Shown here one piece after another: positions 1-64,000 of a DNA stretch of 64,000 nucleotides. The first letter of the stretch is position 1. The number at the start of each line of letters is the position of its first letter. Under the pieces are notes generated by a model, which was given only the letters and a program-made list of their open reading frames with translations, searched no databases and had not been told where the DNA came from. This DNA is from an uncultured Eggerthellaceae bacterium (GTDB lineage Bacteria; Actinomycetota; Coriobacteriia; Coriobacteriales; Eggerthellaceae). The stretch covers positions 1 to 64,000 of the forward strand of contig CAIFEB010000007.1 in assembly GCA_903789375.1 (NCBI GenBank). Reading direction: 5' to 3'. The position numbers were made by a program, and so were the translations under genes.

Positions 1-55
<55 letters not shown>

Positions 56-73
56 TTCAAAAAGTGCCTGATT

Positions 74-102
74 AATATAACTCTCAATCCTTGCGAGGGC
101 AA
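74..102 (-). promoter_or_regulatory. promoter of the tRNA-Ile gene
   Basis: On the minus strand TTGCCC (97-102) and TATATT (74-79) are separated by 17 bases, and the -10 ends 18 bases before the tRNA 5' end. This is a good sigma70-type promoter for the tRNA. Confidence 0.6.
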
Positions 103-697
103 GCATGGATTTAATATTTCCTGAAATGTGAATTCCCGTCACATATGAAGCTGCAGCAACCTCATTTACCCAGGTAGATAACGCGAAGACCGCAACGCTC
201 AATCTCGGGAGAGCTTTGTCGCCTCATCGAGGCGAAACTAAACGCGCCCCTATCGGGTGCGCATCGGCTGCTCCGCACGACAGTTCTCCTTCGCTCGCAA
301 GCGCGCACCGGCCCGGTCGAGCACGTGCAATGGGATATCACACAGCTCCCCACGATGGCAGCCGGCCCTTCATCGCGGCAAGGCTCAGCAGCGAGCGGCT
401 CATCGAGTGCAAGGCATTCACCACTATGCCGTGAGTTCGCCCACACACGCGCCCTCGTTCGTACCCTTCAAGAACGGGACGGTGACACCTCCCGTTTCGC
501 AGCCGAACCACGTGGAAGATGCGCCACTATAATCGTTCGTAAACGCAACCGCGTGCAAAGCGGCGGAGGCGCCAGGCGCTGCTGCAGTTCATCTCGAGCA
601 CGCCACATCGCACGCAGCGCGCAGCAGTCAGCAGAGCCCCGCTGTACGACGCCACAGCGTCCGCACACCCGTATCTGACCACCCGCAAGGAGGGATC
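103..697. other. gene-free spacer, tRNA-Ile to bifunctional nuclease gene
   Basis: No convincing coding region: the short open frames on both strands lack ribosome binding sites and family resemblance. A 7-bp perfect hairpin TCGCCTC-ATC-GAGGCGA lies near 215-231. The right part is GC-rich and must contain the promoter for the gene at 698, which I could not place confidently. Confidence 0.5.
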
Positions 698-1213
698 ATG
701 GTTCCCGTCGAGGTCCTCACGCTCATCGCATCGCCGGCGCCGTCGCCTTCCGTGCTGGTGCTCAAACCGGACGAGAAGCCGGTCGCACCTGGCAAATCGC
801 GCGTCGTGCCCATCTTCGTCGGCGGGCCCGAAGCCGTGTCCCTCGGCATGGCGCTCGAGAACATGCGGTTCGCACGGCCGACCACGCACGACCTGTTCCT
901 GGACACCATCACGAACCTGGACGCGACCATCGACCACGTGCTCATCAACCGGGTGAAGGGCAAGATGTTCTTCAGCAAGCTCGTCCTGTCGCAACATGGC
1001 CGCCTCATCGAGGTGGATGCGCGCCCGTCCGACGCAATCGCCCTCGCCGTGCGCGAGGATGCGCCGCTGTTCATCGACGAGGACGTGCTCGACACCGCGT
1101 CGTATCCATACCTGTATCGCACGCCGTTCGACGAGAAGCAGCAGCTCGCCGAGTTCCACAGCTTCCTGGAAACCCTCGAACCGGAAGATTTCCGCGAGGA
1201 CAGCGAACAATAG
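698..1213 (+). CDS. bifunctional nuclease family protein (BFN/DUF151 domain)
   Basis: 171 residues. The central domain (about residues 35-150) has the two signatures of the DUF151 family: PIFVGGPEAVSLGMAL near residue 46 and DARPSDAIALAVR near 108. The family is named for a plant protein with nuclease activity on DNA and RNA; bacterial members have no agreed role, so a nuclease function here is only family-level inference. The ATG at 698 is preceded by AAGGAGG at 687-693 with a short 4-base spacer, so the start is well supported. It is monocistronic and converges on gyrA, sharing a hairpin at 1448-1480. The acidic C-terminal tail (EPEDFREDSEQ) is typical. Confidence 0.9.
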   Translation: MVPVEVLTLIASPAPSPSVLVLKPDEKPVAPGKSRVVPIFVGGPEAVSLGMALENMRFARPTTHDLFLDTITNLDATIDHVLINRVKGKMFFSKLVLSQHGRLIEVDARPSDAIALAVREDAPLFIDEDVLDTASYPYLYRTPFDEKQQLAEFHSFLETLEPEDFREDSEQ

Positions 1214-1515
1214 GAATTAACTGCGCAGCGCGACCCGTTCCCTATTTCGATACCACTCTTCAATCGGCGGCGTGGCGCCACCCGCCGCTGCACCACGGGC
1301 TTTTCCGTTCGAGCACGTCCCGCCGCAATACCGCCGGACTTTGCGATATCCCCGTACCGCAGACCAGCCATCCGACGGGCCCAGCGTCCCCGACCAGCCA
1401 TCCGACGAGCTCATCGCCCCGACTGGCCATCCAACCCCGTAACGCAGAACGGCGCGTCCGCATCGCGCGGGCGCGCCGTTGTTCTCACGCGGGGTTTCAG
1501 CCAGACGTTCCGGGC
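1214..1515. other. convergent spacer with 30-bp direct repeats
   Basis: Between the convergent nuclease gene and gyrA. It holds three imperfect copies of a unit beginning GACCAGCCATCCGACG at 1362, 1392 and 1421 (period 30 then 29), and a hairpin at 1448-1480. No gene is supported. Confidence 0.6.
1448..1480. terminator. probable bidirectional terminator hairpin
   Basis: Perfect 9-bp stem AACGGCGCG / CGCGCCGTT between two convergent genes. T-rich tails are weak on both sides, so it is a hairpin that may terminate both transcripts rather than a textbook intrinsic terminator. Confidence 0.5.
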
Positions 1516-4284
1516 TTAGTCGTCCAAGTCCTCTTCGGACATGTCGGTTCCGTCGTCGACGGCGACCTGCTCCTCGCCGTTCTCGTCGGTCTTGCGCGGA
1601 CGCGCGGCCTTCGCCGTCTTCGAGATGGCCACCGCCGTCACGCGATCGCCGTTCGCCACGTCCATCACGTGGACGCCCTGGGTCGAACGGCCCTGCTTCG
1701 AGATGCCCGAAACCGGCGTCCGCAGCGTCACGCCGTCCTTCGACATGATCATGATCTCGTCGCCGGGGCGGACGATCTTCATGTCGACAAGCTGGCCTTT
1801 GCGCTTGGTCATTGCGATGGTGAACACGCCCTGGCCGCCGCGATGCTGGTCGGGGTAGTCGTCACACGGCGTGCGCTTGCCGTAGCCGCGCTCGGTCACC
1901 ACGAACAGCTCGGTGCCGGGATGCGCGATTTCCATGCCGAGCGTCACCGCACCGGCCGACAGGCTGATGCCGCGCACGCCCATTGTTCCGCGGCCCATCG
2001 GGCGCACCTCGTCTTCGCTCCACTTGATGACCTTGCCCGCGGACGTGGCCATCATCACCTTGTCGCCTTCCTTCACCCGGCGCACGGCGATCAGGCGGTC
2101 GCCGTCCTTCAGGTTGATGGCGATGAGCCCGTCCTTGCGGGTGCGGTTGTACTGCGACATGGCCGTCTTCTTGACCATGCCCTCCTCGGTGGCGAACATC
2201 AGGTACTCGTCCTCGGGGAACTCCTTCGTGGCGATGACGGCCGCGATGGTCTCGCCCTTCTCAAGCGGCAGCAGGTTGACGATGGCGGTGCCGCGCGCGT
2301 GCCGCGACGCCTCCGGAATCTCGTACACCTTCAGGCGGTACACCTTGCCTGTGCTCGAGAAGAACAGCATGTACGAATGCGTCGTGGCCACGAACAGATG
2401 CTCGACGTAATCGTTGTCCTTCAGACTGACGCCCTGAGTGCCCTTGCCGCCGCGCTTCTGCGAGCGGTACGTCGCCACGGGCAGGCGCTTCACGTAGCCG
2501 GCCTTCGTGACGGTGACGACCATGCTCTCGTCGGCGATCAGGTCCTCCACGTCGATGTCCTTCGCCGCGGCGCCGATCTGCGTGCGACGCGGGGAGTTGA
2601 ACTTCTTCTTGATCTCCTGCAGCTCGTCCTTGATGATCTGGCGCAGCAGGGTGCGGTCCTCGAGCACGCGCTTGTAGTACGCGATCTTCTCGCGCAGCTC
2701 GGCCAACTCGGTTTGGATCTTCTCGCGTTCCAGTCCGGTCAGACGGCGCAGGCGCATCTCCAGGATGGCGTCAGTCTGCTTCTTGTCCAGCCCGAACCGC
2801 GCGATCAAGCGGTCACTCGCTTCGGCGTCAGTTTGCGACGAGCGGATGATGTGGATGACCTCGTCGATGTTGTCCAGCGCGATGATGTAGCCCTCGAGGA
2901 TATGGGCGCGTTCCTCGGCCTTGCGCAGCTCATAGCGCGTGCGCCGCTCGATGACGTCTTCCTGGTGCTGGATGTAGCAGAACAGCATCTCCTTGAGCGA
3001 CAGCACCCGCGGCACGCCGTCGACGAGCGCCAGCATGATGACGCCGAAGCCCACCTGCAGCTGCGTGTGCTTGAACAGCTTGTTGAGCACGACCTGCGGA
3101 ATGGCGTTCTGCTTCAGCTCGATGATGATGTCGATGCCGTGGCGATCGGCACCGTCGTGGATGTTGCTGATTTCGGGCAGTTTTTTATCGCGCACCAACT
3201 CGCCCAGCTTTTCCAGCAGGCGCTGGCGGTTGACCATGTACGGGATCTCTTTGAAGATGATCTGGCTGCGGCCGTTCTTCTTCTCCTTGATCTCGTACTT
3301 CGAGCGGATGGTCAGCGTGCCGCGGCCGGTTTCGTAGGCCTCCTTGATGCCGGCACGGCCCATGATGGTGGCGCCCGTCGGGAAGTCGGGGCCCGGCATG
3401 ACCTGCATGAGCTCGTCGGTGGTCACGTCAGGGTTGTCGATCATCAGGCACGTCGCGTCGATGGCCTCGCCCAGGTTGTGCGGCGGAATGTTGGTCGCCA
3501 TGCCGACGGCGATGCCCTGCGAGCCGTTGACCAGCAGGTTCGGGAAGCGCGCGGGCAGAACCGCCGGCTCTTCCAGGCTCTCGTCGTAGTTGGGCTGGAA
3601 GTCGACGGTCTCCTTGTCCAAGTCGCGCAGCAGCTCTATGGCCGGCTTCGCCAGACGCGCCTCGGTGTAACGCATGGCGGCTGCGGAGTCGCCGTCGATG
3701 GAGCCGAAGTTGCCGTGGCCGTCGACCAAGGGGACGCGCATGCTGAAGGGCTGAGCCAGGCGCACCATCGTGTCGTACACGGCCGAGTCGCCGTGCGGAT
3801 GGTACTTGCCGATGACGTCGCCGACCGTACGCGCGGACTTCATGTGCGCACGGTTGGGCGTGTAGCCGGACTCGTACATGGCGTACAGGATGCGGCGGTG
3901 CACCGGCTTCAGGCCGTCGCGCACGTCAGGCAGGGCACGGGACACGATGACGCTCATCGAGTACTCGAGGAACGAGGTCTGCATCTCCTTGCCCAGGTAG
4001 ACGGCACGAACGATCGTTCCCTCGCCGGCGTTGGCGTCTTCGACCACGTCGCCCAGAGGGCTCGCCATGTCCATGTCGTCCTCGGCGATCTGGGTGAAGT
4101 GGCTCAGGCGCTCGTCGCGCGGCTCGTCGTCGTTGTCGTCGCCCTCATCGTCGGCGTCGGCAGCGCCCGCGGCGTCCTCCGCGTCGTCCGATGCCGCGTC
4201 GGCGCGGTTCTCGTCGCGCTCAGCGTCCTCGGGGTCGCCGTCAAGCGGCGTGTTCTGGTTGTTCTTGTTGTTGTCGTCGCTCAT
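1516..4284 (-). CDS. gyrA: DNA gyrase subunit A
   Basis: 922 residues. GyrA cuts and religates DNA in the A2B2 gyrase that introduces negative supercoils. The active-site Tyr is Y206 in [10 protein letters not shown]. The region around residue 167 reads [11 protein letters not shown] with the Ser and Asp that quinolone resistance usually changes both intact. The C-terminal beta-pinwheel carries a GyrA-box, [10 protein letters not shown]. Compared with E. coli (Tyr122) the N terminus is about 84 residues longer, an acidic Asp/Glu/Ala-rich tail before [11 protein letters not shown]; another acidic tail ends the protein. The ATG at 4284 has AAGGAG at a good distance, overlapping the gyrB stop, so the two are co-translated 12 bases apart. 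Confidence 0.98.
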
Positions 4285-4296
4285 TCAGCGGTCTCC

Positions 4297-6369
<2,073 letters not shown>

Positions 6370-6471
6370 CTATCCTTATGTATGGTATCAGAATCGCTTA
6401 CCGTAATGGCGTTCTACATAGCGACTACAGGCAATGAAAGGCGTTTTGACGGCCTGATATAGCAACGATCG

Positions 6472-7302
6472 CTATTTTTTGCCTTTCTCACCTTTTTTCC
6501 ATTCCAAATCGGCCTTCATCGCTTTTTCGAGCGCCCGTTGAACGCGTGGGTTCTCGACGCGCGCGGCCGCCTCGTCCACACGCGATTCCTCTTCAGCGGA
6601 AAGCGGCGCGGGCGGCGTTTTCCGCACGGGCTCCGGGGCGCTTTCGGCGCGCATCCGGTCGAAGGGGTGTTTCTTGCGGTAGTTGCCGCGCGATATGAAG
6701 ATGTCGAAAACGTCGATGCGCTCGCCGAACAACTCGAGCAGCTTCAGCCGCAGAAGCTCGCGCTGCGCGTTGAGCTCGGCTGCGTAGATGCTGTCGTCGA
6801 CGTACACGACGAGACGCTTCTGCAGCTGTGGGGCGGCGGAACGGGATGGCGCGCCGGAGGCGGCAGGTGCACGGTGAGCCGATGAGCTCCTATCAGCAAC
6901 AGGCCCGCTGCCCATCGCCGCAGCGCCGCCAGACAGGTGCTCCGCTGTTTCAGCGGCCCCGTCAATCGCATGCACCGACGTTCCGGCCCCGCCCCCATGC
7001 GCGTTCCGCCGTGGCTGCCAAGTGCCACGGGTCGCGGAAGGGCGCGCACCACCGCGCATGTCAAAAGGCGGCGCCGCGGCGGCGCCGTTCTTCGCGCCTG
7101 CACGGCGCGTGCCGTCGTCGCGCAGGATGTACACCGCGTTGGTATGGCTCAGGAACAGCTGTGCACCGTCGCCGTACACCGACTCGAGCGCTCCTTTGTA
7201 GCGCTCGTAGACTTCCGCAATGCGGCGCTGCTTTCGCATGTTGGGAGCATCGTCGCCCATCTTGGCGAACAGCGACGAGAGCTCGTTCTTCAGCGTTCCC
7301 AT
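6472..7302 (-). CDS. DUF721/DciA-like protein with low-complexity insertion
   Basis: 276 residues, whereas family members next to recF are usually 100-190. The C-terminal part KRLVVYVDDSIYAAEL followed by a helix and DVFDIFISRG matches the core of DUF721 (DciA in some bacteria, a loader of the replicative helicase). The N-terminal part (1-60) matches the helix-rich start. Between them residues about 62-165 are Ala/Gly/Ser/Arg-rich and look disordered, so the domain is interrupted. The start ATG (7302-7300) shares one base with the recF stop (TGATG), indicating translational coupling and fixing the start. A role with DnaA/DnaN in initiation is inference from context. Confidence 0.8.
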   Translation of the reverse strand: MGTLKNELSSLFAKMGDDAPNMRKQRRIAEVYERYKGALESVYGDGAQLFLSHTNAVYILRDDGTRRAGAKNGAAAAPPFDMRGGARPSATRGTWQPRRNAHGGGAGTSVHAIDGAAETAEHLSGGAAAMGSGPVADRSSSAHRAPAASGAPSRSAAPQLQKRLVVYVDDSIYAAELNAQRELLRLKLLELFGERIDVFDIFISRGNYRKKHPFDRMRAESAPEPVRKTPPAPLSAEEESRVDEAAARVENPRVQRALEKAMKADLEWKKGEKGKK

Positions 7303-8444
7303 CACACCGTCCCTTCGATCGGCAACCGCACGACGCGTGCTTTGTCTATCAGATCGCGATTGAAGAACTCGAGGTTCGTCGCCGTGATGAATGTCTGGAT
7401 GTCGTTCTGGACGAAGCTGACGAGCGCATCGCGACGCCCGGCATCGAGCTCGCTCATGACATCGTCCAACAGAAGCACGGGGTACTGGTGAAGCGACTCC
7501 TCGACTACGCCTACCTCTGCGAGCTTCCATGCGAGCACGACGCTGCGCTGCTGCCCCTGGCTCGCGAAGTCGGCCACGTCGGCTCCGTCGAGCAGCAACG
7601 TTATCTGGTCGGCATGCGGCCCGATGACGCTCCGCCCCCGGCGGCGCTCGGCCGGAAGGGCTTCGTCGAGCGCGCGTGAGAGCAGCTCCCGCACGTCGTC
7701 ACGCGTTATACCGCTGTACATAGTACCTGATGAAACGTCGTTTTTCATCAATGTTTCACGTGAAGCATCCCACGACGCCTCGTACCGCGCACTCAGCTTC
7801 TCATGGCCGAGCGACAACGTGGCGTAGTAGTCGCCCAGCCGCTCAAGCAGGCGGCGAAACAGAGCTGTGCGATAGCAGAACAGCTGGCCGCCGCAGGTCA
7901 CAAGCGTTTCGTTGATGCTCTGGACCAATGCGTCGGGGGCGTCTTCCTTCAGCAAGCGGTTCTTATAGCGGATAACCTTTTCGTAGTCGCGTTTAACCAC
8001 ATCGTAGCTGCCCGTCAGCTGCGACCCCAGCTCGTCGAGCGCGTCGCGTTTCACGCCCGACGAGCGTTTCGCCAGCTGCAAGTCGTCCGGCGTGAACGTG
8101 ACGGCTGGAAGCCTTCCCTTCACATCGCCCGCAGCATGGGCCTTGCCGTTGATCAGGTAGCGCCGTTTGCCCGCTTCCATACCGAGGGAGAGGTTGACAA
8201 GGCGGTTCCCGTCGGTTTCGACGGCCTTGAGGTGCGCGACCGTGCAGCCAGCACGCACCATCTGTCCGATGGTGGGGTGACGGAACGACGTCGCGGCGGT
8301 GAGCAGCTGGATGCCCTCGAGGATGTTGGTCTTCCCAACCGCATTATGCCCGACGAAAATCGTCAAGTCGCCGATATCGGGCAGCTCGAAATGACGGTAG
8401 TTGCGAAAGTCGTCGAGCGTGAGCGACGCGAGCCTCAAATCCAT
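7302..8444 (-). CDS. recF: DNA replication and repair protein RecF
   Basis: 380 residues, the usual size. RecF is an SMC-like ABC ATPase that helps load RecA at single-strand gaps. Visible motifs: N-terminal LTLDDFRNYRHFEL, Walker A GHNAVGKTN (about residue 33), the signature FASQGQQRSVVLAWKLAE, and Walker B VLLLDDVMSELD. It lies 24 bases after dnaN and its stop overlaps the start of the DUF721 gene. No strong Shine-Dalgarno precedes the ATG, so translation may depend on dnaN. The gene contains a near-perfect parS site at 7752-7767. Confidence 0.97.
   Translation of the reverse strand: MDLRLASLTLDDFRNYRHFELPDIGDLTIFVGHNAVGKTNILEGIQLLTAATSFRHPTIGQMVRAGCTVAHLKAVETDGNRLVNLSLGMEAGKRRYLINGKAHAAGDVKGRLPAVTFTPDDLQLAKRSSGVKRDALDELGSQLTGSYDVVKRDYEKVIRYKNRLLKEDAPDALVQSINETLVTCGGQLFCYRTALFRRLLERLGDYYATLSLGHEKLSARYEASWDASRETLMKNDVSSGTMYSGITRDDVRELLSRALDEALPAERRRGRSVIGPHADQITLLLDGADVADFASQGQQRSVVLAWKLAEVGVVEESLHQYPVLLLDDVMSELDAGRRDALVSFVQNDIQTFITATNLEFFNRDLIDKARVVRLPIEGTV
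7752..7767. promoter_or_regulatory. near-perfect parS site inside recF
   Basis: TGTTTCACGTGAAGCA, one mismatch from the 16-bp palindrome TGTTTCACGTGAAACA found perfectly three times right of the origin. It is constrained by the recF reading frame, yet retains 15 of 16 bases, and likely binds ParB. Confidence 0.75.
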
Positions 8445-8468
8445 GCGATCGAACCCACGGATGGTCGG

Positions 8469-9569
8469 CTAGTCGAAGCGCACCGGCATGACGAGGTAGA
8501 GGTACCCCGGCTTGCTCGCTCCCTTGAAGATGCCCGGCTTGAGCGAGGTCGTGACTTCGAGCGCCACGGTATCGTCGCCGAGCACGTTCAGGCCGTCGAG
8601 CACGTACGCGCTGTTGAAGGCGATTTCCACATCCTCGCCTTCGACCTGCGCCGCAAGCGTCTCCTGCGTGGAACCGACGTCCTGGGACATCGAAGACAGC
8701 TCGAGCGCGCCGGCCTTCGAGATGGAGTACTTCACCTGCGCGCCCGCGCGGTCGAGCAGCGACGCGCGTTTGGTCGCGGCTACGATCTGAGCGGTGTCGA
8801 CCACGGCGCGGGTGTCGTACGACTTGGGCAGGAGCTGGCGGTAGTTCGGATACCGGCCTTCGATGCGACGGTTGACGAACGTCGTGCCGCCGTAGGCGAT
8901 GATGATCTGGTTGTCGGCCAGACCGAGCGTGATGTCCTCTCCCGATTTGGGGAGCGCGGCGATTTCCGACACGAACGCGCCGGCGATGATGGCGGAGAAC
9001 TCGCCTGCCGTGCCCTCTCCCTCGATGTCGCGTTCGCTCACGGCCAGGCGGTACGAGTCGGTGGCGACCATGCGCAGCGTCGCGCCCTCGCGCTCGATCA
9101 GAACGCCGGTGAGCACCGGGCGGCTCTCGTCTTTGGAAACGACGCGACTGACCTGCTTGGCCATCTCGGAAAACGTCGTGAAGGGAACGCTGATCTGCTG
9201 GTCGGGGCTGACCGTCGGAAATCCGGGGAAGTCCTGAGGATTGAGGCCCTTGATGGAGAACGACGAGTTCTCGCAGGTCACGTACACATCGAAGTCCTGC
9301 GTATCGATGTGGACGGCTGCGTCGGGCAGGCTTTTCACGATGTCGAGAATCAGCTTGCCCGGCACGACGGCGCTTCCTTCCTCCTCGATGAGCGCCGACG
9401 TCGTGTAGCGGATGGAAAGCTCGAGATCGGTGGTCTGAAAGGTGACGGTGTCGACGCTTGTTTCGATGAACACGCCTGACAGCACGGGAAGCGTCGAGCG
9501 GGTCGAGATGCCCTTCTGAACGATGGACAAGGCGTTGGCAAGCTCGCCTTGGTTGATGCTGAATTTCAT
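8469..9569 (-). CDS. dnaN: DNA polymerase III beta subunit (sliding clamp)
   Basis: 366 residues, normal for DnaN. It forms the ring that tethers polymerase III to DNA. The start MKFSINQGELANALSIVQKG, the TLPVLSGVFIE segment and the C-terminal YLYLVMPVRFD are standard clamp features across its three similar domains. The ATG at 9569 follows AAGGAG with a 6-base spacer; an in-frame start 45 bases upstream has no such site. It is upstream of recF and separated from dnaA by 777 bases holding part of the origin. Confidence 0.98.
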   Translation of the reverse strand: MKFSINQGELANALSIVQKGISTRSTLPVLSGVFIETSVDTVTFQTTDLELSIRYTTSALIEEEGSAVVPGKLILDIVKSLPDAAVHIDTQDFDVYVTCENSSFSIKGLNPQDFPGFPTVSPDQQISVPFTTFSEMAKQVSRVVSKDESRPVLTGVLIEREGATLRMVATDSYRLAVSERDIEGEGTAGEFSAIIAGAFVSEIAALPKSGEDITLGLADNQIIIAYGGTTFVNRRIEGRYPNYRQLLPKSYDTRAVVDTAQIVAATKRASLLDRAGAQVKYSISKAGALELSSMSQDVGSTQETLAAQVEGEDVEIAFNSAYVLDGLNVLGDDTVALEVTTSLKPGIFKGASKPGYLYLVMPVRFD

Positions 9570-10346
9570 GCTTCGCTCCTTGCCGCCCGAAGGCACCCCG
9601 CGCTTCCATTGCACCGGCCGGTGCCGGTGTCCGTCATAGTCTGTTTCATTATACGTGCGACGCGGGTGTCTTGAGGCAAGGCAATCGAATGAGCATGGAG
9701 GGTCTGCATCGCGGGCAGGTCATCGTAGCTCGACCCGCAAATACAACCGCATCTGCACTTGCGGTTGCGTTTGCATCCACGTGTATGCAATGGAGCGTGG
9801 TAGTGGTTTGGGTTTGAACATACGCTGCGGCGCGCAGCATCGAGGTACACGTCCGCATATGCGTCATGTAGAGGTCCATCGCGGGTCGCGTCTTCATGAA
9901 GAAGGAGCCCACGTCCTTTTCCGTTTCCCCACCCTCGTGAAGGAGGCGCTTGTGAATATGCTTGCCTTCGCCTCCAGGGCTCCTTGCCCTCATCTGAGAT
10001 GAGCTTCACAGAGGGGGCTTCGGTCTACGGACCCGGAGACCCGGAGACCCGGAGACCTCCTATCCTCTTCTCTTCTAATACTAAGAACTTAAAAATAGTA
10101 CTTTGAATTGTTGTAGTAATAAGCACGGTGGATAGGTGGATAACCAACGTTTACGCAGGTGGGTAGCCGTAAAACATCCCATTTCGAAAGTGGAGCGCGT
10201 GTCCCCTCTTTCCGCCGCATTTATCGGTAAGATTATCGCTCCCCCGGTTTCGATGGTTTTCCCACATTCGCAAAACATGCATCGACCGGTTTTCCACAGC
10301 GTCAGTCGAGGGGTCTTCGCCGGCTTCTCCGGACCTTCTCGCGCAC
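9570..10346. other. dnaA-dnaN spacer
   Basis: No gene. From left: a hairpin at 9744-9767 (CAACCGCA / TGCGGTTG) that on the minus strand lies downstream of dnaA and could attenuate transcription into dnaN; a GC-rich stretch; three to four tandem copies of the 8-mer ACCCGGAG at about 10029-10057; an AT-rich stretch 10070-10125; then DnaA-box-like sequences to 10298. Confidence 0.7.
10070..10300. other. candidate oriC module 1 (dnaA-dnaN spacer)
   Basis: An AT-rich run (10070-10125) that could serve as unwinding element adjoins DnaA-box-like 9-mers: two tandem copies of GGTGGATA (10127-10142; complement TTATCCACC at 10135-10143), TTTTCCCACA at 10257-10266, and TTTTCCACA at 10290-10298. The dnaA-dnaN gap is the commonest position of oriC in actinobacteria. 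Confidence 0.65.
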
Positions 10347-12167
10347 CTACATCTCGCGGATCAGCTGGCGGATGGTCTCAAGCTCCTCGCGTAGGTCACG
10401 GCTTTCTTTCATCTTGTCCTCGATGTTGGTGACCGAATACATGATGGTGGTGTGGTCGCGGTTGCCGAAGCTCTTCGCAATGTAGTTGTACGGCAGGTCG
10501 AGCATCTGGCGCGACAGGTAAATGGCAACCTGACGTGCGTAAACGATGTTGCGGGCGCGCTTCTTGCCGATGAGGTCGGCGTGGGAGACCTTGTAGTACT
10601 CCTCCACCTGCTTCTGGATGTCTGCGACGCTCAGCTTCTTCATGTTGCCGCCGGAGAAGTGGTTCTCCAGCAGGCGCTTCACGTCGTCGAGCGTGATGCT
10701 GTCGCTGCCGAACGCCATCATGTGGTAGATGACCTTCGTCACCGCGCTCTTCAGCTCGCGGATGTTCGAGCTCGAATTCTCGGCGATGTACATCTGGATG
10801 TCGTCGGGAATGACGTAGTCCGCGCCCTTCGTGGTGGCGTTGTACTCCTTGATGAAGCTCTTGATGATGCCGAGCTTCGTTTCCACCTCGGGCGGCTGGA
10901 TGTCGAACGTGCCGCCTGCGTTGAACCGGCTGTAGTACCGCTCGTCGATGTCGATATTCTTCGGCGCGCGGTCGGCCGAAAGCACGACCTGTTTCCCCTC
11001 GTCGGTCAGCTTGTTGAATATCTGGAACACGATGTCGAGCGTCTGCTTCTTGCCCTGCAGGTACTGGACGTCGTCGATGAGCAGCACGTCGGCGTTCTCA
11101 TACTGGTCCTTGAACGTCCGGTAGCTCGATTTGTCCTTGTCGTGCGCGACGGTGGCTTCCATGTACTTGCTCAGGAAGTCGGCAGAATCAACGTAAACCG
11201 TTTTCAGCTGGGGCATGGTCTCGGCGATGTAGTTCTGGATGGCGCGCATGAGGTGCGTTTTCCCCAAGCCTGATTTTCCGTAGATGAACAGCGGGTTGAG
11301 CATCGGCTGCCCGGGATCCTCGGCTACGGCGACGGCCATCGAGTAGGCCATGCGGTTGGAGTCGCCGATGACGAAGTTCTCGAACGTGAGCGTCGAGGCG
11401 GGCGCGTCGATGGACGAGCGGCTGGTGTCTGCGGAGGCGCTCCCGGCGATGGGGCACGCGCTTCCGCTCTGCTGTGCAGGAAGGCCGGAGCTGCCGGCGG
11501 GCGCCCCGCCGCCGGCCATTGCAGCCGCTGCGGTAACGTCCCTTTGAGCAGGTATAACGCTTGCGCTAGCGATTCCCGTTGGGGAAGAGGCCTGCACGTC
11601 TGCCGCTTGTGGGAACGTGCCTGCTCCCGCTGCGCCGACGCTCGCGAACGCAGCGCCTTTCGCCATGTCCGCTGAGCCGATTGGAGCGGCGTTCCCTGTG
11701 GAAGGGGCAGGCGAGGGAGTCGCAGAGGGCGCGAGTGTCGCGCCTTGAAGACCGGAGGATGCTTGGGTGGCGGCCGGCGAGACAGCTTGCGCGGTGCCAC
11801 CGACGAGGGTTCCCGACGTAGCGGGTGAGGAAGACGCCGCCTGCGGTGCGACGGGCGCTGCCGTTGCCGCAGCGGCCCGTCTCGCCTGTTCCATGCGCGC
11901 AGCCTGGGTCGGGTCCACTTCCACCTCGACGGTGAAGTCGACGCCGTGCAGCTCCTTGAGCGCCCGTTTGATGACGTCGGTGTAGTGGCGCTCGATCCAG
12001 CTTTTGATGAAGTCGGTGTCGGCTGTGAGCATGAGGAAGTCCTCGCTCATAGCCTGCGGCTCGAGCCGGCTGAAGAAGGCGTTGACCTGCGACGCGTTGA
12101 CGCCGTCGTAGGTCTTTACCTTCTCGCAGACCTGGTTCCATTCGTTTACGAGTGTTTCGCTGTTCAT
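10347..12167 (-). CDS. dnaA: chromosomal replication initiator DnaA
   Basis: 606 residues, longer than the usual 450-510. Domain I (about 1-85) mediates self-association; domain II (about 88-255) is an unusually long Ala/Ser/Pro/Gly-rich linker; domain III is the AAA+ ATPase with Walker A GKSGLGKTHL near residue 296 and Walker B VLLIDDVQYL; domain IV carries the DnaA-box-binding signature ending GNRDHTTIMYSV. The ATG at 12167 has a GGAG about 10 bases upstream. It sits downstream of the GHKL/winged-helix gene on the same strand, and between two clusters of DnaA boxes. Confidence 0.98.
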   Translation of the reverse strand: MNSETLVNEWNQVCEKVKTYDGVNASQVNAFFSRLEPQAMSEDFLMLTADTDFIKSWIERHYTDVIKRALKELHGVDFTVEVEVDPTQAARMEQARRAAAATAAPVAPQAASSSPATSGTLVGGTAQAVSPAATQASSGLQGATLAPSATPSPAPSTGNAAPIGSADMAKGAAFASVGAAGAGTFPQAADVQASSPTGIASASVIPAQRDVTAAAAMAGGGAPAGSSGLPAQQSGSACPIAGSASADTSRSSIDAPASTLTFENFVIGDSNRMAYSMAVAVAEDPGQPMLNPLFIYGKSGLGKTHLMRAIQNYIAETMPQLKTVYVDSADFLSKYMEATVAHDKDKSSYRTFKDQYENADVLLIDDVQYLQGKKQTLDIVFQIFNKLTDEGKQVVLSADRAPKNIDIDERYYSRFNAGGTFDIQPPEVETKLGIIKSFIKEYNATTKGADYVIPDDIQMYIAENSSSNIRELKSAVTKVIYHMMAFGSDSITLDDVKRLLENHFSGGNMKKLSVADIQKQVEEYYKVSHADLIGKKRARNIVYARQVAIYLSRQMLDLPYNYIAKSFGNRDHTTIMYSVTNIEDKMKESRDLREELETIRQLIREM

Positions 12168-12439
12168 GGGAAAGCTCTCCGGAACGATTGCCTATGCTTC
12201 AAAAAAATGCTGGTAGGAAGGGTGTCGGCTCAGCGCGGGCTTGCGAATCCGCAAAGCGCGATACGTGAAAGGTGCGCATTGCGGAAATCGTGCCGCGCGC
12301 GGCGAGCGGAACCGCAACCGCGCAGGCCCGAACCACGCGCACCGTTGGGCTGCCGTCTCCGATTCCGGGACTTTCAGCCTTCGCCCGGCGCGCCCGCGGC
12401 GTCGTGCGCCCGTGCGGCGATCTTCGGTCCTCATCCGCG

Positions 12440-13336
12440 CTACCTGATGTTCTCCGCTATCTGGCGCCCGTACTCCGTCAGCTCGCGCTTCTGGTTGGAC
12501 GTCTTCAGGATAAGCCCCTCCTCCTCGAGCTTTTTGAGGACGTTGTACGTGCTCGAGTTGGGCGCGCCGGTCAGGTTGGCGATTTCGGTCACGCCGAGCG
12601 CGCCTTCGTTCAGGAACAAAGGAAGGAAATCGCGTTCGCGCGGCGTGAGCGGGGGCATCGGGATGTTTGCAGGCTGTGTTCCCTGTGTGCCGAATTCCCT
12701 GGTCGGGGTGCTGTCGGAGCCATGCTGACTCCTGTGTTCGGCGGATGTGCCGTCGTCGGAGCCTCCGCTTTGCCGGGCTGCTTCTTCCTGCTTCTTCGCG
12801 TGCGCCTCGGCGCAGCGCTTCTCGTCGAGGCTGATGGTGATGACCGCGCCCCCGCGCACGTTGTCCTCGACGGTCAGTACGCCGTGCCGGTTGTCCAGAT
12901 AGTCACGCACGATGGGGAAACCCGATCCCACGCCGCGGATGTAGTCCTTCATCGGCTCGATTGCAGATGAGAAGCCCGGCAGCTGGACTTTGTCCTTGTC
13001 GGGGATGCCGGGTCCCTGGTCGGAGAACCGGATGGTGTTGCCACCGTCGAAGATCGACACGGTTGCCTCGATGAAGTTCGCGTGGATGAAGTTTTCGGAA
13101 ATCTCGCGGATGACCGTGTACGGAATGACGCCGCCGAGCAGTTTCGCCTGCTCGTAGATGGTGGTGGAAAGGTTCTCGATGAACTCGTCGGTGCCTGCGG
13201 GCTCGATCTTCGTCACGCGCGGCGCCGCACCCAAGTCGTCATAGAGCGCGATACGCGCGACGGCGTCGACGTATGAGAAGTCGTATGCGTAGCTGGGCCG
13301 TGACTGGGCAGTGTCCTCGAGCTGGTTGTCATCCAT
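12440..13336 (-). CDS. GHKL ATPase with C-terminal winged helix, next to dnaA
   Basis: 298 residues from ATG 13336 (MDDNQLEDT), which has AAGGAAGG upstream; a longer frame from 13402 lacks one. Residues 70-172 form a histidine-kinase-type ATPase: N box IREISENFIHANF (N82), G1 DQGPGIPD (106-113), G2 GVGSGFPIV (135-143). There is no histidine phosphoacceptor domain, sensor or membrane segment, so it is not a normal sensor kinase. A charged linker (172-228) leads to a winged-helix domain (230-298) with LTPRERDFLPLFL and a wing-like EEEGLILKTSNQKRELTEYG. It lies 272 bases upstream of dnaA on the same strand and borders the main DnaA-box cluster. A role in controlling initiation or dnaA transcription is inference. 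Confidence 0.8.
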   Translation of the reverse strand: MDDNQLEDTAQSRPSYAYDFSYVDAVARIALYDDLGAAPRVTKIEPAGTDEFIENLSTTIYEQAKLLGGVIPYTVIREISENFIHANFIEATVSIFDGGNTIRFSDQGPGIPDKDKVQLPGFSSAIEPMKDYIRGVGSGFPIVRDYLDNRHGVLTVEDNVRGGAVITISLDEKRCAEAHAKKQEEAARQSGGSDDGTSAEHRSQHGSDSTPTREFGTQGTQPANIPMPPLTPRERDFLPLFLNEGALGVTEIANLTGAPNSSTYNVLKKLEEEGLILKTSNQKRELTEYGRQIAENIR

Positions 13337-13409
13337 CGGTTTCCGTGCCTTCCTTGGGAAAGGATGTCGATTTTCATGCAGACCATTGTAGCGTCTTTCC
13401 AACTTTCCA

Positions 13410-13985
13410 GAGGGTTTTCCACTTTTATGGGAAAACTTGCGGGGAAAGGTGGAAATTCATGAAAACGCGAACGCTCGGTGACGTGGAGTATTCCACGTAT
13501 TCCACCAATGTTTCAATAAAAGTGGAAAACAATGAAACACGTAGGTGAAAAACTGAAAGCGATGCGGGCGCATTGTGGGGAATGTGGATGGAACACTTGT
13601 TCAGACGGCTTGCGAAACCCCTGTAGAGCGCCGTGTCGACAGGTGTTTCCCACTGCATTGGGAGGCTTTCCGGAGGCGGTCGAAAACTCCGTCGCGCCGA
13701 GGCTGATTCGCAAGCCCTTCGTAAAACCCCAGGTCAGAATTGTGACAATTGTAAAAGCAAATGATAAGCGCAGGTGAGGGGCTTCCCTGAGCTCGTGTTC
13801 GCCCACCCAGGGCCGGCGAGTCGGATCTGAGAATATCCACCGCTCGCAACGCGGCGAGCTGGAGTTATCCACTTTTTCCACCGTCAAAGCCCCGCTACGG
13901 TGAATAACGGTGGGCATTCGGATATTCACCGTAGTGAAAATTCACGTGGTGGAAAGGCTTTCACCGCCCGACGTGGAAAAGGCGC
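13410..13985. other. candidate oriC module 2 (DnaA-box cluster)
   Basis: At least nine 9-mers close to TTWTNCACA: TTTTCCACT 13415, AGGTGGAAA 13447, AGTGGAAAA 13521, ATATCCACC 13833, TTATCCACT 13865, TTTTCCACC 13874, GGTGAATAA 13899, GGTGGAAAG 13948, CGTGGAAAA 13972. Both orientations occur, and palindromes such as GTGGAGTATTCCAC (13483-13496) and GTGAAAATTCAC (13934-13945) are interspersed. The position at the strand switch, beside dnaA and rpmH, supports origin function. Confidence 0.75.
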
Positions 13986-14086
13986 GGCCGATGATGGCGC
14001 GTTCGGCAGCGGTCGCTTCCCCAAAGCCGAGGGAGCTGCCGCCGACAAGACGGCCGATGATGGCACGTTCGGCAGCGGTTGTTTCC
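13985..14086. repeat. pair of 36-bp direct repeats
   Basis: Copies at 13985-14020 and 14051-14086 share CGGCCGATGATGGC, then CGTTCGGCAGCGGT, then TTCC, with only three or so differences and a 30-base spacer. The second ends in TTTCCACC, another DnaA-box-like string. Confidence 0.85.
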
Positions 14087-14191
14087 ACCTTCGAATTGCT
14101 TCCCCTTTGAGCGCTCTCTTGGAAAACGAGGGGCCGTACCCGATCGCGCTTCCACGTCGAAAGCGATGCCGACAGTGTCAGCGTTTTTCTC

Positions 14192-14360
14192 GAACTAACC
14201 GGGCGCACGTGCGCTTCTGTCCGTTTCGTTGATGCGAAAGCGTCGGTGCCCCAGAACGAACCGGGCGCACGTGTGGCGTTGCCCGTCTGGTTGATGCGAA
14301 AGCATAGGCGCTCCGGAACGAATTGGGAGCACACGCGCCGCTGAATGTCTGGTGCGCTGT
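14192..14360. repeat. 62-bp tandem repeat, about 2.7 copies
   Basis: Units begin GAACTAACCGGGCGCACGTG (14192), GAACGAACCGGGCGCACGTG (14254) and GAACGAATTGGGAGCACACG (14316), with exact 62-base spacing. Units one and two both contain TTGATGCGAAAGC at the same offset. As 62 is not a multiple of three, it is not a coding repeat. It ends just before the rpmH promoter. Confidence 0.85.
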
Positions 14361-14438
14361 AGATGCGAGCCAGGCCGCCGCAGGGTATGCGCCGCACCCC
14401 TTGTCTCGTGAGTGTATTTTGTGATGTGGATTTTTGTA

Positions 14439-14466
14439 TTGACGTGGGATGATTCGGCTTTATAAT
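14439..14466 (+). promoter_or_regulatory. rpmH promoter
   Basis: TTGACG (14439-14444) and TATAAT (14461-14466) with a 16-base spacer, 39 bases before the rpmH start; a strong sigma70-type promoter for the ribosomal/RNase P/insertase operon. Confidence 0.8.
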
Positions 14467-14505
14467 TGGTTTTCGCTCTGCAAAAAGTAATGAAAGGGAA
14501 TACAA

Positions 14506-14640
14506 ATGAAGCGCACTTATCAACCCAACAAACGTAAAAGGGCAAAGTGCCACGGCTTCCGCGCTCGCATGGCTACCAAAGGCGGTCGTCGCGTGCTCGC
14601 CCGTCGTCGCGCTAAGGGTCGCAAGCGTCTTACCGTCTAA
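14506..14640 (+). CDS. rpmH: 50S ribosomal protein L34
   Basis: 44 residues, beginning [20 protein letters not shown] and ending GRKRLTV, the highly conserved, very basic L34 sequence of the large ribosomal subunit. Preceded by GAAAGGGA and the promoter at 14439-14466, and followed 15 bases later by rnpA, as in nearly all bacteria near the origin. Confidence 0.99.
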
Positions 14641-14655
14641 ACGAGGTGTTTCGGG

Positions 14656-14985
14656 TTGGATACGATAAAATCCAGCGCAGAAATATCATCTCTGTTCAAA
14701 AGCGGTAAACGTTTTCGGACGCCATACTTCACCTTAATAGTTTTAAGGAACCAAGAGCAGCACGGCCTGAGTGGTCGTGTTGCTTTTATTGCGGGCAAAA
14801 AACTCGGAAATGCCGTCTGGCGCAATTCAGCCAAGCGGAGAATGAGGAGCCTTTGCCGGGAGGTCGGAGGCCCCTTCGACTCGTATGACATGCTTCTGGT
14901 TGCAAAGAGAGGTGTGACCGAGGCTCCCTATTCTCGGCTCCTCGAAACTATGAGGAAGACGGTTAGCAAAGCTGGTCTTCAATGA
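14656..14985 (+). CDS. rnpA: ribonuclease P protein component
   Basis: 109 residues. It is the protein cofactor of RNase P, which trims tRNA 5' ends. The RNA-binding signature (family RNR motif region) reads [19 protein letters not shown], here with RNSAKRRMR, and the N terminus has the [10 protein letters not shown] motif. It starts at TTG 14656, with GAGGTG upstream, directly after rpmH. The last four bases overlap yidD (ATGA), indicating coupling. Confidence 0.96.
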
Positions 14986-15233
14986 TGACCGGAAGATCTA
15001 CCTGGGCGCGCGTGAAACGCCTGCCCAGTTTGTTTGCCATTGCTCTTGTCAGGTTCTATCAGATGGCGATGTCGCCTCTATTCCCCGCTACGTGTAGATT
15101 TATCCCCACATGTTCTCAATATGCTTTAATTGCTCTCAGGCGTTACGGCTTCTTGAAAGGGATGAAACTCGCAATAAAGCGAATTCTGAGGTGCCATCCT
15201 GGTGGACCTTACGGCTTCGATCCTGTGCCATGA
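14982..15233 (+). CDS. yidD: membrane protein insertion efficiency factor
   Basis: 83 residues. The YidD family aids YidC-dependent membrane insertion. Diagnostic Cys-rich segment: [20 protein letters not shown], then [13 protein letters not shown]. It overlaps rnpA by four bases and precedes yidC by 34 bases, the standard order. An amphipathic N-terminal helix ([12 protein letters not shown]) is expected to associate with the membrane surface. Confidence 0.96.
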
Positions 15234-15267
15234 GCTTTGACGTACATAGAGAAAGGTAACTTCGTTC

Positions 15268-16044
15268 ATGTGGGAAGCTTTTAAGAACCTGATTTTCCAG
15301 ATCATCGAGTTCTTTTACACACCCTTTGGTGACTGGGGAATGGCGATTGTCGTCGTCACCATCATCTTCCGTATCATCATCGCTCCTCTGATGCATAGTC
15401 AGACGAAGTCGAACTACAAGATGCAGAAGGTCCAGCCGCTCATGGCTGAGATTCAGCAGAAGTATGCCGACGATCCCATGCGTCAGCAGGAAGAACTTCA
15501 GAAGCTCTACGCCGATGCGAAGTTCAATCCGCTCATCGGGTGCCTGCCTATCTTCCTGCAGATGCCTATCTTCATCGCGTTGTTCCAGGTTCTGCGCGAC
15601 CTTGGCAATCGCCCCGAGGTTGCAAGCACGAACTACAGCTTCTACAACCTGGTTCCCAACTTGGTTTATACGCCGGCTGATGCTTTCGGCTACGGGTTCG
15701 TTGCGTTTCTCCCCTATCTGATTCTGATGATCGTGTTCGCAGGCGCGACGTTCCTGCCGATGATTCTGCAGGTGAAGGACAACAAGAACACTCAGCAGCG
15801 CAATCAGACCTTGATTATGTCCGGCGTCATGAGCTTGTTCATGCTCTGGCTTTCGTGGAGTTCTCCCGCTGGCGTACTTCTCTTCTGGGGCGTTTCCTCG
15901 ATCATCGCCGTTGGCCAGCAGCAGTTCACGCAGGCGCGTTTGAAGCGCGCTGATCGCGAGAAGGAAGTCCAGGAAGAGGCGAAGCCTGTTGTGGTGAGCG
16001 TCGAGCGTCGCCAGCAGAAGAAGCGTCAATCTAAGAAGCACTAA
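15268..16044 (+). CDS. yidC: membrane protein insertase YidC
   Basis: 258 residues, the short Gram-positive form without the large periplasmic P1 domain of E. coli. About five hydrophobic segments: around residues 5-45 (with GDWGMAIVVVTIIFRIIIAP), 95-115, 140-175, 190-207 and 208-220. The conserved hydrophilic-groove Arg is in the IIFRIIIAPL segment. The tail after residue 225 is basic and Glu-rich, likely contacting ribosomes. Start ATG 15268 has AGAAAGG upstream. The gene is followed by a perfect parS and then jag. Confidence 0.97.
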   Translation: MWEAFKNLIFQIIEFFYTPFGDWGMAIVVVTIIFRIIIAPLMHSQTKSNYKMQKVQPLMAEIQQKYADDPMRQQEELQKLYADAKFNPLIGCLPIFLQMPIFIALFQVLRDLGNRPEVASTNYSFYNLVPNLVYTPADAFGYGFVAFLPYLILMIVFAGATFLPMILQVKDNKNTQQRNQTLIMSGVMSLFMLWLSWSSPAGVLLFWGVSSIIAVGQQQFTQARLKRADREKEVQEEAKPVVVSVERRQQKKRQSKKH

Positions 16045-16047
16045 GCA

Positions 16048-16063
16048 TGTTTCACGTGAAACA
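16048..16063. promoter_or_regulatory. parS site (yidC-jag gap)
   Basis: Perfect 16-bp palindrome TGTTTCACGTGAAACA, the ParB-binding site common in bacteria, between yidC and jag. Confidence 0.92.
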
Positions 16064-16113
16064 TTGTTTCGCGTGTGGCAAATTATTAGGAACTTCAAAG
16101 AGGAGCGTCCGAA

Positions 16114-16710
16114 ATGAGTGTTGAAGAATCCGCAGAAGAGAGCGTGGAAAGCACCGAGGAGATTGCTGCGCCGGAAGAAGCGAACGAGGCGCAACCTGCG
16201 GGCAAATCGAAGGCTTCCGACCGCGACCCGATGGACTTGACTGATGAGGAGCTTGATCAGATCGCAGATACGGCAATCGCCGCGCTTCGCGACATCCTCA
16301 AGTACTTCAATGTTGGCGAGGTGACCATCGACGAATACGAGGGCGACGAAGGCGAGCTGATTCTCGATATCACTGGTGACGATCTTGCGGTCCTCATTGG
16401 TCGTCATGGCCGGACGCTCGATGCGCTCCAGTTCGTCATCTCGGCAATAACGGTTCGGAAGATTGGTTTCCGCTTCCCTGTCATCATCGATGTCGAAGGA
16501 TATAAGAACCGTCAGCGCGAGAAGCTTGAAGCGCTCGCGCGTTCTTCTGCAAACAAAGCTGCTGCGCAGCATCGCAATGTGAAGCTGCGCCCGATGACTC
16601 CTTATGAGCGTCGAATCATTCATGTTGCGCTTCGTGATGATGACCGGGTTGATACAGTGTCCGAAGGCGAAGGTTCCGCGCGTCACGTTATCGTCATGCC
16701 CGTTGACTAA
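16114..16710 (+). CDS. Jag/KhpB-type RNA-binding protein (KH and R3H domains)
   Basis: 198 residues. The type II KH domain (about 85-130) includes GRHGRTLDALQFVIS, its GxxG-like RNA-contact loop; the R3H domain (about 140-198) includes PMTPYERRIIHVALRDD and the closing SARHVIVMP. An acidic N terminus (1-50) replaces the Jag-N domain seen in Bacillus. Family members bind RNA and affect cell-wall and division genes. ATG 16114 has AAAGAGG upstream. It is the last gene of the rpmH operon and is followed by an intrinsic terminator. Confidence 0.93.
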   Translation: MSVEESAEESVESTEEIAAPEEANEAQPAGKSKASDRDPMDLTDEELDQIADTAIAALRDILKYFNVGEVTIDEYEGDEGELILDITGDDLAVLIGRHGRTLDALQFVISAITVRKIGFRFPVIIDVEGYKNRQREKLEALARSSANKAAAQHRNVKLRPMTPYERRIIHVALRDDDRVDTVSEGEGSARHVIVMPVD

Positions 16711-16775
16711 AGGGCAGGTAATCTGAGTATCGCGGGTGCGCAAGAGCTCCAGTGCTATATATCGAGTTTTCTGAA

Positions 16776-16800
16776 GAGAGAGGCTACGGCCTCTCTCTTT
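16776..16800 (+). terminator. terminator after jag
   Basis: Perfect 9-bp stem GAGAGAGGC-TACG-GCCTCTCTC followed by TTT, 65 bases after the jag stop. It closes the rpmH-jag operon. Confidence 0.85.
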
Positions 16801-18478
16801 GTATATGAGCTAGCATCTTTCTTCGATGCGTTTGCATCAACCTATTGATTTCCGATTGTGTAGTGACCTCAGCTAGTCAGATAGTTTCTGGTTGCTCTGC
16901 GACCTCAGTTGGTCAAGTGGTTTCTAGGCGTACCGTCGGAGGAAGCTGTGCTCATGCACGTCATGTTCCCTGAGTTGCACCTTGAACTTGGTGGTCTCTG
17001 GTCGTACCGTGATTTCCGCGCACTAGAGATTAGGTCGTTTTACTGGGTGAGCGTTTGACTGTATGCAACGGTTCGGGAGCGCAAGGCACGCAGGTTCTCA
17101 CACCCCATCCGTTTTCTCTGAGAGGAAGGTGGCTGCAAAGACGACCACCTGGAAAATGGCTGCTCTAAGGTTGCCGAAAGTTAGAGCGTTTAATGGTTGC
17201 TAGTCGCTTCGGTCGATGCTCTTGAATCGATGCCCACGAGATGTCTCTTGCAAATGATTGACTGTAGCCCGCTGTCTCGTTGCGATGACCGTATGAGCTC
17301 AGCGATGCATCAACGCGTACAAGCTGTTCACTTGCGGTCGACGTATGTCGGAAACACCAAAGGCTGTTGCGCCTCGTTCAAAACGAAGCTGAATTTGGAC
17401 GATAGCTGCGTCCATGGTGTAGACACTATTTTGATAGTCCATTCTTGTTCTGCTACTCAACTGAAAAGCTGGCGAACTGTAGAGCAAGCGAGCTGAAGTG
17501 CAAGTCATACATACTTGTCGGAATCTGTCGATCTCGATAGAACGATGTTGGCTGATGACGTAGTCACACAATGCTCATTTGAGTTGCTTTCGGTCATCTG
17601 ACAGTTTTGTCGAATAGGGGACTTCGAGTAGTTTGCTTGCAACCATGCGTGAATGTTGCCTTCTACGTGATTATGTAGCTGTTCTGCGTCGAGGGAGGGG
17701 TTCCTGCCGTCAGGGTAATAATGATACGAACGCTCGCAAGTGAATTCGAATTGAGATCATAGATGCGATAGAGCATGAATGTGTGTTACTCGCGTTGCGA
17801 TAAGCGGATGAAAGGCATGGTCAGCACGTCGCCAAACGAGTCGGGATAGCTATGTTGGCGTCGCAATAGCATTCAATTGAAGTGCCGCATTGTCGCTCAC
17901 CGACACTACGAGGTGTTCAATGGTCCTTCGTTCAACGGGAGCGCGACGATGTTCAATCGAGGAACTGCCAATCGAGGTACTGTGAGCCTGAGCCTGCACG
18001 GCGTATATGACAGATACAGTGCTATGAGTAAGCTAGCAGGCGAAGTCGATCCATTGTATTTGTTGTTGTAGGACAGATTGCGTGGTTGGTTGAACAGTAC
18101 CGATGCGCGCCGATAGATGATGGGAAAGCTATAGTTCTCGATCCTCAAGAGTCTGATTCGTCGCGACACTGCCTCTTCTTTCGAATCTGTTTCTGTGCGA
18201 TTCCTACATCGTGATGGATGTGGATAGAGGTCTGGAAGCATTGTTCTCCAAGGGTGAGTGGGAGTTTGCATAGTTGCACCGCATTGAAAAGATTGTCGTA
18301 CAGCTTGAGGACGACGGTTGTGCGGACGATGAGCGGTGCATTGACGGCTGTAGGAAGGATTTCCAGTGGCAGGGCGGCGGCGCGGCGCAGTTTGGAAAGC
18401 GGATAAATTTAGACCCCGGTGATAGATGTATTTAGTACCATAGATGCATTGGGTCGACGGCCGAGGGGGTTGCTTGAA
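16801..18478. other. 1.7-kb gene-free gap between jag and rsmG
   Basis: I see no credible gene: frames of up to 99 codons (such as 17197-17496) have no ribosome binding site or recognisable protein, and larger minus-strand frames run antisense through rsmG. A 36-bp imperfect direct repeat (GACCTCAG... at 16865 and 16901) is present, a short AGGTGG/CCACCT hairpin lies near 17128-17151, and GC content is lower than in the gyrase arm. The rsmG-parAB promoter must lie near the right end. Confidence 0.6.
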
Positions 18479-19156
18479 ATGGAATGGAAAGAGCTCTGCA
18501 CAGCGCAGCAGCGAGAGCTTCTCGAATTGCATCTCAAGCTCGTCCTTGAAGCGAATGAGCACATCAATCTGACTCGCATCGATGACGAAGAGAGCGCTGA
18601 AGTTCTTCATATCGAGGATTCTCTTGTGGGGCTTGACGAAATCAACGCCTCGCCTGAAGGCGAGCTTTGCGACCTCGGGTCAGGAGCCGGCTATCCAGGC
18701 ATTCCTCTTGCAGTGCTTTCGGGGCGTCCTACCACCTTGATGGATGCAAAACTGAAGAAAGTCGAAGTGCTCAAATCGATTGTCGCTGAGCTCGGCCTTT
18801 CCGACCAGATAACATGCATAGCTGGACAGTCCGAAGAGATATCACGCGAGAAAAAATGTTCGTTTGCCGTTGTGACCGCTCGCGCCGTCGCTAAGCTCTC
18901 GGTTCTCATGGAGCTGGCAAATCCTCTTTTGCAGGAAAAAGGTCACCTTGTCTGTTATAAATCGCACGTGACTGATGAGGAACTTGATCATGCAAAATCG
19001 CTCACGAGGACGTTGGGAATGAAATTGATTTCCGATAGACAGGCAACTCTCAGTGATGGTGAAACATTCAGGCGTATCATCGTGTTCGAGAAATGCGGTT
19101 ACCCAATGATCAAGTTGCCTCGGCATGTCGGATTCGCACGGAAGAAGCCTTTGTGA
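18479..19156 (+). CDS. rsmG: 16S rRNA (guanine527-N7)-methyltransferase
   Basis: 225 residues from ATG 18479. RsmG (GidB) methylates N7 of G527 in 16S rRNA using SAM; its loss gives low-level streptomycin resistance in several bacteria. The SAM-binding motif is LCDLGSGAGYPGIPLAVL, with the upstream HINLTRI and HIEDSL segments typical. AGGGGG lies about 11 bases before ATG 18479; an in-frame GTG at 18419 would add 20 residues but lacks a clear site. The gene leads the rsmG-parA-parB series with 112 bases to parA. Confidence 0.95.
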   Translation: MEWKELCTAQQRELLELHLKLVLEANEHINLTRIDDEESAEVLHIEDSLVGLDEINASPEGELCDLGSGAGYPGIPLAVLSGRPTTLMDAKLKKVEVLKSIVAELGLSDQITCIAGQSEEISREKKCSFAVVTARAVAKLSVLMELANPLLQEKGHLVCYKSHVTDEELDHAKSLTRTLGMKLISDRQATLSDGETFRRIIVFEKCGYPMIKLPRHVGFARKKPL

Positions 19157-19210
19157 GTCGAGGGCCAATGCAATGTCGTTGGCCGTATGAAACAGGTCAA
19201 TTGCGAGAGA

Positions 19211-19226
19211 TGTTTCACGTGAAACA
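19211..19226. promoter_or_regulatory. parS site (upstream of parA)
   Basis: Perfect TGTTTCACGTGAAACA between rsmG and parA, 42 bases before the parA start. Confidence 0.92.
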
Positions 19227-19268
19227 TCTTGAACGATATATTCTCAACAAGTGATGGAGGGAGGATTC

Positions 19269-20399
19269 ATGGGATTCTTCGATGGCCTAAGACGCAATAG
19301 AAAAGAAGAAGAGGCGCATCGTGAAGCCGCTGCGCAGCAGGCTCATCAAGTTGAAGAGGATATCGAAAACCGTGAGTCGGCTGACGATGGTGAACCTATC
19401 CATGATGAAGAGATGATCATCGAAAAGGTTCAGGTTGTCGAACGGGATGTTCCTCAAACTGAATCCGATGATGGCAATGCTGAGGGCGAGAAATCGGAGG
19501 AAGTCGAACAGGCGGATATGCCCAATAGTGCGCAAGAGACTGTTGAGGACGAAGAGCCTGTTCATGAAGAAGAACAGATTCCGTTTCGCGAAATCAAATC
19601 ATACAGCGAGAAGAAACCTCTGACTCATGTAGTTGGAGAGACGAAAATCATTGCAATCATCAACCAAAAGGGTGGCGTTGGAAAATCGACAACGGCAATT
19701 GATCTTTCGGCAGCTCTAGGAGAGATGAACAAAGCCGTCCTGCTTGTCGACCTAGATCCGCAGGGTAACGCAACGAGTGGTCTGGGAATTGAAAAGAGCA
19801 AGCTGCATCAATGCGTGTACGATGTGCTGCTCGATGACGTTGACGTGCGAGATGTCATTATCCCGGATGTGTGCGAAGGCCTCGATTTGGTTCCTGCGAC
19901 GATCAATCTTGCTGGTGCCGAGGTCGAGTTGGTTTCTGAAATGGCGCGAGAGAATCGATTGAAGGATGCCATTGGCTCGCTTCGGGGGAAGTACGACTAC
20001 ATCTTCGTAGATTGTCCTCCGTCGCTGGGATTGCTCACTGTTAACTCCCTGGTTGCTGCAGACAAGCTGATCATTCCTATCCAATGCGAGTTCTATGCGT
20101 TGGAAGGTGTGACAAAACTTCTCGATTCGATGAAACGTGTCAAAACGCGCCTGAATCCGTCACTCGATATCTTCGGGATTCTGCTCACTATGTACGATGG
20201 TCGTACGACTCTTTCGAAGCAGGTTGCAGCTGAGGTCAGAAACTTCTTCGGCAGCAAGGTTTTCGATACGGTGATTCCCCGAACGGTCAAGCTTTCCGAG
20301 GCGCCTAGCTACGGACTCCCCATTACTCAGTACGATCCTACGGGCAAAGGCTCCCTTGCATACAAAGATCTCGCTAAAGAGGTGATTAAGCGTGCCTAA
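19269..20399 (+). CDS. parA: chromosome partitioning ATPase ParA/Soj with acidic N-terminal extension
   Basis: 376 residues. The deviant Walker A is INQKGGVGKSTTA near residues 129-141, and the switch regions LLVDLDPQGNATSGLG and DYIFVDCPPSLGLLT are standard for ParA ATPases that move ParB-parS complexes. The first 125 or so residues are an extra Glu/Asp-rich tail absent from Soj of Bacillus (about 253 residues). The ATG at 19269 follows GGAGGGAGG, better than an in-frame ATG 15 bases upstream. Its end overlaps parB by eight bases. Confidence 0.95.
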   Translation: MGFFDGLRRNRKEEEAHREAAAQQAHQVEEDIENRESADDGEPIHDEEMIIEKVQVVERDVPQTESDDGNAEGEKSEEVEQADMPNSAQETVEDEEPVHEEEQIPFREIKSYSEKKPLTHVVGETKIIAIINQKGGVGKSTTAIDLSAALGEMNKAVLLVDLDPQGNATSGLGIEKSKLHQCVYDVLLDDVDVRDVIIPDVCEGLDLVPATINLAGAEVELVSEMARENRLKDAIGSLRGKYDYIFVDCPPSLGLLTVNSLVAADKLIIPIQCEFYALEGVTKLLDSMKRVKTRLNPSLDIFGILLTMYDGRTTLSKQVAAEVRNFFGSKVFDTVIPRTVKLSEAPSYGLPITQYDPTGKGSLAYKDLAKEVIKRA

Positions 20400-21543
20400 G
20401 AACAGAGGTGGTCTCGGAAGAGGCCTTGATTCGCTTCTCGGTGGAGATTACGGCGAAAGCTTCGGTCACGAAAAACAAACACCGCGTCGCGTCCAGGTGA
20501 ACAAAGCTCCTCATCCCGAGCCTGCTGTGCCGGTTGTGAAGAAAGAGGAGGAAAAGCCGGCGGAAACGGTTGCACGGGGTGAGCTTGAGGATCCCAACAT
20601 CCCTGATGAGGACCTGTATTCCGCTCGCCAAGATCACATCACCATTAAAGGTGTTGTTGAGCGGGCTGTGGAGAAGAAACCTGAGTCTGCTCCCGAATCT
20701 GAACAGGAGATCGAAGAGAAGCCTGAACAGGCCCCGAAAGTTTCGGATGAGGTTCCTATCGATGAGGTTCATCCGAACGAGAATCAGCCGCGTATGAACT
20801 TCAAGCAGGAAGAGCTTGAGGAACTTGCCGATTCTATTCGCCGTGATGGGCTTCTGCAGCCGATTCTCGTGCGCAAGTTGGGTGAACACGACTATCAGAT
20901 TATCGCTGGCGAACGCCGCTGGAAAGCGTGCAAGAAGATTGGGTTGGAAAAAGTGCCTATCCGTATCAAAGATGCGGATGATGAGAAGGCGCTGATGCTT
21001 GCGCTCATCGAGAATGTGCAGCGAAGCGATCTGAATCCTATCGAAGAGGCATACGGCTATCGCCGAATGATGGAACATGGAAACATGACGCAGTCCGAAG
21101 TCGCCCAGGCGGTTTCCAAGGGTCGTTCGACGGTCGCCAATGCGCTACGATTGCTGGAGCTCCCTGAGGATGCCCAGCAGTTACTCTATGAAGACAAGAT
21201 TACCGCTGGTCATGCTCGCGCAATTCTGTCTATCCCTTCTGAAGAGGGCAAACAGAAGCTGACTGAGAAGCTCAAGAACGAAAAGCTCTCTGTGCGTGAG
21301 ACTGAGGCTATTGCACGGCTGCTGTCAGGAAAGAAGAATTCGGCGCCTTCAACGCGTCAGCCGACGCCGAAGTCGTTCAAGACGGTTGCACGGGCGCTTC
21401 GCGAACGGTTCAACACCAATGTGAAGGTGCGTTCGGTCAAGGGCAAGAACAAGATCGAGATTGAATTCAAGGATGAAGACGATCTGGAGCGCATCTTCGA
21501 AGAGCTGACAGAATCAGTTGTCACGGAACCTGAAGCGCTGTAG
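20392..21543 (+). CDS. parB: chromosome partitioning protein ParB/Spo0J
   Basis: 383 residues. ParB is a CTP-dependent clamp that loads at parS. Visible: the N-terminal peptide MPKNRGGLGRGLDSLLGG that typically stimulates ParA; an acidic stretch (about 30-120); the ParB/Srx CTPase motif IIAGERRWKACKKIG; the helix-turn-helix MTQSEVAQAVSKGRSTVANA; and a C-terminal dimerisation domain. It starts at GTG 20392 inside the parA end. Five parS or parS-like sites occur in this window, matching its expected role at the origin. Confidence 0.97.
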   Translation: MPKNRGGLGRGLDSLLGGDYGESFGHEKQTPRRVQVNKAPHPEPAVPVVKKEEEKPAETVARGELEDPNIPDEDLYSARQDHITIKGVVERAVEKKPESAPESEQEIEEKPEQAPKVSDEVPIDEVHPNENQPRMNFKQEELEELADSIRRDGLLQPILVRKLGEHDYQIIAGERRWKACKKIGLEKVPIRIKDADDEKALMLALIENVQRSDLNPIEEAYGYRRMMEHGNMTQSEVAQAVSKGRSTVANALRLLELPEDAQQLLYEDKITAGHARAILSIPSEEGKQKLTEKLKNEKLSVRETEAIARLLSGKKNSAPSTRQPTPKSFKTVARALRERFNTNVKVRSVKGKNKIEIEFKDEDDLERIFEELTESVVTEPEAL

Positions 21544-21670
21544 AACGTGCGACGCTCGAGATGCCCAAGGGCGAGAGTCCGCTGCTTGGGAGTCCAAAGG
21601 TTTGGATATTCTCGAGCGAATGTGTATCGAGGGTGTATCGCGCCGGTGAAAATCCCAATCGGCGCAGAAC

Positions 21671-21714
21671 AGCCTCCCCTCTTTGGACGGTAAGCGGTTC
21701 AAAGAGGGGAGGCT
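21671..21714 (+). terminator. terminator after parB
   Basis: Fifteen-bp perfect stem AGCCTCCCCTCTTTG / CAAAGAGGGGAGGCT with a 14-base loop and a T-rich tail (TCTTTG). It is about 125 bases after the parB stop. Confidence 0.9.
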
Positions 21715-22353
21715 TCTTTGTGGTTGTACGTGGGAACGTCTGGCCGATCAGCTCTCAGTTTTCCACTGCGCCTGTTGTCTTTTCTTCCGAATTTGTAAAC
21801 TTGGATGCTTGATATTTCAGGGTGATGGCCGTCGCTCATGAGGAATACTACCGCGATGAGCGACCTTTGTACCTAACCCCAAGGCGCGGTCTTGTGGGGT
21901 GGTAGCTTTTCTATCGACCGTCTCTGCGCTGCGCAGTCTTACGCCAACCTTGGGACTCGATTGACTGGTTGGTTGAAGAGGTTCCGATCATTATCGATTA
22001 TCAGGCACATACGAGCAGCTCGACATGCCGCAAGGAGAGACCATTGCGGCCCGACATGCCGCAAGGAGTGACCATTAGCTGTGAGAAGCTTTGTACTCAT
22101 TCGGTGGCTTTCGCTGGATTGAGGCAACGGGGTGCGATTGTCGTGTGCACACATAGCTGGAAACAACTTTGCATGTTGGGGTCAGGCTTTAACTGAGCCC
22201 ATTGTGGGATTCCGTGGCTGGCAATAAGAAGCGTTACGCAGCGGTTCGGCTGTGATAAGCCCATAGTGAAGTCTTCCGTGCTGATAACGGGATTCGCCCT
22301 ACGGTGGAATCCGAACTTGCGTAATAGGCCTGGGATTGATGAGAGGCTGAGGG
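21715..22353. other. gene-free spacer with hairpins and a 31-bp repeat
   Basis: No credible gene. A 9-bp hairpin GTCGCTCAT / ATGAGCGAC (21831-21864) and a smaller one ACCCCA / TGGGGT (21876-21900) followed by GCTTTT could belong to a small RNA or stray terminator. Two copies of CGACATGCCGCAAGGAG start at 22021 and 22052. Confidence 0.55.
22021..22076. repeat. 31-bp direct repeat, two copies
   Basis: CGACATGCCGCAAGGAG-A/T-GACCATT occurs at 22021 and again at 22052 with one mismatch over 25 bases. Confidence 0.8.
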
Positions 22354-23388
22354 TTACCGGTGATTCGCGTATGAGTTTGCAAGTTGGCCGCAGGCTCCTG
22401 CGATGTCCGAACCTCGTGAGTTGCGAATCGTCGCATTGACACCAGCTGCATTGAGCTGATCGCACCACTCTTGCATGCGCTTGTGTGTCACGGGGTGGAA
22501 GGAAGAGTCAGAAATCTCGTTTAGGGGAATGAGATTCACGTGGCAAAGCATGCCAGAGCAAAAATCAATCAGCGCCTCGAGCTCGCGGGGTGAATCGTTG
22601 ATGCCTCGCATAAGGGCATATTCGAACGTGACGCGCCGGTCTGTTTTATCAAGATAGTCCTGAACGGTCTTCCTCAATTCCAGAAGCGGGTAGTTCGTTA
22701 CCCCTGGCATCAGGTGGTCGCGGGTTTCCTGAACTGCGGAATGCAGCGAAATCGCAAGGGTGAACTGTTCGGGTTCTTGCGAGAACCTCTTGATTCCTGG
22801 AATTACACCGCAGGTTGAAACGGTTATGCGACGAGCTCCAATGCCAAGGAGCTTGGGGTGGTTCATGATGTGAAGTGCGTTGATCGCATTGCTGTAGTTC
22901 GCGAATGGCTCTCCTTGGCCCATCATGACGACGTTTGATACGCGTTGATCAAGCTGGTCACTGACGATCGGCACTTGCTCTGCTATTTCGCCCGGAAGAA
23001 GGTTGCGACGAAAACCCGATCTGCCTGTAGCGCAGAAAGCACAATTCATAGCGCATCCGGATTGTGAAGAACAGCAGACGGTCAGGCGCCCATCTTCTGA
23101 TGGGATTCCAACCGTTTCGACGAGGACACCGTCATGCAGTTCTAGTACGAATTTTCTGGTGCCGTCGTTAGAAGCCTGCTGATCGACAATGCGAGGTCTG
23201 ACAAGGGGACACTCCTCGGCTAAAGTACCGCGAAGCAGTTTGGAGAGATCACTCATGTCGTCGTACGAGGCTGCGTTTTTCGCATACAGCCATGCTGCAA
23301 TCTGCCGTGTTCTGAACTGCGGCAGTCCAAGTTCCTTGACAATGTCAGCAAGCTGCTCGAGAGAATATGTTTCGATGATCGGTTTCAT
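22354..23388 (-). CDS. rlmN: 23S rRNA A2503 / tRNA A37 C2-methyltransferase (radical SAM)
   Basis: 344 residues. RlmN methylates A2503 of 23S rRNA and A37 of some tRNAs by radical SAM chemistry. The cluster motif CAMNCAFC (CxxxCxxC), the MMGQGEPFANYSN segment and the C-terminal methyl-carrier Cys in SDIAGACGQL are all present. The start is ATG 23388 (MKPIIETYSLEQL), where homologues begin; an in-frame start 48 bases upstream would overlap the divergent regulatory region. It diverges from ddl, with a perfect parS between them. Confidence 0.95.
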   Translation of the reverse strand: MKPIIETYSLEQLADIVKELGLPQFRTRQIAAWLYAKNAASYDDMSDLSKLLRGTLAEECPLVRPRIVDQQASNDGTRKFVLELHDGVLVETVGIPSEDGRLTVCCSSQSGCAMNCAFCATGRSGFRRNLLPGEIAEQVPIVSDQLDQRVSNVVMMGQGEPFANYSNAINALHIMNHPKLLGIGARRITVSTCGVIPGIKRFSQEPEQFTLAISLHSAVQETRDHLMPGVTNYPLLELRKTVQDYLDKTDRRVTFEYALMRGINDSPRELEALIDFCSGMLCHVNLIPLNEISDSSFHPVTHKRMQEWCDQLNAAGVNATIRNSRGSDIAGACGQLANSYANHR

Positions 23389-23441
23389 AGGGGCGATTAT
23401 ACCGTCTGTCGTGACGCTCGTTTCACACAGAGTCACGTAGA

Positions 23442-23457
23442 TGTTTCACGTGAAACA
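23442..23457. promoter_or_regulatory. parS site (rlmN-ddl gap)
   Basis: Perfect TGTTTCACGTGAAACA in the divergent rlmN/ddl gap. A half site TGTTTCACG follows about 9 bases later at 23466. Confidence 0.92.
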
Positions 23458-23548
23458 TTCCTCCATGTTTCACGGGCCAGTGAGCTACAGGTCCGGTTTG
23501 CTATACTCGATCCACCGCGTTACAGATTCGATAGGAAGAAGGCTTTCG

Positions 23549-24496
23549 GTGAAGAAGGTAGTTCCGAGCGAATGCCATGTGGCTCTCCTGGCTGGTGGGA
23601 CGAGCGGCGAGCGAGATATTTCGGTTGCGTCAGGCAACGGAGCGCGTGAGGCGCTCGAGGCGGCTGGGTTTTCAGTCGACATGCTTGATCCAGCACGTAA
23701 ACAGGATCTGGTGAAACTGATTGAGGGTGACTACCAGGTTGCATTCCTTTGCCTTCACGGGAAGATGGGCGAAGATGGGACCATTCAAGGATTGCTCGAA
23801 ATCCTCGGTATTCCGTACATCGGATCCGGAGTGTTGGCGAGCGCTCTCGCAATCGACAAATCGAAGTCGAAACCGTTCTACGAAAAAGGCGGGCTTAACG
23901 TACCGCAATCTGTTCTTCTGACTCCTGATCACAAAGCATCACACAGCGAGCTGGTGGAGAAGATCGGAACTCCGTGCGTTGTTAAGCCTGCGACCGAAGG
24001 TAGCGCCCTTGGCGTCTACATCGTGGAGAACGAAGAGGACCTTGACGACGCGATTGAGAAGGCTTTCGAAATCGATACCGAGGTCATCGTCGAGAAGTTC
24101 GTATCCGGAACTGAAGTTACGGTTGCCGTTATCGGGAATGACGAGCCGGAAGCCCTCCCTATCATTCAAATTGTTCCCTCTCATGAGTTCTACGACTTTG
24201 AGTCCAAGTATGCGCCTGGCGGTTCGAAGCATATTTGCCCCGCCCCGCTCTCTGATGAGGTGACCGAGCGGACGACCGCGGCGGCGATTACTGCGCACAA
24301 GGTGCTCGGTTGCGCCGGCGTCTCCCGATCGGATTTCATCATCGACAGCGATGGTGAGCCGTGGATTCTTGAAACCAATACGATTCCCGGTATGACGAGC
24401 ACGTCGCTTCTGCCTGACGCGGCGCGCGTTGCTGGAATTGATTTTCCCGAGCTGTGCACGAAGCTGATTGAGTTGGCGTTTGAGCGCAAAGAATAA
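23549..24496 (+). CDS. ddl: D-alanine--D-alanine ligase
   Basis: 315 residues. Makes D-Ala-D-Ala for peptidoglycan precursors in the cytoplasm, with ATP. Visible ATP-grasp features: HVALLAGGTSGERDISVASG at the start, LHGKMGEDGTIQGLLEILGI, CVVKPATEGSALGVY, and the metal-binding end WILETNTIPGMTSTSLLP. I choose GTG 23549, with AGGAAGAAGG 8 bases upstream; an in-frame ATG at 23441 would read through the parS site and add 36 residues of no family resemblance. Monocistronic, with a terminator downstream. Confidence 0.94.
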   Translation: MKKVVPSECHVALLAGGTSGERDISVASGNGAREALEAAGFSVDMLDPARKQDLVKLIEGDYQVAFLCLHGKMGEDGTIQGLLEILGIPYIGSGVLASALAIDKSKSKPFYEKGGLNVPQSVLLTPDHKASHSELVEKIGTPCVVKPATEGSALGVYIVENEEDLDDAIEKAFEIDTEVIVEKFVSGTEVTVAVIGNDEPEALPIIQIVPSHEFYDFESKYAPGGSKHICPAPLSDEVTERTTAAAITAHKVLGCAGVSRSDFIIDSDGEPWILETNTIPGMTSTSLLPDAARVAGIDFPELCTKLIELAFERKE

Positions 24497-24911
24497 CAAC
24501 AGGAATTATCGATGTCCCAGTCCTAAAAGGGGCAGATGTCCGCGAACATAGTTGGGCAGATGACGCCGATTCGCCTGAAAAGTAGCAGCAGTCAGTACCG
24601 TGAGGGGATTGATATTAGCGAGTATTGCTTGCTATCGACAATCGAACTTGGCCAAATGAGAGGGGCTTTCCGTATCTTGAACGGAAGGCCCCTCGTTATG
24701 AGCGGACATGCATATCTGGTTGGAGTTGACTGCCGTGTGCAATGGCTACCTGCTGGTTTGGTCGGAGACGACCGCGCCCACTATGGCTACCTGCTGAAAT
24801 AAAGTAGGTGGGATGGTGCGCGGCGACTCCGCCGGACAAGTCCGCGGCTACACCGCCGGGCCGGGTGTAGCAACTCCATCTAGGGCATCGCGCCTTGAAT
24901 TGCTGACGCCA
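24497..24911. other. spacer after ddl
   Basis: No gene supported; an 88-codon frame (24536-24802) crosses the terminator and resembles nothing. The right part (24800-24890) contains short GC-rich inverted strings such as GCCGGACAAGTCCGCGGC. Confidence 0.5.
24660..24694 (+). terminator. terminator after ddl
   Basis: Thirteen-bp stem AGGGGCTTTCCGT / ACGGAAGGCCCCT with one G-T pair and a 7-base loop; the T-tract is weak. Likely also serves the minus-strand gene ending at 24912. Confidence 0.7.
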
Positions 24912-25568
24912 TCAGAACAATCCGGTTAGGTGCATCAGGAGGATCACGACGATGACGGCGGCGACGATGAATGCGATCGAAATGGCGTAACATCCGACAT
25001 TGCCTTTGCGGCCCTGCTCTATCAGCTTCTCGCTCGAACGCTGGCGGCTCTTCAGAATGACTGAGTTGTTCTTCTTCTTGGGGAGCGGCACGGTCTTCGT
25101 CTGCTCCCAATTCCCATTCGTCTTGATGATCTCTTCGACAGCCTGATCGCCGAGCTTCACTTCGAGGCGAATGCCGTCGGCCATCTTCTTCGATACTGTA
25201 TCGATGAATTTCGAGAAAGCCTCTTCGTACGCTTTCGAATAGCAGATGATTGCGACCTCGCCCCAGTACGAGCAGGGATTGGCATTATCGCTGTAGGCGA
25301 CGAATGAGAGGATTGCCGTCAGCTCGAGGCCTTTCGCCTGCGCAAGCCGCAGTTTGAGACTGACCTCCGGTGTGAAGTACGCAATCACCTGGTCGAAGCG
25401 GTTCTTTATCCAAGCGACCGACGACGTCGAGCCGTCCTCGTTCTCCTTGTTCTTGAAGATGATCTCGTAACGGTCGCCCACTAGATTGTCGGGGCCGTCG
25501 AGCAGACCGCCTTCCTTCTTGGAGGGCGTGTAGATGCGTGCATAGAATCCTTGGTAGAAATCGCTCAT
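24912..25568 (-). CDS. unknown protein with C-terminal membrane anchor
   Basis: 218 residues; I do not recognise the family. The soluble part (1-185) is mixed alpha/beta, with segments such as DRYEIIFKNKENEDGS, a Phe/Tyr-rich N terminus, and KKMADGIRLEVKLGDQAVEEI. A basic stretch (about 165-190) is followed by one hydrophobic segment of about 24 residues (CYAISIAFIVAAVIVVILLM) and only a few residues beyond, so the protein is probably tail-anchored with its bulk in the cytoplasm. ATG 25568 is preceded by AAGGAG. It is alone, between ddl and the divergent dinG-like gene. Confidence 0.75.
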   Translation of the reverse strand: MSDFYQGFYARIYTPSKKEGGLLDGPDNLVGDRYEIIFKNKENEDGSTSSVAWIKNRFDQVIAYFTPEVSLKLRLAQAKGLELTAILSFVAYSDNANPCSYWGEVAIICYSKAYEEAFSKFIDTVSKKMADGIRLEVKLGDQAVEEIIKTNGNWEQTKTVPLPKKKNNSVILKSRQRSSEKLIEQGRKGNVGCYAISIAFIVAAVIVVILLMHLTGLF

Positions 25569-25800
25569 CAGGCGCTCCTTGCAAATCGAGTACGGGGAGA
25601 AAGTCTAGCATGCGGCATGCGGTCAATCTTGGATGGCGTGCGTACTGCGAAGCAAACAGCATGCAAATCCGTCATTCACCCGCATTATCTTGGTAGGATA
25701 GGGGCCATAATTCGGTGTACGTTTCAGCAGCTGCGCTCAGGTGGCCGCGGGATGAATTTTATTCGCATGCGTGATTCGCGTGCTCTAAGGAGAGGCTTCA

Positions 25801-28800
25801 ATGGCAGACGTCAACGACGAGACGCTCAAACGCATTACTGACAGCGTCCTTGAAGGCACGCCGGACGATATCGTTCGGCGCTATGCCTCGCTCAAACGGA
25901 CGGCTGAGTCGCACACTTTCGGCGACCTTGACCGGAACATCGTTGTCGTCGACACGGAGGCGACGGGGCTTTCTTTCGCGCACGATGAACTCATTCAGAT
26001 CGCTGCCGCTCGCATGAATGACGGCAAGATCGAAGACTGGTACGTGACTTTCGTCGATCCAGGCAAGGAAATTCCTGAGGACATCGTTCACCTGACGGGG
26101 ATTACCGAAGCTGACGTAGCCGGCGCCCCAACGCCCAGTGAGGCGCTGAGCGGCTTGGTCGAGTTCGTTGGCGATGCAAAAATCATTGCGCACAATGTCG
26201 AATTCGACCGTACGTTCACGACGAAGCACCCAAGTGGGTATCCGCTGCTCGAAAACATCTGGATCGACTCGCTTGACCTTTCGCGCATCGCCCTGCCGCG
26301 CATGAAGTCCCATCGGCTTATCGACTTGGTTCACGCGTTCGATACGTCGGTGTCCACCCATCGAGCCGATGCCGATGTGGCAGCGACCTGTGCGATCTAC
26401 CGCATTCTGCTTGCAGGCGTTTCCAAGATGCCGCGCAGCCTGGTGCGGGAAATCGCATCCATGAACGACAACGGCACCTGGTCGACGAGATATGTTTTCG
26501 CCCAGTTCGCCGCTTCGTTCGCGAAAGGATATGCAGAAAAGTTGGAAGCAAAGGCCGCGGAGCTTACGGTTGACCGTACTTCGACGGACGACTTGCTTTC
26601 GAATGACAATCTGCCCGCATGGGCGCGCATCGACATTCCTGCGGACCCGGCTGATGTGCATGACGGCAAACCTGCAGATGGCGGCGACGATGGTTCTGGT
26701 ATTCCCAGCGCTATAGGTGGTGTCTCCACTGATGCTGATCAGGGCGCAGCCGCCGGCAATGTTCCTTGGGGCGGCGAACCCTCTTCGGCGGATGAGAGCA
26801 CGACCAAGTCTGCACCGAGCGGTTTTGCAGAAGGGCCGACGGATGATAGCTCCGAAGCCGGTTCAGGGGCGAACTCACCATCTCGTTCGTCAAAGCGCGC
26901 GAAGAAGCAATTCTTCTTCTCGCTGCGATCGATGAGAGAGGCTCGTATCGAGAAGCTCCCGCAGCTTGAACCGAAGAACAACGGAGGGGAGCCTTCGGAC
27001 GATGATGAACCCTGCGAGGTACCCTCCGCCGACGAACTTGGAAAGGCTTTCAGCGCGAACGGTCTCATGGGCGAAATCTACCCCAACTACGAGCCGCGCG
27101 AGGAGCAGCGCGCAATGGCGCTTGCCATCGGTCGCGCGTACGAATCCGAACGCAACCTTGTCGTTGAGGCAGGGACTGGCGTTGGGAAATCGATGGCGTA
27201 CCTTATCCCCTCGGCTTTGCTTGCGAAGCGCAACGGGGTGACGGTCGGCGTTGCCACGAAGACGAACTCCCTGCTCGATCAGCTGACCTTCAAGGAGCTG
27301 CCACGCGTTGGCGCTGCGCTGCAGGCCGTCGATCCGAAGACCACGCCGCTTGAGTATGCGGCGCTCAAAGGCATCAGTCACTATCCCTGCTTGCGAAAAG
27401 TTGACCATCTTGTCGACCGCGGTCCGGTGATGCGCGACGTGGCGGGTCAGACGAAGTCGCAGGCGCCGTCGCTTGCAGCGCTGTTGTCGTTCATCGAACA
27501 GTCCGAATACGACGATATCGATGGTATGAAGCTCGATTTCAAAACGCTGCCGCGCTACCTGTTCACTACGACGAGCGCCGATTGCCTCCGCCGCAAGTGC
27601 CCCTATTTCCAGAAGCTCTGCTTCGTCCATGGTGCGCGCCGCCGTGCGCAGGCGGCCGATATCGTGGTGACCAATCAGACCTTCCTATTCTGCGACGTCG
27701 CCGCTGATGGTGGTCTGCTGCCGCCTGCAAATTACTGGGTCATCGACGAGGCCCATGGTGCCGAAGACGAGGCGCGGCGTGCTTTCACGCGAGAAATCAA
27801 GGCGGACGACCTGCTCCGTCTCGCTGAGAAAGTCGCCGATGCAGGCGGTTCGCGCAACGTCTTCGCTCGAGCGACGAAGAAGGTGTCGCAAGCCGACGTT
27901 GCGAACGAGGCGCTGTTCCTGGGACTGGTGTCAAAAGCGCGGACGGCGGGCAATGCGTTCGCCGAAGCCGCCGACGAGTTCGCTACGGGGCTGAAGACGC
28001 TTCTGTACTTCGACCCCGAGAAACGCGCCAAGGTGTACGAGCGCGTGACGATTTGGATCAACGAGGAGACGCGCAAGAACAGCGTGTTCACCGACCTTGC
28101 CGCGCAAGCCGAGCATCTGAAGGAACGTGCGGACAAACTTATACTGTGCCTTCAGAACCTGGTGGCTGTTCTCGAGGGAATCGATGCCGCCGCAGAGCCG
28201 CAGCGCGAAATCGCATCGACTGCCGTGTCCCTGCGCGACCTCATTGACTCGGTGAAAATCATTTTCGAGCGCCCATCGGAGGCGTACGTCTACCAGGCAA
28301 CGCTCAACTACAAGGCCGAGAAGCGCGTCGACACGATCGAGGCGATGCCCCTCGACGTTGGCGAACAGCTCAACAAGACGCTGTACGCCCGCACGCGTTC
28401 GGTTGTGTTCGCTTCGGCGACGCTCACGGTGGACGGCAGCTTCGATTCGTTCGAACGTGCCCTGGGCCTCAATCAATCGGAGTTTTCGGAGGCGGACGAC
28501 CTCCAGCTTGATTCGAGTTTCGACTTCGACAACAACATGATCGTCTACGTTGTGAAGGACATGCCCGAACCCAACGATAAAAGCTATCTGAGCAAGCTCG
28601 AGCACCTGCTGGTGGAAACCCATCGCGCTCAGCAGGGGTCGATGCTCACGCTGTTCACCAACCGCCGCGAGATGGAAAAGTGCTACGACGCGGTGAAGCC
28701 CGAGTTGAGCAAGGACGACCTGCGCCTGGTCTGCCAAAAGTGGGGTGTGTCGGTCAAAGGCCTGCGCGACGACTTCATCAAAGACGAGCACCTGTCGCTG

Positions 28801-29166
28801 TTCGCTTTGAAGTCGTTCTGGGAGGGATTCGACGCGCCGGGCGCAACACTCAAGGGCGTCATCATTCCCAAGCTGCCGTTCAATCGGCCGACTGATCCGC
28901 TGTCGCGCGAGCGCGCGCTGCACGATCGCGGTGCCTGGGGCCATTACGTGCTGCCCAAGGCCGTCATCGAGACGAAGCAGGCGGCGGGGCGACTGATTCG
29001 CTCATCGAAGGATACGGGAATCCTCATCCTGGCCGACAAGCGCATCTTGAGCAAAGGTTACGGGAAGAAGTTCCTGAACTCGCTGCAGAGCAAGACGGTG
29101 CGCGTGCGCACGATCGACGAGATTGTCGAGGAGATCGCCGACGGGCGGGCGTGTGCGAGGAAATAG
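25801..29166 (+). CDS. DnaQ-family exonuclease fused to DinG-family helicase
   Basis: 1121 residues. N-terminal DEDD 3'-5' exonuclease (about 45-205): motif I VDTEATGL (D51, E53) and motif III HRADAD (H187). A low-complexity Ser/Gly/Ala/Asp linker (about 255-390) follows. The XPD/DinG-like helicase (about 410-1115) has Walker A AGTGVGKS near 456, a four-cysteine Fe-S region including CLRRKCPYFQKLC, DEAH near 648, and a C-terminal QAAGRLIRS motif VI. Similar fusions occur in Firmicutes DinG, where the helicase part may be inactive; here both parts look intact. Likely acts in repair or resolving blocked DNA. AAGGAG lies before ATG 25801. Confidence 0.92.
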   Translation: MADVNDETLKRITDSVLEGTPDDIVRRYASLKRTAESHTFGDLDRNIVVVDTEATGLSFAHDELIQIAAARMNDGKIEDWYVTFVDPGKEIPEDIVHLTGITEADVAGAPTPSEALSGLVEFVGDAKIIAHNVEFDRTFTTKHPSGYPLLENIWIDSLDLSRIALPRMKSHRLIDLVHAFDTSVSTHRADADVAATCAIYRILLAGVSKMPRSLVREIASMNDNGTWSTRYVFAQFAASFAKGYAEKLEAKAAELTVDRTSTDDLLSNDNLPAWARIDIPADPADVHDGKPADGGDDGSGIPSAIGGVSTDADQGAAAGNVPWGGEPSSADESTTKSAPSGFAEGPTDDSSEAGSGANSPSRSSKRAKKQFFFSLRSMREARIEKLPQLEPKNNGGEPSDDDEPCEVPSADELGKAFSANGLMGEIYPNYEPREEQRAMALAIGRAYESERNLVVEAGTGVGKSMAYLIPSALLAKRNGVTVGVATKTNSLLDQLTFKELPRVGAALQAVDPKTTPLEYAALKGISHYPCLRKVDHLVDRGPVMRDVAGQTKSQAPSLAALLSFIEQSEYDDIDGMKLDFKTLPRYLFTTTSADCLRRKCPYFQKLCFVHGARRRAQAADIVVTNQTFLFCDVAADGGLLPPANYWVIDEAHGAEDEARRAFTREIKADDLLRLAEKVADAGGSRNVFARATKKVSQADVANEALFLGLVSKARTAGNAFAEAADEFATGLKTLLYFDPEKRAKVYERVTIWINEETRKNSVFTDLAAQAEHLKERADKLILCLQNLVAVLEGIDAAAEPQREIASTAVSLRDLIDSVKIIFERPSEAYVYQATLNYKAEKRVDTIEAMPLDVGEQLNKTLYARTRSVVFASATLTVDGSFDSFERALGLNQSEFSEADDLQLDSSFDFDNNMIVYVVKDMPEPNDKSYLSKLEHLLVETHRAQQGSMLTLFTNRREMEKCYDAVKPELSKDDLRLVCQKWGVSVKGLRDDFIKDEHLSLFALKSFWEGFDAPGATLKGVIIPKLPFNRPTDPLSRERALHDRGAWGHYVLPKAVIETKQAAGRLIRSSKDTGILILADKRILSKGYGKKFLNSLQSKTVRVRTIDEIVEEIADGRACARK

Positions 29167-29670
29167 CGAGGTGAAACGTCCCGCTGTCTCCTACGCGTGT
29201 GGTGGGTGTGCGAGGAAAGGCCGGCACAGAACACAGATGGCGAGCGCACTTCGACCGGCTGGCCCAGAGTACGGACGGCGAGCGTACGAGGACCAGTCGG
29301 TCCTGGTGGTAAGTGGTCACGCCTCAATGAGAGTTGCTTGCTATCAGAACTCACGTCTGCGCGGATGCCGATCGGCTCAGGGTGAGAGCAATCGTACCTG
29401 CAAATCGTCGAATGGCAGGGTGCGGCCGTCTGAGGATATGCCGCAGGCATGAGAGGGCCGGCCAGCCCAGATTGCGAGTGCCCGGGCTTCCCGCCGTCAG
29501 ACGCCAGCTGCTCGGCTGCGGCTCGTACTGCGCTGAGCACGGAAAGCATCGGCGCTTCACGAGGAAGCGAAAGCATACGATTATCGGGTGATTATCCAGG
29601 GCCATAACGCAAATAGCGTATACTAATTCCGAGTATGCGCTGATAACGTGCGTAATGGAAGGGCATAAGC
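29167..29670. other. spacer before the M28-like gene
   Basis: No gene supported. Degenerate repeated strings (GGCGAGCGCACTTCGACCGG near 29239 and GGCGAGCGTACGAGGACCAG near 29277) are present. A probable -10 TATACT lies at about 29617, roughly 50 bases before the next start. Confidence 0.5.
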
Positions 29671-32600
29671 ATGGCTCAACTCGATGATTACGTGGAGTAC
29701 CTGTCGACAGAGGTGGGGCCGCGTCCTGCTGGTACCGAAGAGGAGCAACAAGCTGCTCTGTACATATCGGACAAACTGAAGACTGATGCAGCTCTTCAGG
29801 TGTCGATCGAGGAGTTTGCAAGCTCTTCGAACGTGTTCAACGTCAAGGCGATCTGCTCGGCAATCGCCTTTATTTCCGCCCTGTTCTTCGTCATCGTTCC
29901 CGCGGCGGGCATCCTCTGGCTCGTTCTGGGAGTAGCAGCGGCGGTAGTCTACGTGCTTGAATCGCTGGACAATCCGGTGATCACGCGCGCGCTCGCCCGC
30001 GGCGCCAGCCAGAACATCGTGGCGAAGTACAAGCCGCAAACGTCGGATGCGTCCTCGCGCTCGCGCAAGATCATCCTCATGGCCCATTACGATACGGGTC
30101 GTTCGGTGCCGGGCATCGTTCGCACGATCGAAGGAACCAACCTGCCGCTCGCTTGGATTTGTCTTGGCGGCGTTGTTGCCGTTCCGGTCCTCGAACTTAT
30201 CCGCCTTGTCGCCCCCACGGCCGCTTCGGTTTTGAACGTTCTGCTCATCATCGCGGGAATCATCGCCGTGCTGCCGTTCGTGCGCGAGATTCTGGTTAGA
30301 GTCTCTCCGTTCAGCGAGGGCGCGAACTGCAATGCATCGGGAACCGCCGCATTGATGGAATCGGCACGGTGCGTCGGCACAGGCAGTCTGACCTCCGACG
30401 AATTCGCCGACGCCGAGCAAGACTACGTTGTGCACGACGAAACGACGGCGCTCGAAAACGGGGTCGTTCCCGAGGGGGCCGAAATCGTCTACGAAGTGCA
30501 GGAGACGACCGACGAGCCCGAAGACCGGCCGCAGAAGTCTGAAGGCGAACGGCTTGCATCCGCAAAAGCCGCCATCGCCGCCTTCACCGGACAACCGGGT
30601 GCGGAGTGGTCCGAAGACGAAATCGAGGAGAACCTTCAAGGAACCGAATATTCCCCCGTCAAGAAGAAGACGGTTGTCGTGCGCAAGGTGGTTGCCGCGC
30701 CTGATGCGCCCGAGGATAACGCGGCTGGCGCTTCCGAGGCGGCTGACGATCAGGTTCGCGTAGTCGACCTGACCACGAACGAGACTGTCGCCGACGTCGA
30801 ATCTGCGCCGGATATCGGACAGGAAGCAGCATCCGGCAGCGATGATGTCACATCCAACGCCGCGGGCACAAGCGCTCCATCGGCAGATGTCTCTGCTGGG
30901 GTCAACCAACCCGCCCGCGCGGAGGCAGCCGAAAGGCCCGCGCGTGCAATGGCGCAGGGGAACGCTCCGCAAGAGAAAGCGGCGGGCGCGCCCGCGGCCA
31001 TGACGGCCGGCGATTCCACAGTGCCGACGGCCTCTGCGGTGCCAGTCTCTTCCGCCCCCGTCCGTTCCCAGCAAGCGACCGAGCCCGAGAACTCGAATGT
31101 GCCCAGCTGGTATTTGGAAGCGCAGAAGAAGGCGCGTCGTCCCAAGCAGGAGACCAAGCCCGTCCAGCGCTCGCGGTTTGCATCCGCGCTCGAAGCGGCT
31201 GAGAATCGTGGTGGAAACGTCTTCCACGAGGAAGCTCAGAAGGCCTACGAAGAGCGCTTGGCAGCGCAGATGCGTGAGGACCGCGCGGCGATGGCGCAGG
31301 CTCAGGCCCAAGCGCAGGAGCAGCAGCGCGCGGCTGCGGAGAATCAGCTTGGCGCAGATGATGGTGCCGTGCGCCAAGCTGCTCCGGCTGGTCGGGCTGT
31401 ATCGGTGGCGGAACCCTCACAGACTGCGAGCGCCGTGGAGACGGTCAGCGTAGTCGACGCCTCTCGTCAAGCAGCGGAAACGCCGGCTGAACAGTCTGCA
31501 CCGACTGCTGATGAGAACGCGCAGGCGGCATCGCCCAACCTTCCTTTCGCCCAATTCACCGCTCCTGTGCTTCAGAAGGACGAGCCCGCGCAGAGCGCGC
31601 CCGTCAACTCTACGGCGCAAGCGGCTTCTTCCGGCGGTGCGACTTCCCCTCAAGGGGGTCGTACAGGTGAGACTTCCGTTCGCGAAAGCGGCTCGGCGCA
31701 CTCGGTCGCGTCGGTACCATCCGACAAGCGCGTGACGGAAGCGGCGGCTGCACCGCAGCCATCGCCGCAACCGCAGGCATCTGTGCCGGCGGCATCGACG
31801 TCGGAATGGGCGGATGCCGCAGATCGGAATGCGTATGCAAAAACCCCAGATACTCAGTCCGGCAGCCCGGCTTCCGGCTTGAGCCTGGGGAACGAATTCA
31901 ACGACCGTGCGGCTTCGCCTTCGATTGCCGGCGCACAAGATGCGTCAGCGCAACAATCAACGCCGGCGGCTCAGCAGGCAGGCCAACGCAGCACGGCTTC
32001 CGCGAAGTCGACCGATTCCGGCCGCGTCGAAATCGAGCATCCGTCGAGCGACTATCTCGCCGGCGAGTACGACGAGATGCCCGCAACCGCGAGCTTCCAG
32101 GAGTTCGAGCAGGCGTTCGCCGAGAAGGACGTTTCGGTGCCGTCGTTCATGGATCCCTGGAAGACCCAGGAGCGCGCGCAGCAGGAGGCGCAGGAGACCG
32201 CCCGTTCCGCGAACCGCTATGAGGTCACCCCTGCAGCTGACGCCGACGAGCGCGTGGCAATCGAGGTCGAGTTCCACGATGACGCTGCCGCTCCAATGAG
32301 CTCCGATGCTGAGGGCCAGGTCATCGACGAGCAGCCGGTATCTGCTGACTCCGAGGTGGCAGACAAATTTGCTGCGTCGGAGCAGGCGCGCAACGCATCA
32401 GACGCTGTCGCTGCAGGAAATCGGCGCGCGTACGACGACGATCCCTACGCGGTTCCTGCGTTCGATGCAGGCACGACCGGTGTTGAGCTCGCAGAACCTT
32501 CGCCGGCGCAGTCCGACGCTGCGGCGGCGCCGCGAGAAGCCGCGTCGCAATCAACTAAAGCATCTTCTGCTGAGATGCCGTCGGCCCGTCCATCCGCTGC

Positions 32601-34374
32601 TTCTGTTAGCTCTACGCAGGGCATTCACGAGCCTGCTGCCATGGAAACTGCGCACCAAGCTCCAGCGGCTGGCAGTCTCGATGACGGCGACCAGCTGATC
32701 GATGACGGCGTGCATGCGGTTCACGCGAGCGATTCTGTCCCCCATCGTCGCCGAACCATCGCGCTGCCCCATGTGGGCATGACGGGCCGCCTGCCGTTCG
32801 CATCCCATTCGAAGCAGCGGGCGCCTCTGGCCGACGCTGGTGAGAAAGGCGGCAAGAGCGCTGCCAAAGGCCTGCTCAGCACACTTCCCTCGATCGATAT
32901 GGACAACGGAGCCGCGACAAAGGATCCCTCGCGTTCGGGCGTCCTGCGCAGCTTGAAGGATCATCTGCCCAGCACGACGGCAGGCGATGCCGATGGCGCC
33001 GCCGATTCAGGCGAGTCTGGCTCTCAGACTGCGGTGAGCTCGGTCGGTTCGTTCGGTGCCGCCGGGGCGACGGGTGCGTTCGCGCCAGTTGGCGATGAGC
33101 TGCTCGACAACGTATCGCCTGACGAAATCTACGTCGACGATGCGGACGATTCGGACCTCGACGAGAACTACACCGAGTCGGGCGCGTTCGCAGGTCCCGG
33201 ATACGTCGACATGCCGAAGTCGCACTTCCGCAACTTCTTCAGCCGGTTCCATCGCAAGGCGGAGACGGATGATGACGAGCAGTCGCCCCAGGAGTGGCTC
33301 GATGTCGATGAGGAGTTCGATCCTCGCGAAGAGGGCCGCAAACGCGGCGGCTGGGAGAGTTTCAACGAGGAATCGAACGGCCGTGGTGCCGACGGCTCTG
33401 CCGATCAGCAAAGTCGTCGTTCGACTGAAAGCGACGGCCAGGACGATGTTGCCAACGACTTGCATCCTGCGGCAGCATCCAATGGTGCAGCGACATCCGC
33501 TATGGCCGATGACCAGGAGTTCCAGCCGATCGACGCTGACGGAATGGACGCGTGGGATCAGGACGGCCAGAACGGAACCACGTACGATTACGCCACCGGC
33601 ACGGCATACGGTGCCGATGCATACGGGTCGGAATCCTATATCTCCGGCGTCTACAGCGACGAAGTGTATGGCGAGGAGCATGTGACGGAGGCCGGCGAGT
33701 TCGGTTCGGCGCGTCCCGAGGTGAAGCCGGGCGATACGTCGCCGTTCCTGCCTGCGATTCAGAAGCAGGGAGGCAAGCGTCGCCATCATCGTCGCAACCG
33801 CAAGGACTCGTCCTGGCAGGGCGGTGGATTTTCTACCGACCGTGCGACGGAAGAGGGAGCGCCGTACGACGAGGCCGCTGAAGCGGCTGCTGTCGACGAT
33901 GAGGTCGAGCGCATCTACCAGTTCAAAGAAGACCCGTTCGGCACAGAGGTCTGGTTCGTCGCCCTGGGCTCCGAGCAGGACTATCACGATGGCGTCCGTC
34001 AGTTCGCCACAGCGCATGCTGACGACTTGCGCGGCGCGGTCGTGATCGACATCGAATCCCTCGGCCACGGCAAGCTCTCTCTTCCGCAACAGGAAGGAAA
34101 GCTTCGTACGAAGAAGATTTCCGCCCGCATGAAGAGGTTTGCGAAGAAGGCGTCGAGCGAGTCCGACGTGCCCATCGCGATGAAAGATGCTCTGCGTGAC
34201 GAGAGCGCTGCGTCGATTCTGTCGCGCCAGGGCGTGCAGGCGATGCACGTGGTCGGCGTCGACGGCAACGTCGTTGCATCCAAAGGCGACGCAGCGGACC
34301 TTTACGAGAACCTCGATTTGAACCAGCTGCAGGACAACGTGAGCCTGATTCTTGCGCTGCTCAAACAGATCTAG
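29671..34374 (+). CDS. M28-peptidase-like membrane protein split by a giant disordered insert
   Basis: 1567 residues. Residues 1-235 resemble the first half of an M28 zinc aminopeptidase: GPRPAGTEEE, MAHYDTG (H139, D141), and GANCNASGTAALMES. Two hydrophobic hairpins (about 57-97 and 159-205) are inserted. Residues about 240-1425 are Ala/Ser/Glu/Gln/Pro-rich and appear disordered. Residues 1426-1567 then resemble the second half: WFVALGSEQ, VVIDIESLGHG and a closing helix. Compared with classic M28 ligands, the bridging Asp is Cys220, the second Glu of the EE pair is Gln, and the final His position appears to be Glu, so the enzyme is probably inactive or altered. ATG 29671 is preceded by GGAAGGG. 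Confidence 0.8.
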   Translation: MAQLDDYVEYLSTEVGPRPAGTEEEQQAALYISDKLKTDAALQVSIEEFASSSNVFNVKAICSAIAFISALFFVIVPAAGILWLVLGVAAAVVYVLESLDNPVITRALARGASQNIVAKYKPQTSDASSRSRKIILMAHYDTGRSVPGIVRTIEGTNLPLAWICLGGVVAVPVLELIRLVAPTAASVLNVLLIIAGIIAVLPFVREILVRVSPFSEGANCNASGTAALMESARCVGTGSLTSDEFADAEQDYVVHDETTALENGVVPEGAEIVYEVQETTDEPEDRPQKSEGERLASAKAAIAAFTGQPGAEWSEDEIEENLQGTEYSPVKKKTVVVRKVVAAPDAPEDNAAGASEAADDQVRVVDLTTNETVADVESAPDIGQEAASGSDDVTSNAAGTSAPSADVSAGVNQPARAEAAERPARAMAQGNAPQEKAAGAPAAMTAGDSTVPTASAVPVSSAPVRSQQATEPENSNVPSWYLEAQKKARRPKQETKPVQRSRFASALEAAENRGGNVFHEEAQKAYEERLAAQMREDRAAMAQAQAQAQEQQRAAAENQLGADDGAVRQAAPAGRAVSVAEPSQTASAVETVSVVDASRQAAETPAEQSAPTADENAQAASPNLPFAQFTAPVLQKDEPAQSAPVNSTAQAASSGGATSPQGGRTGETSVRESGSAHSVASVPSDKRVTEAAAAPQPSPQPQASVPAASTSEWADAADRNAYAKTPDTQSGSPASGLSLGNEFNDRAASPSIAGAQDASAQQSTPAAQQAGQRSTASAKSTDSGRVEIEHPSSDYLAGEYDEMPATASFQEFEQAFAEKDVSVPSFMDPWKTQERAQQEAQETARSANRYEVTPAADADERVAIEVEFHDDAAAPMSSDAEGQVIDEQPVSADSEVADKFAASEQARNASDAVAAGNRRAYDDDPYAVPAFDAGTTGVELAEPSPAQSDAAAAPREAASQSTKASSAEMPSARPSAASVSSTQGIHEPAAMETAHQAPAAGSLDDGDQLIDDGVHAVHASDSVPHRRRTIALPHVGMTGRLPFASHSKQRAPLADAGEKGGKSAAKGLLSTLPSIDMDNGAATKDPSRSGVLRSLKDHLPSTTAGDADGAADSGESGSQTAVSSVGSFGAAGATGAFAPVGDELLDNVSPDEIYVDDADDSDLDENYTESGAFAGPGYVDMPKSHFRNFFSRFHRKAETDDDEQSPQEWLDVDEEFDPREEGRKRGGWESFNEESNGRGADGSADQQSRRSTESDGQDDVANDLHPAAASNGAATSAMADDQEFQPIDADGMDAWDQDGQNGTTYDYATGTAYGADAYGSESYISGVYSDEVYGEEHVTEAGEFGSARPEVKPGDTSPFLPAIQKQGGKRRHHRRNRKDSSWQGGGFSTDRATEEGAPYDEAAEAAAVDDEVERIYQFKEDPFGTEVWFVALGSEQDYHDGVRQFATAHADDLRGAVVIDIESLGHGKLSLPQQEGKLRTKKISARMKRFAKKASSESDVPIAMKDALRDESAASILSRQGVQAMHVVGVDGNVVASKGDAADLYENLDLNQLQDNVSLILALLKQI

Positions 34375-34857
34375 AACGACGAGACCTTCAGCCGGGCTCC
34401 GCGCGCTGGTGGCTCACTACGGCGCGCGGTGCCCGGAGCATGCGACCTTTTGCAAGTTGCTCGCAAACTGTAGCTAGCCCGCTTTCATTCTGCGGACCGT
34501 ACTCTGCAGCTTGCAGGATGTGCCTCAACGGGTGCGTTGGTTTCTCGGGCTAGATGCCAGCGCGGTGAGTCGGACCGATGCGTGCCGGTTGCCATTCCGC
34601 CGATGGGGTTCGGATGTGCGCTAGCATGCAGGCTGATCACGGCCGATACAGTTAGCCTGACAGGTTGCGGAAAGCGTTGCGCTGGGTGTTTAAAGATTCG
34701 TTGATGCAGACAAGCTGACTTTCTCGACGCGACAGCGTTGCGCTGAGTGTGGAACGTTTCGGAACGATTCGTTGGGACTGCGTCCGTGGGTATGAAAGGG
34801 ATTATCTCGAAATGTTGCTGGCATGAAGAGCGGACGAGGGTATAATAAGGCGCTACT
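34375..34857. other. spacer before tRNA-Gly
   Basis: Apart from a GC-rich hairpin at 34392-34436 (stem GCCGGGC-CCGCGCGC with GCGCGCGG-GCCCGG) that may end the M28-like transcript, no gene is seen. The tRNA promoter lies at the right end. Confidence 0.55.
34841..34846 (+). promoter_or_regulatory. -10 element of tRNA-Gly
   Basis: TATAAT eleven bases before the tRNA. A matching -35 is weak (TTGCTG at 34815 is 20 bases away). Confidence 0.55.
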
Positions 34858-34931
34858 GCGGGCGTGGTTCAATGGTAGAACTTGAGCTTCCCAAGCTTAC
34901 AACGCGGGTTCGATTCCCGTCGCCCGCTCCA
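34858..34931 (+). tRNA. tRNA-Gly (CCC), CCA encoded
   Basis: 74 bases. The acceptor stem GCGGGCG pairs with CGCCCGC, followed by T and the encoded CCA. The anticodon arm is TGAGC-TTCCCAA-GCTTA, giving anticodon CCC, and the T arm GCGGG-TTCGATT-CCCGT is perfect. Confidence 0.95.
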
Positions 34932-34941
34932 TCGACGGTAG

Positions 34942-34969
34942 AAGCAGCCTCCTTCGGGAGGCTGCTTTT
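34942..34969 (+). terminator. terminator after tRNA-Gly
   Basis: Ten-bp stem AAGCAGCCTCC-TTC-GGGAGGCTGCTT followed by TTG, 10 bases after the tRNA end. Confidence 0.88.
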
Positions 34970-35077
34970 GTATCGTAGGGGCATGCATGCGCGTTCAGCA
35001 TGCATGTGCGTGAGCACGCGCACTTGGAAATCGTGCGCGCGGCACTTGGTCGGTCGATTTCGAAGGGATGTTCAACG

Positions 35078-35761
35078 ATGCGCATATGCGCAGGCGAGAA
35101 GCTCGATAATCCGCGGTTCAAGGCATTCGTTTTCGATTTGGACGGCACGCTACTCAACACGCTGCCCGACCTTACGGCGCTCACCAACGCCGTGCTTGAG
35201 CGCAACGGGTATCGCACCTACTCGGAGGCGGATATCAGGAGCTTCGTCGGCGACGGGGTGAAGGTGCTGCTCCAGCGCGCGTTGCCGATGGGCACGTCGG
35301 CTGAGGAAATCGATCGTCTCATGGGCGAGTGGAAGAAATGCTATCCCGAATTCGGTTATGCGCTCACGAAGCCCTATCCACATCTGCCGGAGACGCTCGA
35401 CGGATTGTGCCGACGCGGTGCCAAGCTCGGCGCTCTCTCGAACAAGTTCGATGCGGCTGCGCGCGAGGTCATCGGCACGTTTTTGCCGGGGCGGTTCACC
35501 GTTGTCCATGGAGAAAGTGCCGACACGCCCCGCAAACCCGACCCGACCGGCTTGAAGAAGACGATGGCGGAGCTGGGAGTCGATCCTGCGGATACGGCGT
35601 ACATCGGCGATTCTGCGGGCGATATGACGACGGCGGTGCGTGCTGGTGCGTTCCCTATCGGCGTGAGCTGGGGATATCAGGATGTCGAACGTCTTGAGGA
35701 GTGTGGCGCGCGCGTTATCGTCGATGACCCGCGTGAGCTTGTGCAGTTCGCTGCAGAGTAG
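35078..35761 (+). CDS. HAD-family phosphatase, phosphoglycolate-phosphatase-like
   Basis: 227 residues from ATG 35078. HAD hydrolase motifs: FDLDGTLLNTLPDL (nucleophile Asp), motif II LSNKFD, and motif III/IV KPDPTGLKK ... YIGDSAGDMTTAVRAG. The cap between them is of the small helical C1 type seen in Gph and PpaX, so phosphoglycolate or pyrophosphate are candidate substrates, but the motifs do not fix it. GAAGGG lies 10 bases upstream of 35078; a further in-frame ATG at 35000 would add 26 residues with no resemblance. Stands alone before the phosphohexomutase. Confidence 0.88.
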   Translation: MRICAGEKLDNPRFKAFVFDLDGTLLNTLPDLTALTNAVLERNGYRTYSEADIRSFVGDGVKVLLQRALPMGTSAEEIDRLMGEWKKCYPEFGYALTKPYPHLPETLDGLCRRGAKLGALSNKFDAAAREVIGTFLPGRFTVVHGESADTPRKPDPTGLKKTMAELGVDPADTAYIGDSAGDMTTAVRAGAFPIGVSWGYQDVERLEECGARVIVDDPRELVQFAAE

Positions 35762-36042
35762 AGCGCGCGAGCGACCGCGTTTCAGCGGACAGCGAAGAAG
35801 GGCCATTCGCCCACGTACGTGCTGCGTGGCAAGGCCCGATTGCGAGCTTTCGCGGCAACAGGTGAAACCGCTGCTGCACACGCTCGTGTACGTTCGACGG
35901 CAGAGTTGAACGCTTGGAAATGAACACTGCGCGAACTCCTCGGCTTCTCACGTCCTCCGTCTTCCGAGCTGGTAATCTTTTTACATCGAACTGAAACCGT
36001 GCTGCCGGTACTGCCTCGGCGGCACCCTGCGAAGGGATGACG

Positions 36043-37731
36043 ATGGAAGAACGCGACACGCAAGCGCTGTTGAACGAGTGGCTCGAACGCGCAGACGACC
36101 CCGAGATTCACGACGAGCTTGCTGCGCTGAAGGCCGGCGATGCTGACGCTGTCGTCGATGCGTTCTTCCAGGACCTGACGTTCGGGACGGCGGGCTTGCG
36201 CGGCATCATCGGCGCGGGAACAAATCGCATGAACATCTACACCGTGGGGCGCGCGACACAGGGCGTGGCCGACTACCTGATGGCCCATTACGAGAACCCA
36301 AGCGTGCTCATCGGCCGCGACAGCCGCAACAAGGGCGTCGACTTCATGCGGCGGGCTGCCGCCATCTTCGCGGCGAACGGCGTCACGGTCTACCTCTACC
36401 CGCGCATCGAGCCCGTTCCCGCCGTGTCGTTCGGCGTCCGTGAGCTTGGGTGTTCGGGCGGCGTATGCATCACGGCCAGCCACAATCCCGCGCCGTACAA
36501 CGGGTACAAGGTGTACGGCGACGATGGTTGCCAGATCGCCACGGAGGTTTCCCAGGACATGGCGGCGGCAATCGACGAGGTCGATTATTTCGACGTGAAG
36601 ACGTGCGACTTCGACGAAGCCGTTGCCGGCGAGCGCATCAAATGGGTCGGTGACCAGGTGCTCGAGCATTTCATCGATGCCGTGGCCCGTCAATCGGTGG
36701 CGCTTCCCGAAGATCGTGATGAGCCGCTGCGCGTGGTGTACACGCCGCTCAACGGTACGGGTCTCGAATGCGTGAGTGCGATTCTCGAGCGTTGCGGCAT
36801 CGACGACGTGACGGTCGTTCCCGAGCAGGCCTATCCTGACGGAGATTTCCCGACGTGCCCGTATCCCAATCCCGAAATTCGCGAGGCGCTGGAAAAGGGC
36901 ATCGAGCTGTGCAAGAAAGTCCATCCCGACCTGCTGCTTGCGACCGACCCGGACGCCGACCGCGTCGGCATCGCCTGCGAGGACGGCGACGACTACCTGC
37001 TGCTGTCAGGCAACGAGACCGGTGTGCTCCTGCTCGACTACATCGTGCGCATGCACCAGCAACGCGGCGAGAACCTCGCTGACAAGATCGCCGTAACGAC
37101 CATCGTCTCGTCCGTGATGGTCGACGCGCTGGCGGCGGAGTACGGGTTCACGGTCAAACGCGTGCTGACGGGCTTCAAGTACATCGGATCGGTCATCGGC
37201 GACCTGGAGCGAAAAGGCCAGGTCGACCGCTTTATCTTCGGGTTTGAGGAAAGCTACGGCTACCTGAACGGGCCGCATGTGCGCGACAAGGACGGCGTGG
37301 ATGCGTCGATGCTCATCTGCCAGATGACGCAGTGGTACAAGCGTCATGGCATCAGCCTTGCCGAGGCTATGCGCGCGCTGTATGAGAAGCACGGCTACTA
37401 CCTGAACCGCACGCTGTCGTTCGCCTATCCGGGCGAGGACGGGCAGCGGCGCATGGGCGCGCTCATGGATGCGGCGCGCTCGGAAGCGCCGGACGAGTTC
37501 GCTAGTCTGCGCGTGCAGAAGGTCGTGGACTACGCGTCGGGCGTCGACGGTCTGCCGGCGGCCAACGTCGTGGAGTACGACCTGGAAGGCAGCAACAAGG
37601 TCATCTTCCGTCCGAGTGGGACCGAGCCGAAGATCAAGGCGTACGTGTTCGCGAAAGCGACGACGCGCGCTGCTGCTGAGCAACTGCTGGAAACGCTGGC
37701 TGCAGAGGCGACGGCCACGTTGCAGGCGTAA
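36043..37731 (+). CDS. alpha-D-phosphohexomutase (phosphoglucomutase/phosphomannomutase)
   Basis: 562 residues. Interconverts 1- and 6-phosphates of a hexose. All four domain signatures are visible: catalytic Ser loop CITASHNPAPYNGYK, Mg-binding TDPDADRVGIAC, sugar-binding GFEESYGYL, and phosphate-binding RPSGTEPKIK. The size and the N-terminal DLTFGTAGLRG fit the PgcA-type phosphoglucomutases of Gram-positive bacteria. ATG 36043 has AAGGG at a proper distance; ATG 36037 directly abuts it. With galE about 3 kb away, a supply of UDP-sugars for cell-surface polymers is plausible. Confidence 0.93.
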   Translation: MEERDTQALLNEWLERADDPEIHDELAALKAGDADAVVDAFFQDLTFGTAGLRGIIGAGTNRMNIYTVGRATQGVADYLMAHYENPSVLIGRDSRNKGVDFMRRAAAIFAANGVTVYLYPRIEPVPAVSFGVRELGCSGGVCITASHNPAPYNGYKVYGDDGCQIATEVSQDMAAAIDEVDYFDVKTCDFDEAVAGERIKWVGDQVLEHFIDAVARQSVALPEDRDEPLRVVYTPLNGTGLECVSAILERCGIDDVTVVPEQAYPDGDFPTCPYPNPEIREALEKGIELCKKVHPDLLLATDPDADRVGIACEDGDDYLLLSGNETGVLLLDYIVRMHQQRGENLADKIAVTTIVSSVMVDALAAEYGFTVKRVLTGFKYIGSVIGDLERKGQVDRFIFGFEESYGYLNGPHVRDKDGVDASMLICQMTQWYKRHGISLAEAMRALYEKHGYYLNRTLSFAYPGEDGQRRMGALMDAARSEAPDEFASLRVQKVVDYASGVDGLPAANVVEYDLEGSNKVIFRPSGTEPKIKAYVFAKATTRAAAEQLLETLAAEATATLQA

Positions 37732-37971
37732 CGGCGCGCTGGGCTGCTGTTGGCGAAGATGCTCGACAAGCGGGGCTTTCGTTTTCAGGCAAGCAGGAGC
37801 CGTGATGGAGGCAATCGCTAAGCGGCGTACAGGTCTGTTTCTGACTGCAACGAGCCGTTCTTATCCGCGCTGCTTCATGGGCGGATCGGCATTCGAGGGT
37901 TGGCCGCAGCAGGCAATCTGGAGAGCAGGTGAGCTTGCAGGCAGGCGGGTAGGCCTGTGCCGTTTTGCGCC

Positions 37972-38235
37972 CTATTCGGCGTCGTGGGGAGTGAGCAGAT
38001 ACGTCGGCTCGACGCCCAATGCGTCGGCGATGCGCTGCACGTAGGAGAGTCGCGTGTCGGCTTCGCCGCTTTCGATGCGGTTGAGCATGGGGCGGCTGAT
38101 GCCTGCCATCAGGGCGAACATCTGCTTGCTGAGGCCCTGCTGGGAACGCAGCGCGGTGACGTTGGTCGCCAAGGTCTGAGCCAACGAGCTTGCCGGCTTC
38201 GTAATCAGGGGATATCTCGCTGTGTCGTTCGCCAT
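37972..38235 (-). CDS. small XRE-family HTH regulator
   Basis: 87 residues. Residues about 22-80 are a lambda-repressor-like helix-turn-helix: NVTALRSQQGLSKQMFALMA, then GISRPMLNRIESGEADTRLS, then the capping YVQRIADALGV. There is no effector domain, so it acts as a bare DNA-binding protein, possibly autoregulatory or antitoxin-like; no toxin is adjacent. The N-terminal 20 residues are unrelated to the fold, and no clear ribosome binding site precedes ATG 38235, so the start is uncertain. Confidence 0.8.
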   Translation of the reverse strand: MANDTARYPLITKPASSLAQTLATNVTALRSQQGLSKQMFALMAGISRPMLNRIESGEADTRLSYVQRIADALGVEPTYLLTPHDAE

Positions 38236-38972
38236 ACCCGCAGCGTATGGGCGTGTTGCCGGACGAACGTAACCGCGCGGTTACACGGACGCGCGAACAC
38301 AGACAGTTTTCACGGAGTGTGCAGCGTGCGGGAGATTTGAGCGCCCACGCCGTGTGCGGGGAGATGCCTTCTGCGGCTGACGTCGGCAACAGGAGGGCGG
38401 CGCTCGAGCCCCCAACGGTGCCTCGTACGCCTTCACGCGCGGCTGATATGCATGCAGAAGATGCTGATTCAAAAAGCACGCGTCCTCTGCTCAATTGTCA
38501 AGAGGCGATGGGCTTCGTTCTAGCAAGAGGGGAGCCACGACTTGCATCAGGTTTGCGATTCCAGAGTAGGCACGTGGCCGGAAGCAGACTCTAACGTGTG
38601 GACCGTAGATGATTGAAAACAGGCCCCATTGTGTGTCCCGTGCACGATGGGGCCTGTTTGGCGTGCGCGCAACGGCGTGCCTATCCATATACGCTTTAAA
38701 TGTGAGAAAAACGAAGTCGGTATAATGCTTCGAAAACGCTCGAATTTGGGTGTTCCGAATTGTGAAAATCGCGGTCGAAATTTAGCAATTCGGCCTCTTA
38801 TGTGGGTTTTCTCCGACGTAGTACTCGATAGTGATAATCCATACAGTGAAGATGCTAGACTTTTTACCGTTTTTTGAAGTTTCGCTTATACGCAACGCGT
38901 CATTTACAACTGCGCGTATGCAAAAACCCTATACCAGACCGGCTGCCTCGCGCAGCTGCGAAGGAGAGCTGA
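38236..38972. other. spacer with hairpin and promoter, before the LCP gene
   Basis: No gene is supported. It holds a strong hairpin at 38620-38655 and a TATAAT at 38721-38726 that could start the LCP transcript with a leader of about 240 bases. The AT content rises from 38690 to 38900. Confidence 0.55.
38620..38658. terminator. orphan terminator hairpin
   Basis: Ten-bp perfect stem CAGGCCCCAT / ATGGGGCCTG, with TTTT following on the minus strand and GTTT on the plus strand. No annotated gene ends just before it on either strand. Confidence 0.75.
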
Positions 38973-40673
38973 ATGGCGTTCAAAAAGAGCCGCAGCGCGA
39001 AAAAAGCGCAGCACGACGGCAGTCACCAGCAGACCGTATCGACCTCCGCAAATCAAAATGCAGTAAATCCAAGCGCTTCGAATCAGAACGCGGCGGGTCA
39101 GAATGCGGCAAGCCGCTACTCTCGTTCGGCCTACGGCAGCGGCGGGGACAGCCTGCCGCCCATCGATCAGGGCGCGTTCAAGGCGGCGTACACTCCCAGC
39201 GCGAACTCCGCGGGTGCGAATGCTGCCACGGGGGCAAGTGCCTACTCGCGCGACAATCCTTCGTATTCCAAGCGCCGCCGCAAGGCCGGTCGCGGCAAGA
39301 AGATCGCCCTCGGTATCGTCATCGCCGTGGCGATCGTGCTCGTCGGTGGCGGTGTGGCGCTGGCCAACTACATCAACGGTATCAACAACGCCCTGCGCGG
39401 CAACCGCACTGCCGAGGAGATTACCGCCATCGATTCGCAGCTCACAGGCACCAAGACGTTCAACGAGCCGTTCACCGTCTTGCTCGTCGGTTCCGATGTG
39501 CGCCTGGACGGATCGGTCGAAGGCGCACGTTCTGACACGAACATTATCGTGCGCGTCGACCCGAAGACGCGGCAGGTCTCCATGGTGTCCATCCCCCGTG
39601 ACACGATGATTCAGCTTGACGGATACGGCACTTCGAAATTCAACGCCGCCTACTCGGTGAACGGCGTGGCCGGCACGATCGAGCAGGCCAAGAAGCTGAC
39701 GGGCGTCGATATCGACCACTACGCCGAAATCGACTTCGACGGCCTGGTCGATTTGGTCGATGCGGTCGGCGGCGTCGACATCTACGTCGACAGCGACATC
39801 GACGACCCTGACGCAGGCGATGTGACCATTTCGGAAGGCGAACAACATCTCGATGGTCAAGCGGCGCTCGTGTATGCCCGTACGCGCCAGTATGTCGACG
39901 GCGACTACACGCGCGTTGAGCATCAGCGCACGCTCATCACCGCCATCGTCAACAAGGTGCTGTCGATGCCCGCCACGCAATTGCCCGACGTGATCAACGC
40001 TGCGTCAGGTTGCGTATCGACCGACCTCTCGGTAAACGACATTCTCTCGCTTGCTCAGCAGCTTCGCGGTGGCGAAGGCGATCTGACTATTTACTCTGCC
40101 ACGCTGCCATCCACCACGGCGACGGTCGACGGCATCTCCTACGTCATCGCCGATACCGAGGGCATCAAGGAGATGATGAAGGTCTTCAACGAGGGCGGCG
40201 ATCCGAGCACGGTGGGGCTGTCTTCGAATATCTCGTCGGAGGTTGAGGCGGCCATCGTCGAGGCTGGTGGTTCGTCGGGTTCGTACGATTCGGGCGTTGA
40301 TGTCGGCGGCGGCGTTGGCGGGTACGGTAGCTCGATGGACGGCTCAAGCGGCTCCAGCGGATACAGTGGCTACAGCGGCTATACGGGGAGCGCCTACTCG
40401 AGTGGAGGCTCGACGGGATCGTACGGGTATTCGTCAGGGGGCTCTGGCTACCAGGGCGGCTTGTACGGCGGGTCGAGCGACGCGGGAACCTCGTACGAGC
40501 CTTCGGGTGGCGGCTCGGGCGGTGGCGGCTCGGCGGCGTCGCCAGGAGCTGGATCCGGCGGTGGTGGTTCGAGCAATGCGATCTCAAACGGCGGCTCGGG
40601 CGCATCGGCAGGTACCGGATCGGGAGCAGGCGCAGGAGGCGGCGCGGCAAGCGCTCCAGCTACAGCAGCGTAA
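38973..40673 (+). CDS. LytR-CpsA-Psr (LCP) family cell-wall ligase
   Basis: 566 residues. LCP proteins attach glycopolymers to peptidoglycan outside the cell. A basic cytoplasmic N terminus (to about 98) precedes one membrane segment (KKIALGIVIAVAIVLVGGGV, about 109-128). The LCP domain (about 160-330) shows LVGSDVR, GARSDTNIIVRVDP, VSIPRDTMIQL and a late YARTRQYVDGDYTR. From about 410 to the end the protein is almost only Gly, Ser, Ala and Tyr, a low-complexity extracellular tail. ATG 38973 has AAGGAG upstream. Terminator at 40733. Confidence 0.93.
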   Translation: MAFKKSRSAKKAQHDGSHQQTVSTSANQNAVNPSASNQNAAGQNAASRYSRSAYGSGGDSLPPIDQGAFKAAYTPSANSAGANAATGASAYSRDNPSYSKRRRKAGRGKKIALGIVIAVAIVLVGGGVALANYINGINNALRGNRTAEEITAIDSQLTGTKTFNEPFTVLLVGSDVRLDGSVEGARSDTNIIVRVDPKTRQVSMVSIPRDTMIQLDGYGTSKFNAAYSVNGVAGTIEQAKKLTGVDIDHYAEIDFDGLVDLVDAVGGVDIYVDSDIDDPDAGDVTISEGEQHLDGQAALVYARTRQYVDGDYTRVEHQRTLITAIVNKVLSMPATQLPDVINAASGCVSTDLSVNDILSLAQQLRGGEGDLTIYSATLPSTTATVDGISYVIADTEGIKEMMKVFNEGGDPSTVGLSSNISSEVEAAIVEAGGSSGSYDSGVDVGGGVGGYGSSMDGSSGSSGYSGYSGYTGSAYSSGGSTGSYGYSSGGSGYQGGLYGGSSDAGTSYEPSGGGSGGGGSAASPGAGSGGGGSSNAISNGGSGASAGTGSGAGAGGGAASAPATAA

Positions 40674-40732
40674 GGTTGCAGGTACGGTTCAGGTGGTGTC
40701 GCTGTGAAACACCGCTGGTTTCAGGTAAGACA

Positions 40733-40781
40733 AAGGCCAGCAGCGATCTTTCGAAGAAAGCTCGCTGCCGGCCTTATTTTT
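40733..40781 (+). terminator. terminator after LCP gene
   Basis: Stem AAGGCC-GCAGCGA / TCGCTGC-GGCCTT with one opposed mismatch, a 15-base loop, then ATTTTTG. Also lies downstream of galE on the other strand. Confidence 0.9.
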
Positions 40782-40921
40782 GTGCTGGGAAGGGATTCGC
40801 CGTCAGGCGGGCCGATGTGCTGGCCGCCGCATTCGTATGCGCTGGTCGGCAATCGTTTTGCATGCCGGCCCCCTGCGCTGATGCGCCCTTGGTTTCGAAG
40901 AGTTCTATCGCCTGCGGGCGC

Positions 40922-42058
40922 CTACTCCGTTGCCGAGGCGTATCCGTCCGGGTTCATCGTCTGCCAACGCCACGAATCCTGGCACATGCGCTCCATGTCG
41001 TACTGCGCCGTCCATCCCAGCTCGTCGCGCGCCTTGTCGACCGCGGCGTAGCAGGCGGCAACGTCGCCTTCGCGGCGCGGTTCGATGACGTAGGGAATCT
41101 CGTGGCCGCACGCCTTCTCAAACGCGCGGATGACGTCGAGCACGCTCGAGCCCTTGCCCGTTCCCAAGTTGAAGATGCCCACGCCGCGGCGCGTGCCGTC
41201 TGCCGCGGGCTCGCCGGCGATGGTTCCACGCGTGGTCGCCTTGCCGGTGCCGACGCGCCCCGCCATCCAGTTGAGAGCCGACACGTGGCCGCGGGCCAGG
41301 TCGACGACGTGGATGTAGTCGCGCACGCCCGTACCGTCGGGCGTGTCGTAATCATCGCCGAACACGTGGACCTTCTCGAGCTTGCCGATAGCGACCTGTG
41401 CCACGTACGGCAGCAGATTGTTCGGAATGCCCTTCGGGTCTTCACCGATAAGGCCGCTTTCGTGTGCGCCGATGGGGTTAAAGTAGCGCAGCAGCACGAT
41501 GTCCCACTCGTTGTCGCCGACGTACAGGTCGGTCAGAATCTGCTCGAGCATGGTCTTCGTTTGGCCGTACGGGTTGGTGGCCTGGTGCTTCTCGCAGTCC
41601 TCGTCGATGGGGATCCGCTCAGGTTCGCCGTAGACCGTCGCGGAGCTGGAGAACACGAGGTTCTTGCAGCCGTGATTGCGGGCGACGTCGCACAGGACCA
41701 GCGTTCCCGTCAGGTTGTTCCAGTAGTACTCGAGCGGCTTGTGCACGCTTTCGCCAACGGCTTTGAAGCCCGCGAAGTGAATGATCGCGTCGATGTCATT
41801 CTCGTCGAAGACGCGTTCGACGGCTGCTCGGTCGAGCAGGGTGTTCTGGTAGAAACGCAGCCGGTCGTCGGTCACGCCGGTGATGCGGCGCACGCGCTTG
41901 ACGGCGACTTCGCTTGAGTTGCTCAGGTCGTCGATGATGACCACGCGGTAGCCGTTGTTCAGAAGCTCGACGCACGTATGCGACCCAATGAAACCGGCAC
42001 CGCCGGTGACTAGGATGCAGGTATCCTCGGGAGCCTTCGCCAGGCCTTTGTTCGCCAT
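40922..42058 (-). CDS. galE: UDP-glucose 4-epimerase
   Basis: 378 residues. An extended short-chain dehydrogenase that interconverts UDP-glucose and UDP-galactose with bound NAD. Rossmann motif ILVTGGAGFIGSHTCVELL, catalytic Ser/Tyr/Lys in SSSATVYG and NPYGQTK, and the substrate region LRYFNPIGAHESGLIGEDP are all present. A short inserted stretch (about 285-310, TTRGTIAGEPAADGTRRG) lengthens it beyond the usual 330-340. The start ATG 42058 has GAGGAAAG upstream; a longer frame to 42190 would cross the parS-like site. Monocistronic. Confidence 0.95.
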   Translation of the reverse strand: MANKGLAKAPEDTCILVTGGAGFIGSHTCVELLNNGYRVVIIDDLSNSSEVAVKRVRRITGVTDDRLRFYQNTLLDRAAVERVFDENDIDAIIHFAGFKAVGESVHKPLEYYWNNLTGTLVLCDVARNHGCKNLVFSSSATVYGEPERIPIDEDCEKHQATNPYGQTKTMLEQILTDLYVGDNEWDIVLLRYFNPIGAHESGLIGEDPKGIPNNLLPYVAQVAIGKLEKVHVFGDDYDTPDGTGVRDYIHVVDLARGHVSALNWMAGRVGTGKATTRGTIAGEPAADGTRRGVGIFNLGTGKGSSVLDVIRAFEKACGHEIPYVIEPRREGDVAACYAAVDKARDELGWTAQYDMERMCQDSWRWQTMNPDGYASATE

Positions 42059-42089
42059 CTTTCCTCGATTCATCAGTCGATTCGTCAAT

Positions 42090-42105
42090 GTTTCATGTGA
42101 AACAA
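42090..42105. promoter_or_regulatory. near-perfect parS site upstream of galE
   Basis: TGTTTCATGTGAAACA, one mismatch from the consensus palindrome, 32 bases upstream of the galE start and about 28 kb from the origin cluster. Confidence 0.7.
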
Positions 42106-42293
42106 GCGCCGGCTTGCATGCTGCCGGCCGCCTTCCGCCACCGTTCGATGGGGTTGGATTCACTATATACCAGGCCGTTTTCGGCGACATGCGCTACGCG
42201 CCTTTCGCAATCAGGCTTCACGAGAATCCTGATTGAACACGTACAATGGGGAGTGCATCAACAAGACTACCGACGGAAGGTCAGGAGCTCATC

Positions 42294-43499
42294 ATGCGCG
42301 ATTTCGAATTCTTCTCGCCGACGCGATTCGTGTTCGGTCGCAAGGCGTGCGACCAGACGGGGAGCCGCCTGGCTGAATTGGGTCTGAAGAACGTGCTCGT
42401 TGTGTACGGGCGCGGCTCGGTTGTGAAGACGGGCACCCTCGACCGCGTGAGGGCGTCGCTTGCGGAAGCGGGCGTCGCGGTGACGGAGCTTGGCGGCGTG
42501 CGTCCGAATCCCGAGGTGGGGCTTGTCCGCGAGGGCGTCGACCTGGCACGTGCGAAACGGGTCGACGGGGTGCTCGCCGTCGGTGGCGGCAGCGTCATCG
42601 ATACCGCCAAGGCCATCGCTTTCGGCGTGCCGTATGACGGCGACGTGTGGGACTTCTTCAGCAAGAAGGCCAAGCCAGAGCAGGCACTGCCCATCGCGTG
42701 CGTGCTCACCATCCCGGCGGCGGGCTCTGAGGCGTCGAGCTCGTGCGTCATCAGCAACGACGCGCTGTCGCTGAAGGCGGGCACGAACGGCGACGTGTTC
42801 CGCCCCAGGCTTGCCATCATGGATCCGGAGCTGACGTTCACACTGCCGGCGTACCAGACGGCGGCCGGCGTGACGGACATGGTCGCGCATATCTGCGAAC
42901 GCTACTTCAGCGGAACCGAGGCCGTTCCCGTGACCGACAACATCGCGACGGGGCTCATCCGCGCGCTGATGGAGGCGGCGCCGGTCGTGATTGAGAATCC
43001 GACCGACTACGATGCGCGCGCCAACATCATGTGGGCGGGCACGCTCGCGCACAACGACATCGCCGGATGCGGTCGCTCGCTCGTCCCCACGAGCCGCGCG
43101 GGCGGATGGGAGAGCCATGGCCTCGAACACGAGCTTTCGGCGCACCATCCCGAAATCACGCACGGCGCCGGCCTGGCCGTCATCATGCCCGCGTGGATGC
43201 GCTACGTATGGCGCGCCGACCCGAGCCGGTTCCTGTCGTTCGGGCGGGACGTGTTCGGTATCGAGCCGGCCGACGCAACGGACGCGGCAGCGGAACAGGC
43301 GGTCCTTCGGACGATTGACCGGCTGCAAGGGTTCTTCGCCTCGCTCGGGATGCCGACGAAGCTCGATGCGTTCGGCTTGGGAGAAGACGACATCGAACCA
43401 CTCATCGGCACGCTGCGCATCACCAAGGGCGAGAAGTTCGGTGCGTTTCGCACGCTGACGATGGATGATGCGCGCGCCATCTACCGCTCGGCGCTGTAA
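42294..43499 (+). CDS. iron-containing alcohol dehydrogenase
   Basis: 401 residues. Group III (Fe-dependent) alcohol dehydrogenase, using NAD(P)H to interconvert aldehydes or ketones and alcohols. The nucleotide motif is GGGSVIDTAKAIAFG; the metal-binding region HELSAHHPEITHGAGLAVIMP has the conserved histidines, with the upstream Asp near TDMVAHICERYF. The start FEFFSPTRFVFG and length fit butanol-dehydrogenase/YqhD-like members; substrate cannot be told. ATG 42294 follows CAGGAG. The FAD-dehydrogenase gene begins 64 bases later. Confidence 0.93.
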   Translation: MRDFEFFSPTRFVFGRKACDQTGSRLAELGLKNVLVVYGRGSVVKTGTLDRVRASLAEAGVAVTELGGVRPNPEVGLVREGVDLARAKRVDGVLAVGGGSVIDTAKAIAFGVPYDGDVWDFFSKKAKPEQALPIACVLTIPAAGSEASSSCVISNDALSLKAGTNGDVFRPRLAIMDPELTFTLPAYQTAAGVTDMVAHICERYFSGTEAVPVTDNIATGLIRALMEAAPVVIENPTDYDARANIMWAGTLAHNDIAGCGRSLVPTSRAGGWESHGLEHELSAHHPEITHGAGLAVIMPAWMRYVWRADPSRFLSFGRDVFGIEPADATDAAAEQAVLRTIDRLQGFFASLGMPTKLDAFGLGEDDIEPLIGTLRITKGEKFGAFRTLTMDDARAIYRSAL

Positions 43500-43563
43500 C
43501 GACGTCAGGCTCGCTCGCGTATGGGCGGAGCGAACGCTTGAATTGATAGGGGAAGCAGAGGGT

Positions 43564-45051
43564 ATGGCACAGGTATCATCGCAGGAACACGCCGACGTGG
43601 TCATCGTCGGCGCAGGTCCAGCTGGCATCTTCACAGCGCTCAGCATGCTCGAGCAGGGCAGCGCGGCCAAGATAATCATCGTTGAGAAGGGGCTGCCGCT
43701 CGAGGAGCGATCGTGCCCGAAGGAGAAGGTGGGCCACTGCATCGGGTGCAAACCGTGCCGCATCACGACGGGTTTCTCCGGAGCTGGTGCATTCTCAGAT
43801 GGCAAGCTGTCGCTGTCGCACGAAGTTGGCGGCGACCTGCCAGAACTCATCGGCGAGGATCGGGCTCAGCAGGCGATTGGCGTCGTCGACCAGCTGTACC
43901 TGAAGTTCGGCGCCGATGAGCGCGTCGAGGGCGTGGGCCATCCCGACGAGGTGCGCGAAATTCGTCGCCGCGCCATCCAGGCGGGCCTTACGCTCGTGGA
44001 TTGCCCGATTCGCCATCTGGGGACCGAACGCGCGCAGGAAATCTACCTGCGCATCGAGCAGCTATTGCGCGAACGCGGCGTCGACCTGCGCTTCAACACC
44101 GAGTGCGTCAACGTGGTGATGGAAGGCGAGGACTGCCGCGGCGTCATCGTGCGACCGACGCGGTCGACGGGAGCGGCTGCTGGCGAAGCGAGGGCGGATA
44201 TGGATGCCGAGGCTGCCGCATCCGCTCCTGACGCGCACACCATCCTCGCGGGCGAAACGGTCATCGCGACCGGGCGGCGCGGGGCCGACTGGCTCGAGCG
44301 CCTCTGCGCCGAGCACGACATCGCGCACGAGCCTGGCCCGGTTGACATCGGCGTGCGCGTGGAGATGCGCAACGAGATCATGGAGCACGTGAACAACGTG
44401 CTGTACGAAAGCAAGCTGATTGGTTATCCCAATTCGTTCCGCAACAAGGTGCGCACGTTCTGCCAGAACCCGGGCGGGTTCGTGAGTCAGGAGAACTACG
44501 ACGGCGGGCTGGCGGTCGTGAACGGGCACTCGTACAAGATGCGCAAGTCCGCCAACACCAACCTGGCCATTCTGTGCACGCACCATTTCCTCGAGCCTTT
44601 CCACCAGCCCATAGCCTACGCGCAGAAGATCGGCGAGCTGGCGAACATGCTCGGCGCGGGGCACCTGCTGGTGCAGCGTTTCGGCGACATCCGCGATGGC
44701 AAGCGGACATGGGAAAAGGAGCTCGCGCGGTCGAACGTGCGCCCGACGCTGCCCGATGCGGTCGCCGGCGACATCACGAGCGCTCTGCCGTACCGGACGA
44801 TGACGTCGATCATCAATTTCATGCTGGCGGTCGACAAGGCCATCCCCGGTTTTGCCGCCGACGAGACGCTGCTGTACGCGCCCGAGCTGAAGTTCTATTC
44901 CAATCGCGTGAAGATGGACGACCGCTTTGACACGAACATCGCCCACCTGCACTGCCTGGGCGATTCGAGCGGGTGGACGCGCGGACTGATGATGGCGTCG
45001 GTCATGGGCTACCTGATGGGCGGCTATCTGGTCGAGCACGAGCAAGCGTAG
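43564..45051 (+). CDS. FAD-dependent dehydrogenase with cysteine cluster
   Basis: 495 residues. N-terminal dinucleotide-binding motif VVIVGAGPAGIFTALSML, followed by CPKEKVGHCIGCKPCRITTG with four closely spaced cysteines, and GAGAFSDGKLSLS, the hallmark of an uncharacterised family of FAD-dependent dehydrogenases related to GlpA/FixC-type flavoproteins. C-terminal GDSSGWTRGLMMASVMG is a second FAD-contact motif. Residues about 200-225 hold a short Ala/Glu-rich insert. The start is ATG 43564, after AGGGGAAG; a longer frame overlaps the alcohol dehydrogenase end. Substrate unknown. Confidence 0.85.
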   Translation: MAQVSSQEHADVVIVGAGPAGIFTALSMLEQGSAAKIIIVEKGLPLEERSCPKEKVGHCIGCKPCRITTGFSGAGAFSDGKLSLSHEVGGDLPELIGEDRAQQAIGVVDQLYLKFGADERVEGVGHPDEVREIRRRAIQAGLTLVDCPIRHLGTERAQEIYLRIEQLLRERGVDLRFNTECVNVVMEGEDCRGVIVRPTRSTGAAAGEARADMDAEAAASAPDAHTILAGETVIATGRRGADWLERLCAEHDIAHEPGPVDIGVRVEMRNEIMEHVNNVLYESKLIGYPNSFRNKVRTFCQNPGGFVSQENYDGGLAVVNGHSYKMRKSANTNLAILCTHHFLEPFHQPIAYAQKIGELANMLGAGHLLVQRFGDIRDGKRTWEKELARSNVRPTLPDAVAGDITSALPYRTMTSIINFMLAVDKAIPGFAADETLLYAPELKFYSNRVKMDDRFDTNIAHLHCLGDSSGWTRGLMMASVMGYLMGGYLVEHEQA

Positions 45052-45461
45052 CGCGCTGCGGGCATGCGCTGCGTGCCGCCGAAAGGGTGCAGCGTATGCC
45101 AGCGATGCGTGCCGCCGGGGAAAGGGCGCAACGCGTGCCGGAAAGGGGACGCGCCTGCACGCTTGCGAAGGGCGCGCTGCAATGCGGAGAACAGTCGGCC
45201 ATCCGTCTCAGTCGATAAAAATACATACATATAAATACAAAATGATAAACAATATTGAAATATGCATTTAAATGTATGAAAAACATTCGGACTAAGCAAA
45301 TTGATGCAGATTGATGGGCCCGTGCGCTAACCCTGCAGCCCGGAATCGTCGCCCAGACCCGCTATCAGAACCCTCAGCCCGGACCAGCTATCAGAACTCG
45401 CAACCCAGACCCGCAGCCCAGACCCGCAACCGGGGCCGGCTCTGCCATCAACTGCCGCGTA

Positions 45462-45620
45462 CCCGCACTGCCGGCCGAGCTCGCCGTCCGGGTTTACCAC
45501 GCGGACTTGCCGCGCTTGCTCCGCCGTTCTGGTTCGCCATCCGAATCCGCCGCGCGCCCGCCTCGTCGTTTGTATCCACATCCGGACCTGCCGAGCGCCT
45601 GTCTCGTCGTCTGAATTCAT
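45462..45620 (-). repeat. degenerate 39-41-bp tandem repeat, four units
   Basis: Units in plus coordinates are 45462-45500, 45501-45540, 45541-45581 and 45582-45620. On the minus strand each begins ATG/GTG, carries a GACGGCGAG- or GACGACGAG-like core, and ends in CGGCAGGTCCGG-like sequence. Confidence 0.7.
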
Positions 45621-45715
45621 CGTTCGAGCCGTCGGCAAGACTCATTCTGCCGCCGCCTTTAGGCGCGTCGCACGTGCGGAAAATGTTACGGCAATACGTC
45701 AGACAAAAATTTATC

Positions 45716-45742
45716 TTGACAAATCGATTTTCGATGTATCAA
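45716..45742 (+). promoter_or_regulatory. possible promoter with internal inverted repeat
   Basis: TTGACA (45716-45721) and TATCAA (45737-45742) are 15 bases apart, a short spacer. Between them is the inverted repeat ATCGA-TTT-TCGAT (45723-45735), which would suit a repressor or activator operator. It lies in an AT-rich island about 450 bases before fdhA. The -10 match is weak. Confidence 0.35.
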
Positions 45743-45892
45743 GTGAACGGCGTAAAAATTTACGTCAACGGTCAGTGTCGAATTATTCCTAAACAAGCAA
45801 CAATACCGCGTTTATCAGGTAAAACATATCACGCAAAAATTTTTTCATCAGGCAATATATACACTTCAGAGAACAAAATTGAATTTTCGTAG
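45734..45892 (+). CDS. possible 52-residue protein of unknown function
   Basis: A frame from ATG 45734 encodes 52 residues beginning MYQVNGVKIYVNGQCRIIPK, with alternating hydrophobic and polar residues that could form beta-strands. It lies in the AT-rich island upstream of the formate dehydrogenase operon. No Shine-Dalgarno is visible, it overlaps the possible promoter, and I recognise no relative, so it may equally be non-coding. Confidence 0.2.
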   Translation: MYQVNGVKIYVNGQCRIIPKQATIPRLSGKTYHAKIFSSGNIYTSENKIEFS

Positions 45893-46065
45893 ACCGAATA
45901 ACGAAAAAAGTAGGCGCTCACCGTAGGGGTAGGTCGTCATATTTCGTCCACAATAGTATCTTTTTGGCAACGCCTAGCACGGAGGGGTGCGACTGCGTCT
46001 GCGAGCTTTGCCGAAGGCTCGCACATGCAGTCATGGGCGAAACGGCGGTGCGCTGGGTACCGACA

Positions 46066-46146
46066 GCGCGTGAGGGTACTGCCCACGCGCTGGGGAATCG
46101 CCCGCGCGTGAGGGGACTGCCCCGCACGTAAGGGAGCTGCCCGCGC
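46066..46146 (+). repeat. 20-bp degenerate tandem repeat, four units
   Basis: Units such as GCGTGAGGGTACTGCCCAC, GCGCTGGGGAATCGCCCGC, GCGTGAGGGGACTGCCCCGC and ACGTAAGGGAGCTGCCCGC follow one another, ending about 50 bases before the fdhA start. Confidence 0.75.
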
Positions 46147-46196
46147 GACGCCATGGAGTGAAGACCACGGAAAAGAGAGAGAGGAGTGTTCAGCCC

Positions 46197-49100
46197 ATGG
46201 AATTGACGCGTAGAGCATTCTTGCAAGCCTCGGCGCTGGCGTTCGCCGGCTCGATGGCTTACGAGCTTTCCACCCAGTCGAAGGCGTTCGGCATCGAGTC
46301 GAGCGAAGAAGACTGGAAGCTGGTCAATACCGACGAGTACACCAACATCTGCTGCTATTGTTCTGGCGGATGCGGCGTTATCTGCTCGGTACGCGACGGC
46401 GAGCTGATCAATCTCGAGGGAGACCCCGATCACCCGATCAACGAGGGGTGCCTGTGCCCGAAGGGCGCGGCGATGTTCCAGCTTCGCAACATCGTCGACG
46501 ACAAGACGGGCGAAATCGTTCACAACCCCAATCGCATTACCAAGCCGCTCGTTCGCAGGGCAGGCAAGAGCGACTGGGAGGACATCTCCTGGGACGATGC
46601 GATCGCCGAGATCGCGCGTCACGTCAAGACGACCCGCGACGAGAACTTCGTCGAGGTTGAAGACGGTGTGACCGTCAACTACACGCCCGCAATCGGCAGC
46701 ATGGGCGGCTCTCAGCAGAACTCCGAAGAGGAGTACCTCATCCTCAAGCTGATGAGGCAGATCGGCGTCATCGGCATCGACAACCAGGCGCGCGTTTGAC
46801 ACAGCTCCACGGTTGCCGGTCTGGCACCTTCATTCGGTCGCGGATCCATGACGGGTCACTACTGCGACTTCAAGAACGCCGACGTCATTCTGACGTGCGG
46901 TTCGAACAACCTCGAAAATCATCCGGTCAGCTCCAAGTGGGTGCAGCGCGCGCTCGACAAGGGCGCAACCTGGATCGTCGTTGACCCGCGCTTCACGCGC
47001 ACGGCGGCGCAAGCTGACATCTACTGCCCCATTCGCTCGGGCACCGACATCGCCTTCTACGGCGGTCTGATCAACTACATCATCGAGAACGACCTGTGGC
47101 AGCACGAGTACGTGCTCAACTACACCAATGCGTCGTACCTCATCAACCCCGACTACAACTTCGACGTGTCGACCGGCCTGTTCTCCGGCTGGGATCCCAC
47201 AACGAAGAAGTACGACACCACCACCTGGGGTTATCAGACCGAATCCGAATCCACGTGGGACACGTCCTCGACGGGCACCTATTCGTGGGTTTCGCAGGAA
47301 GGCGTTCCCGAGTTCACCCCTCCGACGCTCAAGACCCCCAAGAAAGACCCCACGCTTGAAGACCCCAACTGCGTGTGGCAGATCATGAAGAACCACTACT
47401 CGCGCTACACCATCGACAAGGTGTGCGAGGTGTGCGGCATGGACCCCGACACGCTCGAGCTCGTGTACAAGACGTACGCGTCCACCGGCGATCCGGCGAA
47501 GTCCGGCACCATCCTGTATGCTCTCGGCCAGACGCAGCATCACTACGGCTCCGAGAACACGCGCATCATGTGCATGGTGCAGCTGCTCCTGGGCAACGCC
47601 GGCATGGCCGGCGGCGGCGTGAACGCCCTGCGCGGCGAGCCGAACGTCCAGGGCGCCACCGACATGGCCATGATGGTCTACGACCTGCCGGGCTACCTGC
47701 ATTGGCCGACCGTCGCCTCCACGCCCACGCTGCGCGCATGGTGCGAGCACGAGACGTACTCGGACGGCTACTACACCAACAAGCCCAAGTTCATGGTGTC
47801 GTTTCTGAAGGAATGGTTCGGCGACAACGCCACGGTCGGCAACGACTACGGCTACGACTGGCTGCCGAAGGTCCCGAAGAACGGCGACGACTACACCACC
47901 ATCGGCACGTTCGAGCTGATGAACAAAGACATCATGAAGGGCTACTTCGCCTGGGGCCAGAACCCCGCGGCGTCCGACCCCAACACGAGCTTCAACCGTC
48001 GCGCCATGGCGCATCTGGACTGGCTCGTCGTGGCGGACTGGACCGAGACGGCCACCGCAACGTTCTGGAAGGCCCCGGACATGGACGCCTCCCAGATCAA
48101 CACCGAGGTGTACTTCCTGCCTGCCGCGCTCATCTACGAGAAGTCCGGCACCATCCTGAACTCCGGCCGCTGGCTGCAGTGGCGCCAGAAGGCCGTCGAG
48201 CCGGTTGACCAGGCCAAGCCCGACTACGAGATGTGCGATTTGCTCTATCGTGCCATCGCCGACCTGTACCGCAAGGAAGGCGGCAAGTGCTCCGAGCAGA
48301 TCCTCAACACCAAGTGGGATTACTACGTCGACGGCAAGATCGACCCGCGCCCGGTTTCGTGGGCGCTCAACGGCTACAACGTCGAGGGCACCGACTTCTC
48401 CAAGGGCAAGGTCTCGCTGCTCAACGGCTTCGCCAACCTGAAGGCTGACGGATCCACCGCCAACGGCATCTGGATTTATGGCGGCTACTACAACAACAGC
48501 GACGCCCCGCTCGATCCGGCGCAGCAGCCGGTCGGCCGCCGCGGCCATGACGACCCGGGCAACCTGGGCCTGTACCCCAAGTGGGCGTTCTCATGGCCGG
48601 CCAACCGCCGCATCATCTACAACCGCGCTTCCGCCGACCTGCGAGGTCAGCCGTGGAACGAGGACAAGATGCTCGTCAAGTGGGACGGCTCGAAGTGGGT
48701 CACCAACGACGTGCCCGACTTCGCCGCGAACAAGACGAACGCGGACGGCACGACCGAGCCCATTCCGCCCAACAACAAGGCGTTCTTCATGAAGTGGGAG
48801 CAGAACGCCAACCTGATGACGACGGGTATGAAGGACGCTCCGCTGCCTGAGTTCTACGAGCCGTTCGAGTCGCCGGTGAAGAACACGCTCAACGGTTCTC
48901 AGAACTCGCCGATGATCAAGTACGCCGAGAACGAGTCGGTCAAGAAGGGCGACGCCTCTCAGTACCCGATCGTCGCGACGACGTACTCCATCACGGAGCA
49001 CTGGCAGACCGGCGCCCAGACGCGCATGTGCCCCGCACTCGACGAGATCGCTCCGCAGCAGTTCATCGAAATGTCCGAGGAGCTGGCCGCCGAGAAGGGC

Positions 49101-49355
49101 ATCAAGAACAACGACGACGTCCGTGTGTTCAACAACCGCGGCTCTGTCAAGGTGAAGGCCCTGGTCACCAAGCGTATCCGTCCGTTCACCATCAACGGGC
49201 AGACGGTGCACCAGATCGGCATGATCCATCACTGGGACTGGACGAACATGTTCAGCACCGGCGACGTGGTCAACGACCTGACGCCCAACGTCGGCGATCC
49301 GAACAGCTACATCCCCGAGTACAAGGCCTTCCTGGTCGATGTCGAGAAAGCCTAA
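46197..49355 (+). CDS. fdhA: formate dehydrogenase catalytic subunit, selenocysteine-containing (UGA read-through)
   Basis: 1052 residues counting selenocysteine 201 at in-frame TGA 46797-46799. Frames before and after are the same, and NQARV-Sec-HSSTVAGLAPSFGRG continues the FdnG/FdhA active-site sequence. Order: Tat signal (TRRAFLQASALAFAGSM), a [4Fe-4S] region CCYCSGGCGVIC with CLCPKG, Mo/W-bis-pterin binding domains and a C-terminal dinucleotide domain (ARVKA-like VKVKALVTKRIRPF). It oxidises formate outside the membrane, exported folded by Tat, passing electrons to the Fe-S and cytochrome subunits encoded next. GAGAGGAG precedes ATG 46197. The organism must also have selA, selB, selC and selD, none of which is in this window. 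Confidence 0.97.
46797..46835 (+). promoter_or_regulatory. bacterial SECIS element
   Basis: Immediately after the UGA, the stem GGTTGCC (46811-46817) and GGCACC (46823-46828) encloses the loop GGTCT (46818-46822) with one bulged T. The loop starts 21 bases after the first base of UGA, the same spacing as in E. coli fdhF. It recruits SelB with Sec-tRNA. Confidence 0.93.
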
Positions 49356-49375
49356 GAGAGGAGGAAGGACGATAA

Positions 49376-50269
49376 ATGACTGAACAAGCGATTCTCTTCG
49401 ATTCGTCGCGTTGCTCGGGCTGCAAAGCCTGCCAGGTTGCATGCAAGACCTGGAACAGCCTGCCTTCCCCTCTGGAGAAGAACTCGCAGGAGTGGAACGG
49501 ATCTCTGCAGTGTCCGCCCGACCTGGGTTCGAACACGCGCCTCATCATCACGTTCAACGAGGGCGACAACGGTAAGAAGTACGGTGTGAACTGGGCGTTC
49601 GGCCGTCGTTCCTGCATGCATTGCACCAACGCGGCATGCGTCAACGTCTGCCCGTCCGGATGCCTGTACCACGATGAGTACGGCATGGTCACCTATGATG
49701 CCGAAAAGTGCATCGGCTGCCAGTACTGCCGCAGCGCCTGCCCGTTCGACGTGCCGCGCCACAAGGGCTCCGACGACATCCTGGGCGGCTCGGTGGTCAT
49801 CAACAAGTGCACCGGCTGCCCCGACCGCGTTGCGCATGGCCGCAAGCCTGCCTGCGTGACCACCTGCCAGCCGGGCGCTCTGGACTTCGGCGACCGCGAC
49901 GATATGATCGCCATCGCCGAGGAGCGCGTGGCCCTGCTGCACAAGAAGGGCTTCGACAAGGCGCGCGTCTACGGCAAGGACGAGATGGACGGCTGCCACG
50001 TGATCTACGTGCTGAAGTACGGCATCGAGCAGTACGAGCTGCCCGAGAACCCGAAGATCATGGGCTCGGTCAACGCTTCGTCGAAGGTCATGAAGCCGCT
50101 GACGGCGCTCGGATTCGTCGCTGTCATCGCCGGTCTTGCGGTGTGCTACATCTCGGGCATCGGCTACCATCGCGACACCATGCGTTACGACGAGAAGAAA
50201 CATGACGTGATCGACGTCGATACCGGCGAGGTCATCAAGCACATCGACAAGGAAGCGGGTGAGAGATAA
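49376..50269 (+). CDS. fdhB: formate dehydrogenase iron-sulfur subunit
   Basis: 297 residues. Electron-transfer partner of the catalytic subunit. Cysteine groups for four [4Fe-4S] clusters: CSGCKACQVAC, CMHCTNAACVNVC, CIGCQYCRSACP and CTGCPDRVAHGRKPACVTTC. A single membrane segment lies near the C terminus (PLTALGFVAVIAGLAVCYIS, about 242-262), as in FdnH. Starts 20 bases after fdhA with GGAGGAAGG upstream. It has no signal peptide and is expected to be co-exported with the Tat-bearing partner. Confidence 0.95.
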   Translation: MTEQAILFDSSRCSGCKACQVACKTWNSLPSPLEKNSQEWNGSLQCPPDLGSNTRLIITFNEGDNGKKYGVNWAFGRRSCMHCTNAACVNVCPSGCLYHDEYGMVTYDAEKCIGCQYCRSACPFDVPRHKGSDDILGGSVVINKCTGCPDRVAHGRKPACVTTCQPGALDFGDRDDMIAIAEERVALLHKKGFDKARVYGKDEMDGCHVIYVLKYGIEQYELPENPKIMGSVNASSKVMKPLTALGFVAVIAGLAVCYISGIGYHRDTMRYDEKKHDVIDVDTGEVIKHIDKEAGER

Positions 50270-50976
50270 TGGCGACTGAGCGCTTTATCCAACGACATTC
50301 TCTGCAGACCCGCATCACGCATGATGTGTTCGTCATCGCCTGCATCTGGCTGATGATTTCCGGCCTGTTCGTGTTCATTCCGCCGCTGGCGGCAGCGGTA
50401 CCCGAGGTGGCGCGCTTCATGAGGATTACCCACCGCATCGTGGGCTGCGTCTTCATCATCACGCCGATCATCAGCGCTGTCGCGTCGCCGGGCGGCGTGA
50501 AGCGGTTCTTCGCGAAGTACTTCACCAAATGGACGCCCGAGGACGTCGAGTTCGTGAAGAAGTTCGTGCCGTACATGCTGATGCCGAAGAAGACCCACAT
50601 GCCCGATCAGGACGAGGTCAAATCCGGCCAGCGTTTCGCTGACGGCATGCTGATGCTGTGCGCTGTCGCCATGGCGATTTCGGGCGTCATCCTGTGGCTG
50701 GGCATCTCGGTGTTCCACGTCTCGGCTGGCGTGCTGGCGGTGCAGCGCTTCATCCACGACCTGTTCTTCCTGATTCTGGTCATCTTCACCATCGCCCATA
50801 TCTTCCTGGGCGCTGGCATCTTCGAGCCGTACCGTCCGGGCCATATGATTGGCCTGATGTTCGGCAACGGCCAGATCGACGAGTCCGACGCTCTGTACCA
50901 CTGGGGCTTCTGGGCGCGCAAGGAGATCGAAGAAGGCAAGAACATCGTGGTCAAGGAAGTGCCGGATAAGAAATAA
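50269..50976 (+). CDS. fdhC: formate dehydrogenase cytochrome b subunit (gamma)
   Basis: 235 residues, with four hydrophobic segments (about 22-45, 58-78, 125-150 and 163-186). Candidate haem-b histidines occur in THDVF, THRIVG, FHVSAG, FIHDLFF and IAHIFLGAG. Its FdnI-type fold passes electrons to the quinone pool. Its ATG shares a base with the fdhB stop (TAATG), so the two are coupled. A hairpin follows at 51031. Confidence 0.94.
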   Translation: MATERFIQRHSLQTRITHDVFVIACIWLMISGLFVFIPPLAAAVPEVARFMRITHRIVGCVFIITPIISAVASPGGVKRFFAKYFTKWTPEDVEFVKKFVPYMLMPKKTHMPDQDEVKSGQRFADGMLMLCAVAMAISGVILWLGISVFHVSAGVLAVQRFIHDLFFLILVIFTIAHIFLGAGIFEPYRPGHMIGLMFGNGQIDESDALYHWGFWARKEIEEGKNIVVKEVPDKK

Positions 50977-51030
50977 CGGCATGCGTCTGGCCGTCGGGGC
51001 GTGAGCTTCCGGCGAACGATGCGACCGCAA

Positions 51031-51062
51031 GGAGGGCCCTCGCCGTGTGGCGGGGGCCCTCC
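51031..51062 (+). terminator. hairpin between fdhC and fdhE
   Basis: GC-rich stem GGAGGGCCC-GCC / GGC-GGGCCCTCC with a GTGT loop. There is no T-tract, so it may attenuate or stabilise rather than fully terminate before fdhE. Confidence 0.5.
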
Positions 51063-51114
51063 GGCTACAATGGACGAAATTGACGAAACGATGACATGAA
51101 GGAGGTTGACGCCC

Positions 51115-52032
51115 GTGGATCTGAAGCTGATCGACGAAGCGGTTGCAGCCTACAAGAAAGACGCGAGCGAATCGGATGCCGCGCGTCTGGAGTTCTTCCG
51201 AAAGCTGTACGAGATCCAGCAGAACCGCGCCGACGCAATCGCCGCAGCGGACGGCTACGAGCCGCTGCCCGAACGCGACGGCGACCAGGACTATATCGAC
51301 GCGGTGCCGCTGCTTTCGCAGCGCAGCTGCCCCATCGACCCGACGGAGTTCGCGCAGACCTGCTCCGACATCGCCCAGCACATGGCCGACAACGCCGGGC
51401 TGGAGGACGACGTGTCGAAGGCCCTGCGCACGCTGGACTGGAGCGATTTCTGCAACAAGGCCGACCTGGAGAAGGCCGGCAGCATGCCGCCGCTCTTCGT
51501 GGAGGACTGCCTGCGCTCATTCGACGACTTCGGCGTGGACGCGGCTGTGCCGGCGAACATATTCATGATGGTGGTGTCGTTCGCCATCCGCGCGCACATC
51601 CAAGACGTGGCGGCGAAGGCCTATGCCGCGGTTTCGGACGACGCGAAGACGGGCAATCACGCGCGGCCGCTCGTGTGTCCGGTGTGCGGCGCGCCGGCGT
51701 CGCTGTCGGTGGTTGAGTCGGGTGTGGGCATCGACGGTCGCGCCCGCACGCAGTACTGCGGGACGTGCGGCACGGTGTGGCCGTTCGACCGTCTGCGCTG
51801 CGGCGTATGCGGCACGCAGAACCCGTCGCATCTGCACTACTTCCATATCGAGGGAGATTCGGCGCATCGCCTGCTCAACTGCGAGGAATGCGGCCAGTAC
51901 GAGCGCGTGGTGTTCGAAGAGGACCTGGACAAGCCGCTCGTCAACGAGGTTGAGGACGTCGTGATGGCGCGCCTCGACCGCGTGGCGCTCGACCCGCGGT
52001 TCCGCAAGGAGACCGCCGCGGACGAGAAGTAA
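51115..52032 (+). CDS. fdhE: formate dehydrogenase accessory protein FdhE
   Basis: 305 residues. FdhE is a cytoplasmic rubredoxin-like protein needed for maturation of Tat-exported respiratory formate dehydrogenases. Four CxxC-type metal-binding pairs are visible in the C-terminal half: CPVCG, CGTCG, CGVCG and CEECG. The start is GTG 51115, 9 bases after AAGGAGG at 51099-51105; a TTG at 51106 abuts the ribosome binding site. Its place right after the fdh structural genes supports the call. Confidence 0.94.
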   Translation: MDLKLIDEAVAAYKKDASESDAARLEFFRKLYEIQQNRADAIAAADGYEPLPERDGDQDYIDAVPLLSQRSCPIDPTEFAQTCSDIAQHMADNAGLEDDVSKALRTLDWSDFCNKADLEKAGSMPPLFVEDCLRSFDDFGVDAAVPANIFMMVVSFAIRAHIQDVAAKAYAAVSDDAKTGNHARPLVCPVCGAPASLSVVESGVGIDGRARTQYCGTCGTVWPFDRLRCGVCGTQNPSHLHYFHIEGDSAHRLLNCEECGQYERVVFEEDLDKPLVNEVEDVVMARLDRVALDPRFRKETAADEK

Positions 52033-52127
52033 CGGACGAGCGTTGTGATTGCGATGTCGCGTGGAAGGCGTCGTGTAGGAAGGTGGCGGCGTATTCCGAT
52101 CGCGGTGCAGTGACGGCGTTTAAATGA

Positions 52128-52161
52128 GCGGGCGCGCTCCCTGGTGGGACGCGCCCGCTTT
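52128..52161. terminator. terminator after fdhE
   Basis: Nine-bp stem GCGGGCGCG / CGCGCCCGC followed by TTT. It lies between fdhE (plus) and tatD (minus), and could serve both. Confidence 0.8.
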
Positions 52162-52298
52162 GCGTTTTGGGGACGGTATCTTAAGGCCACCGCGCGGGCA
52201 GCGCTCGACGCCGAGTCTCTTGCTGCTTATGTGAACAGCTTTGTCTTCTCCGTTGCGCCGCGCCGGGCTTCAGCGGCGCGCGCCCGGTGCCGTCGAAA

Positions 52299-53165
52299 TC
52301 AGACGCGTCCGCAGAGCACGGCGACGGCGTTTTCGTGCAGGATGTCAGCGGGGTCGGCGTCGCGCAGACGGCGGGGATAGCGGTTCGGGTGAGCGGCGAT
52401 CTGGGCGCCCTTCACCTCGCGCACGACGGCGCAGGCGCGCGCGAGTCCGCGTGACAGGTCGGCGAAGGTGTAGTCGACGTCGGGAGCGGGCGCGGTCCGG
52501 CGGTCGGGGCGCGCGGGTACGGTGCCGGCGGGCGTCGGCGGCGCGTCGGTCTCGAGCAGCATGCGGTCGAGGGGGATGGCCTGGATGTAGGCGCGTCCGC
52601 GACGCGACGCGGCCATGAGCGGCCCCACCGAGAACCAGCAGCCCGCGTCGATTGCGCGCTTGAGCTGGTCTGATGGTCCGGAAAACCAATGGAAAACGCA
52701 CGTGGCGCGCGCGAGGGCGCCCGTTTCCTCCAGCACATCGAGCGTTTCCCGTACGGCTCCTACGGAATGGATCGACACGACCCTGCCCTCCGACCGCGCG
52801 ACCCGGCGCATGAGGACCGAGAACAGACGCACCTGCTCGGCGGGCGCGCAGATGCCGCGCGTGCCGAAATCCATGCCGACCTCGCCGACGAACGCGCAGG
52901 TGTCGATCTGCTCGAGCGCGTCGTCGAGCGCGTCGGGGCTCGCGTACCAGGGGTGGAATCCGCATCCCAGACGCAGGATCGGCGCTTTGGCTATCGGCTC
53001 GCTGGAAACAAGGTCTGCGAGCAGGGCCTGCGCGCGCTCGTAGCCGGCGGGCGTGACCGTGTTGGCGAACAGCGATGACCCGGCTGCGCGCGCATTGCGC
53101 ACGATTGCCGCTGGGTCGCGCACGAAGTCCAGGTGGCAATGCAGGTCGTCAAGCGGTGCGGTCAC
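52299..53165 (-). CDS. TatD-family metal-dependent hydrolase
   Basis: 288 residues. The TatD family are metal-dependent DNases/hydrolases of the amidohydrolase fold. The ligands are in HCHLDF near the start, GEVGMDFG in the middle, SIHSVGA and VFHWFSG later, and LLETDAPPTP near the end; in HSVG the canonical HSR/HCR is varied. Start GTG 53165 is preceded by AAAGGA. It is separated from the downstream thioesterase by about 146 bases on the same strand. Confidence 0.9.
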   Translation of the reverse strand: MTAPLDDLHCHLDFVRDPAAIVRNARAAGSSLFANTVTPAGYERAQALLADLVSSEPIAKAPILRLGCGFHPWYASPDALDDALEQIDTCAFVGEVGMDFGTRGICAPAEQVRLFSVLMRRVARSEGRVVSIHSVGAVRETLDVLEETGALARATCVFHWFSGPSDQLKRAIDAGCWFSVGPLMAASRRGRAYIQAIPLDRMLLETDAPPTPAGTVPARPDRRTAPAPDVDYTFADLSRGLARACAVVREVKGAQIAAHPNRYPRRLRDADPADILHENAVAVLCGRV

Positions 53166-53311
53166 GCGGGGTCCTTTCGTCGAATGCGAAGTGTTCGGTG
53201 CGAATTCCGTGCTGTCCGGGGTTGCTTGGTCGCGGCGGCCTGGCGTTCGTGCTCAGCGGCTCGACGCCATGAGCGAACCAGGCGCAGGGGCATCCGCCGC
53301 CATCGCGTCCG

Positions 53312-54178
53312 TCAGTACGTGAACTCCACGATAACGTACGGCTCGCCGTCGGCGGATTCAAGGGCGACCGTCGTTTTGAGCGAGGCGTGGTCGGTGATGA
53401 ACCGCGAGGCTTCGGCGCCGCTTTCGCTCGTTGCAGTGGGCATGCGGCCGGTATCCGACGCGGCGAACGCACCTTCGTCCTCAAGCGCAGCCGCCGATGT
53501 GGCCACGGACTCCGTTCCCGTCCCCGCAGCAGCCGCGAGCGGCGTGTTCCACACGACCGGATGCAGGACCGCGCCGGGCTTCGCCTGGCGGTGGTAGGCG
53601 GAGCGGATACGGGCGCACACGCGGCCTTCGGGCGTGTACTCGTCGGCGATGCGGATGGCGCGCGCGTTGTTCAGGTGACCGAATTGGTCCAGGTCGGCGC
53701 GGCGCACGGGCACCGGATCGAACCGCTGCGGCGTACTTTGCGGCAGCGCGATCTTGCGGTCGAGGTAATCCATGGGGTAGCGCTGCTTCGGCGGATAGAG
53801 GCTGGTGACTTCCTTGGGGATCATTGCGAGCTTGCCTGTGTCAAGGTGCACGAACGCGGCGACGCCCCAGCACATGGCCACGGCATGGTCGTTCTCGTCG
53901 AACAGGCCGGTGTTGCGAATGCTCACGGCGCCGCGCATCTTGTACACGTTCGTGCGCACCTCGATCGGTTCGGGGTAGCGCGCGTGCCGGAAGATGTCCA
54001 CCTGCCGCGAGCCGACCATCATTGCGATGTTGTGCGCCTTCAGGTAATCGCGCAGGTCGGGCTGCGCATTGAGCGAGATGAGCGAGCAGTCCTGCATCAT
54101 CATGACGATCGACTCGTTGGTTTGGCGCCCCGTGCGGTCGACCTGGCTGTTGTACACGTGTTGCTCGATGCTGAACAC
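53312..54178 (-). CDS. acyl-ACP thioesterase-like protein with low-complexity insert
   Basis: 288 residues. A double hot-dog acyl-[ACP] thioesterase (FatA/FatB family, PF01643 type) that releases free fatty acids. Evidence: VYNSQVDRTGRQTNESIVMM at the start, the second-half QFGHLNNARAIRIADEY, which carries the catalytic Asn-His (HLNNARY-like) site, and length. Residues about 205-255 are an Ala/Ser/Glu-rich insert within the second hot-dog domain. GTG 54178 has AAAGGGG about 5 bases upstream; an in-frame TTG further upstream is less likely. The role may be lipid recycling or medium-chain acid formation. Confidence 0.82.
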   Translation of the reverse strand: MFSIEQHVYNSQVDRTGRQTNESIVMMMQDCSLISLNAQPDLRDYLKAHNIAMMVGSRQVDIFRHARYPEPIEVRTNVYKMRGAVSIRNTGLFDENDHAVAMCWGVAAFVHLDTGKLAMIPKEVTSLYPPKQRYPMDYLDRKIALPQSTPQRFDPVPVRRADLDQFGHLNNARAIRIADEYTPEGRVCARIRSAYHRQAKPGAVLHPVVWNTPLAAAAGTGTESVATSAAALEDEGAFAASDTGRMPTATSESGAEASRFITDHASLKTTVALESADGEPYVIVEFTY

Positions 54179-54634
54179 GATTCCCCTTTCGTGTGGCGTT
54201 TCTGGTTGCAAGGGAACAGTCTACCCGCCCGCCAGCGTGCTGAAGGCGTGCATTTGCAAAATCGATTGTACCTGGTCACGGGCGGAAAACGATAGTACGC
54301 GAAACGTTCGGAAGTGAGGAATAAGACGCAGGAGCACGCACCGTGGGAAGAGGCGTGGGGAGGGTCGGCGTGGTATGGGTCGCCATGGCGGTCAAGCACC
54401 GACGGATGTCGCCGGCGGCTGCGCGTCGACGCCTCGTCGCTGCGTGTCCGCTCGCGAAGCACCACGCTCGCATCGCGAGGCCCCCTCTGCGCTTGCGCGG
54501 CGCCCAGGTTCGTCGCTCATTCGCGTGCTTGGCGTAGTGTTCTGCGAAAAAACGCCGTCGGCCGAACAAAGCAGTTTACAATGCTTGAAGTATTTCAACC
54601 AGGGCGGCCTGCCGTCGCGTGGAAAGGGATTGCG
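54179..54634. other. spacer, thioesterase to ABC ATPase
   Basis: Divergent gap of about 450 bases. No gene is supported, and the promoters for the two divergent genes should lie here; I cannot assign them confidently. Confidence 0.5.
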
Positions 54635-55375
<741 letters not shown>

Positions 55376-55493
55376 CGCGTGCGAACAGGCTCAACAGTCG
55401 CGGCGCGATTGTTCATTGAGCAGCGCGGCCCCTTTCCGTACCATCACAATCGACGACAACCACAGGCGCTTGGCGCTGGGAAGGATTGATGGC

Positions 55494-56546
55494 ATGGGAT
55501 CGTGCAAACGCATCGCATATTCAGGGAAAACGCAGGTCATCGGGCAGGCGAACGTGTCACGTCGCGGCTTTCTGGGCGCGGCGGGGGCACTGTCCGCCGC
55601 GGCGCTGCTCACGCTCGGCGGCTGCGCGAACGGCTCGCAGACGAACGGGGCGTCGGGCTCGAACGGCTCGCTGCCGTCCATCGTCATCGGCACGCTTCCC
55701 ACCGAGGACATTCTTCCGATGTGGGTGGCCGACAACGAAGGGCTGTTCGGCGCCGCAGGGCTTTCGGTTCAGATCACCGAGTTCCAGTCGGCGACGGAGC
55801 TGATCGCCGGCGTGTCATCGGGCGACGTCAGCTTCGCTATGACCGACCCGATGGTGGCGGCCAGCATGTACGCGAGCGGCACCGACCTGTCGCTTGAATG
55901 GGTGACGCTCGGCACCACGCCCCAGCAGGGACGGTTCGGCATCATGGTGGGCCCCGACTCCAACGTGCAGAGCTTGAGCGAGCTTGCGGGCGTGCCCATC
56001 GGCGTGGGCACCAACACCGTGCTCGAGTACGTCATGGACGTGCTGATGGAGCGCGCGGGCGTGCCCGACAGCCAGATCGTGGTGCAGGAGCTGCAGAAGT
56101 TGCCGGTGCGTTACCAGGCGATGGCGTCGGGCCAGGTCGCTGCGGCGGCGCTGCCCGGTTCGCTGCTCGCGCTGGGCGAGGCGTCCGGCGCGCGAACCAT
56201 CGCCGACGACACGACGGGCGACAACATCTCGCAGTCCGTCATGATCGCGCGCACCGACTTCCTGGGCAAGAACGGCGGCACCGACGCCCTCGCCGCGCTC
56301 GAAGGCGTGTGGAACCAGGCCGCGACCGAGATCAACGACGACCCCGAGAAGTACCGCGCGCTGCTCGTCCAGAAGGCGAACCTTGCGGAATCGGTGGCGC
56401 AGACCTATCCCATCAGCCAGTATCCGCAGGTGGAGCGCCCGACGAGCGACATGGTCGAGCCGGTGCTCGAATGGATGGCCGACAAGGGCTATCTGACGGT
56501 GGGACTCACGTACGACCAGGCCACGGGGAAGTTCGCCCGCGCGTAG
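55494..56546 (+). CDS. ABC transporter substrate-binding lipoprotein (SsuA/TauA/NMT1-like), Tat-exported
   Basis: 350 residues. The N terminus carries a Tat motif VSRRGFLGAAGAL ending in lipobox TLGGC (about residue 44), so it is a Tat-exported lipoprotein facing outside. The mature part has the two-lobed NMT1/SsuA-like pattern: LPTEDILPMWVADNEGLFG, VSFAMTDPMVAASMYASG, and PIGVGTNTVLEYVMD. Such proteins bind sulfonates, taurine, nitrate or thiamine precursors; the ligand cannot be told. ATG 55494 follows GGAAGG. First gene of an importer operon with the next two. Confidence 0.88.
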   Translation: MGSCKRIAYSGKTQVIGQANVSRRGFLGAAGALSAAALLTLGGCANGSQTNGASGSNGSLPSIVIGTLPTEDILPMWVADNEGLFGAAGLSVQITEFQSATELIAGVSSGDVSFAMTDPMVAASMYASGTDLSLEWVTLGTTPQQGRFGIMVGPDSNVQSLSELAGVPIGVGTNTVLEYVMDVLMERAGVPDSQIVVQELQKLPVRYQAMASGQVAAAALPGSLLALGEASGARTIADDTTGDNISQSVMIARTDFLGKNGGTDALAALEGVWNQAATEINDDPEKYRALLVQKANLAESVAQTYPISQYPQVERPTSDMVEPVLEWMADKGYLTVGLTYDQATGKFARA

Positions 56547-56614
56547 CGCCTGCGGCGCTGGACGGAGCGATCGCGCGTTTCGGTTTCCGCGCATTTCGAA
56601 GGAAGGAATCAAGC

Positions 56615-57406
56615 ATGGCCAACCCGCGCTCGGCCGCTCCGGACATCGCGTTTCGGGGCGTGGGGCTTTCCTATGAAGGCCCCGACGGTCCCATCGAAGC
56701 GCTTCACGATGTGACGTGGGATATCGCTCCCGGCGAGCCGGTCGCCGTCATCGGTCCTTCGGGGTGCGGCAAATCGACGACGTTGCACCTGATCGCCGGC
56801 CTGATGCAGCCCACGGCGGGGACGGTCGAAGTGGGCGGGCGCCCCATCGGCAAGCCGCGCGCGGCCACGTCGTTCATCCCGCAGGACCTGGGGCTGTTCC
56901 CGTGGAAGACAGTCTTCGCCAATGCCGCGCTGGGGCTGAAGCTGCGCGGCGTGCCGCGCGACGAGATGCGCGCCCGCACTGAGGCGGCTCTGCGCGAGGT
57001 GCAGCTCGAAGGCTTTGAGAAGGCGTTTCCGCGCGAGCTGTCGGGCGGCATGCGCCAGCGGCTTGCGCTCGCGCGCGCCATCGCCGTCGACATGGACCTG
57101 CTGCTTATGGACGAGCCGCTTTCGGCTATCGACGCGCTGCTGCGCGAAACGCTTCAACAGACGTTGCTCGAGCTGTGGCAGCGCAGCGGGCACACGCAGG
57201 TGCTCGTGACGCATTCGATCGAGGAGGCGGTGTTTCTGGGCCGCCGCATCTTCGTGATGAGCCCGCGTCCGGGCACGCTCGTGCGCGTCATCGACAATCC
57301 GCACATGGGCGAGCCGGGTTTCCGCGACACGCACGACTACGACGAATGCTGCCGGGTGGTGCGCCGCGCCCTGGAGACCGGCGCGCGCGAGGAGGCGGTC
57401 CGATGA
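56615..57406 (+). CDS. ABC transporter ATPase, SsuB/TauB type
   Basis: 263 residues. Walker A GPSGCGKST, Q-loop IPQDLGLFPWKTV, signature LSGGMRQRLALARAIA, Walker B LLLMDEPLSAID, and switch VTHSIEEAVFLG. The PWKTV after the Q-loop and the closing MSPRPG are typical of nitrate/sulfonate/taurine ATPases. ATG 56615 has GGAAGG upstream. The end overlaps the permease start (ATGA). Confidence 0.93.
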   Translation: MANPRSAAPDIAFRGVGLSYEGPDGPIEALHDVTWDIAPGEPVAVIGPSGCGKSTTLHLIAGLMQPTAGTVEVGGRPIGKPRAATSFIPQDLGLFPWKTVFANAALGLKLRGVPRDEMRARTEAALREVQLEGFEKAFPRELSGGMRQRLALARAIAVDMDLLLMDEPLSAIDALLRETLQQTLLELWQRSGHTQVLVTHSIEEAVFLGRRIFVMSPRPGTLVRVIDNPHMGEPGFRDTHDYDECCRVVRRALETGAREEAVR

Positions 57407-58146
57407 AGCGCTCGCTCGTGTCGAAGGTCCTCTGCTACGTGTTCGCCGTCGCATTCATCCTGGTCGGATGGTGGGTGACGGCCCTCATCGTCAAATCTCC
57501 GGCGCTGCCGACGCCCGCGGCGACGCTTCCCGTGGTCGTGCAGTTCGCCGGCGCGCTTTGGCCGGCGTTCTGGCTCAGCACGTACCGCGTCGTGGTGTCG
57601 CTCGCCATCGGGACCGTGCTCGCGGTGCCCATCGCGCTCCTGTTCGCACGCTCGAAGCGGCTCGACGCGCTGTTCGGGCCGGTGCTGTACCTGATGTACC
57701 CCATTCCGAAGGTCGTGCTGCTGCCCATCCTGCTGGTGCTTTTGGGCCTGGCCGACGCGCCCAAGATCGCGCTCATCGCCATCACCGTGTTCTTCCAGGT
57801 GCTCGTGGCGGTGCGCGACGCGGTCAAGGCCATCCCCGAAAGCCAAATCCTCTCCATCCGCGCGCTCGGCGCGGGTCGGTGGGGCGTGTACCGCCATGTG
57901 ATCATCCCGGCGACGCTGCCGGCCGTGTTCACGTCGCTGCGCATCACGACGGGAACGGCCATCGCCGTGCTGTTCTTCGCCGAGGCCATCGCCGGATCGA
58001 CCGGCATCGGCTACTTCATCATGCAGTCGTGGGCGATGGTGAACTACCCGCGCATGTTCGCCGGCATCATCGGCCTGGCGCTTCTGGGCGTCGTGCTGTA
58101 CGCCATCTTCGACGCGGTCGAGCATCGCGTGACGCGCTGGCGGTAA
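57403..58146 (+). CDS. ABC transporter permease, SsuC/TauC type
   Basis: 247 residues with about six hydrophobic segments. The permease EAA-like loop IRALGAGRWGVYRHVIIPAT and the downstream ITTGTAIAVLFFAEAIAG are typical of nitrate/sulfonate/taurine permeases. Its ATG overlaps the ATPase stop by four bases. Together the three genes form one importer, probably a homodimeric permease with the ATPase and a Tat lipoprotein. Confidence 0.92.
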   Translation: MKRSLVSKVLCYVFAVAFILVGWWVTALIVKSPALPTPAATLPVVVQFAGALWPAFWLSTYRVVVSLAIGTVLAVPIALLFARSKRLDALFGPVLYLMYPIPKVVLLPILLVLLGLADAPKIALIAITVFFQVLVAVRDAVKAIPESQILSIRALGAGRWGVYRHVIIPATLPAVFTSLRITTGTAIAVLFFAEAIAGSTGIGYFIMQSWAMVNYPRMFAGIIGLALLGVVLYAIFDAVEHRVTRWR

Positions 58147-58337
58147 GGGCGGAAGCCGGCGCGCACCAGCCTTGCGCGCAATCCATTCGCGCTGGCCGTT
58201 CGCGCAAGCCGTTATCTATGGAGCGGCGCGCGGCACTGCCGTGCGCTCCCGCGTCCCCGCTGTCGTTTGAGTCGGCTGCCGGCGACGTTTCGGAGCGCGT
58301 GCTTGCAGGCTGGATGGCGCCGTGGCGCGCTGCCGGC

Positions 58338-58880
58338 TCAGCGTTTGATGGAGGAATCGTAGATGAGGTGCAGCAGACGCGTGGCGGATACGCCGTGCGG
58401 GTCCTCGAGCCATTCGGTGATAAGGAACAGCACGCCCGCGACTGTCTGCTCGAGCAGCAGTTCGCGCTCACCTGCGGGAATCTGCAGCGCCGGATCGCTC
58501 ACGCGCCAGAGCGGCATGTCCTTCATCAAGCGCTTCAGTTCGGTTGTGAATCGCGCGTCGCCGTGGGGCCCCAAGAGCACCACGAGCTGCACGCGGTTTT
58601 TCCGGTACAGGTTGAGGAAGCGCCCCATGAGCGCCATGAGCTCGACTTTTCCCATGTTGGCGCGGCAGTACTGCGCGCAGTCGGCGACGCTGGCCAAAAG
58701 CTTGTCCTCGGCGGCGCGGCGCAGGTCGTAAATGTTGTCGAAGTGCAGGTAGAACGTGCCGCGGTTGTAGCCGGCCAGCTCGGTGAGCTCGCGCACGGAG
58801 ATGCGCTCGATGTCTTTCTGCGCGTTCAGGCGCCAGAAGGCTTCGGCGAGGTCGTGCTTTGTCTGAGCGGTTGTGTCCAT
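58338..58880 (-). CDS. TetR-family transcriptional regulator
   Basis: 180 residues from ATG 58880 (an ATG nine bases earlier is possible). N-terminal helix-turn-helix ISVRELTELAGYNRGTFYLHFDNIYDLRR is a clear TetR DNA-binding domain, and the rest is an all-helical ligand/dimer domain of the short type (TetR_C-like, resembling DhaS-type regulators). It converges on the importer permease; the target is unknown, and the operator probably lies upstream of its start. Confidence 0.9.
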   Translation of the reverse strand: MDTTAQTKHDLAEAFWRLNAQKDIERISVRELTELAGYNRGTFYLHFDNIYDLRRAAEDKLLASVADCAQYCRANMGKVELMALMGRFLNLYRKNRVQLVVLLGPHGDARFTTELKRLMKDMPLWRVSDPALQIPAGERELLLEQTVAGVLFLITEWLEDPHGVSATRLLHLIYDSSIKR

Positions 58881-59047
58881 GCCGTGCATTGTAGCGTACG
58901 TGCCCGCGAGCGGCGCGACGGCGTTTCGCACGGTGCGGCGCGGCGGCTGCCGGAAGGCTGGGGATCTGCGCACGTCCGATGGGGTGGGGAATAGGGTAAC
59001 CATGCCCGTCGGCTGTGCGGAAGACGCGCGTCGGATGCGCGGGTTTG

Positions 59048-59683
59048 CTAGCGCGCGCTGTTGCGCGGGAGCGACTTCAGCAGCGCCCAGGCGCGCTGCT
59101 TGTCGCGCGGCGTTCCCATGAGCGCGGACAGGTTGCGGAAGACGACGGCGTCGCGGCCGAACAGGCGGTTGGCGGCGTCGCGCGCGAGCTCGGCGTGGTA
59201 GGCGGCTTCAAGCTGGCGAGCCGCCGCGTCGTCGCACACGATGAGGAACAGCGGGTCGAGTCCCTCGATCAGAAGAAAGAGCGCCTGCGGGTCGCCAAGG
59301 CGGGGAACGTCGGCGGCATCGGCTGCGGCAGCGCCGACCCCTTCCGCTTCAGCATCGGTTGCGCCGGCAGTGCCGCGTTCCGCTTCGGCTTTTCCGTTCG
59401 CCTCGGCACCGGGTTCTCCTTCGGCCTCGCTGGCCGCCATTGCCTCTGCTTCGTTTTCGGCAGGCTTCGTCGCTGGGCTCAGCGTGACGAACGTGCAGGC
59501 GCCCTCGCCGTAGCCGAATGCCGCGACGGATTTGATGATGGCCGTGTGCGCGGCGCCGCCGAGCGGCGCATCGCTTACCACCGCGGCGAGCCCGGACGGG
59601 TTGCCCGCCAGATATGGCGCGAACAATTCCCAGGTCTCCTCCAGGCCAGCGGTATACATGTTACTTTGTATGGAAAAATTCAC
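59048..59683 (-). CDS. unknown protein with Ala/Glu-rich internal insert
   Basis: 211 residues; family not recognised. Two ordered parts (1-72, with TWELFAPYLAGNPSGLAAVVSDAP; and about 122-211, with DPQALFLLIEGLDPLFLIVCDD) flank a low-complexity stretch (about 72-120) of repeated Ala/Glu/Gly/Thr. GTG 59683 has AAGAGG five bases upstream; ATG 59659 is possible. It is divergent from the small protein and nikR, 129 bases away, so it may share a regulator. Confidence 0.65.
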   Translation of the reverse strand: MNFSIQSNMYTAGLEETWELFAPYLAGNPSGLAAVVSDAPLGGAAHTAIIKSVAAFGYGEGACTFVTLSPATKPAENEAEAMAASEAEGEPGAEANGKAEAERGTAGATDAEAEGVGAAAADAADVPRLGDPQALFLLIEGLDPLFLIVCDDAAARQLEAAYHAELARDAANRLFGRDAVVFRNLSALMGTPRDKQRAWALLKSLPRNSAR

Positions 59684-59812
59684 ACGAACCTCTTGCGATG
59701 CCGGATGGGTCAGCCTATAAATACATGTGGATATGATACCAGCTTGCCGCAGATGAGCGGCCTCATGCAAGGTCGCACTCCTGGGGCTTACCGCGAAGGG
59801 AAGGACGCTCAT

Positions 59813-60067
59813 ATGTGCACCAACGGCGTTAACACGGGTCAGTTCGAGCAGATGATCGACATGATCGACGACCATATCAAGACGGAGCGTCGCTGGACGC
59901 ACAACCTGGGCCACATGGCGGGCGACGCCGGGTTCCCCACCGTCAGCGAGAAGCTGCACCAGGCCATGGCGCAGCTCGACGACGTGCGCGCGCTGCTCGC
60001 GGACACCAAGGACGCGCTCGAGGACGACGCCGAGGCTGCCGCCAACGTGTCCGTCAAACTGGTGTAG
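59813..60067 (+). CDS. small helical protein upstream of nikR, function unknown
   Basis: 84 residues, mostly acidic and helical, including QFEQMIDMIDDHIKTERRWTHNLGHMAGDAG and a C-terminal Ala/Asp/Glu-rich helix. It contains several His and a Cys near the start (MCTNGVN), but no known fold is apparent. ATG 59813 is preceded by GAAGGGAAGGAC. It ends five bases before nikR, so they are one operon, which suggests a tie to nickel or hydrogenase, though that is inference. Confidence 0.7.
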   Translation: MCTNGVNTGQFEQMIDMIDDHIKTERRWTHNLGHMAGDAGFPTVSEKLHQAMAQLDDVRALLADTKDALEDDAEAAANVSVKLV

Positions 60068-60072
60068 GGCGC

Positions 60073-60495
60073 ATGGCGAGCGATCTGGTTCGTTTCTCGG
60101 TCGCGATGCCCGAGGACCTGCTGATGGACTTCGACGCGTACGTGGCGCGTCGGGGTCTGGCCCGCAACCGCAGCGAAGTCGTCCGCGACCTGGTGCGCGA
60201 TGCGCTGGTCAAAGACGAATGCGCGCTGCCGGGAGCCGAGGTCATGGGCACGCTGACCATCGTGTTCAACCACCATGCGAGCGACATCCAGGAGAAGCTG
60301 AACGCGATTCAGCACGACCATTACGCCAACATCATCTCGTCCACGCACGTGCACCTCGACCAGGACAACTGCCTTGAGGTCATCATCATGCGCGGCGAGG
60401 GCGTGGCGGTCCAGAAGATCGCCGACAAGATCCTGGGCACGAAGGGCGTCAAGAACGGCGGCGTCGTCGTGACGGCGGTCGATCCCCGGGTATAG
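60073..60495 (+). CDS. nikR: nickel-responsive regulator NikR
   Basis: 140 residues. Ribbon-helix-helix N terminus (VRFSVAMPEDLLMDFDAYVA ... NRSEVVRDLVRDAL) plus the ACT-like metal domain. The high-affinity nickel ligands of E. coli NikR (H76, H87, H89, C95) are present in NHHAS, STHVHLD and NCLEV. It represses nickel uptake when nickel is plentiful. Target genes are not obvious here; hypE downstream needs nickel-linked enzyme, so co-control is plausible. A hairpin follows its stop. Confidence 0.95.
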   Translation: MASDLVRFSVAMPEDLLMDFDAYVARRGLARNRSEVVRDLVRDALVKDECALPGAEVMGTLTIVFNHHASDIQEKLNAIQHDHYANIISSTHVHLDQDNCLEVIIMRGEGVAVQKIADKILGTKGVKNGGVVVTAVDPRV

Positions 60496-60502
60496 GAATA
60501 AG

Positions 60503-60547
60503 AACGCGGCTGCGAGCAGGGCTTCGGGCCTCGCGCGCAGCCGCGTT
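60503..60547 (+). terminator. hairpin after nikR
   Basis: Twelve-bp stem AACGCGGCTGCG / CGCAGCCGCGTT with a 21-base loop; the T-tract is weak. It separates the nikR operon from hypE. Confidence 0.7.
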
Positions 60548-60736
60548 CGCGTCTCAGTCACGCGTCGGCGCAGGCGAGGCGCGCCTGCGGCATGCGGCGC
60601 TCGGGCATGGAGCGCATCGCTCGGGTGCGGCGTGCGACGATCGGGCGCGGCACACGGCGCTCGGGTACAGCTCGTGCCGTGCTGCGCCACGTGTTCACAT
60701 CGACAATCAACGGATTTTCACAGCGAAGGGAAGAGT

Positions 60737-61759
60737 ATGGATACCGAGGTCATGCTGGGTCACGGAAGCGGTGGCACCATGATGAAGCGCATCATCGACG
60801 AGGTCTTCTTCGCCGCCTATGCGGGCGAGGAGCTTCTGCGCGGCGACGACGCGGCGGTGCTGCCGGCGCCGAAGCCGGGCGAGCGTCTGGCGTATTCCAC
60901 CGACAGCTTCGTCGTCACGCCGCATTTCTTTCCCGGCGGCGACATCGGCAAACTGGCCGTGTGCGGCACGGTCAACGACGTTGCCACGTCCGGCGCCGTC
61001 CCCCAGTATCTGAGCTGCGGTTTCGTGTTGGAAGAGGGCTACCCGATCGAGGACCTCAAGCGCATCTGCCATACCATGGCCGAAACCGCCGCGGAAGCGG
61101 GCGTGCATCTGGTCACGGGCGACACCAAGGTCGTCAACCGCGGGCACGGCGACGGCGTCTTCATCAACACGAGCGGCATCGGGTTCGTGCCCGAAGGCGT
61201 GGACCTATCGGGAGCGTACTGCAAGCCGGGCGACAAGGTGCTGGTCAGCGGCACGCTGGGCGACCACGGCATCACCATCATGAGCTGCCGCGAGGAGCTG
61301 TCGTTCACCGCCGACGTGGAAAGCGACGCCGCGCCGCTCAACCACCTGATCGCGTCCGTCATCGCGGCCGCTCCGGGTGTGCGGTGCTTCCGCGACCCCA
61401 CGCGCGGCGGCCTGGCCTCGACGCTCAATGAGCTTGCATCGCAGTCGCAGGTCGACATGGTCATCGACGAGGACGCGGTGCCGGTGAAGGACACCGTGCG
61501 CGGCGCGTGCGAGATGCTCGGCTACGACGTCATGCAGGTGGCCAACGAGGGCAAGATGGTGTGCGTTGTGCCCGCTGACCAGGCCAATGCGGCCCTCGCC
61601 GCCATGAAGGCTGACCCGCACGGCGCTGACGCGGCCATCATCGGCGACGTGGCGGAGATGCAGCCCGACCGCGGCAGCAAGGTGTTTCTGAAGAACGCGT
61701 TCGGCGGCCGCCGCATTCTCGATATGCTCGTGGGCGAGCAGCTTCCGCGCATCTGCTAG
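60737..61759 (+). CDS. hypE: hydrogenase maturation protein HypE
   Basis: 340 residues. HypE makes the cyano ligand of [NiFe]-hydrogenase by dehydrating a thiocarbamoyl group on its C-terminal Cys. The ATP-binding PurM/SelD fold shows HGSGGTMMKRII, GDDAAVLP, GGDIGKLAVCGTVNDVATSG, and RDPTRGGLASTLNE; the carbamoyl-accepting tail PRIC ends the protein. It is distinguished from SelD by this tail. ATG 60737 has AAGGGAAG upstream. No other hyp genes are in the window. Confidence 0.95.
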   Translation: MDTEVMLGHGSGGTMMKRIIDEVFFAAYAGEELLRGDDAAVLPAPKPGERLAYSTDSFVVTPHFFPGGDIGKLAVCGTVNDVATSGAVPQYLSCGFVLEEGYPIEDLKRICHTMAETAAEAGVHLVTGDTKVVNRGHGDGVFINTSGIGFVPEGVDLSGAYCKPGDKVLVSGTLGDHGITIMSCREELSFTADVESDAAPLNHLIASVIAAAPGVRCFRDPTRGGLASTLNELASQSQVDMVIDEDAVPVKDTVRGACEMLGYDVMQVANEGKMVCVVPADQANAALAAMKADPHGADAAIIGDVAEMQPDRGSKVFLKNAFGGRRILDMLVGEQLPRIC

Positions 61760-61948
61760 AGCGGGGCGGGTTGGTGCGCCTGCCCGTGCGGCATGCGCAC
61801 CTTGTTTGCGATTGGGTGGCAATTCAAACCGCTGTCTAAAAAATCGGCGCGGCGGGTTGAATTCAAAACGCATCATGGTATCTTGCGCACAGAGAGTTGG
61901 AGGATTTGGCCTTTAAGCGAAGGCTTAAACAGACGAAAAGGAGCACTC

Positions 61949-62137
61949 ATGTCTCGTCCTATCATCAACACCGACGATTGCATCGGCTGCGGCATCTGCG
62001 TTGATGCGTGCCCGCAGGAAGTTCTGGAAGTTCCCAACGGCGTGGCCGAGGTCGTCAACGAGGATTCGTGCATCGCGTGCGGCGAGTGCCTGGAGGAATG
62101 CCCGATGGGCGCCATCACGGAGATTTCCGAGGACTAA
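61949..62137 (+). CDS. 2[4Fe-4S] ferredoxin
   Basis: 62 residues. Two classic cluster motifs, CIGCGICVDACP and CIACGECLEECP, make a bacterial dicluster ferredoxin; start MSRPIINTDD. ATG 61949 has AAGGAG upstream. It follows hypE by 189 bases and precedes a strong terminator. It is a likely electron carrier for anaerobic enzymes; its partner is not known. Confidence 0.95.
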   Translation: MSRPIINTDDCIGCGICVDACPQEVLEVPNGVAEVVNEDSCIACGECLEECPMGAITEISED

Positions 62138-62456
62138 CGCGCAGGGTGGGCGGACGCGCGCATCGCACGGGATACAGACGAGCCCGTACGATGACGAAGC
62201 GTTCGAGCTGAGAGGGCTTTCGCAACCCTGATGGTGTATGGGCTGGAGACGATGGTCTCCAGCCCGTTTTTTGTGCCCGGGCGAGGGCTTTGCCGTACCT
62301 TTCCGACCCAAGGAGTGGGCGGTGCGGATTCTCGCGTTTACGTGGGACATTTGCATGCGCGGCGGAAATGCAACGTTTAGCGAATGTGAGTGTCATACTG
62401 GGGTCCGCAGGTCTTCGTTGTGATATCGCCAGAAGTCTTCGATGCAAAGGGGGAGC
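62138..62456. other. spacer, ferredoxin to LuxR gene
   Basis: About 320 bases. Holds the terminator at 62240-62272 and, further right, the leader of the LuxR gene; no gene is supported. Confidence 0.6.
62240..62272 (+). terminator. terminator after ferredoxin
   Basis: Eleven-bp stem GGGCTGGAGAC-GATG-GTCTCCAGCCC followed by GTTTTTTG. Confidence 0.95.
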
Positions 62457-63938
62457 ATGGAGGGGCAAGAGGATTCGATTTCGCCAATCACACGTCAGTG
62501 GCCTTGGCTTCGGTATGCAAGCTTGAGCTTCTACAGCGCTTGGATTCTGCTGACCATGGGAGTAAATACGGGAATCGCCACACCTCCCCTTGGGGCAGAG
62601 TGGCTATCGAAAAATCTTCTGTATCTGTCCTCCGGAATTCCCCTCATCATTACGCTCATCGGATGCACCGCGTTTCATGAAAGTGTCCGAAATCGAATCG
62701 AGAGGGGGGTATTGACGCCTTTGATGGGCGGTGTTGCATCCGTTTGCACGCTCGTTCTTCTCGCTTGCTCTGAGTATTTGCCTCTTGCCTGGTATGTTGT
62801 GCTTGCCGTGGGAACGGGCGTAGGCACTGCATTCGTGTGTCTGGGGGTGGGGACGCTCTACAGCACGCTTGCTGGTAACAAAATTTTTTACACCGTCTTC
62901 TTCGCTGCGGCGCTCGCGAATCTGCTCTATTTCATGTGCGTTGCAGTATCACGACCACTTGGCGTAGTGCTTGTGTCCCTTCTTCCATTAGCTGCCGCTA
63001 CGACGTCCTCTTTGCGGGGAGACGATGCGGGCCAAATCGATGATGACGACCTTATTCCGGTGAATGCACTACCCAAGAGATTTTTTGCTCGATGTATATC
63101 CGTCGTCTCGCTGTTTTCTCTTGCTATCGGCGTTGTAGTCGGTGTCTCGCCATCCAGCGGCGCGATAGTGCATTTAGCTGACGTTGAATGCGACGGAGTG
63201 TTTGCAAGCTTCGCGCTGACACTGGTTCTCATGGGTTGCATGTGCCTGGTCGCCTCGAAGCGCGAGATTGATTTCAGTGCATACTACTATCCAATCATGG
63301 TCGTGGCGTGCCTGGCTGCTCTTGTGGCTTCGCTGTTCGGGTCTATGTGGCCAGAGGCGTCGCTCATCGTAGTGACTACTTCCTACAACATGTTTACTCT
63401 TGCGCTGTGGTGCATCTTTACGAACGTCGCTCATGGAACAGCCTATAACCCGGTGTATGTATTCGGATGGGGACGTGGCGGCTCGGCGTTTGGATCTACG
63501 CTTGGTCGGGCGGCAGCGGTTCTGATTAGCCTGTATATTCCGACCGCTCAGCCGATTCAGGAGATAATCGGTGCAGTTTTAGTTATAGGCGCGATTGTTG
63601 CACTGCTCTTTGTGCTCAATGAAAGCACTTTGAACGAAGCTCTTCGGAAAACTGAGCAGGTTAATGAGCCTGATGATTCCTCTTGTCAGCGCAGCAATAA
63701 ACTGCCTTCATGGAAAGACGCGTGTGTGGGTGTGGGACGACATTTCGGACTTACGAATAGGGAAACCGAAGTACTCGAGCTTCTGTCGCGCGGGCGGACG
63801 ACATCGTATATCGCCGACAGTTTGGGCATCGCGTACAACACCGCGAAAGGGCACGTTCGAAATCTATATGCCAAATGCGACGTGCATTCGCGCGAGGAAG
63901 TTATCGACCTTGTAGAACGAGAACGACAAAGCAATTAA
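62457..63938 (+). CDS. LuxR-family regulator with 12-TM MFS-like sensor domain
   Basis: 493 residues. Residues about 20-400 hold roughly 12 hydrophobic segments, resembling a major facilitator fold used as sensor rather than transporter. The C-terminal LuxR-type HTH (about 430-493) reads FGLTNRETEVLELLSRGRTT and then a recognition helix in GIAYNTAKGHVRNLYAKC. This architecture is common in Eggerthellaceae, where paralogues often sit beside reductases. ATG 62457 has AAAGGGGG 5 bases upstream; an in-frame ATG at 62442 is less likely. No partner enzyme is adjacent before the window ends; ligand unknown. Confidence 0.92.
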   Translation: MEGQEDSISPITRQWPWLRYASLSFYSAWILLTMGVNTGIATPPLGAEWLSKNLLYLSSGIPLIITLIGCTAFHESVRNRIERGVLTPLMGGVASVCTLVLLACSEYLPLAWYVVLAVGTGVGTAFVCLGVGTLYSTLAGNKIFYTVFFAAALANLLYFMCVAVSRPLGVVLVSLLPLAAATTSSLRGDDAGQIDDDDLIPVNALPKRFFARCISVVSLFSLAIGVVVGVSPSSGAIVHLADVECDGVFASFALTLVLMGCMCLVASKREIDFSAYYYPIMVVACLAALVASLFGSMWPEASLIVVTTSYNMFTLALWCIFTNVAHGTAYNPVYVFGWGRGGSAFGSTLGRAAAVLISLYIPTAQPIQEIIGAVLVIGAIVALLFVLNESTLNEALRKTEQVNEPDDSSCQRSNKLPSWKDACVGVGRHFGLTNRETEVLELLSRGRTTSYIADSLGIAYNTAKGHVRNLYAKCDVHSREEVIDLVERERQSN

Positions 63939-64000
63939 ACGCTCGACAGGTAAAACTATCCACATTACTCGCTTGCAGTCGATAGCCATTTATTCGCACG

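Follow-up and report, generated by a model that had tools for sequence, protein, structure and literature searches.

Analysis of a 64,000-nucleotide stretch of DNA from an uncultured Eggerthellaceae bacterium (the window) and of related genomes revealed that the gene next to dnaA, given the working name QRY (12440..13336, minus strand), encodes a 298-aa protein in which a GHKL ATPase domain is joined to a C-terminal winged helix, and that its relatives are likewise found beside dnaA and oriC. With a probability of about 0.58, we interpret QRY as an ancient origin-linked regulator that binds DNA under the control of ATP, acts at oriC and/or the QRY-dnaA promoter, and tunes replication initiation and/or dnaA expression. 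Support for this reading comes from the protein architecture, the conserved ATP-site residues, the single copy, the linkage to oriC and dnaA, the operon-like spacing and the DnaA boxes upstream of the gene; nucleotide binding, the dimer switch, DNA binding, the target and the sign of regulation are parts of it that we infer.

The open reading frame proposed in the initial annotation is real and runs exactly as described there, from an ATG at 13336 to a stop at 12440; the start codon is backed by close relatives, whose proteins begin with MDNQIE (MDDNQLE in the window), and QRY is present as a single copy in the genome to which the window belongs. The protein comprises a conserved N-terminal segment (13121..13273, minus strand, approximately aa 22-72, ARIALYDD..APRV..) modelled as two strands and a helix, a GHKL/HATPase_c domain (12818..13120, minus strand, aa 73-173) with N, G1 and G2 boxes and a catalytic-type Glu78, a variable, low-confidence linker (12650..12817, minus strand, aa 174-229) and a MarR/TrmB/IclR-like winged helix (12446..12649, minus strand, aa 230-297). 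In Collinsella and Enorma (L013-L018), the linker from the ATPase to the winged helix is expanded, being very long and rich in Ala, Pro, Gln and Tyr. Pfam matches of QRY were HATPase_c (1.7e-9, aa 73-173) and, at aa 241-281, HTH_IclR (4.9e-7) and TrmB (1.1e-5), with no HisKA, sensor or membrane domain; across 18 members of the family only HATPase_c and winged-helix matches were obtained, with no phosphoacceptor module and no match to an anti-sigma Pfam family at E<=0.001. No NCBIfam family scored above its cut-off (spIIAB, at E 0.022, was far below it), and searches of PHROGs, NCBIfam and PDB sequences returned generic domain matches only. In the AlphaFold model (18 sequences; mean pLDDT 77), the winged helix is predicted with confidence, the linker with low confidence, and the ATP lid of the ATPase domain poorly; with this model Foldseek retrieved histidine-kinase ATPase domains, MarR/MntR-type winged helices and DIP2311. 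The C-terminal winged helix reported earlier is upheld by both Pfam and Foldseek.

Regarding the ATP site, all three boxes named in the initial annotation, N (E78..N82..H85), G1 (D106-Q-G108-P-G110) and G2 (G135-V-G137-S-G139), were found and are conserved in 120 non-redundant family members, in which N82, H85, D106, G108, G110, G135, G139 and G152 are invariant. QRY belongs to the GHKL superfamily by these boxes and by its Bergerat-type fold match, and it also has the winged-helix fold, which is retained in very distant members (G290 in 119/120, L270 in 116/120). In GyrB/MutL and in SpoIIAB, catalysis depends on a Glu at the N-4 position; in QRY this position (E78, relative to the N-box Asn N82) is Glu in 118 of the 120 members, whereas all six ordinary kinases with an alignable N box have Asn there. 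Sensor histidine kinases (PF02518 HATPase_c; EnvZ, CpxA) have the Bergerat fold and the G1 and G2 boxes in common with QRY (fold matches 4kp4 and 4biz), but QRY lacks their HisKA, sensor and membrane parts, differs from them at N-4 and is set apart by a gap in bit score. Since its best Pfam model is the histidine-kinase ATPase family, one could read QRY as an orphan histidine kinase in decay that acquired a DNA-binding domain and now serves no role; this is highly improbable, as the motifs are invariant over 120 divergent members, the N-4 residue is not the kinase Asn and the gene is retained across deep lineages. The lack of a phosphoacceptor His, sensor or membrane segment noted in the initial annotation is in keeping with the Pfam results, the active site is also unlike that of kinases, and judged from its sequence, with the N-4 Glu of GHKL ATPases, QRY is not a decayed histidine kinase.

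The N-4 Glu is shared with GHKL proteins of the MutL/GyrB/SpoIIAB type (E-[IV]-x-E-N-x-I-H-A in QRY, E-L-V-E-N-S-L-D-A in MutL), and MutL is the top PDB sequence match for the single QRY protein, the similarity being weak; QRY has no transducer or endonuclease domain and carries a winged helix instead. A search of 58 genomes from one other phylum gave a top score of 54 bits, which belonged to an anti-sigma-like ATPase that is not a QRY, a DRTGG-ATPase protein in a hydrogenase cluster (L204) with the QRY-like motifs DQGPGI and GAGMGLP, from which QRY differs in fusion partner and gene context. This match, the N-4 Glu as in SpoIIAB-type and GyrB-type sites and one species in which the winged helix is missing are consistent with a protein-protein switch, in which QRY would serve as an anti-sigma kinase (SpoIIAB/RsbW) or as an adaptor binding or phosphorylating DnaA or another partner, the winged helix being mainly a dimer or targeting module; we regard this as distinctly unlikely, since QRY matches HATPase_c and no anti-sigma Pfam family, the winged helix is otherwise kept and no partner was identified. 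The C-terminal fold is shared with MarR/MntR/TrmB-type regulators and with the pNOB8 centromere protein AspA (Foldseek target TM approximately 0.4-0.67), from which QRY differs by the attachment of the winged helix to an ATPase and by its locus and partners. DIP2311 (PDB 3lmm) was matched by Foldseek over much of the QRY chain (E 2e-4), the overall TM-score being low (0.34, rmsd 22.9). Proteins of this type presumably join a winged helix to a divergent GHKL-like domain, which would give the pairing in QRY a precedent; unlike QRY, we take them to carry an AlbA_2 domain and not to be linked to an origin.

Of 300 Coriobacteriia genomes searched with the single sequence, 284 gave a QRY match at E<=0.001, one per genome, and 119 of 125 genera were represented; these totals include a few ordinary kinases, which are among the weakest matches. 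A profile (A2) built from 39 diverse members separates QRY from ordinary kinases, and in the 60 genomes with no or weak single-sequence match it identified three true members (205-273 bits), everything else scoring 48 bits or less. Among 397 Actinomycetota genomes, the profile search found QRY in 158 at E<=1e-16, at essentially one place each and in many deep lineages other than Actinomycetia, including one family that we take to be Rubrobacter; the phylum-wide matches, down to approximately 25% identity, again lie between rpmH and dnaA in the families examined. No relative was found in plasmids, phages or viral contigs. The distribution of the family far exceeds what the initial annotation had guessed.

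In the window, the minus strand carries QRY, dnaA (10347..12167, minus strand, 606 aa), dnaN and recF in this order, with 272 nt between QRY and dnaA (12168..12439, minus strand), and beyond the spacer at 13337-14505 the genes rpmH, rnpA, yidC and jag lie on the plus strand. The initial annotation had placed QRY directly upstream of dnaA with an oriC-like spacer behind it, and indeed dnaA is next downstream and the spacer behind QRY is rich in DnaA-box cores. Among 141 distinct QRY loci, 127 have dnaA inside the stretch, and QRY adjoins dnaA and oriC in all 127, far beyond Coriobacteriia; a scattering of relatives away from dnaA, which would have spoken against the proposal, was looked for and did not emerge. 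In 125 of these loci, QRY and dnaA share a strand and QRY is the gene immediately 5', and in the other two, both of one genus (L222, L223), the two genes diverge across the oriC spacer; three locus rows labelled 'rpmH 3p, dnaN 3p' reflect no real arrangement but the extension of ORFs from stop to stop.

Three gene orders occur within the window's own family (rpmH<-oriC QRY->dnaA->dnaN; dnaN<-oriC QRY->dnaA->rpmH; rpmH<-QRY oriC->dnaA->dnaN), and the 5' end of QRY faces oriC in every arrangement read. In many own-family loci dnaN-recF lie across oriC, the order varying (L002, L004, L005, L012, L213, L220), and dnaN is also found 5' of QRY (L003, L031, L033, L040, L044-L046, L048-L050, L052, L053). 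The own-family orders are most simply explained by the inversion of a whole block, either oriC-QRY-dnaA or oriC-QRY. Such inversions favour a link in cis between QRY and oriC and are not decisive, because the same pattern would arise from a promoter located within oriC: the QRY promoter apparently lies in the oriC spacer, so that selection would act against inversions separating QRY from oriC even if the protein acted elsewhere.

The gap between QRY and dnaA has a median of 19 nt over 112 loci and is at most 150 nt in 107 of them, the 272 nt of the window being the maximum, so that a common QRY-dnaA transcript is likely in most loci. The read-through implied by these short gaps also suits the main rival of an origin or dnaA regulator, namely that QRY is an operon passenger, an ATP- and DNA-binding regulator of genes elsewhere (in an energy or stress response) that is kept beside dnaA only by the position of its promoter in the oriC spacer and by the read-through of dnaA from it. 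We consider this rather unlikely: the one-copy linkage is kept across the sampled deep lineages, no relocated copy was seen in the loci read, and in the genus in which dnaA was parted from QRY the latter remained at oriC.

The oriC-type spacer between QRY and rpmH (13337..14505) contains 10 TTCCAC cores (0.8 expected; maximum of 5 in 100 shuffles) and a single 9-mer within one mismatch of TTATCCACA; the initial annotation of this spacer as the main DnaA-box cluster therefore stands for box cores and fails for perfect boxes. A second small group of DnaA boxes (TTATCCACC, TTTTCCACA) is located downstream of dnaA (10128..10298). Approximately 100-300 bp upstream of QRY, many lineages have a conserved inverted pair of DnaA boxes, of which the window's copy, TATTCCAC-N16-GTGGAAAA (13498..13529), is a DnaA-like pair 162 bp from the QRY start codon. 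With a gap of 8-20 bp, the pair was detected in 31 of 38 own-family loci (4.7 expected) and 35 of 74 other loci (2.1 expected), the gap being mostly 16 bp, near -200, in the own family and 16-17 bp elsewhere. In the Rubrobacter-like genomes the element plainly consists of three DnaA boxes, TTATCCACA..TGTGGATAA..TGTGGATAA (L097-L105, approximately -120 to -140). Judged by its geometry, conserved over deep lineages, the inverted pair is possibly the core of oriC, and the resemblance of the upstream elements to DnaA sites makes control of the QRY-dnaA promoter by DnaA plausible.

Enrichment of k-mers upstream of QRY recovered DnaA boxes (TTTTCCACA, TTATCCACA) and a tandem DnaA-like word, TTTTCAACA / AGTTTTCAAC, and nothing else. 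The word occurs in 9-bp tandem with TTTTCCACA upstream in own-family loci, e.g., at -545/-536 in L041, and may be a low-affinity DnaA box or the site of another protein. As a candidate QRY site, AGTTTTCAAC was not accepted, being absent from nine QRY-less spacers but from the window too. Likewise, the inverted pair is absent from nine QRY-less spacers, but the strict pattern misses the 16-17 bp pair in three of seven QRY-positive genomes of the same genus, and a tie between the pair and the presence of QRY was therefore not accepted. Neither k-mer enrichment nor alignment revealed a QRY-specific binding motif upstream of the gene, the conserved elements looking like DnaA boxes, and in one clade a promoter-like TACAAT box and a conserved leader lie between the DnaA boxes and QRY; both observations fit a passenger gene as well.

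Tolerated losses of QRY also fit a passenger. Of 30 genomes selected for a missing or weak QRY match, 16 also had no DnaA match, which probably reflects an assembly gap, and 14 had one, which was weak in at least one genome (G318). Reading of the loci revealed dnaA without QRY in G163 and G231 (both of the own family) and in G009, G012, G021, G030, G062, G132, G140 and others, and two contigs that merely end at the expected QRY site. Two members of one own-family genus lack QRY and keep the oriC spacer (L195 7555-8313, L197 7618-9056), and their sister species retain the gene, forming a natural comparison set. The loss of QRY beside an intact dnaA implies that it is dispensable in some lineages and not essential for initiation. 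One species, represented by two records of the same sequence (L012 5190-5651 and L027), encodes a QRY that keeps the ATPase part and has no winged helix, the 3' end of the gene overlapping dnaA. Overall, the initial annotation's proposal of a candidate ATP-sensing regulator of replication initiation or dnaA expression is partly supported; the losses beside dnaA and this truncated form temper it.

As such an origin-linked regulator, QRY is predicted to bind, and may hydrolyse, ATP through its N-terminal GHKL domain, which would act as a nucleotide-controlled dimerization switch, and the winged helix would bind DNA, most likely the oriC/promoter region driving QRY and usually dnaA. How far QRY occupies the origin, the QRY-dnaA promoter or both would depend on the nucleotide state, and dnaA expression and initiation would be tuned accordingly. 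It is possible, if doubtful, that QRY is a dedicated ancient origin-binding protein whose ATP-fuelled GHKL dimer clamps or bridges oriC DNA by the inverted pair and so gates DnaA assembly. Known regulators of oriC or DnaA (Soj, SirA, YabA, Hda, SeqA) possibly share with QRY the role of tuning DnaA or oriC activity; to our knowledge none of them is a GHKL-winged-helix protein or has an architecture in common with it.

The domains of QRY are of known kinds; the libraries and open literature covered here yielded no description of the family, the pairing or the origin linkage, and the initial annotation, too, knew of no characterised protein with this pairing at an origin. A survey of origin unwinding (PMC8287927) does not mention the QRY-carrying lineages in its main text.

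There is a real chance that QRY represents a new class of initiation regulator. What is known of initiation control comes largely from E. coli, B. subtilis and Caulobacter, and the gut Coriobacteriia (relatives of Eggerthella, Collinsella and Slackia) are nearly unstudied. A single-copy protein whose gene has kept its place by the origin in deep lineages, with fixed ATP-site residues, offers a direct genetic handle, and natural controls are provided by sister genomes without the gene and by one species lacking the winged helix only. If QRY does clamp the origin, it would constitute a class of initiation regulator unlike Soj, SirA, YabA, Hda and SeqA, lost where lineages do without it.
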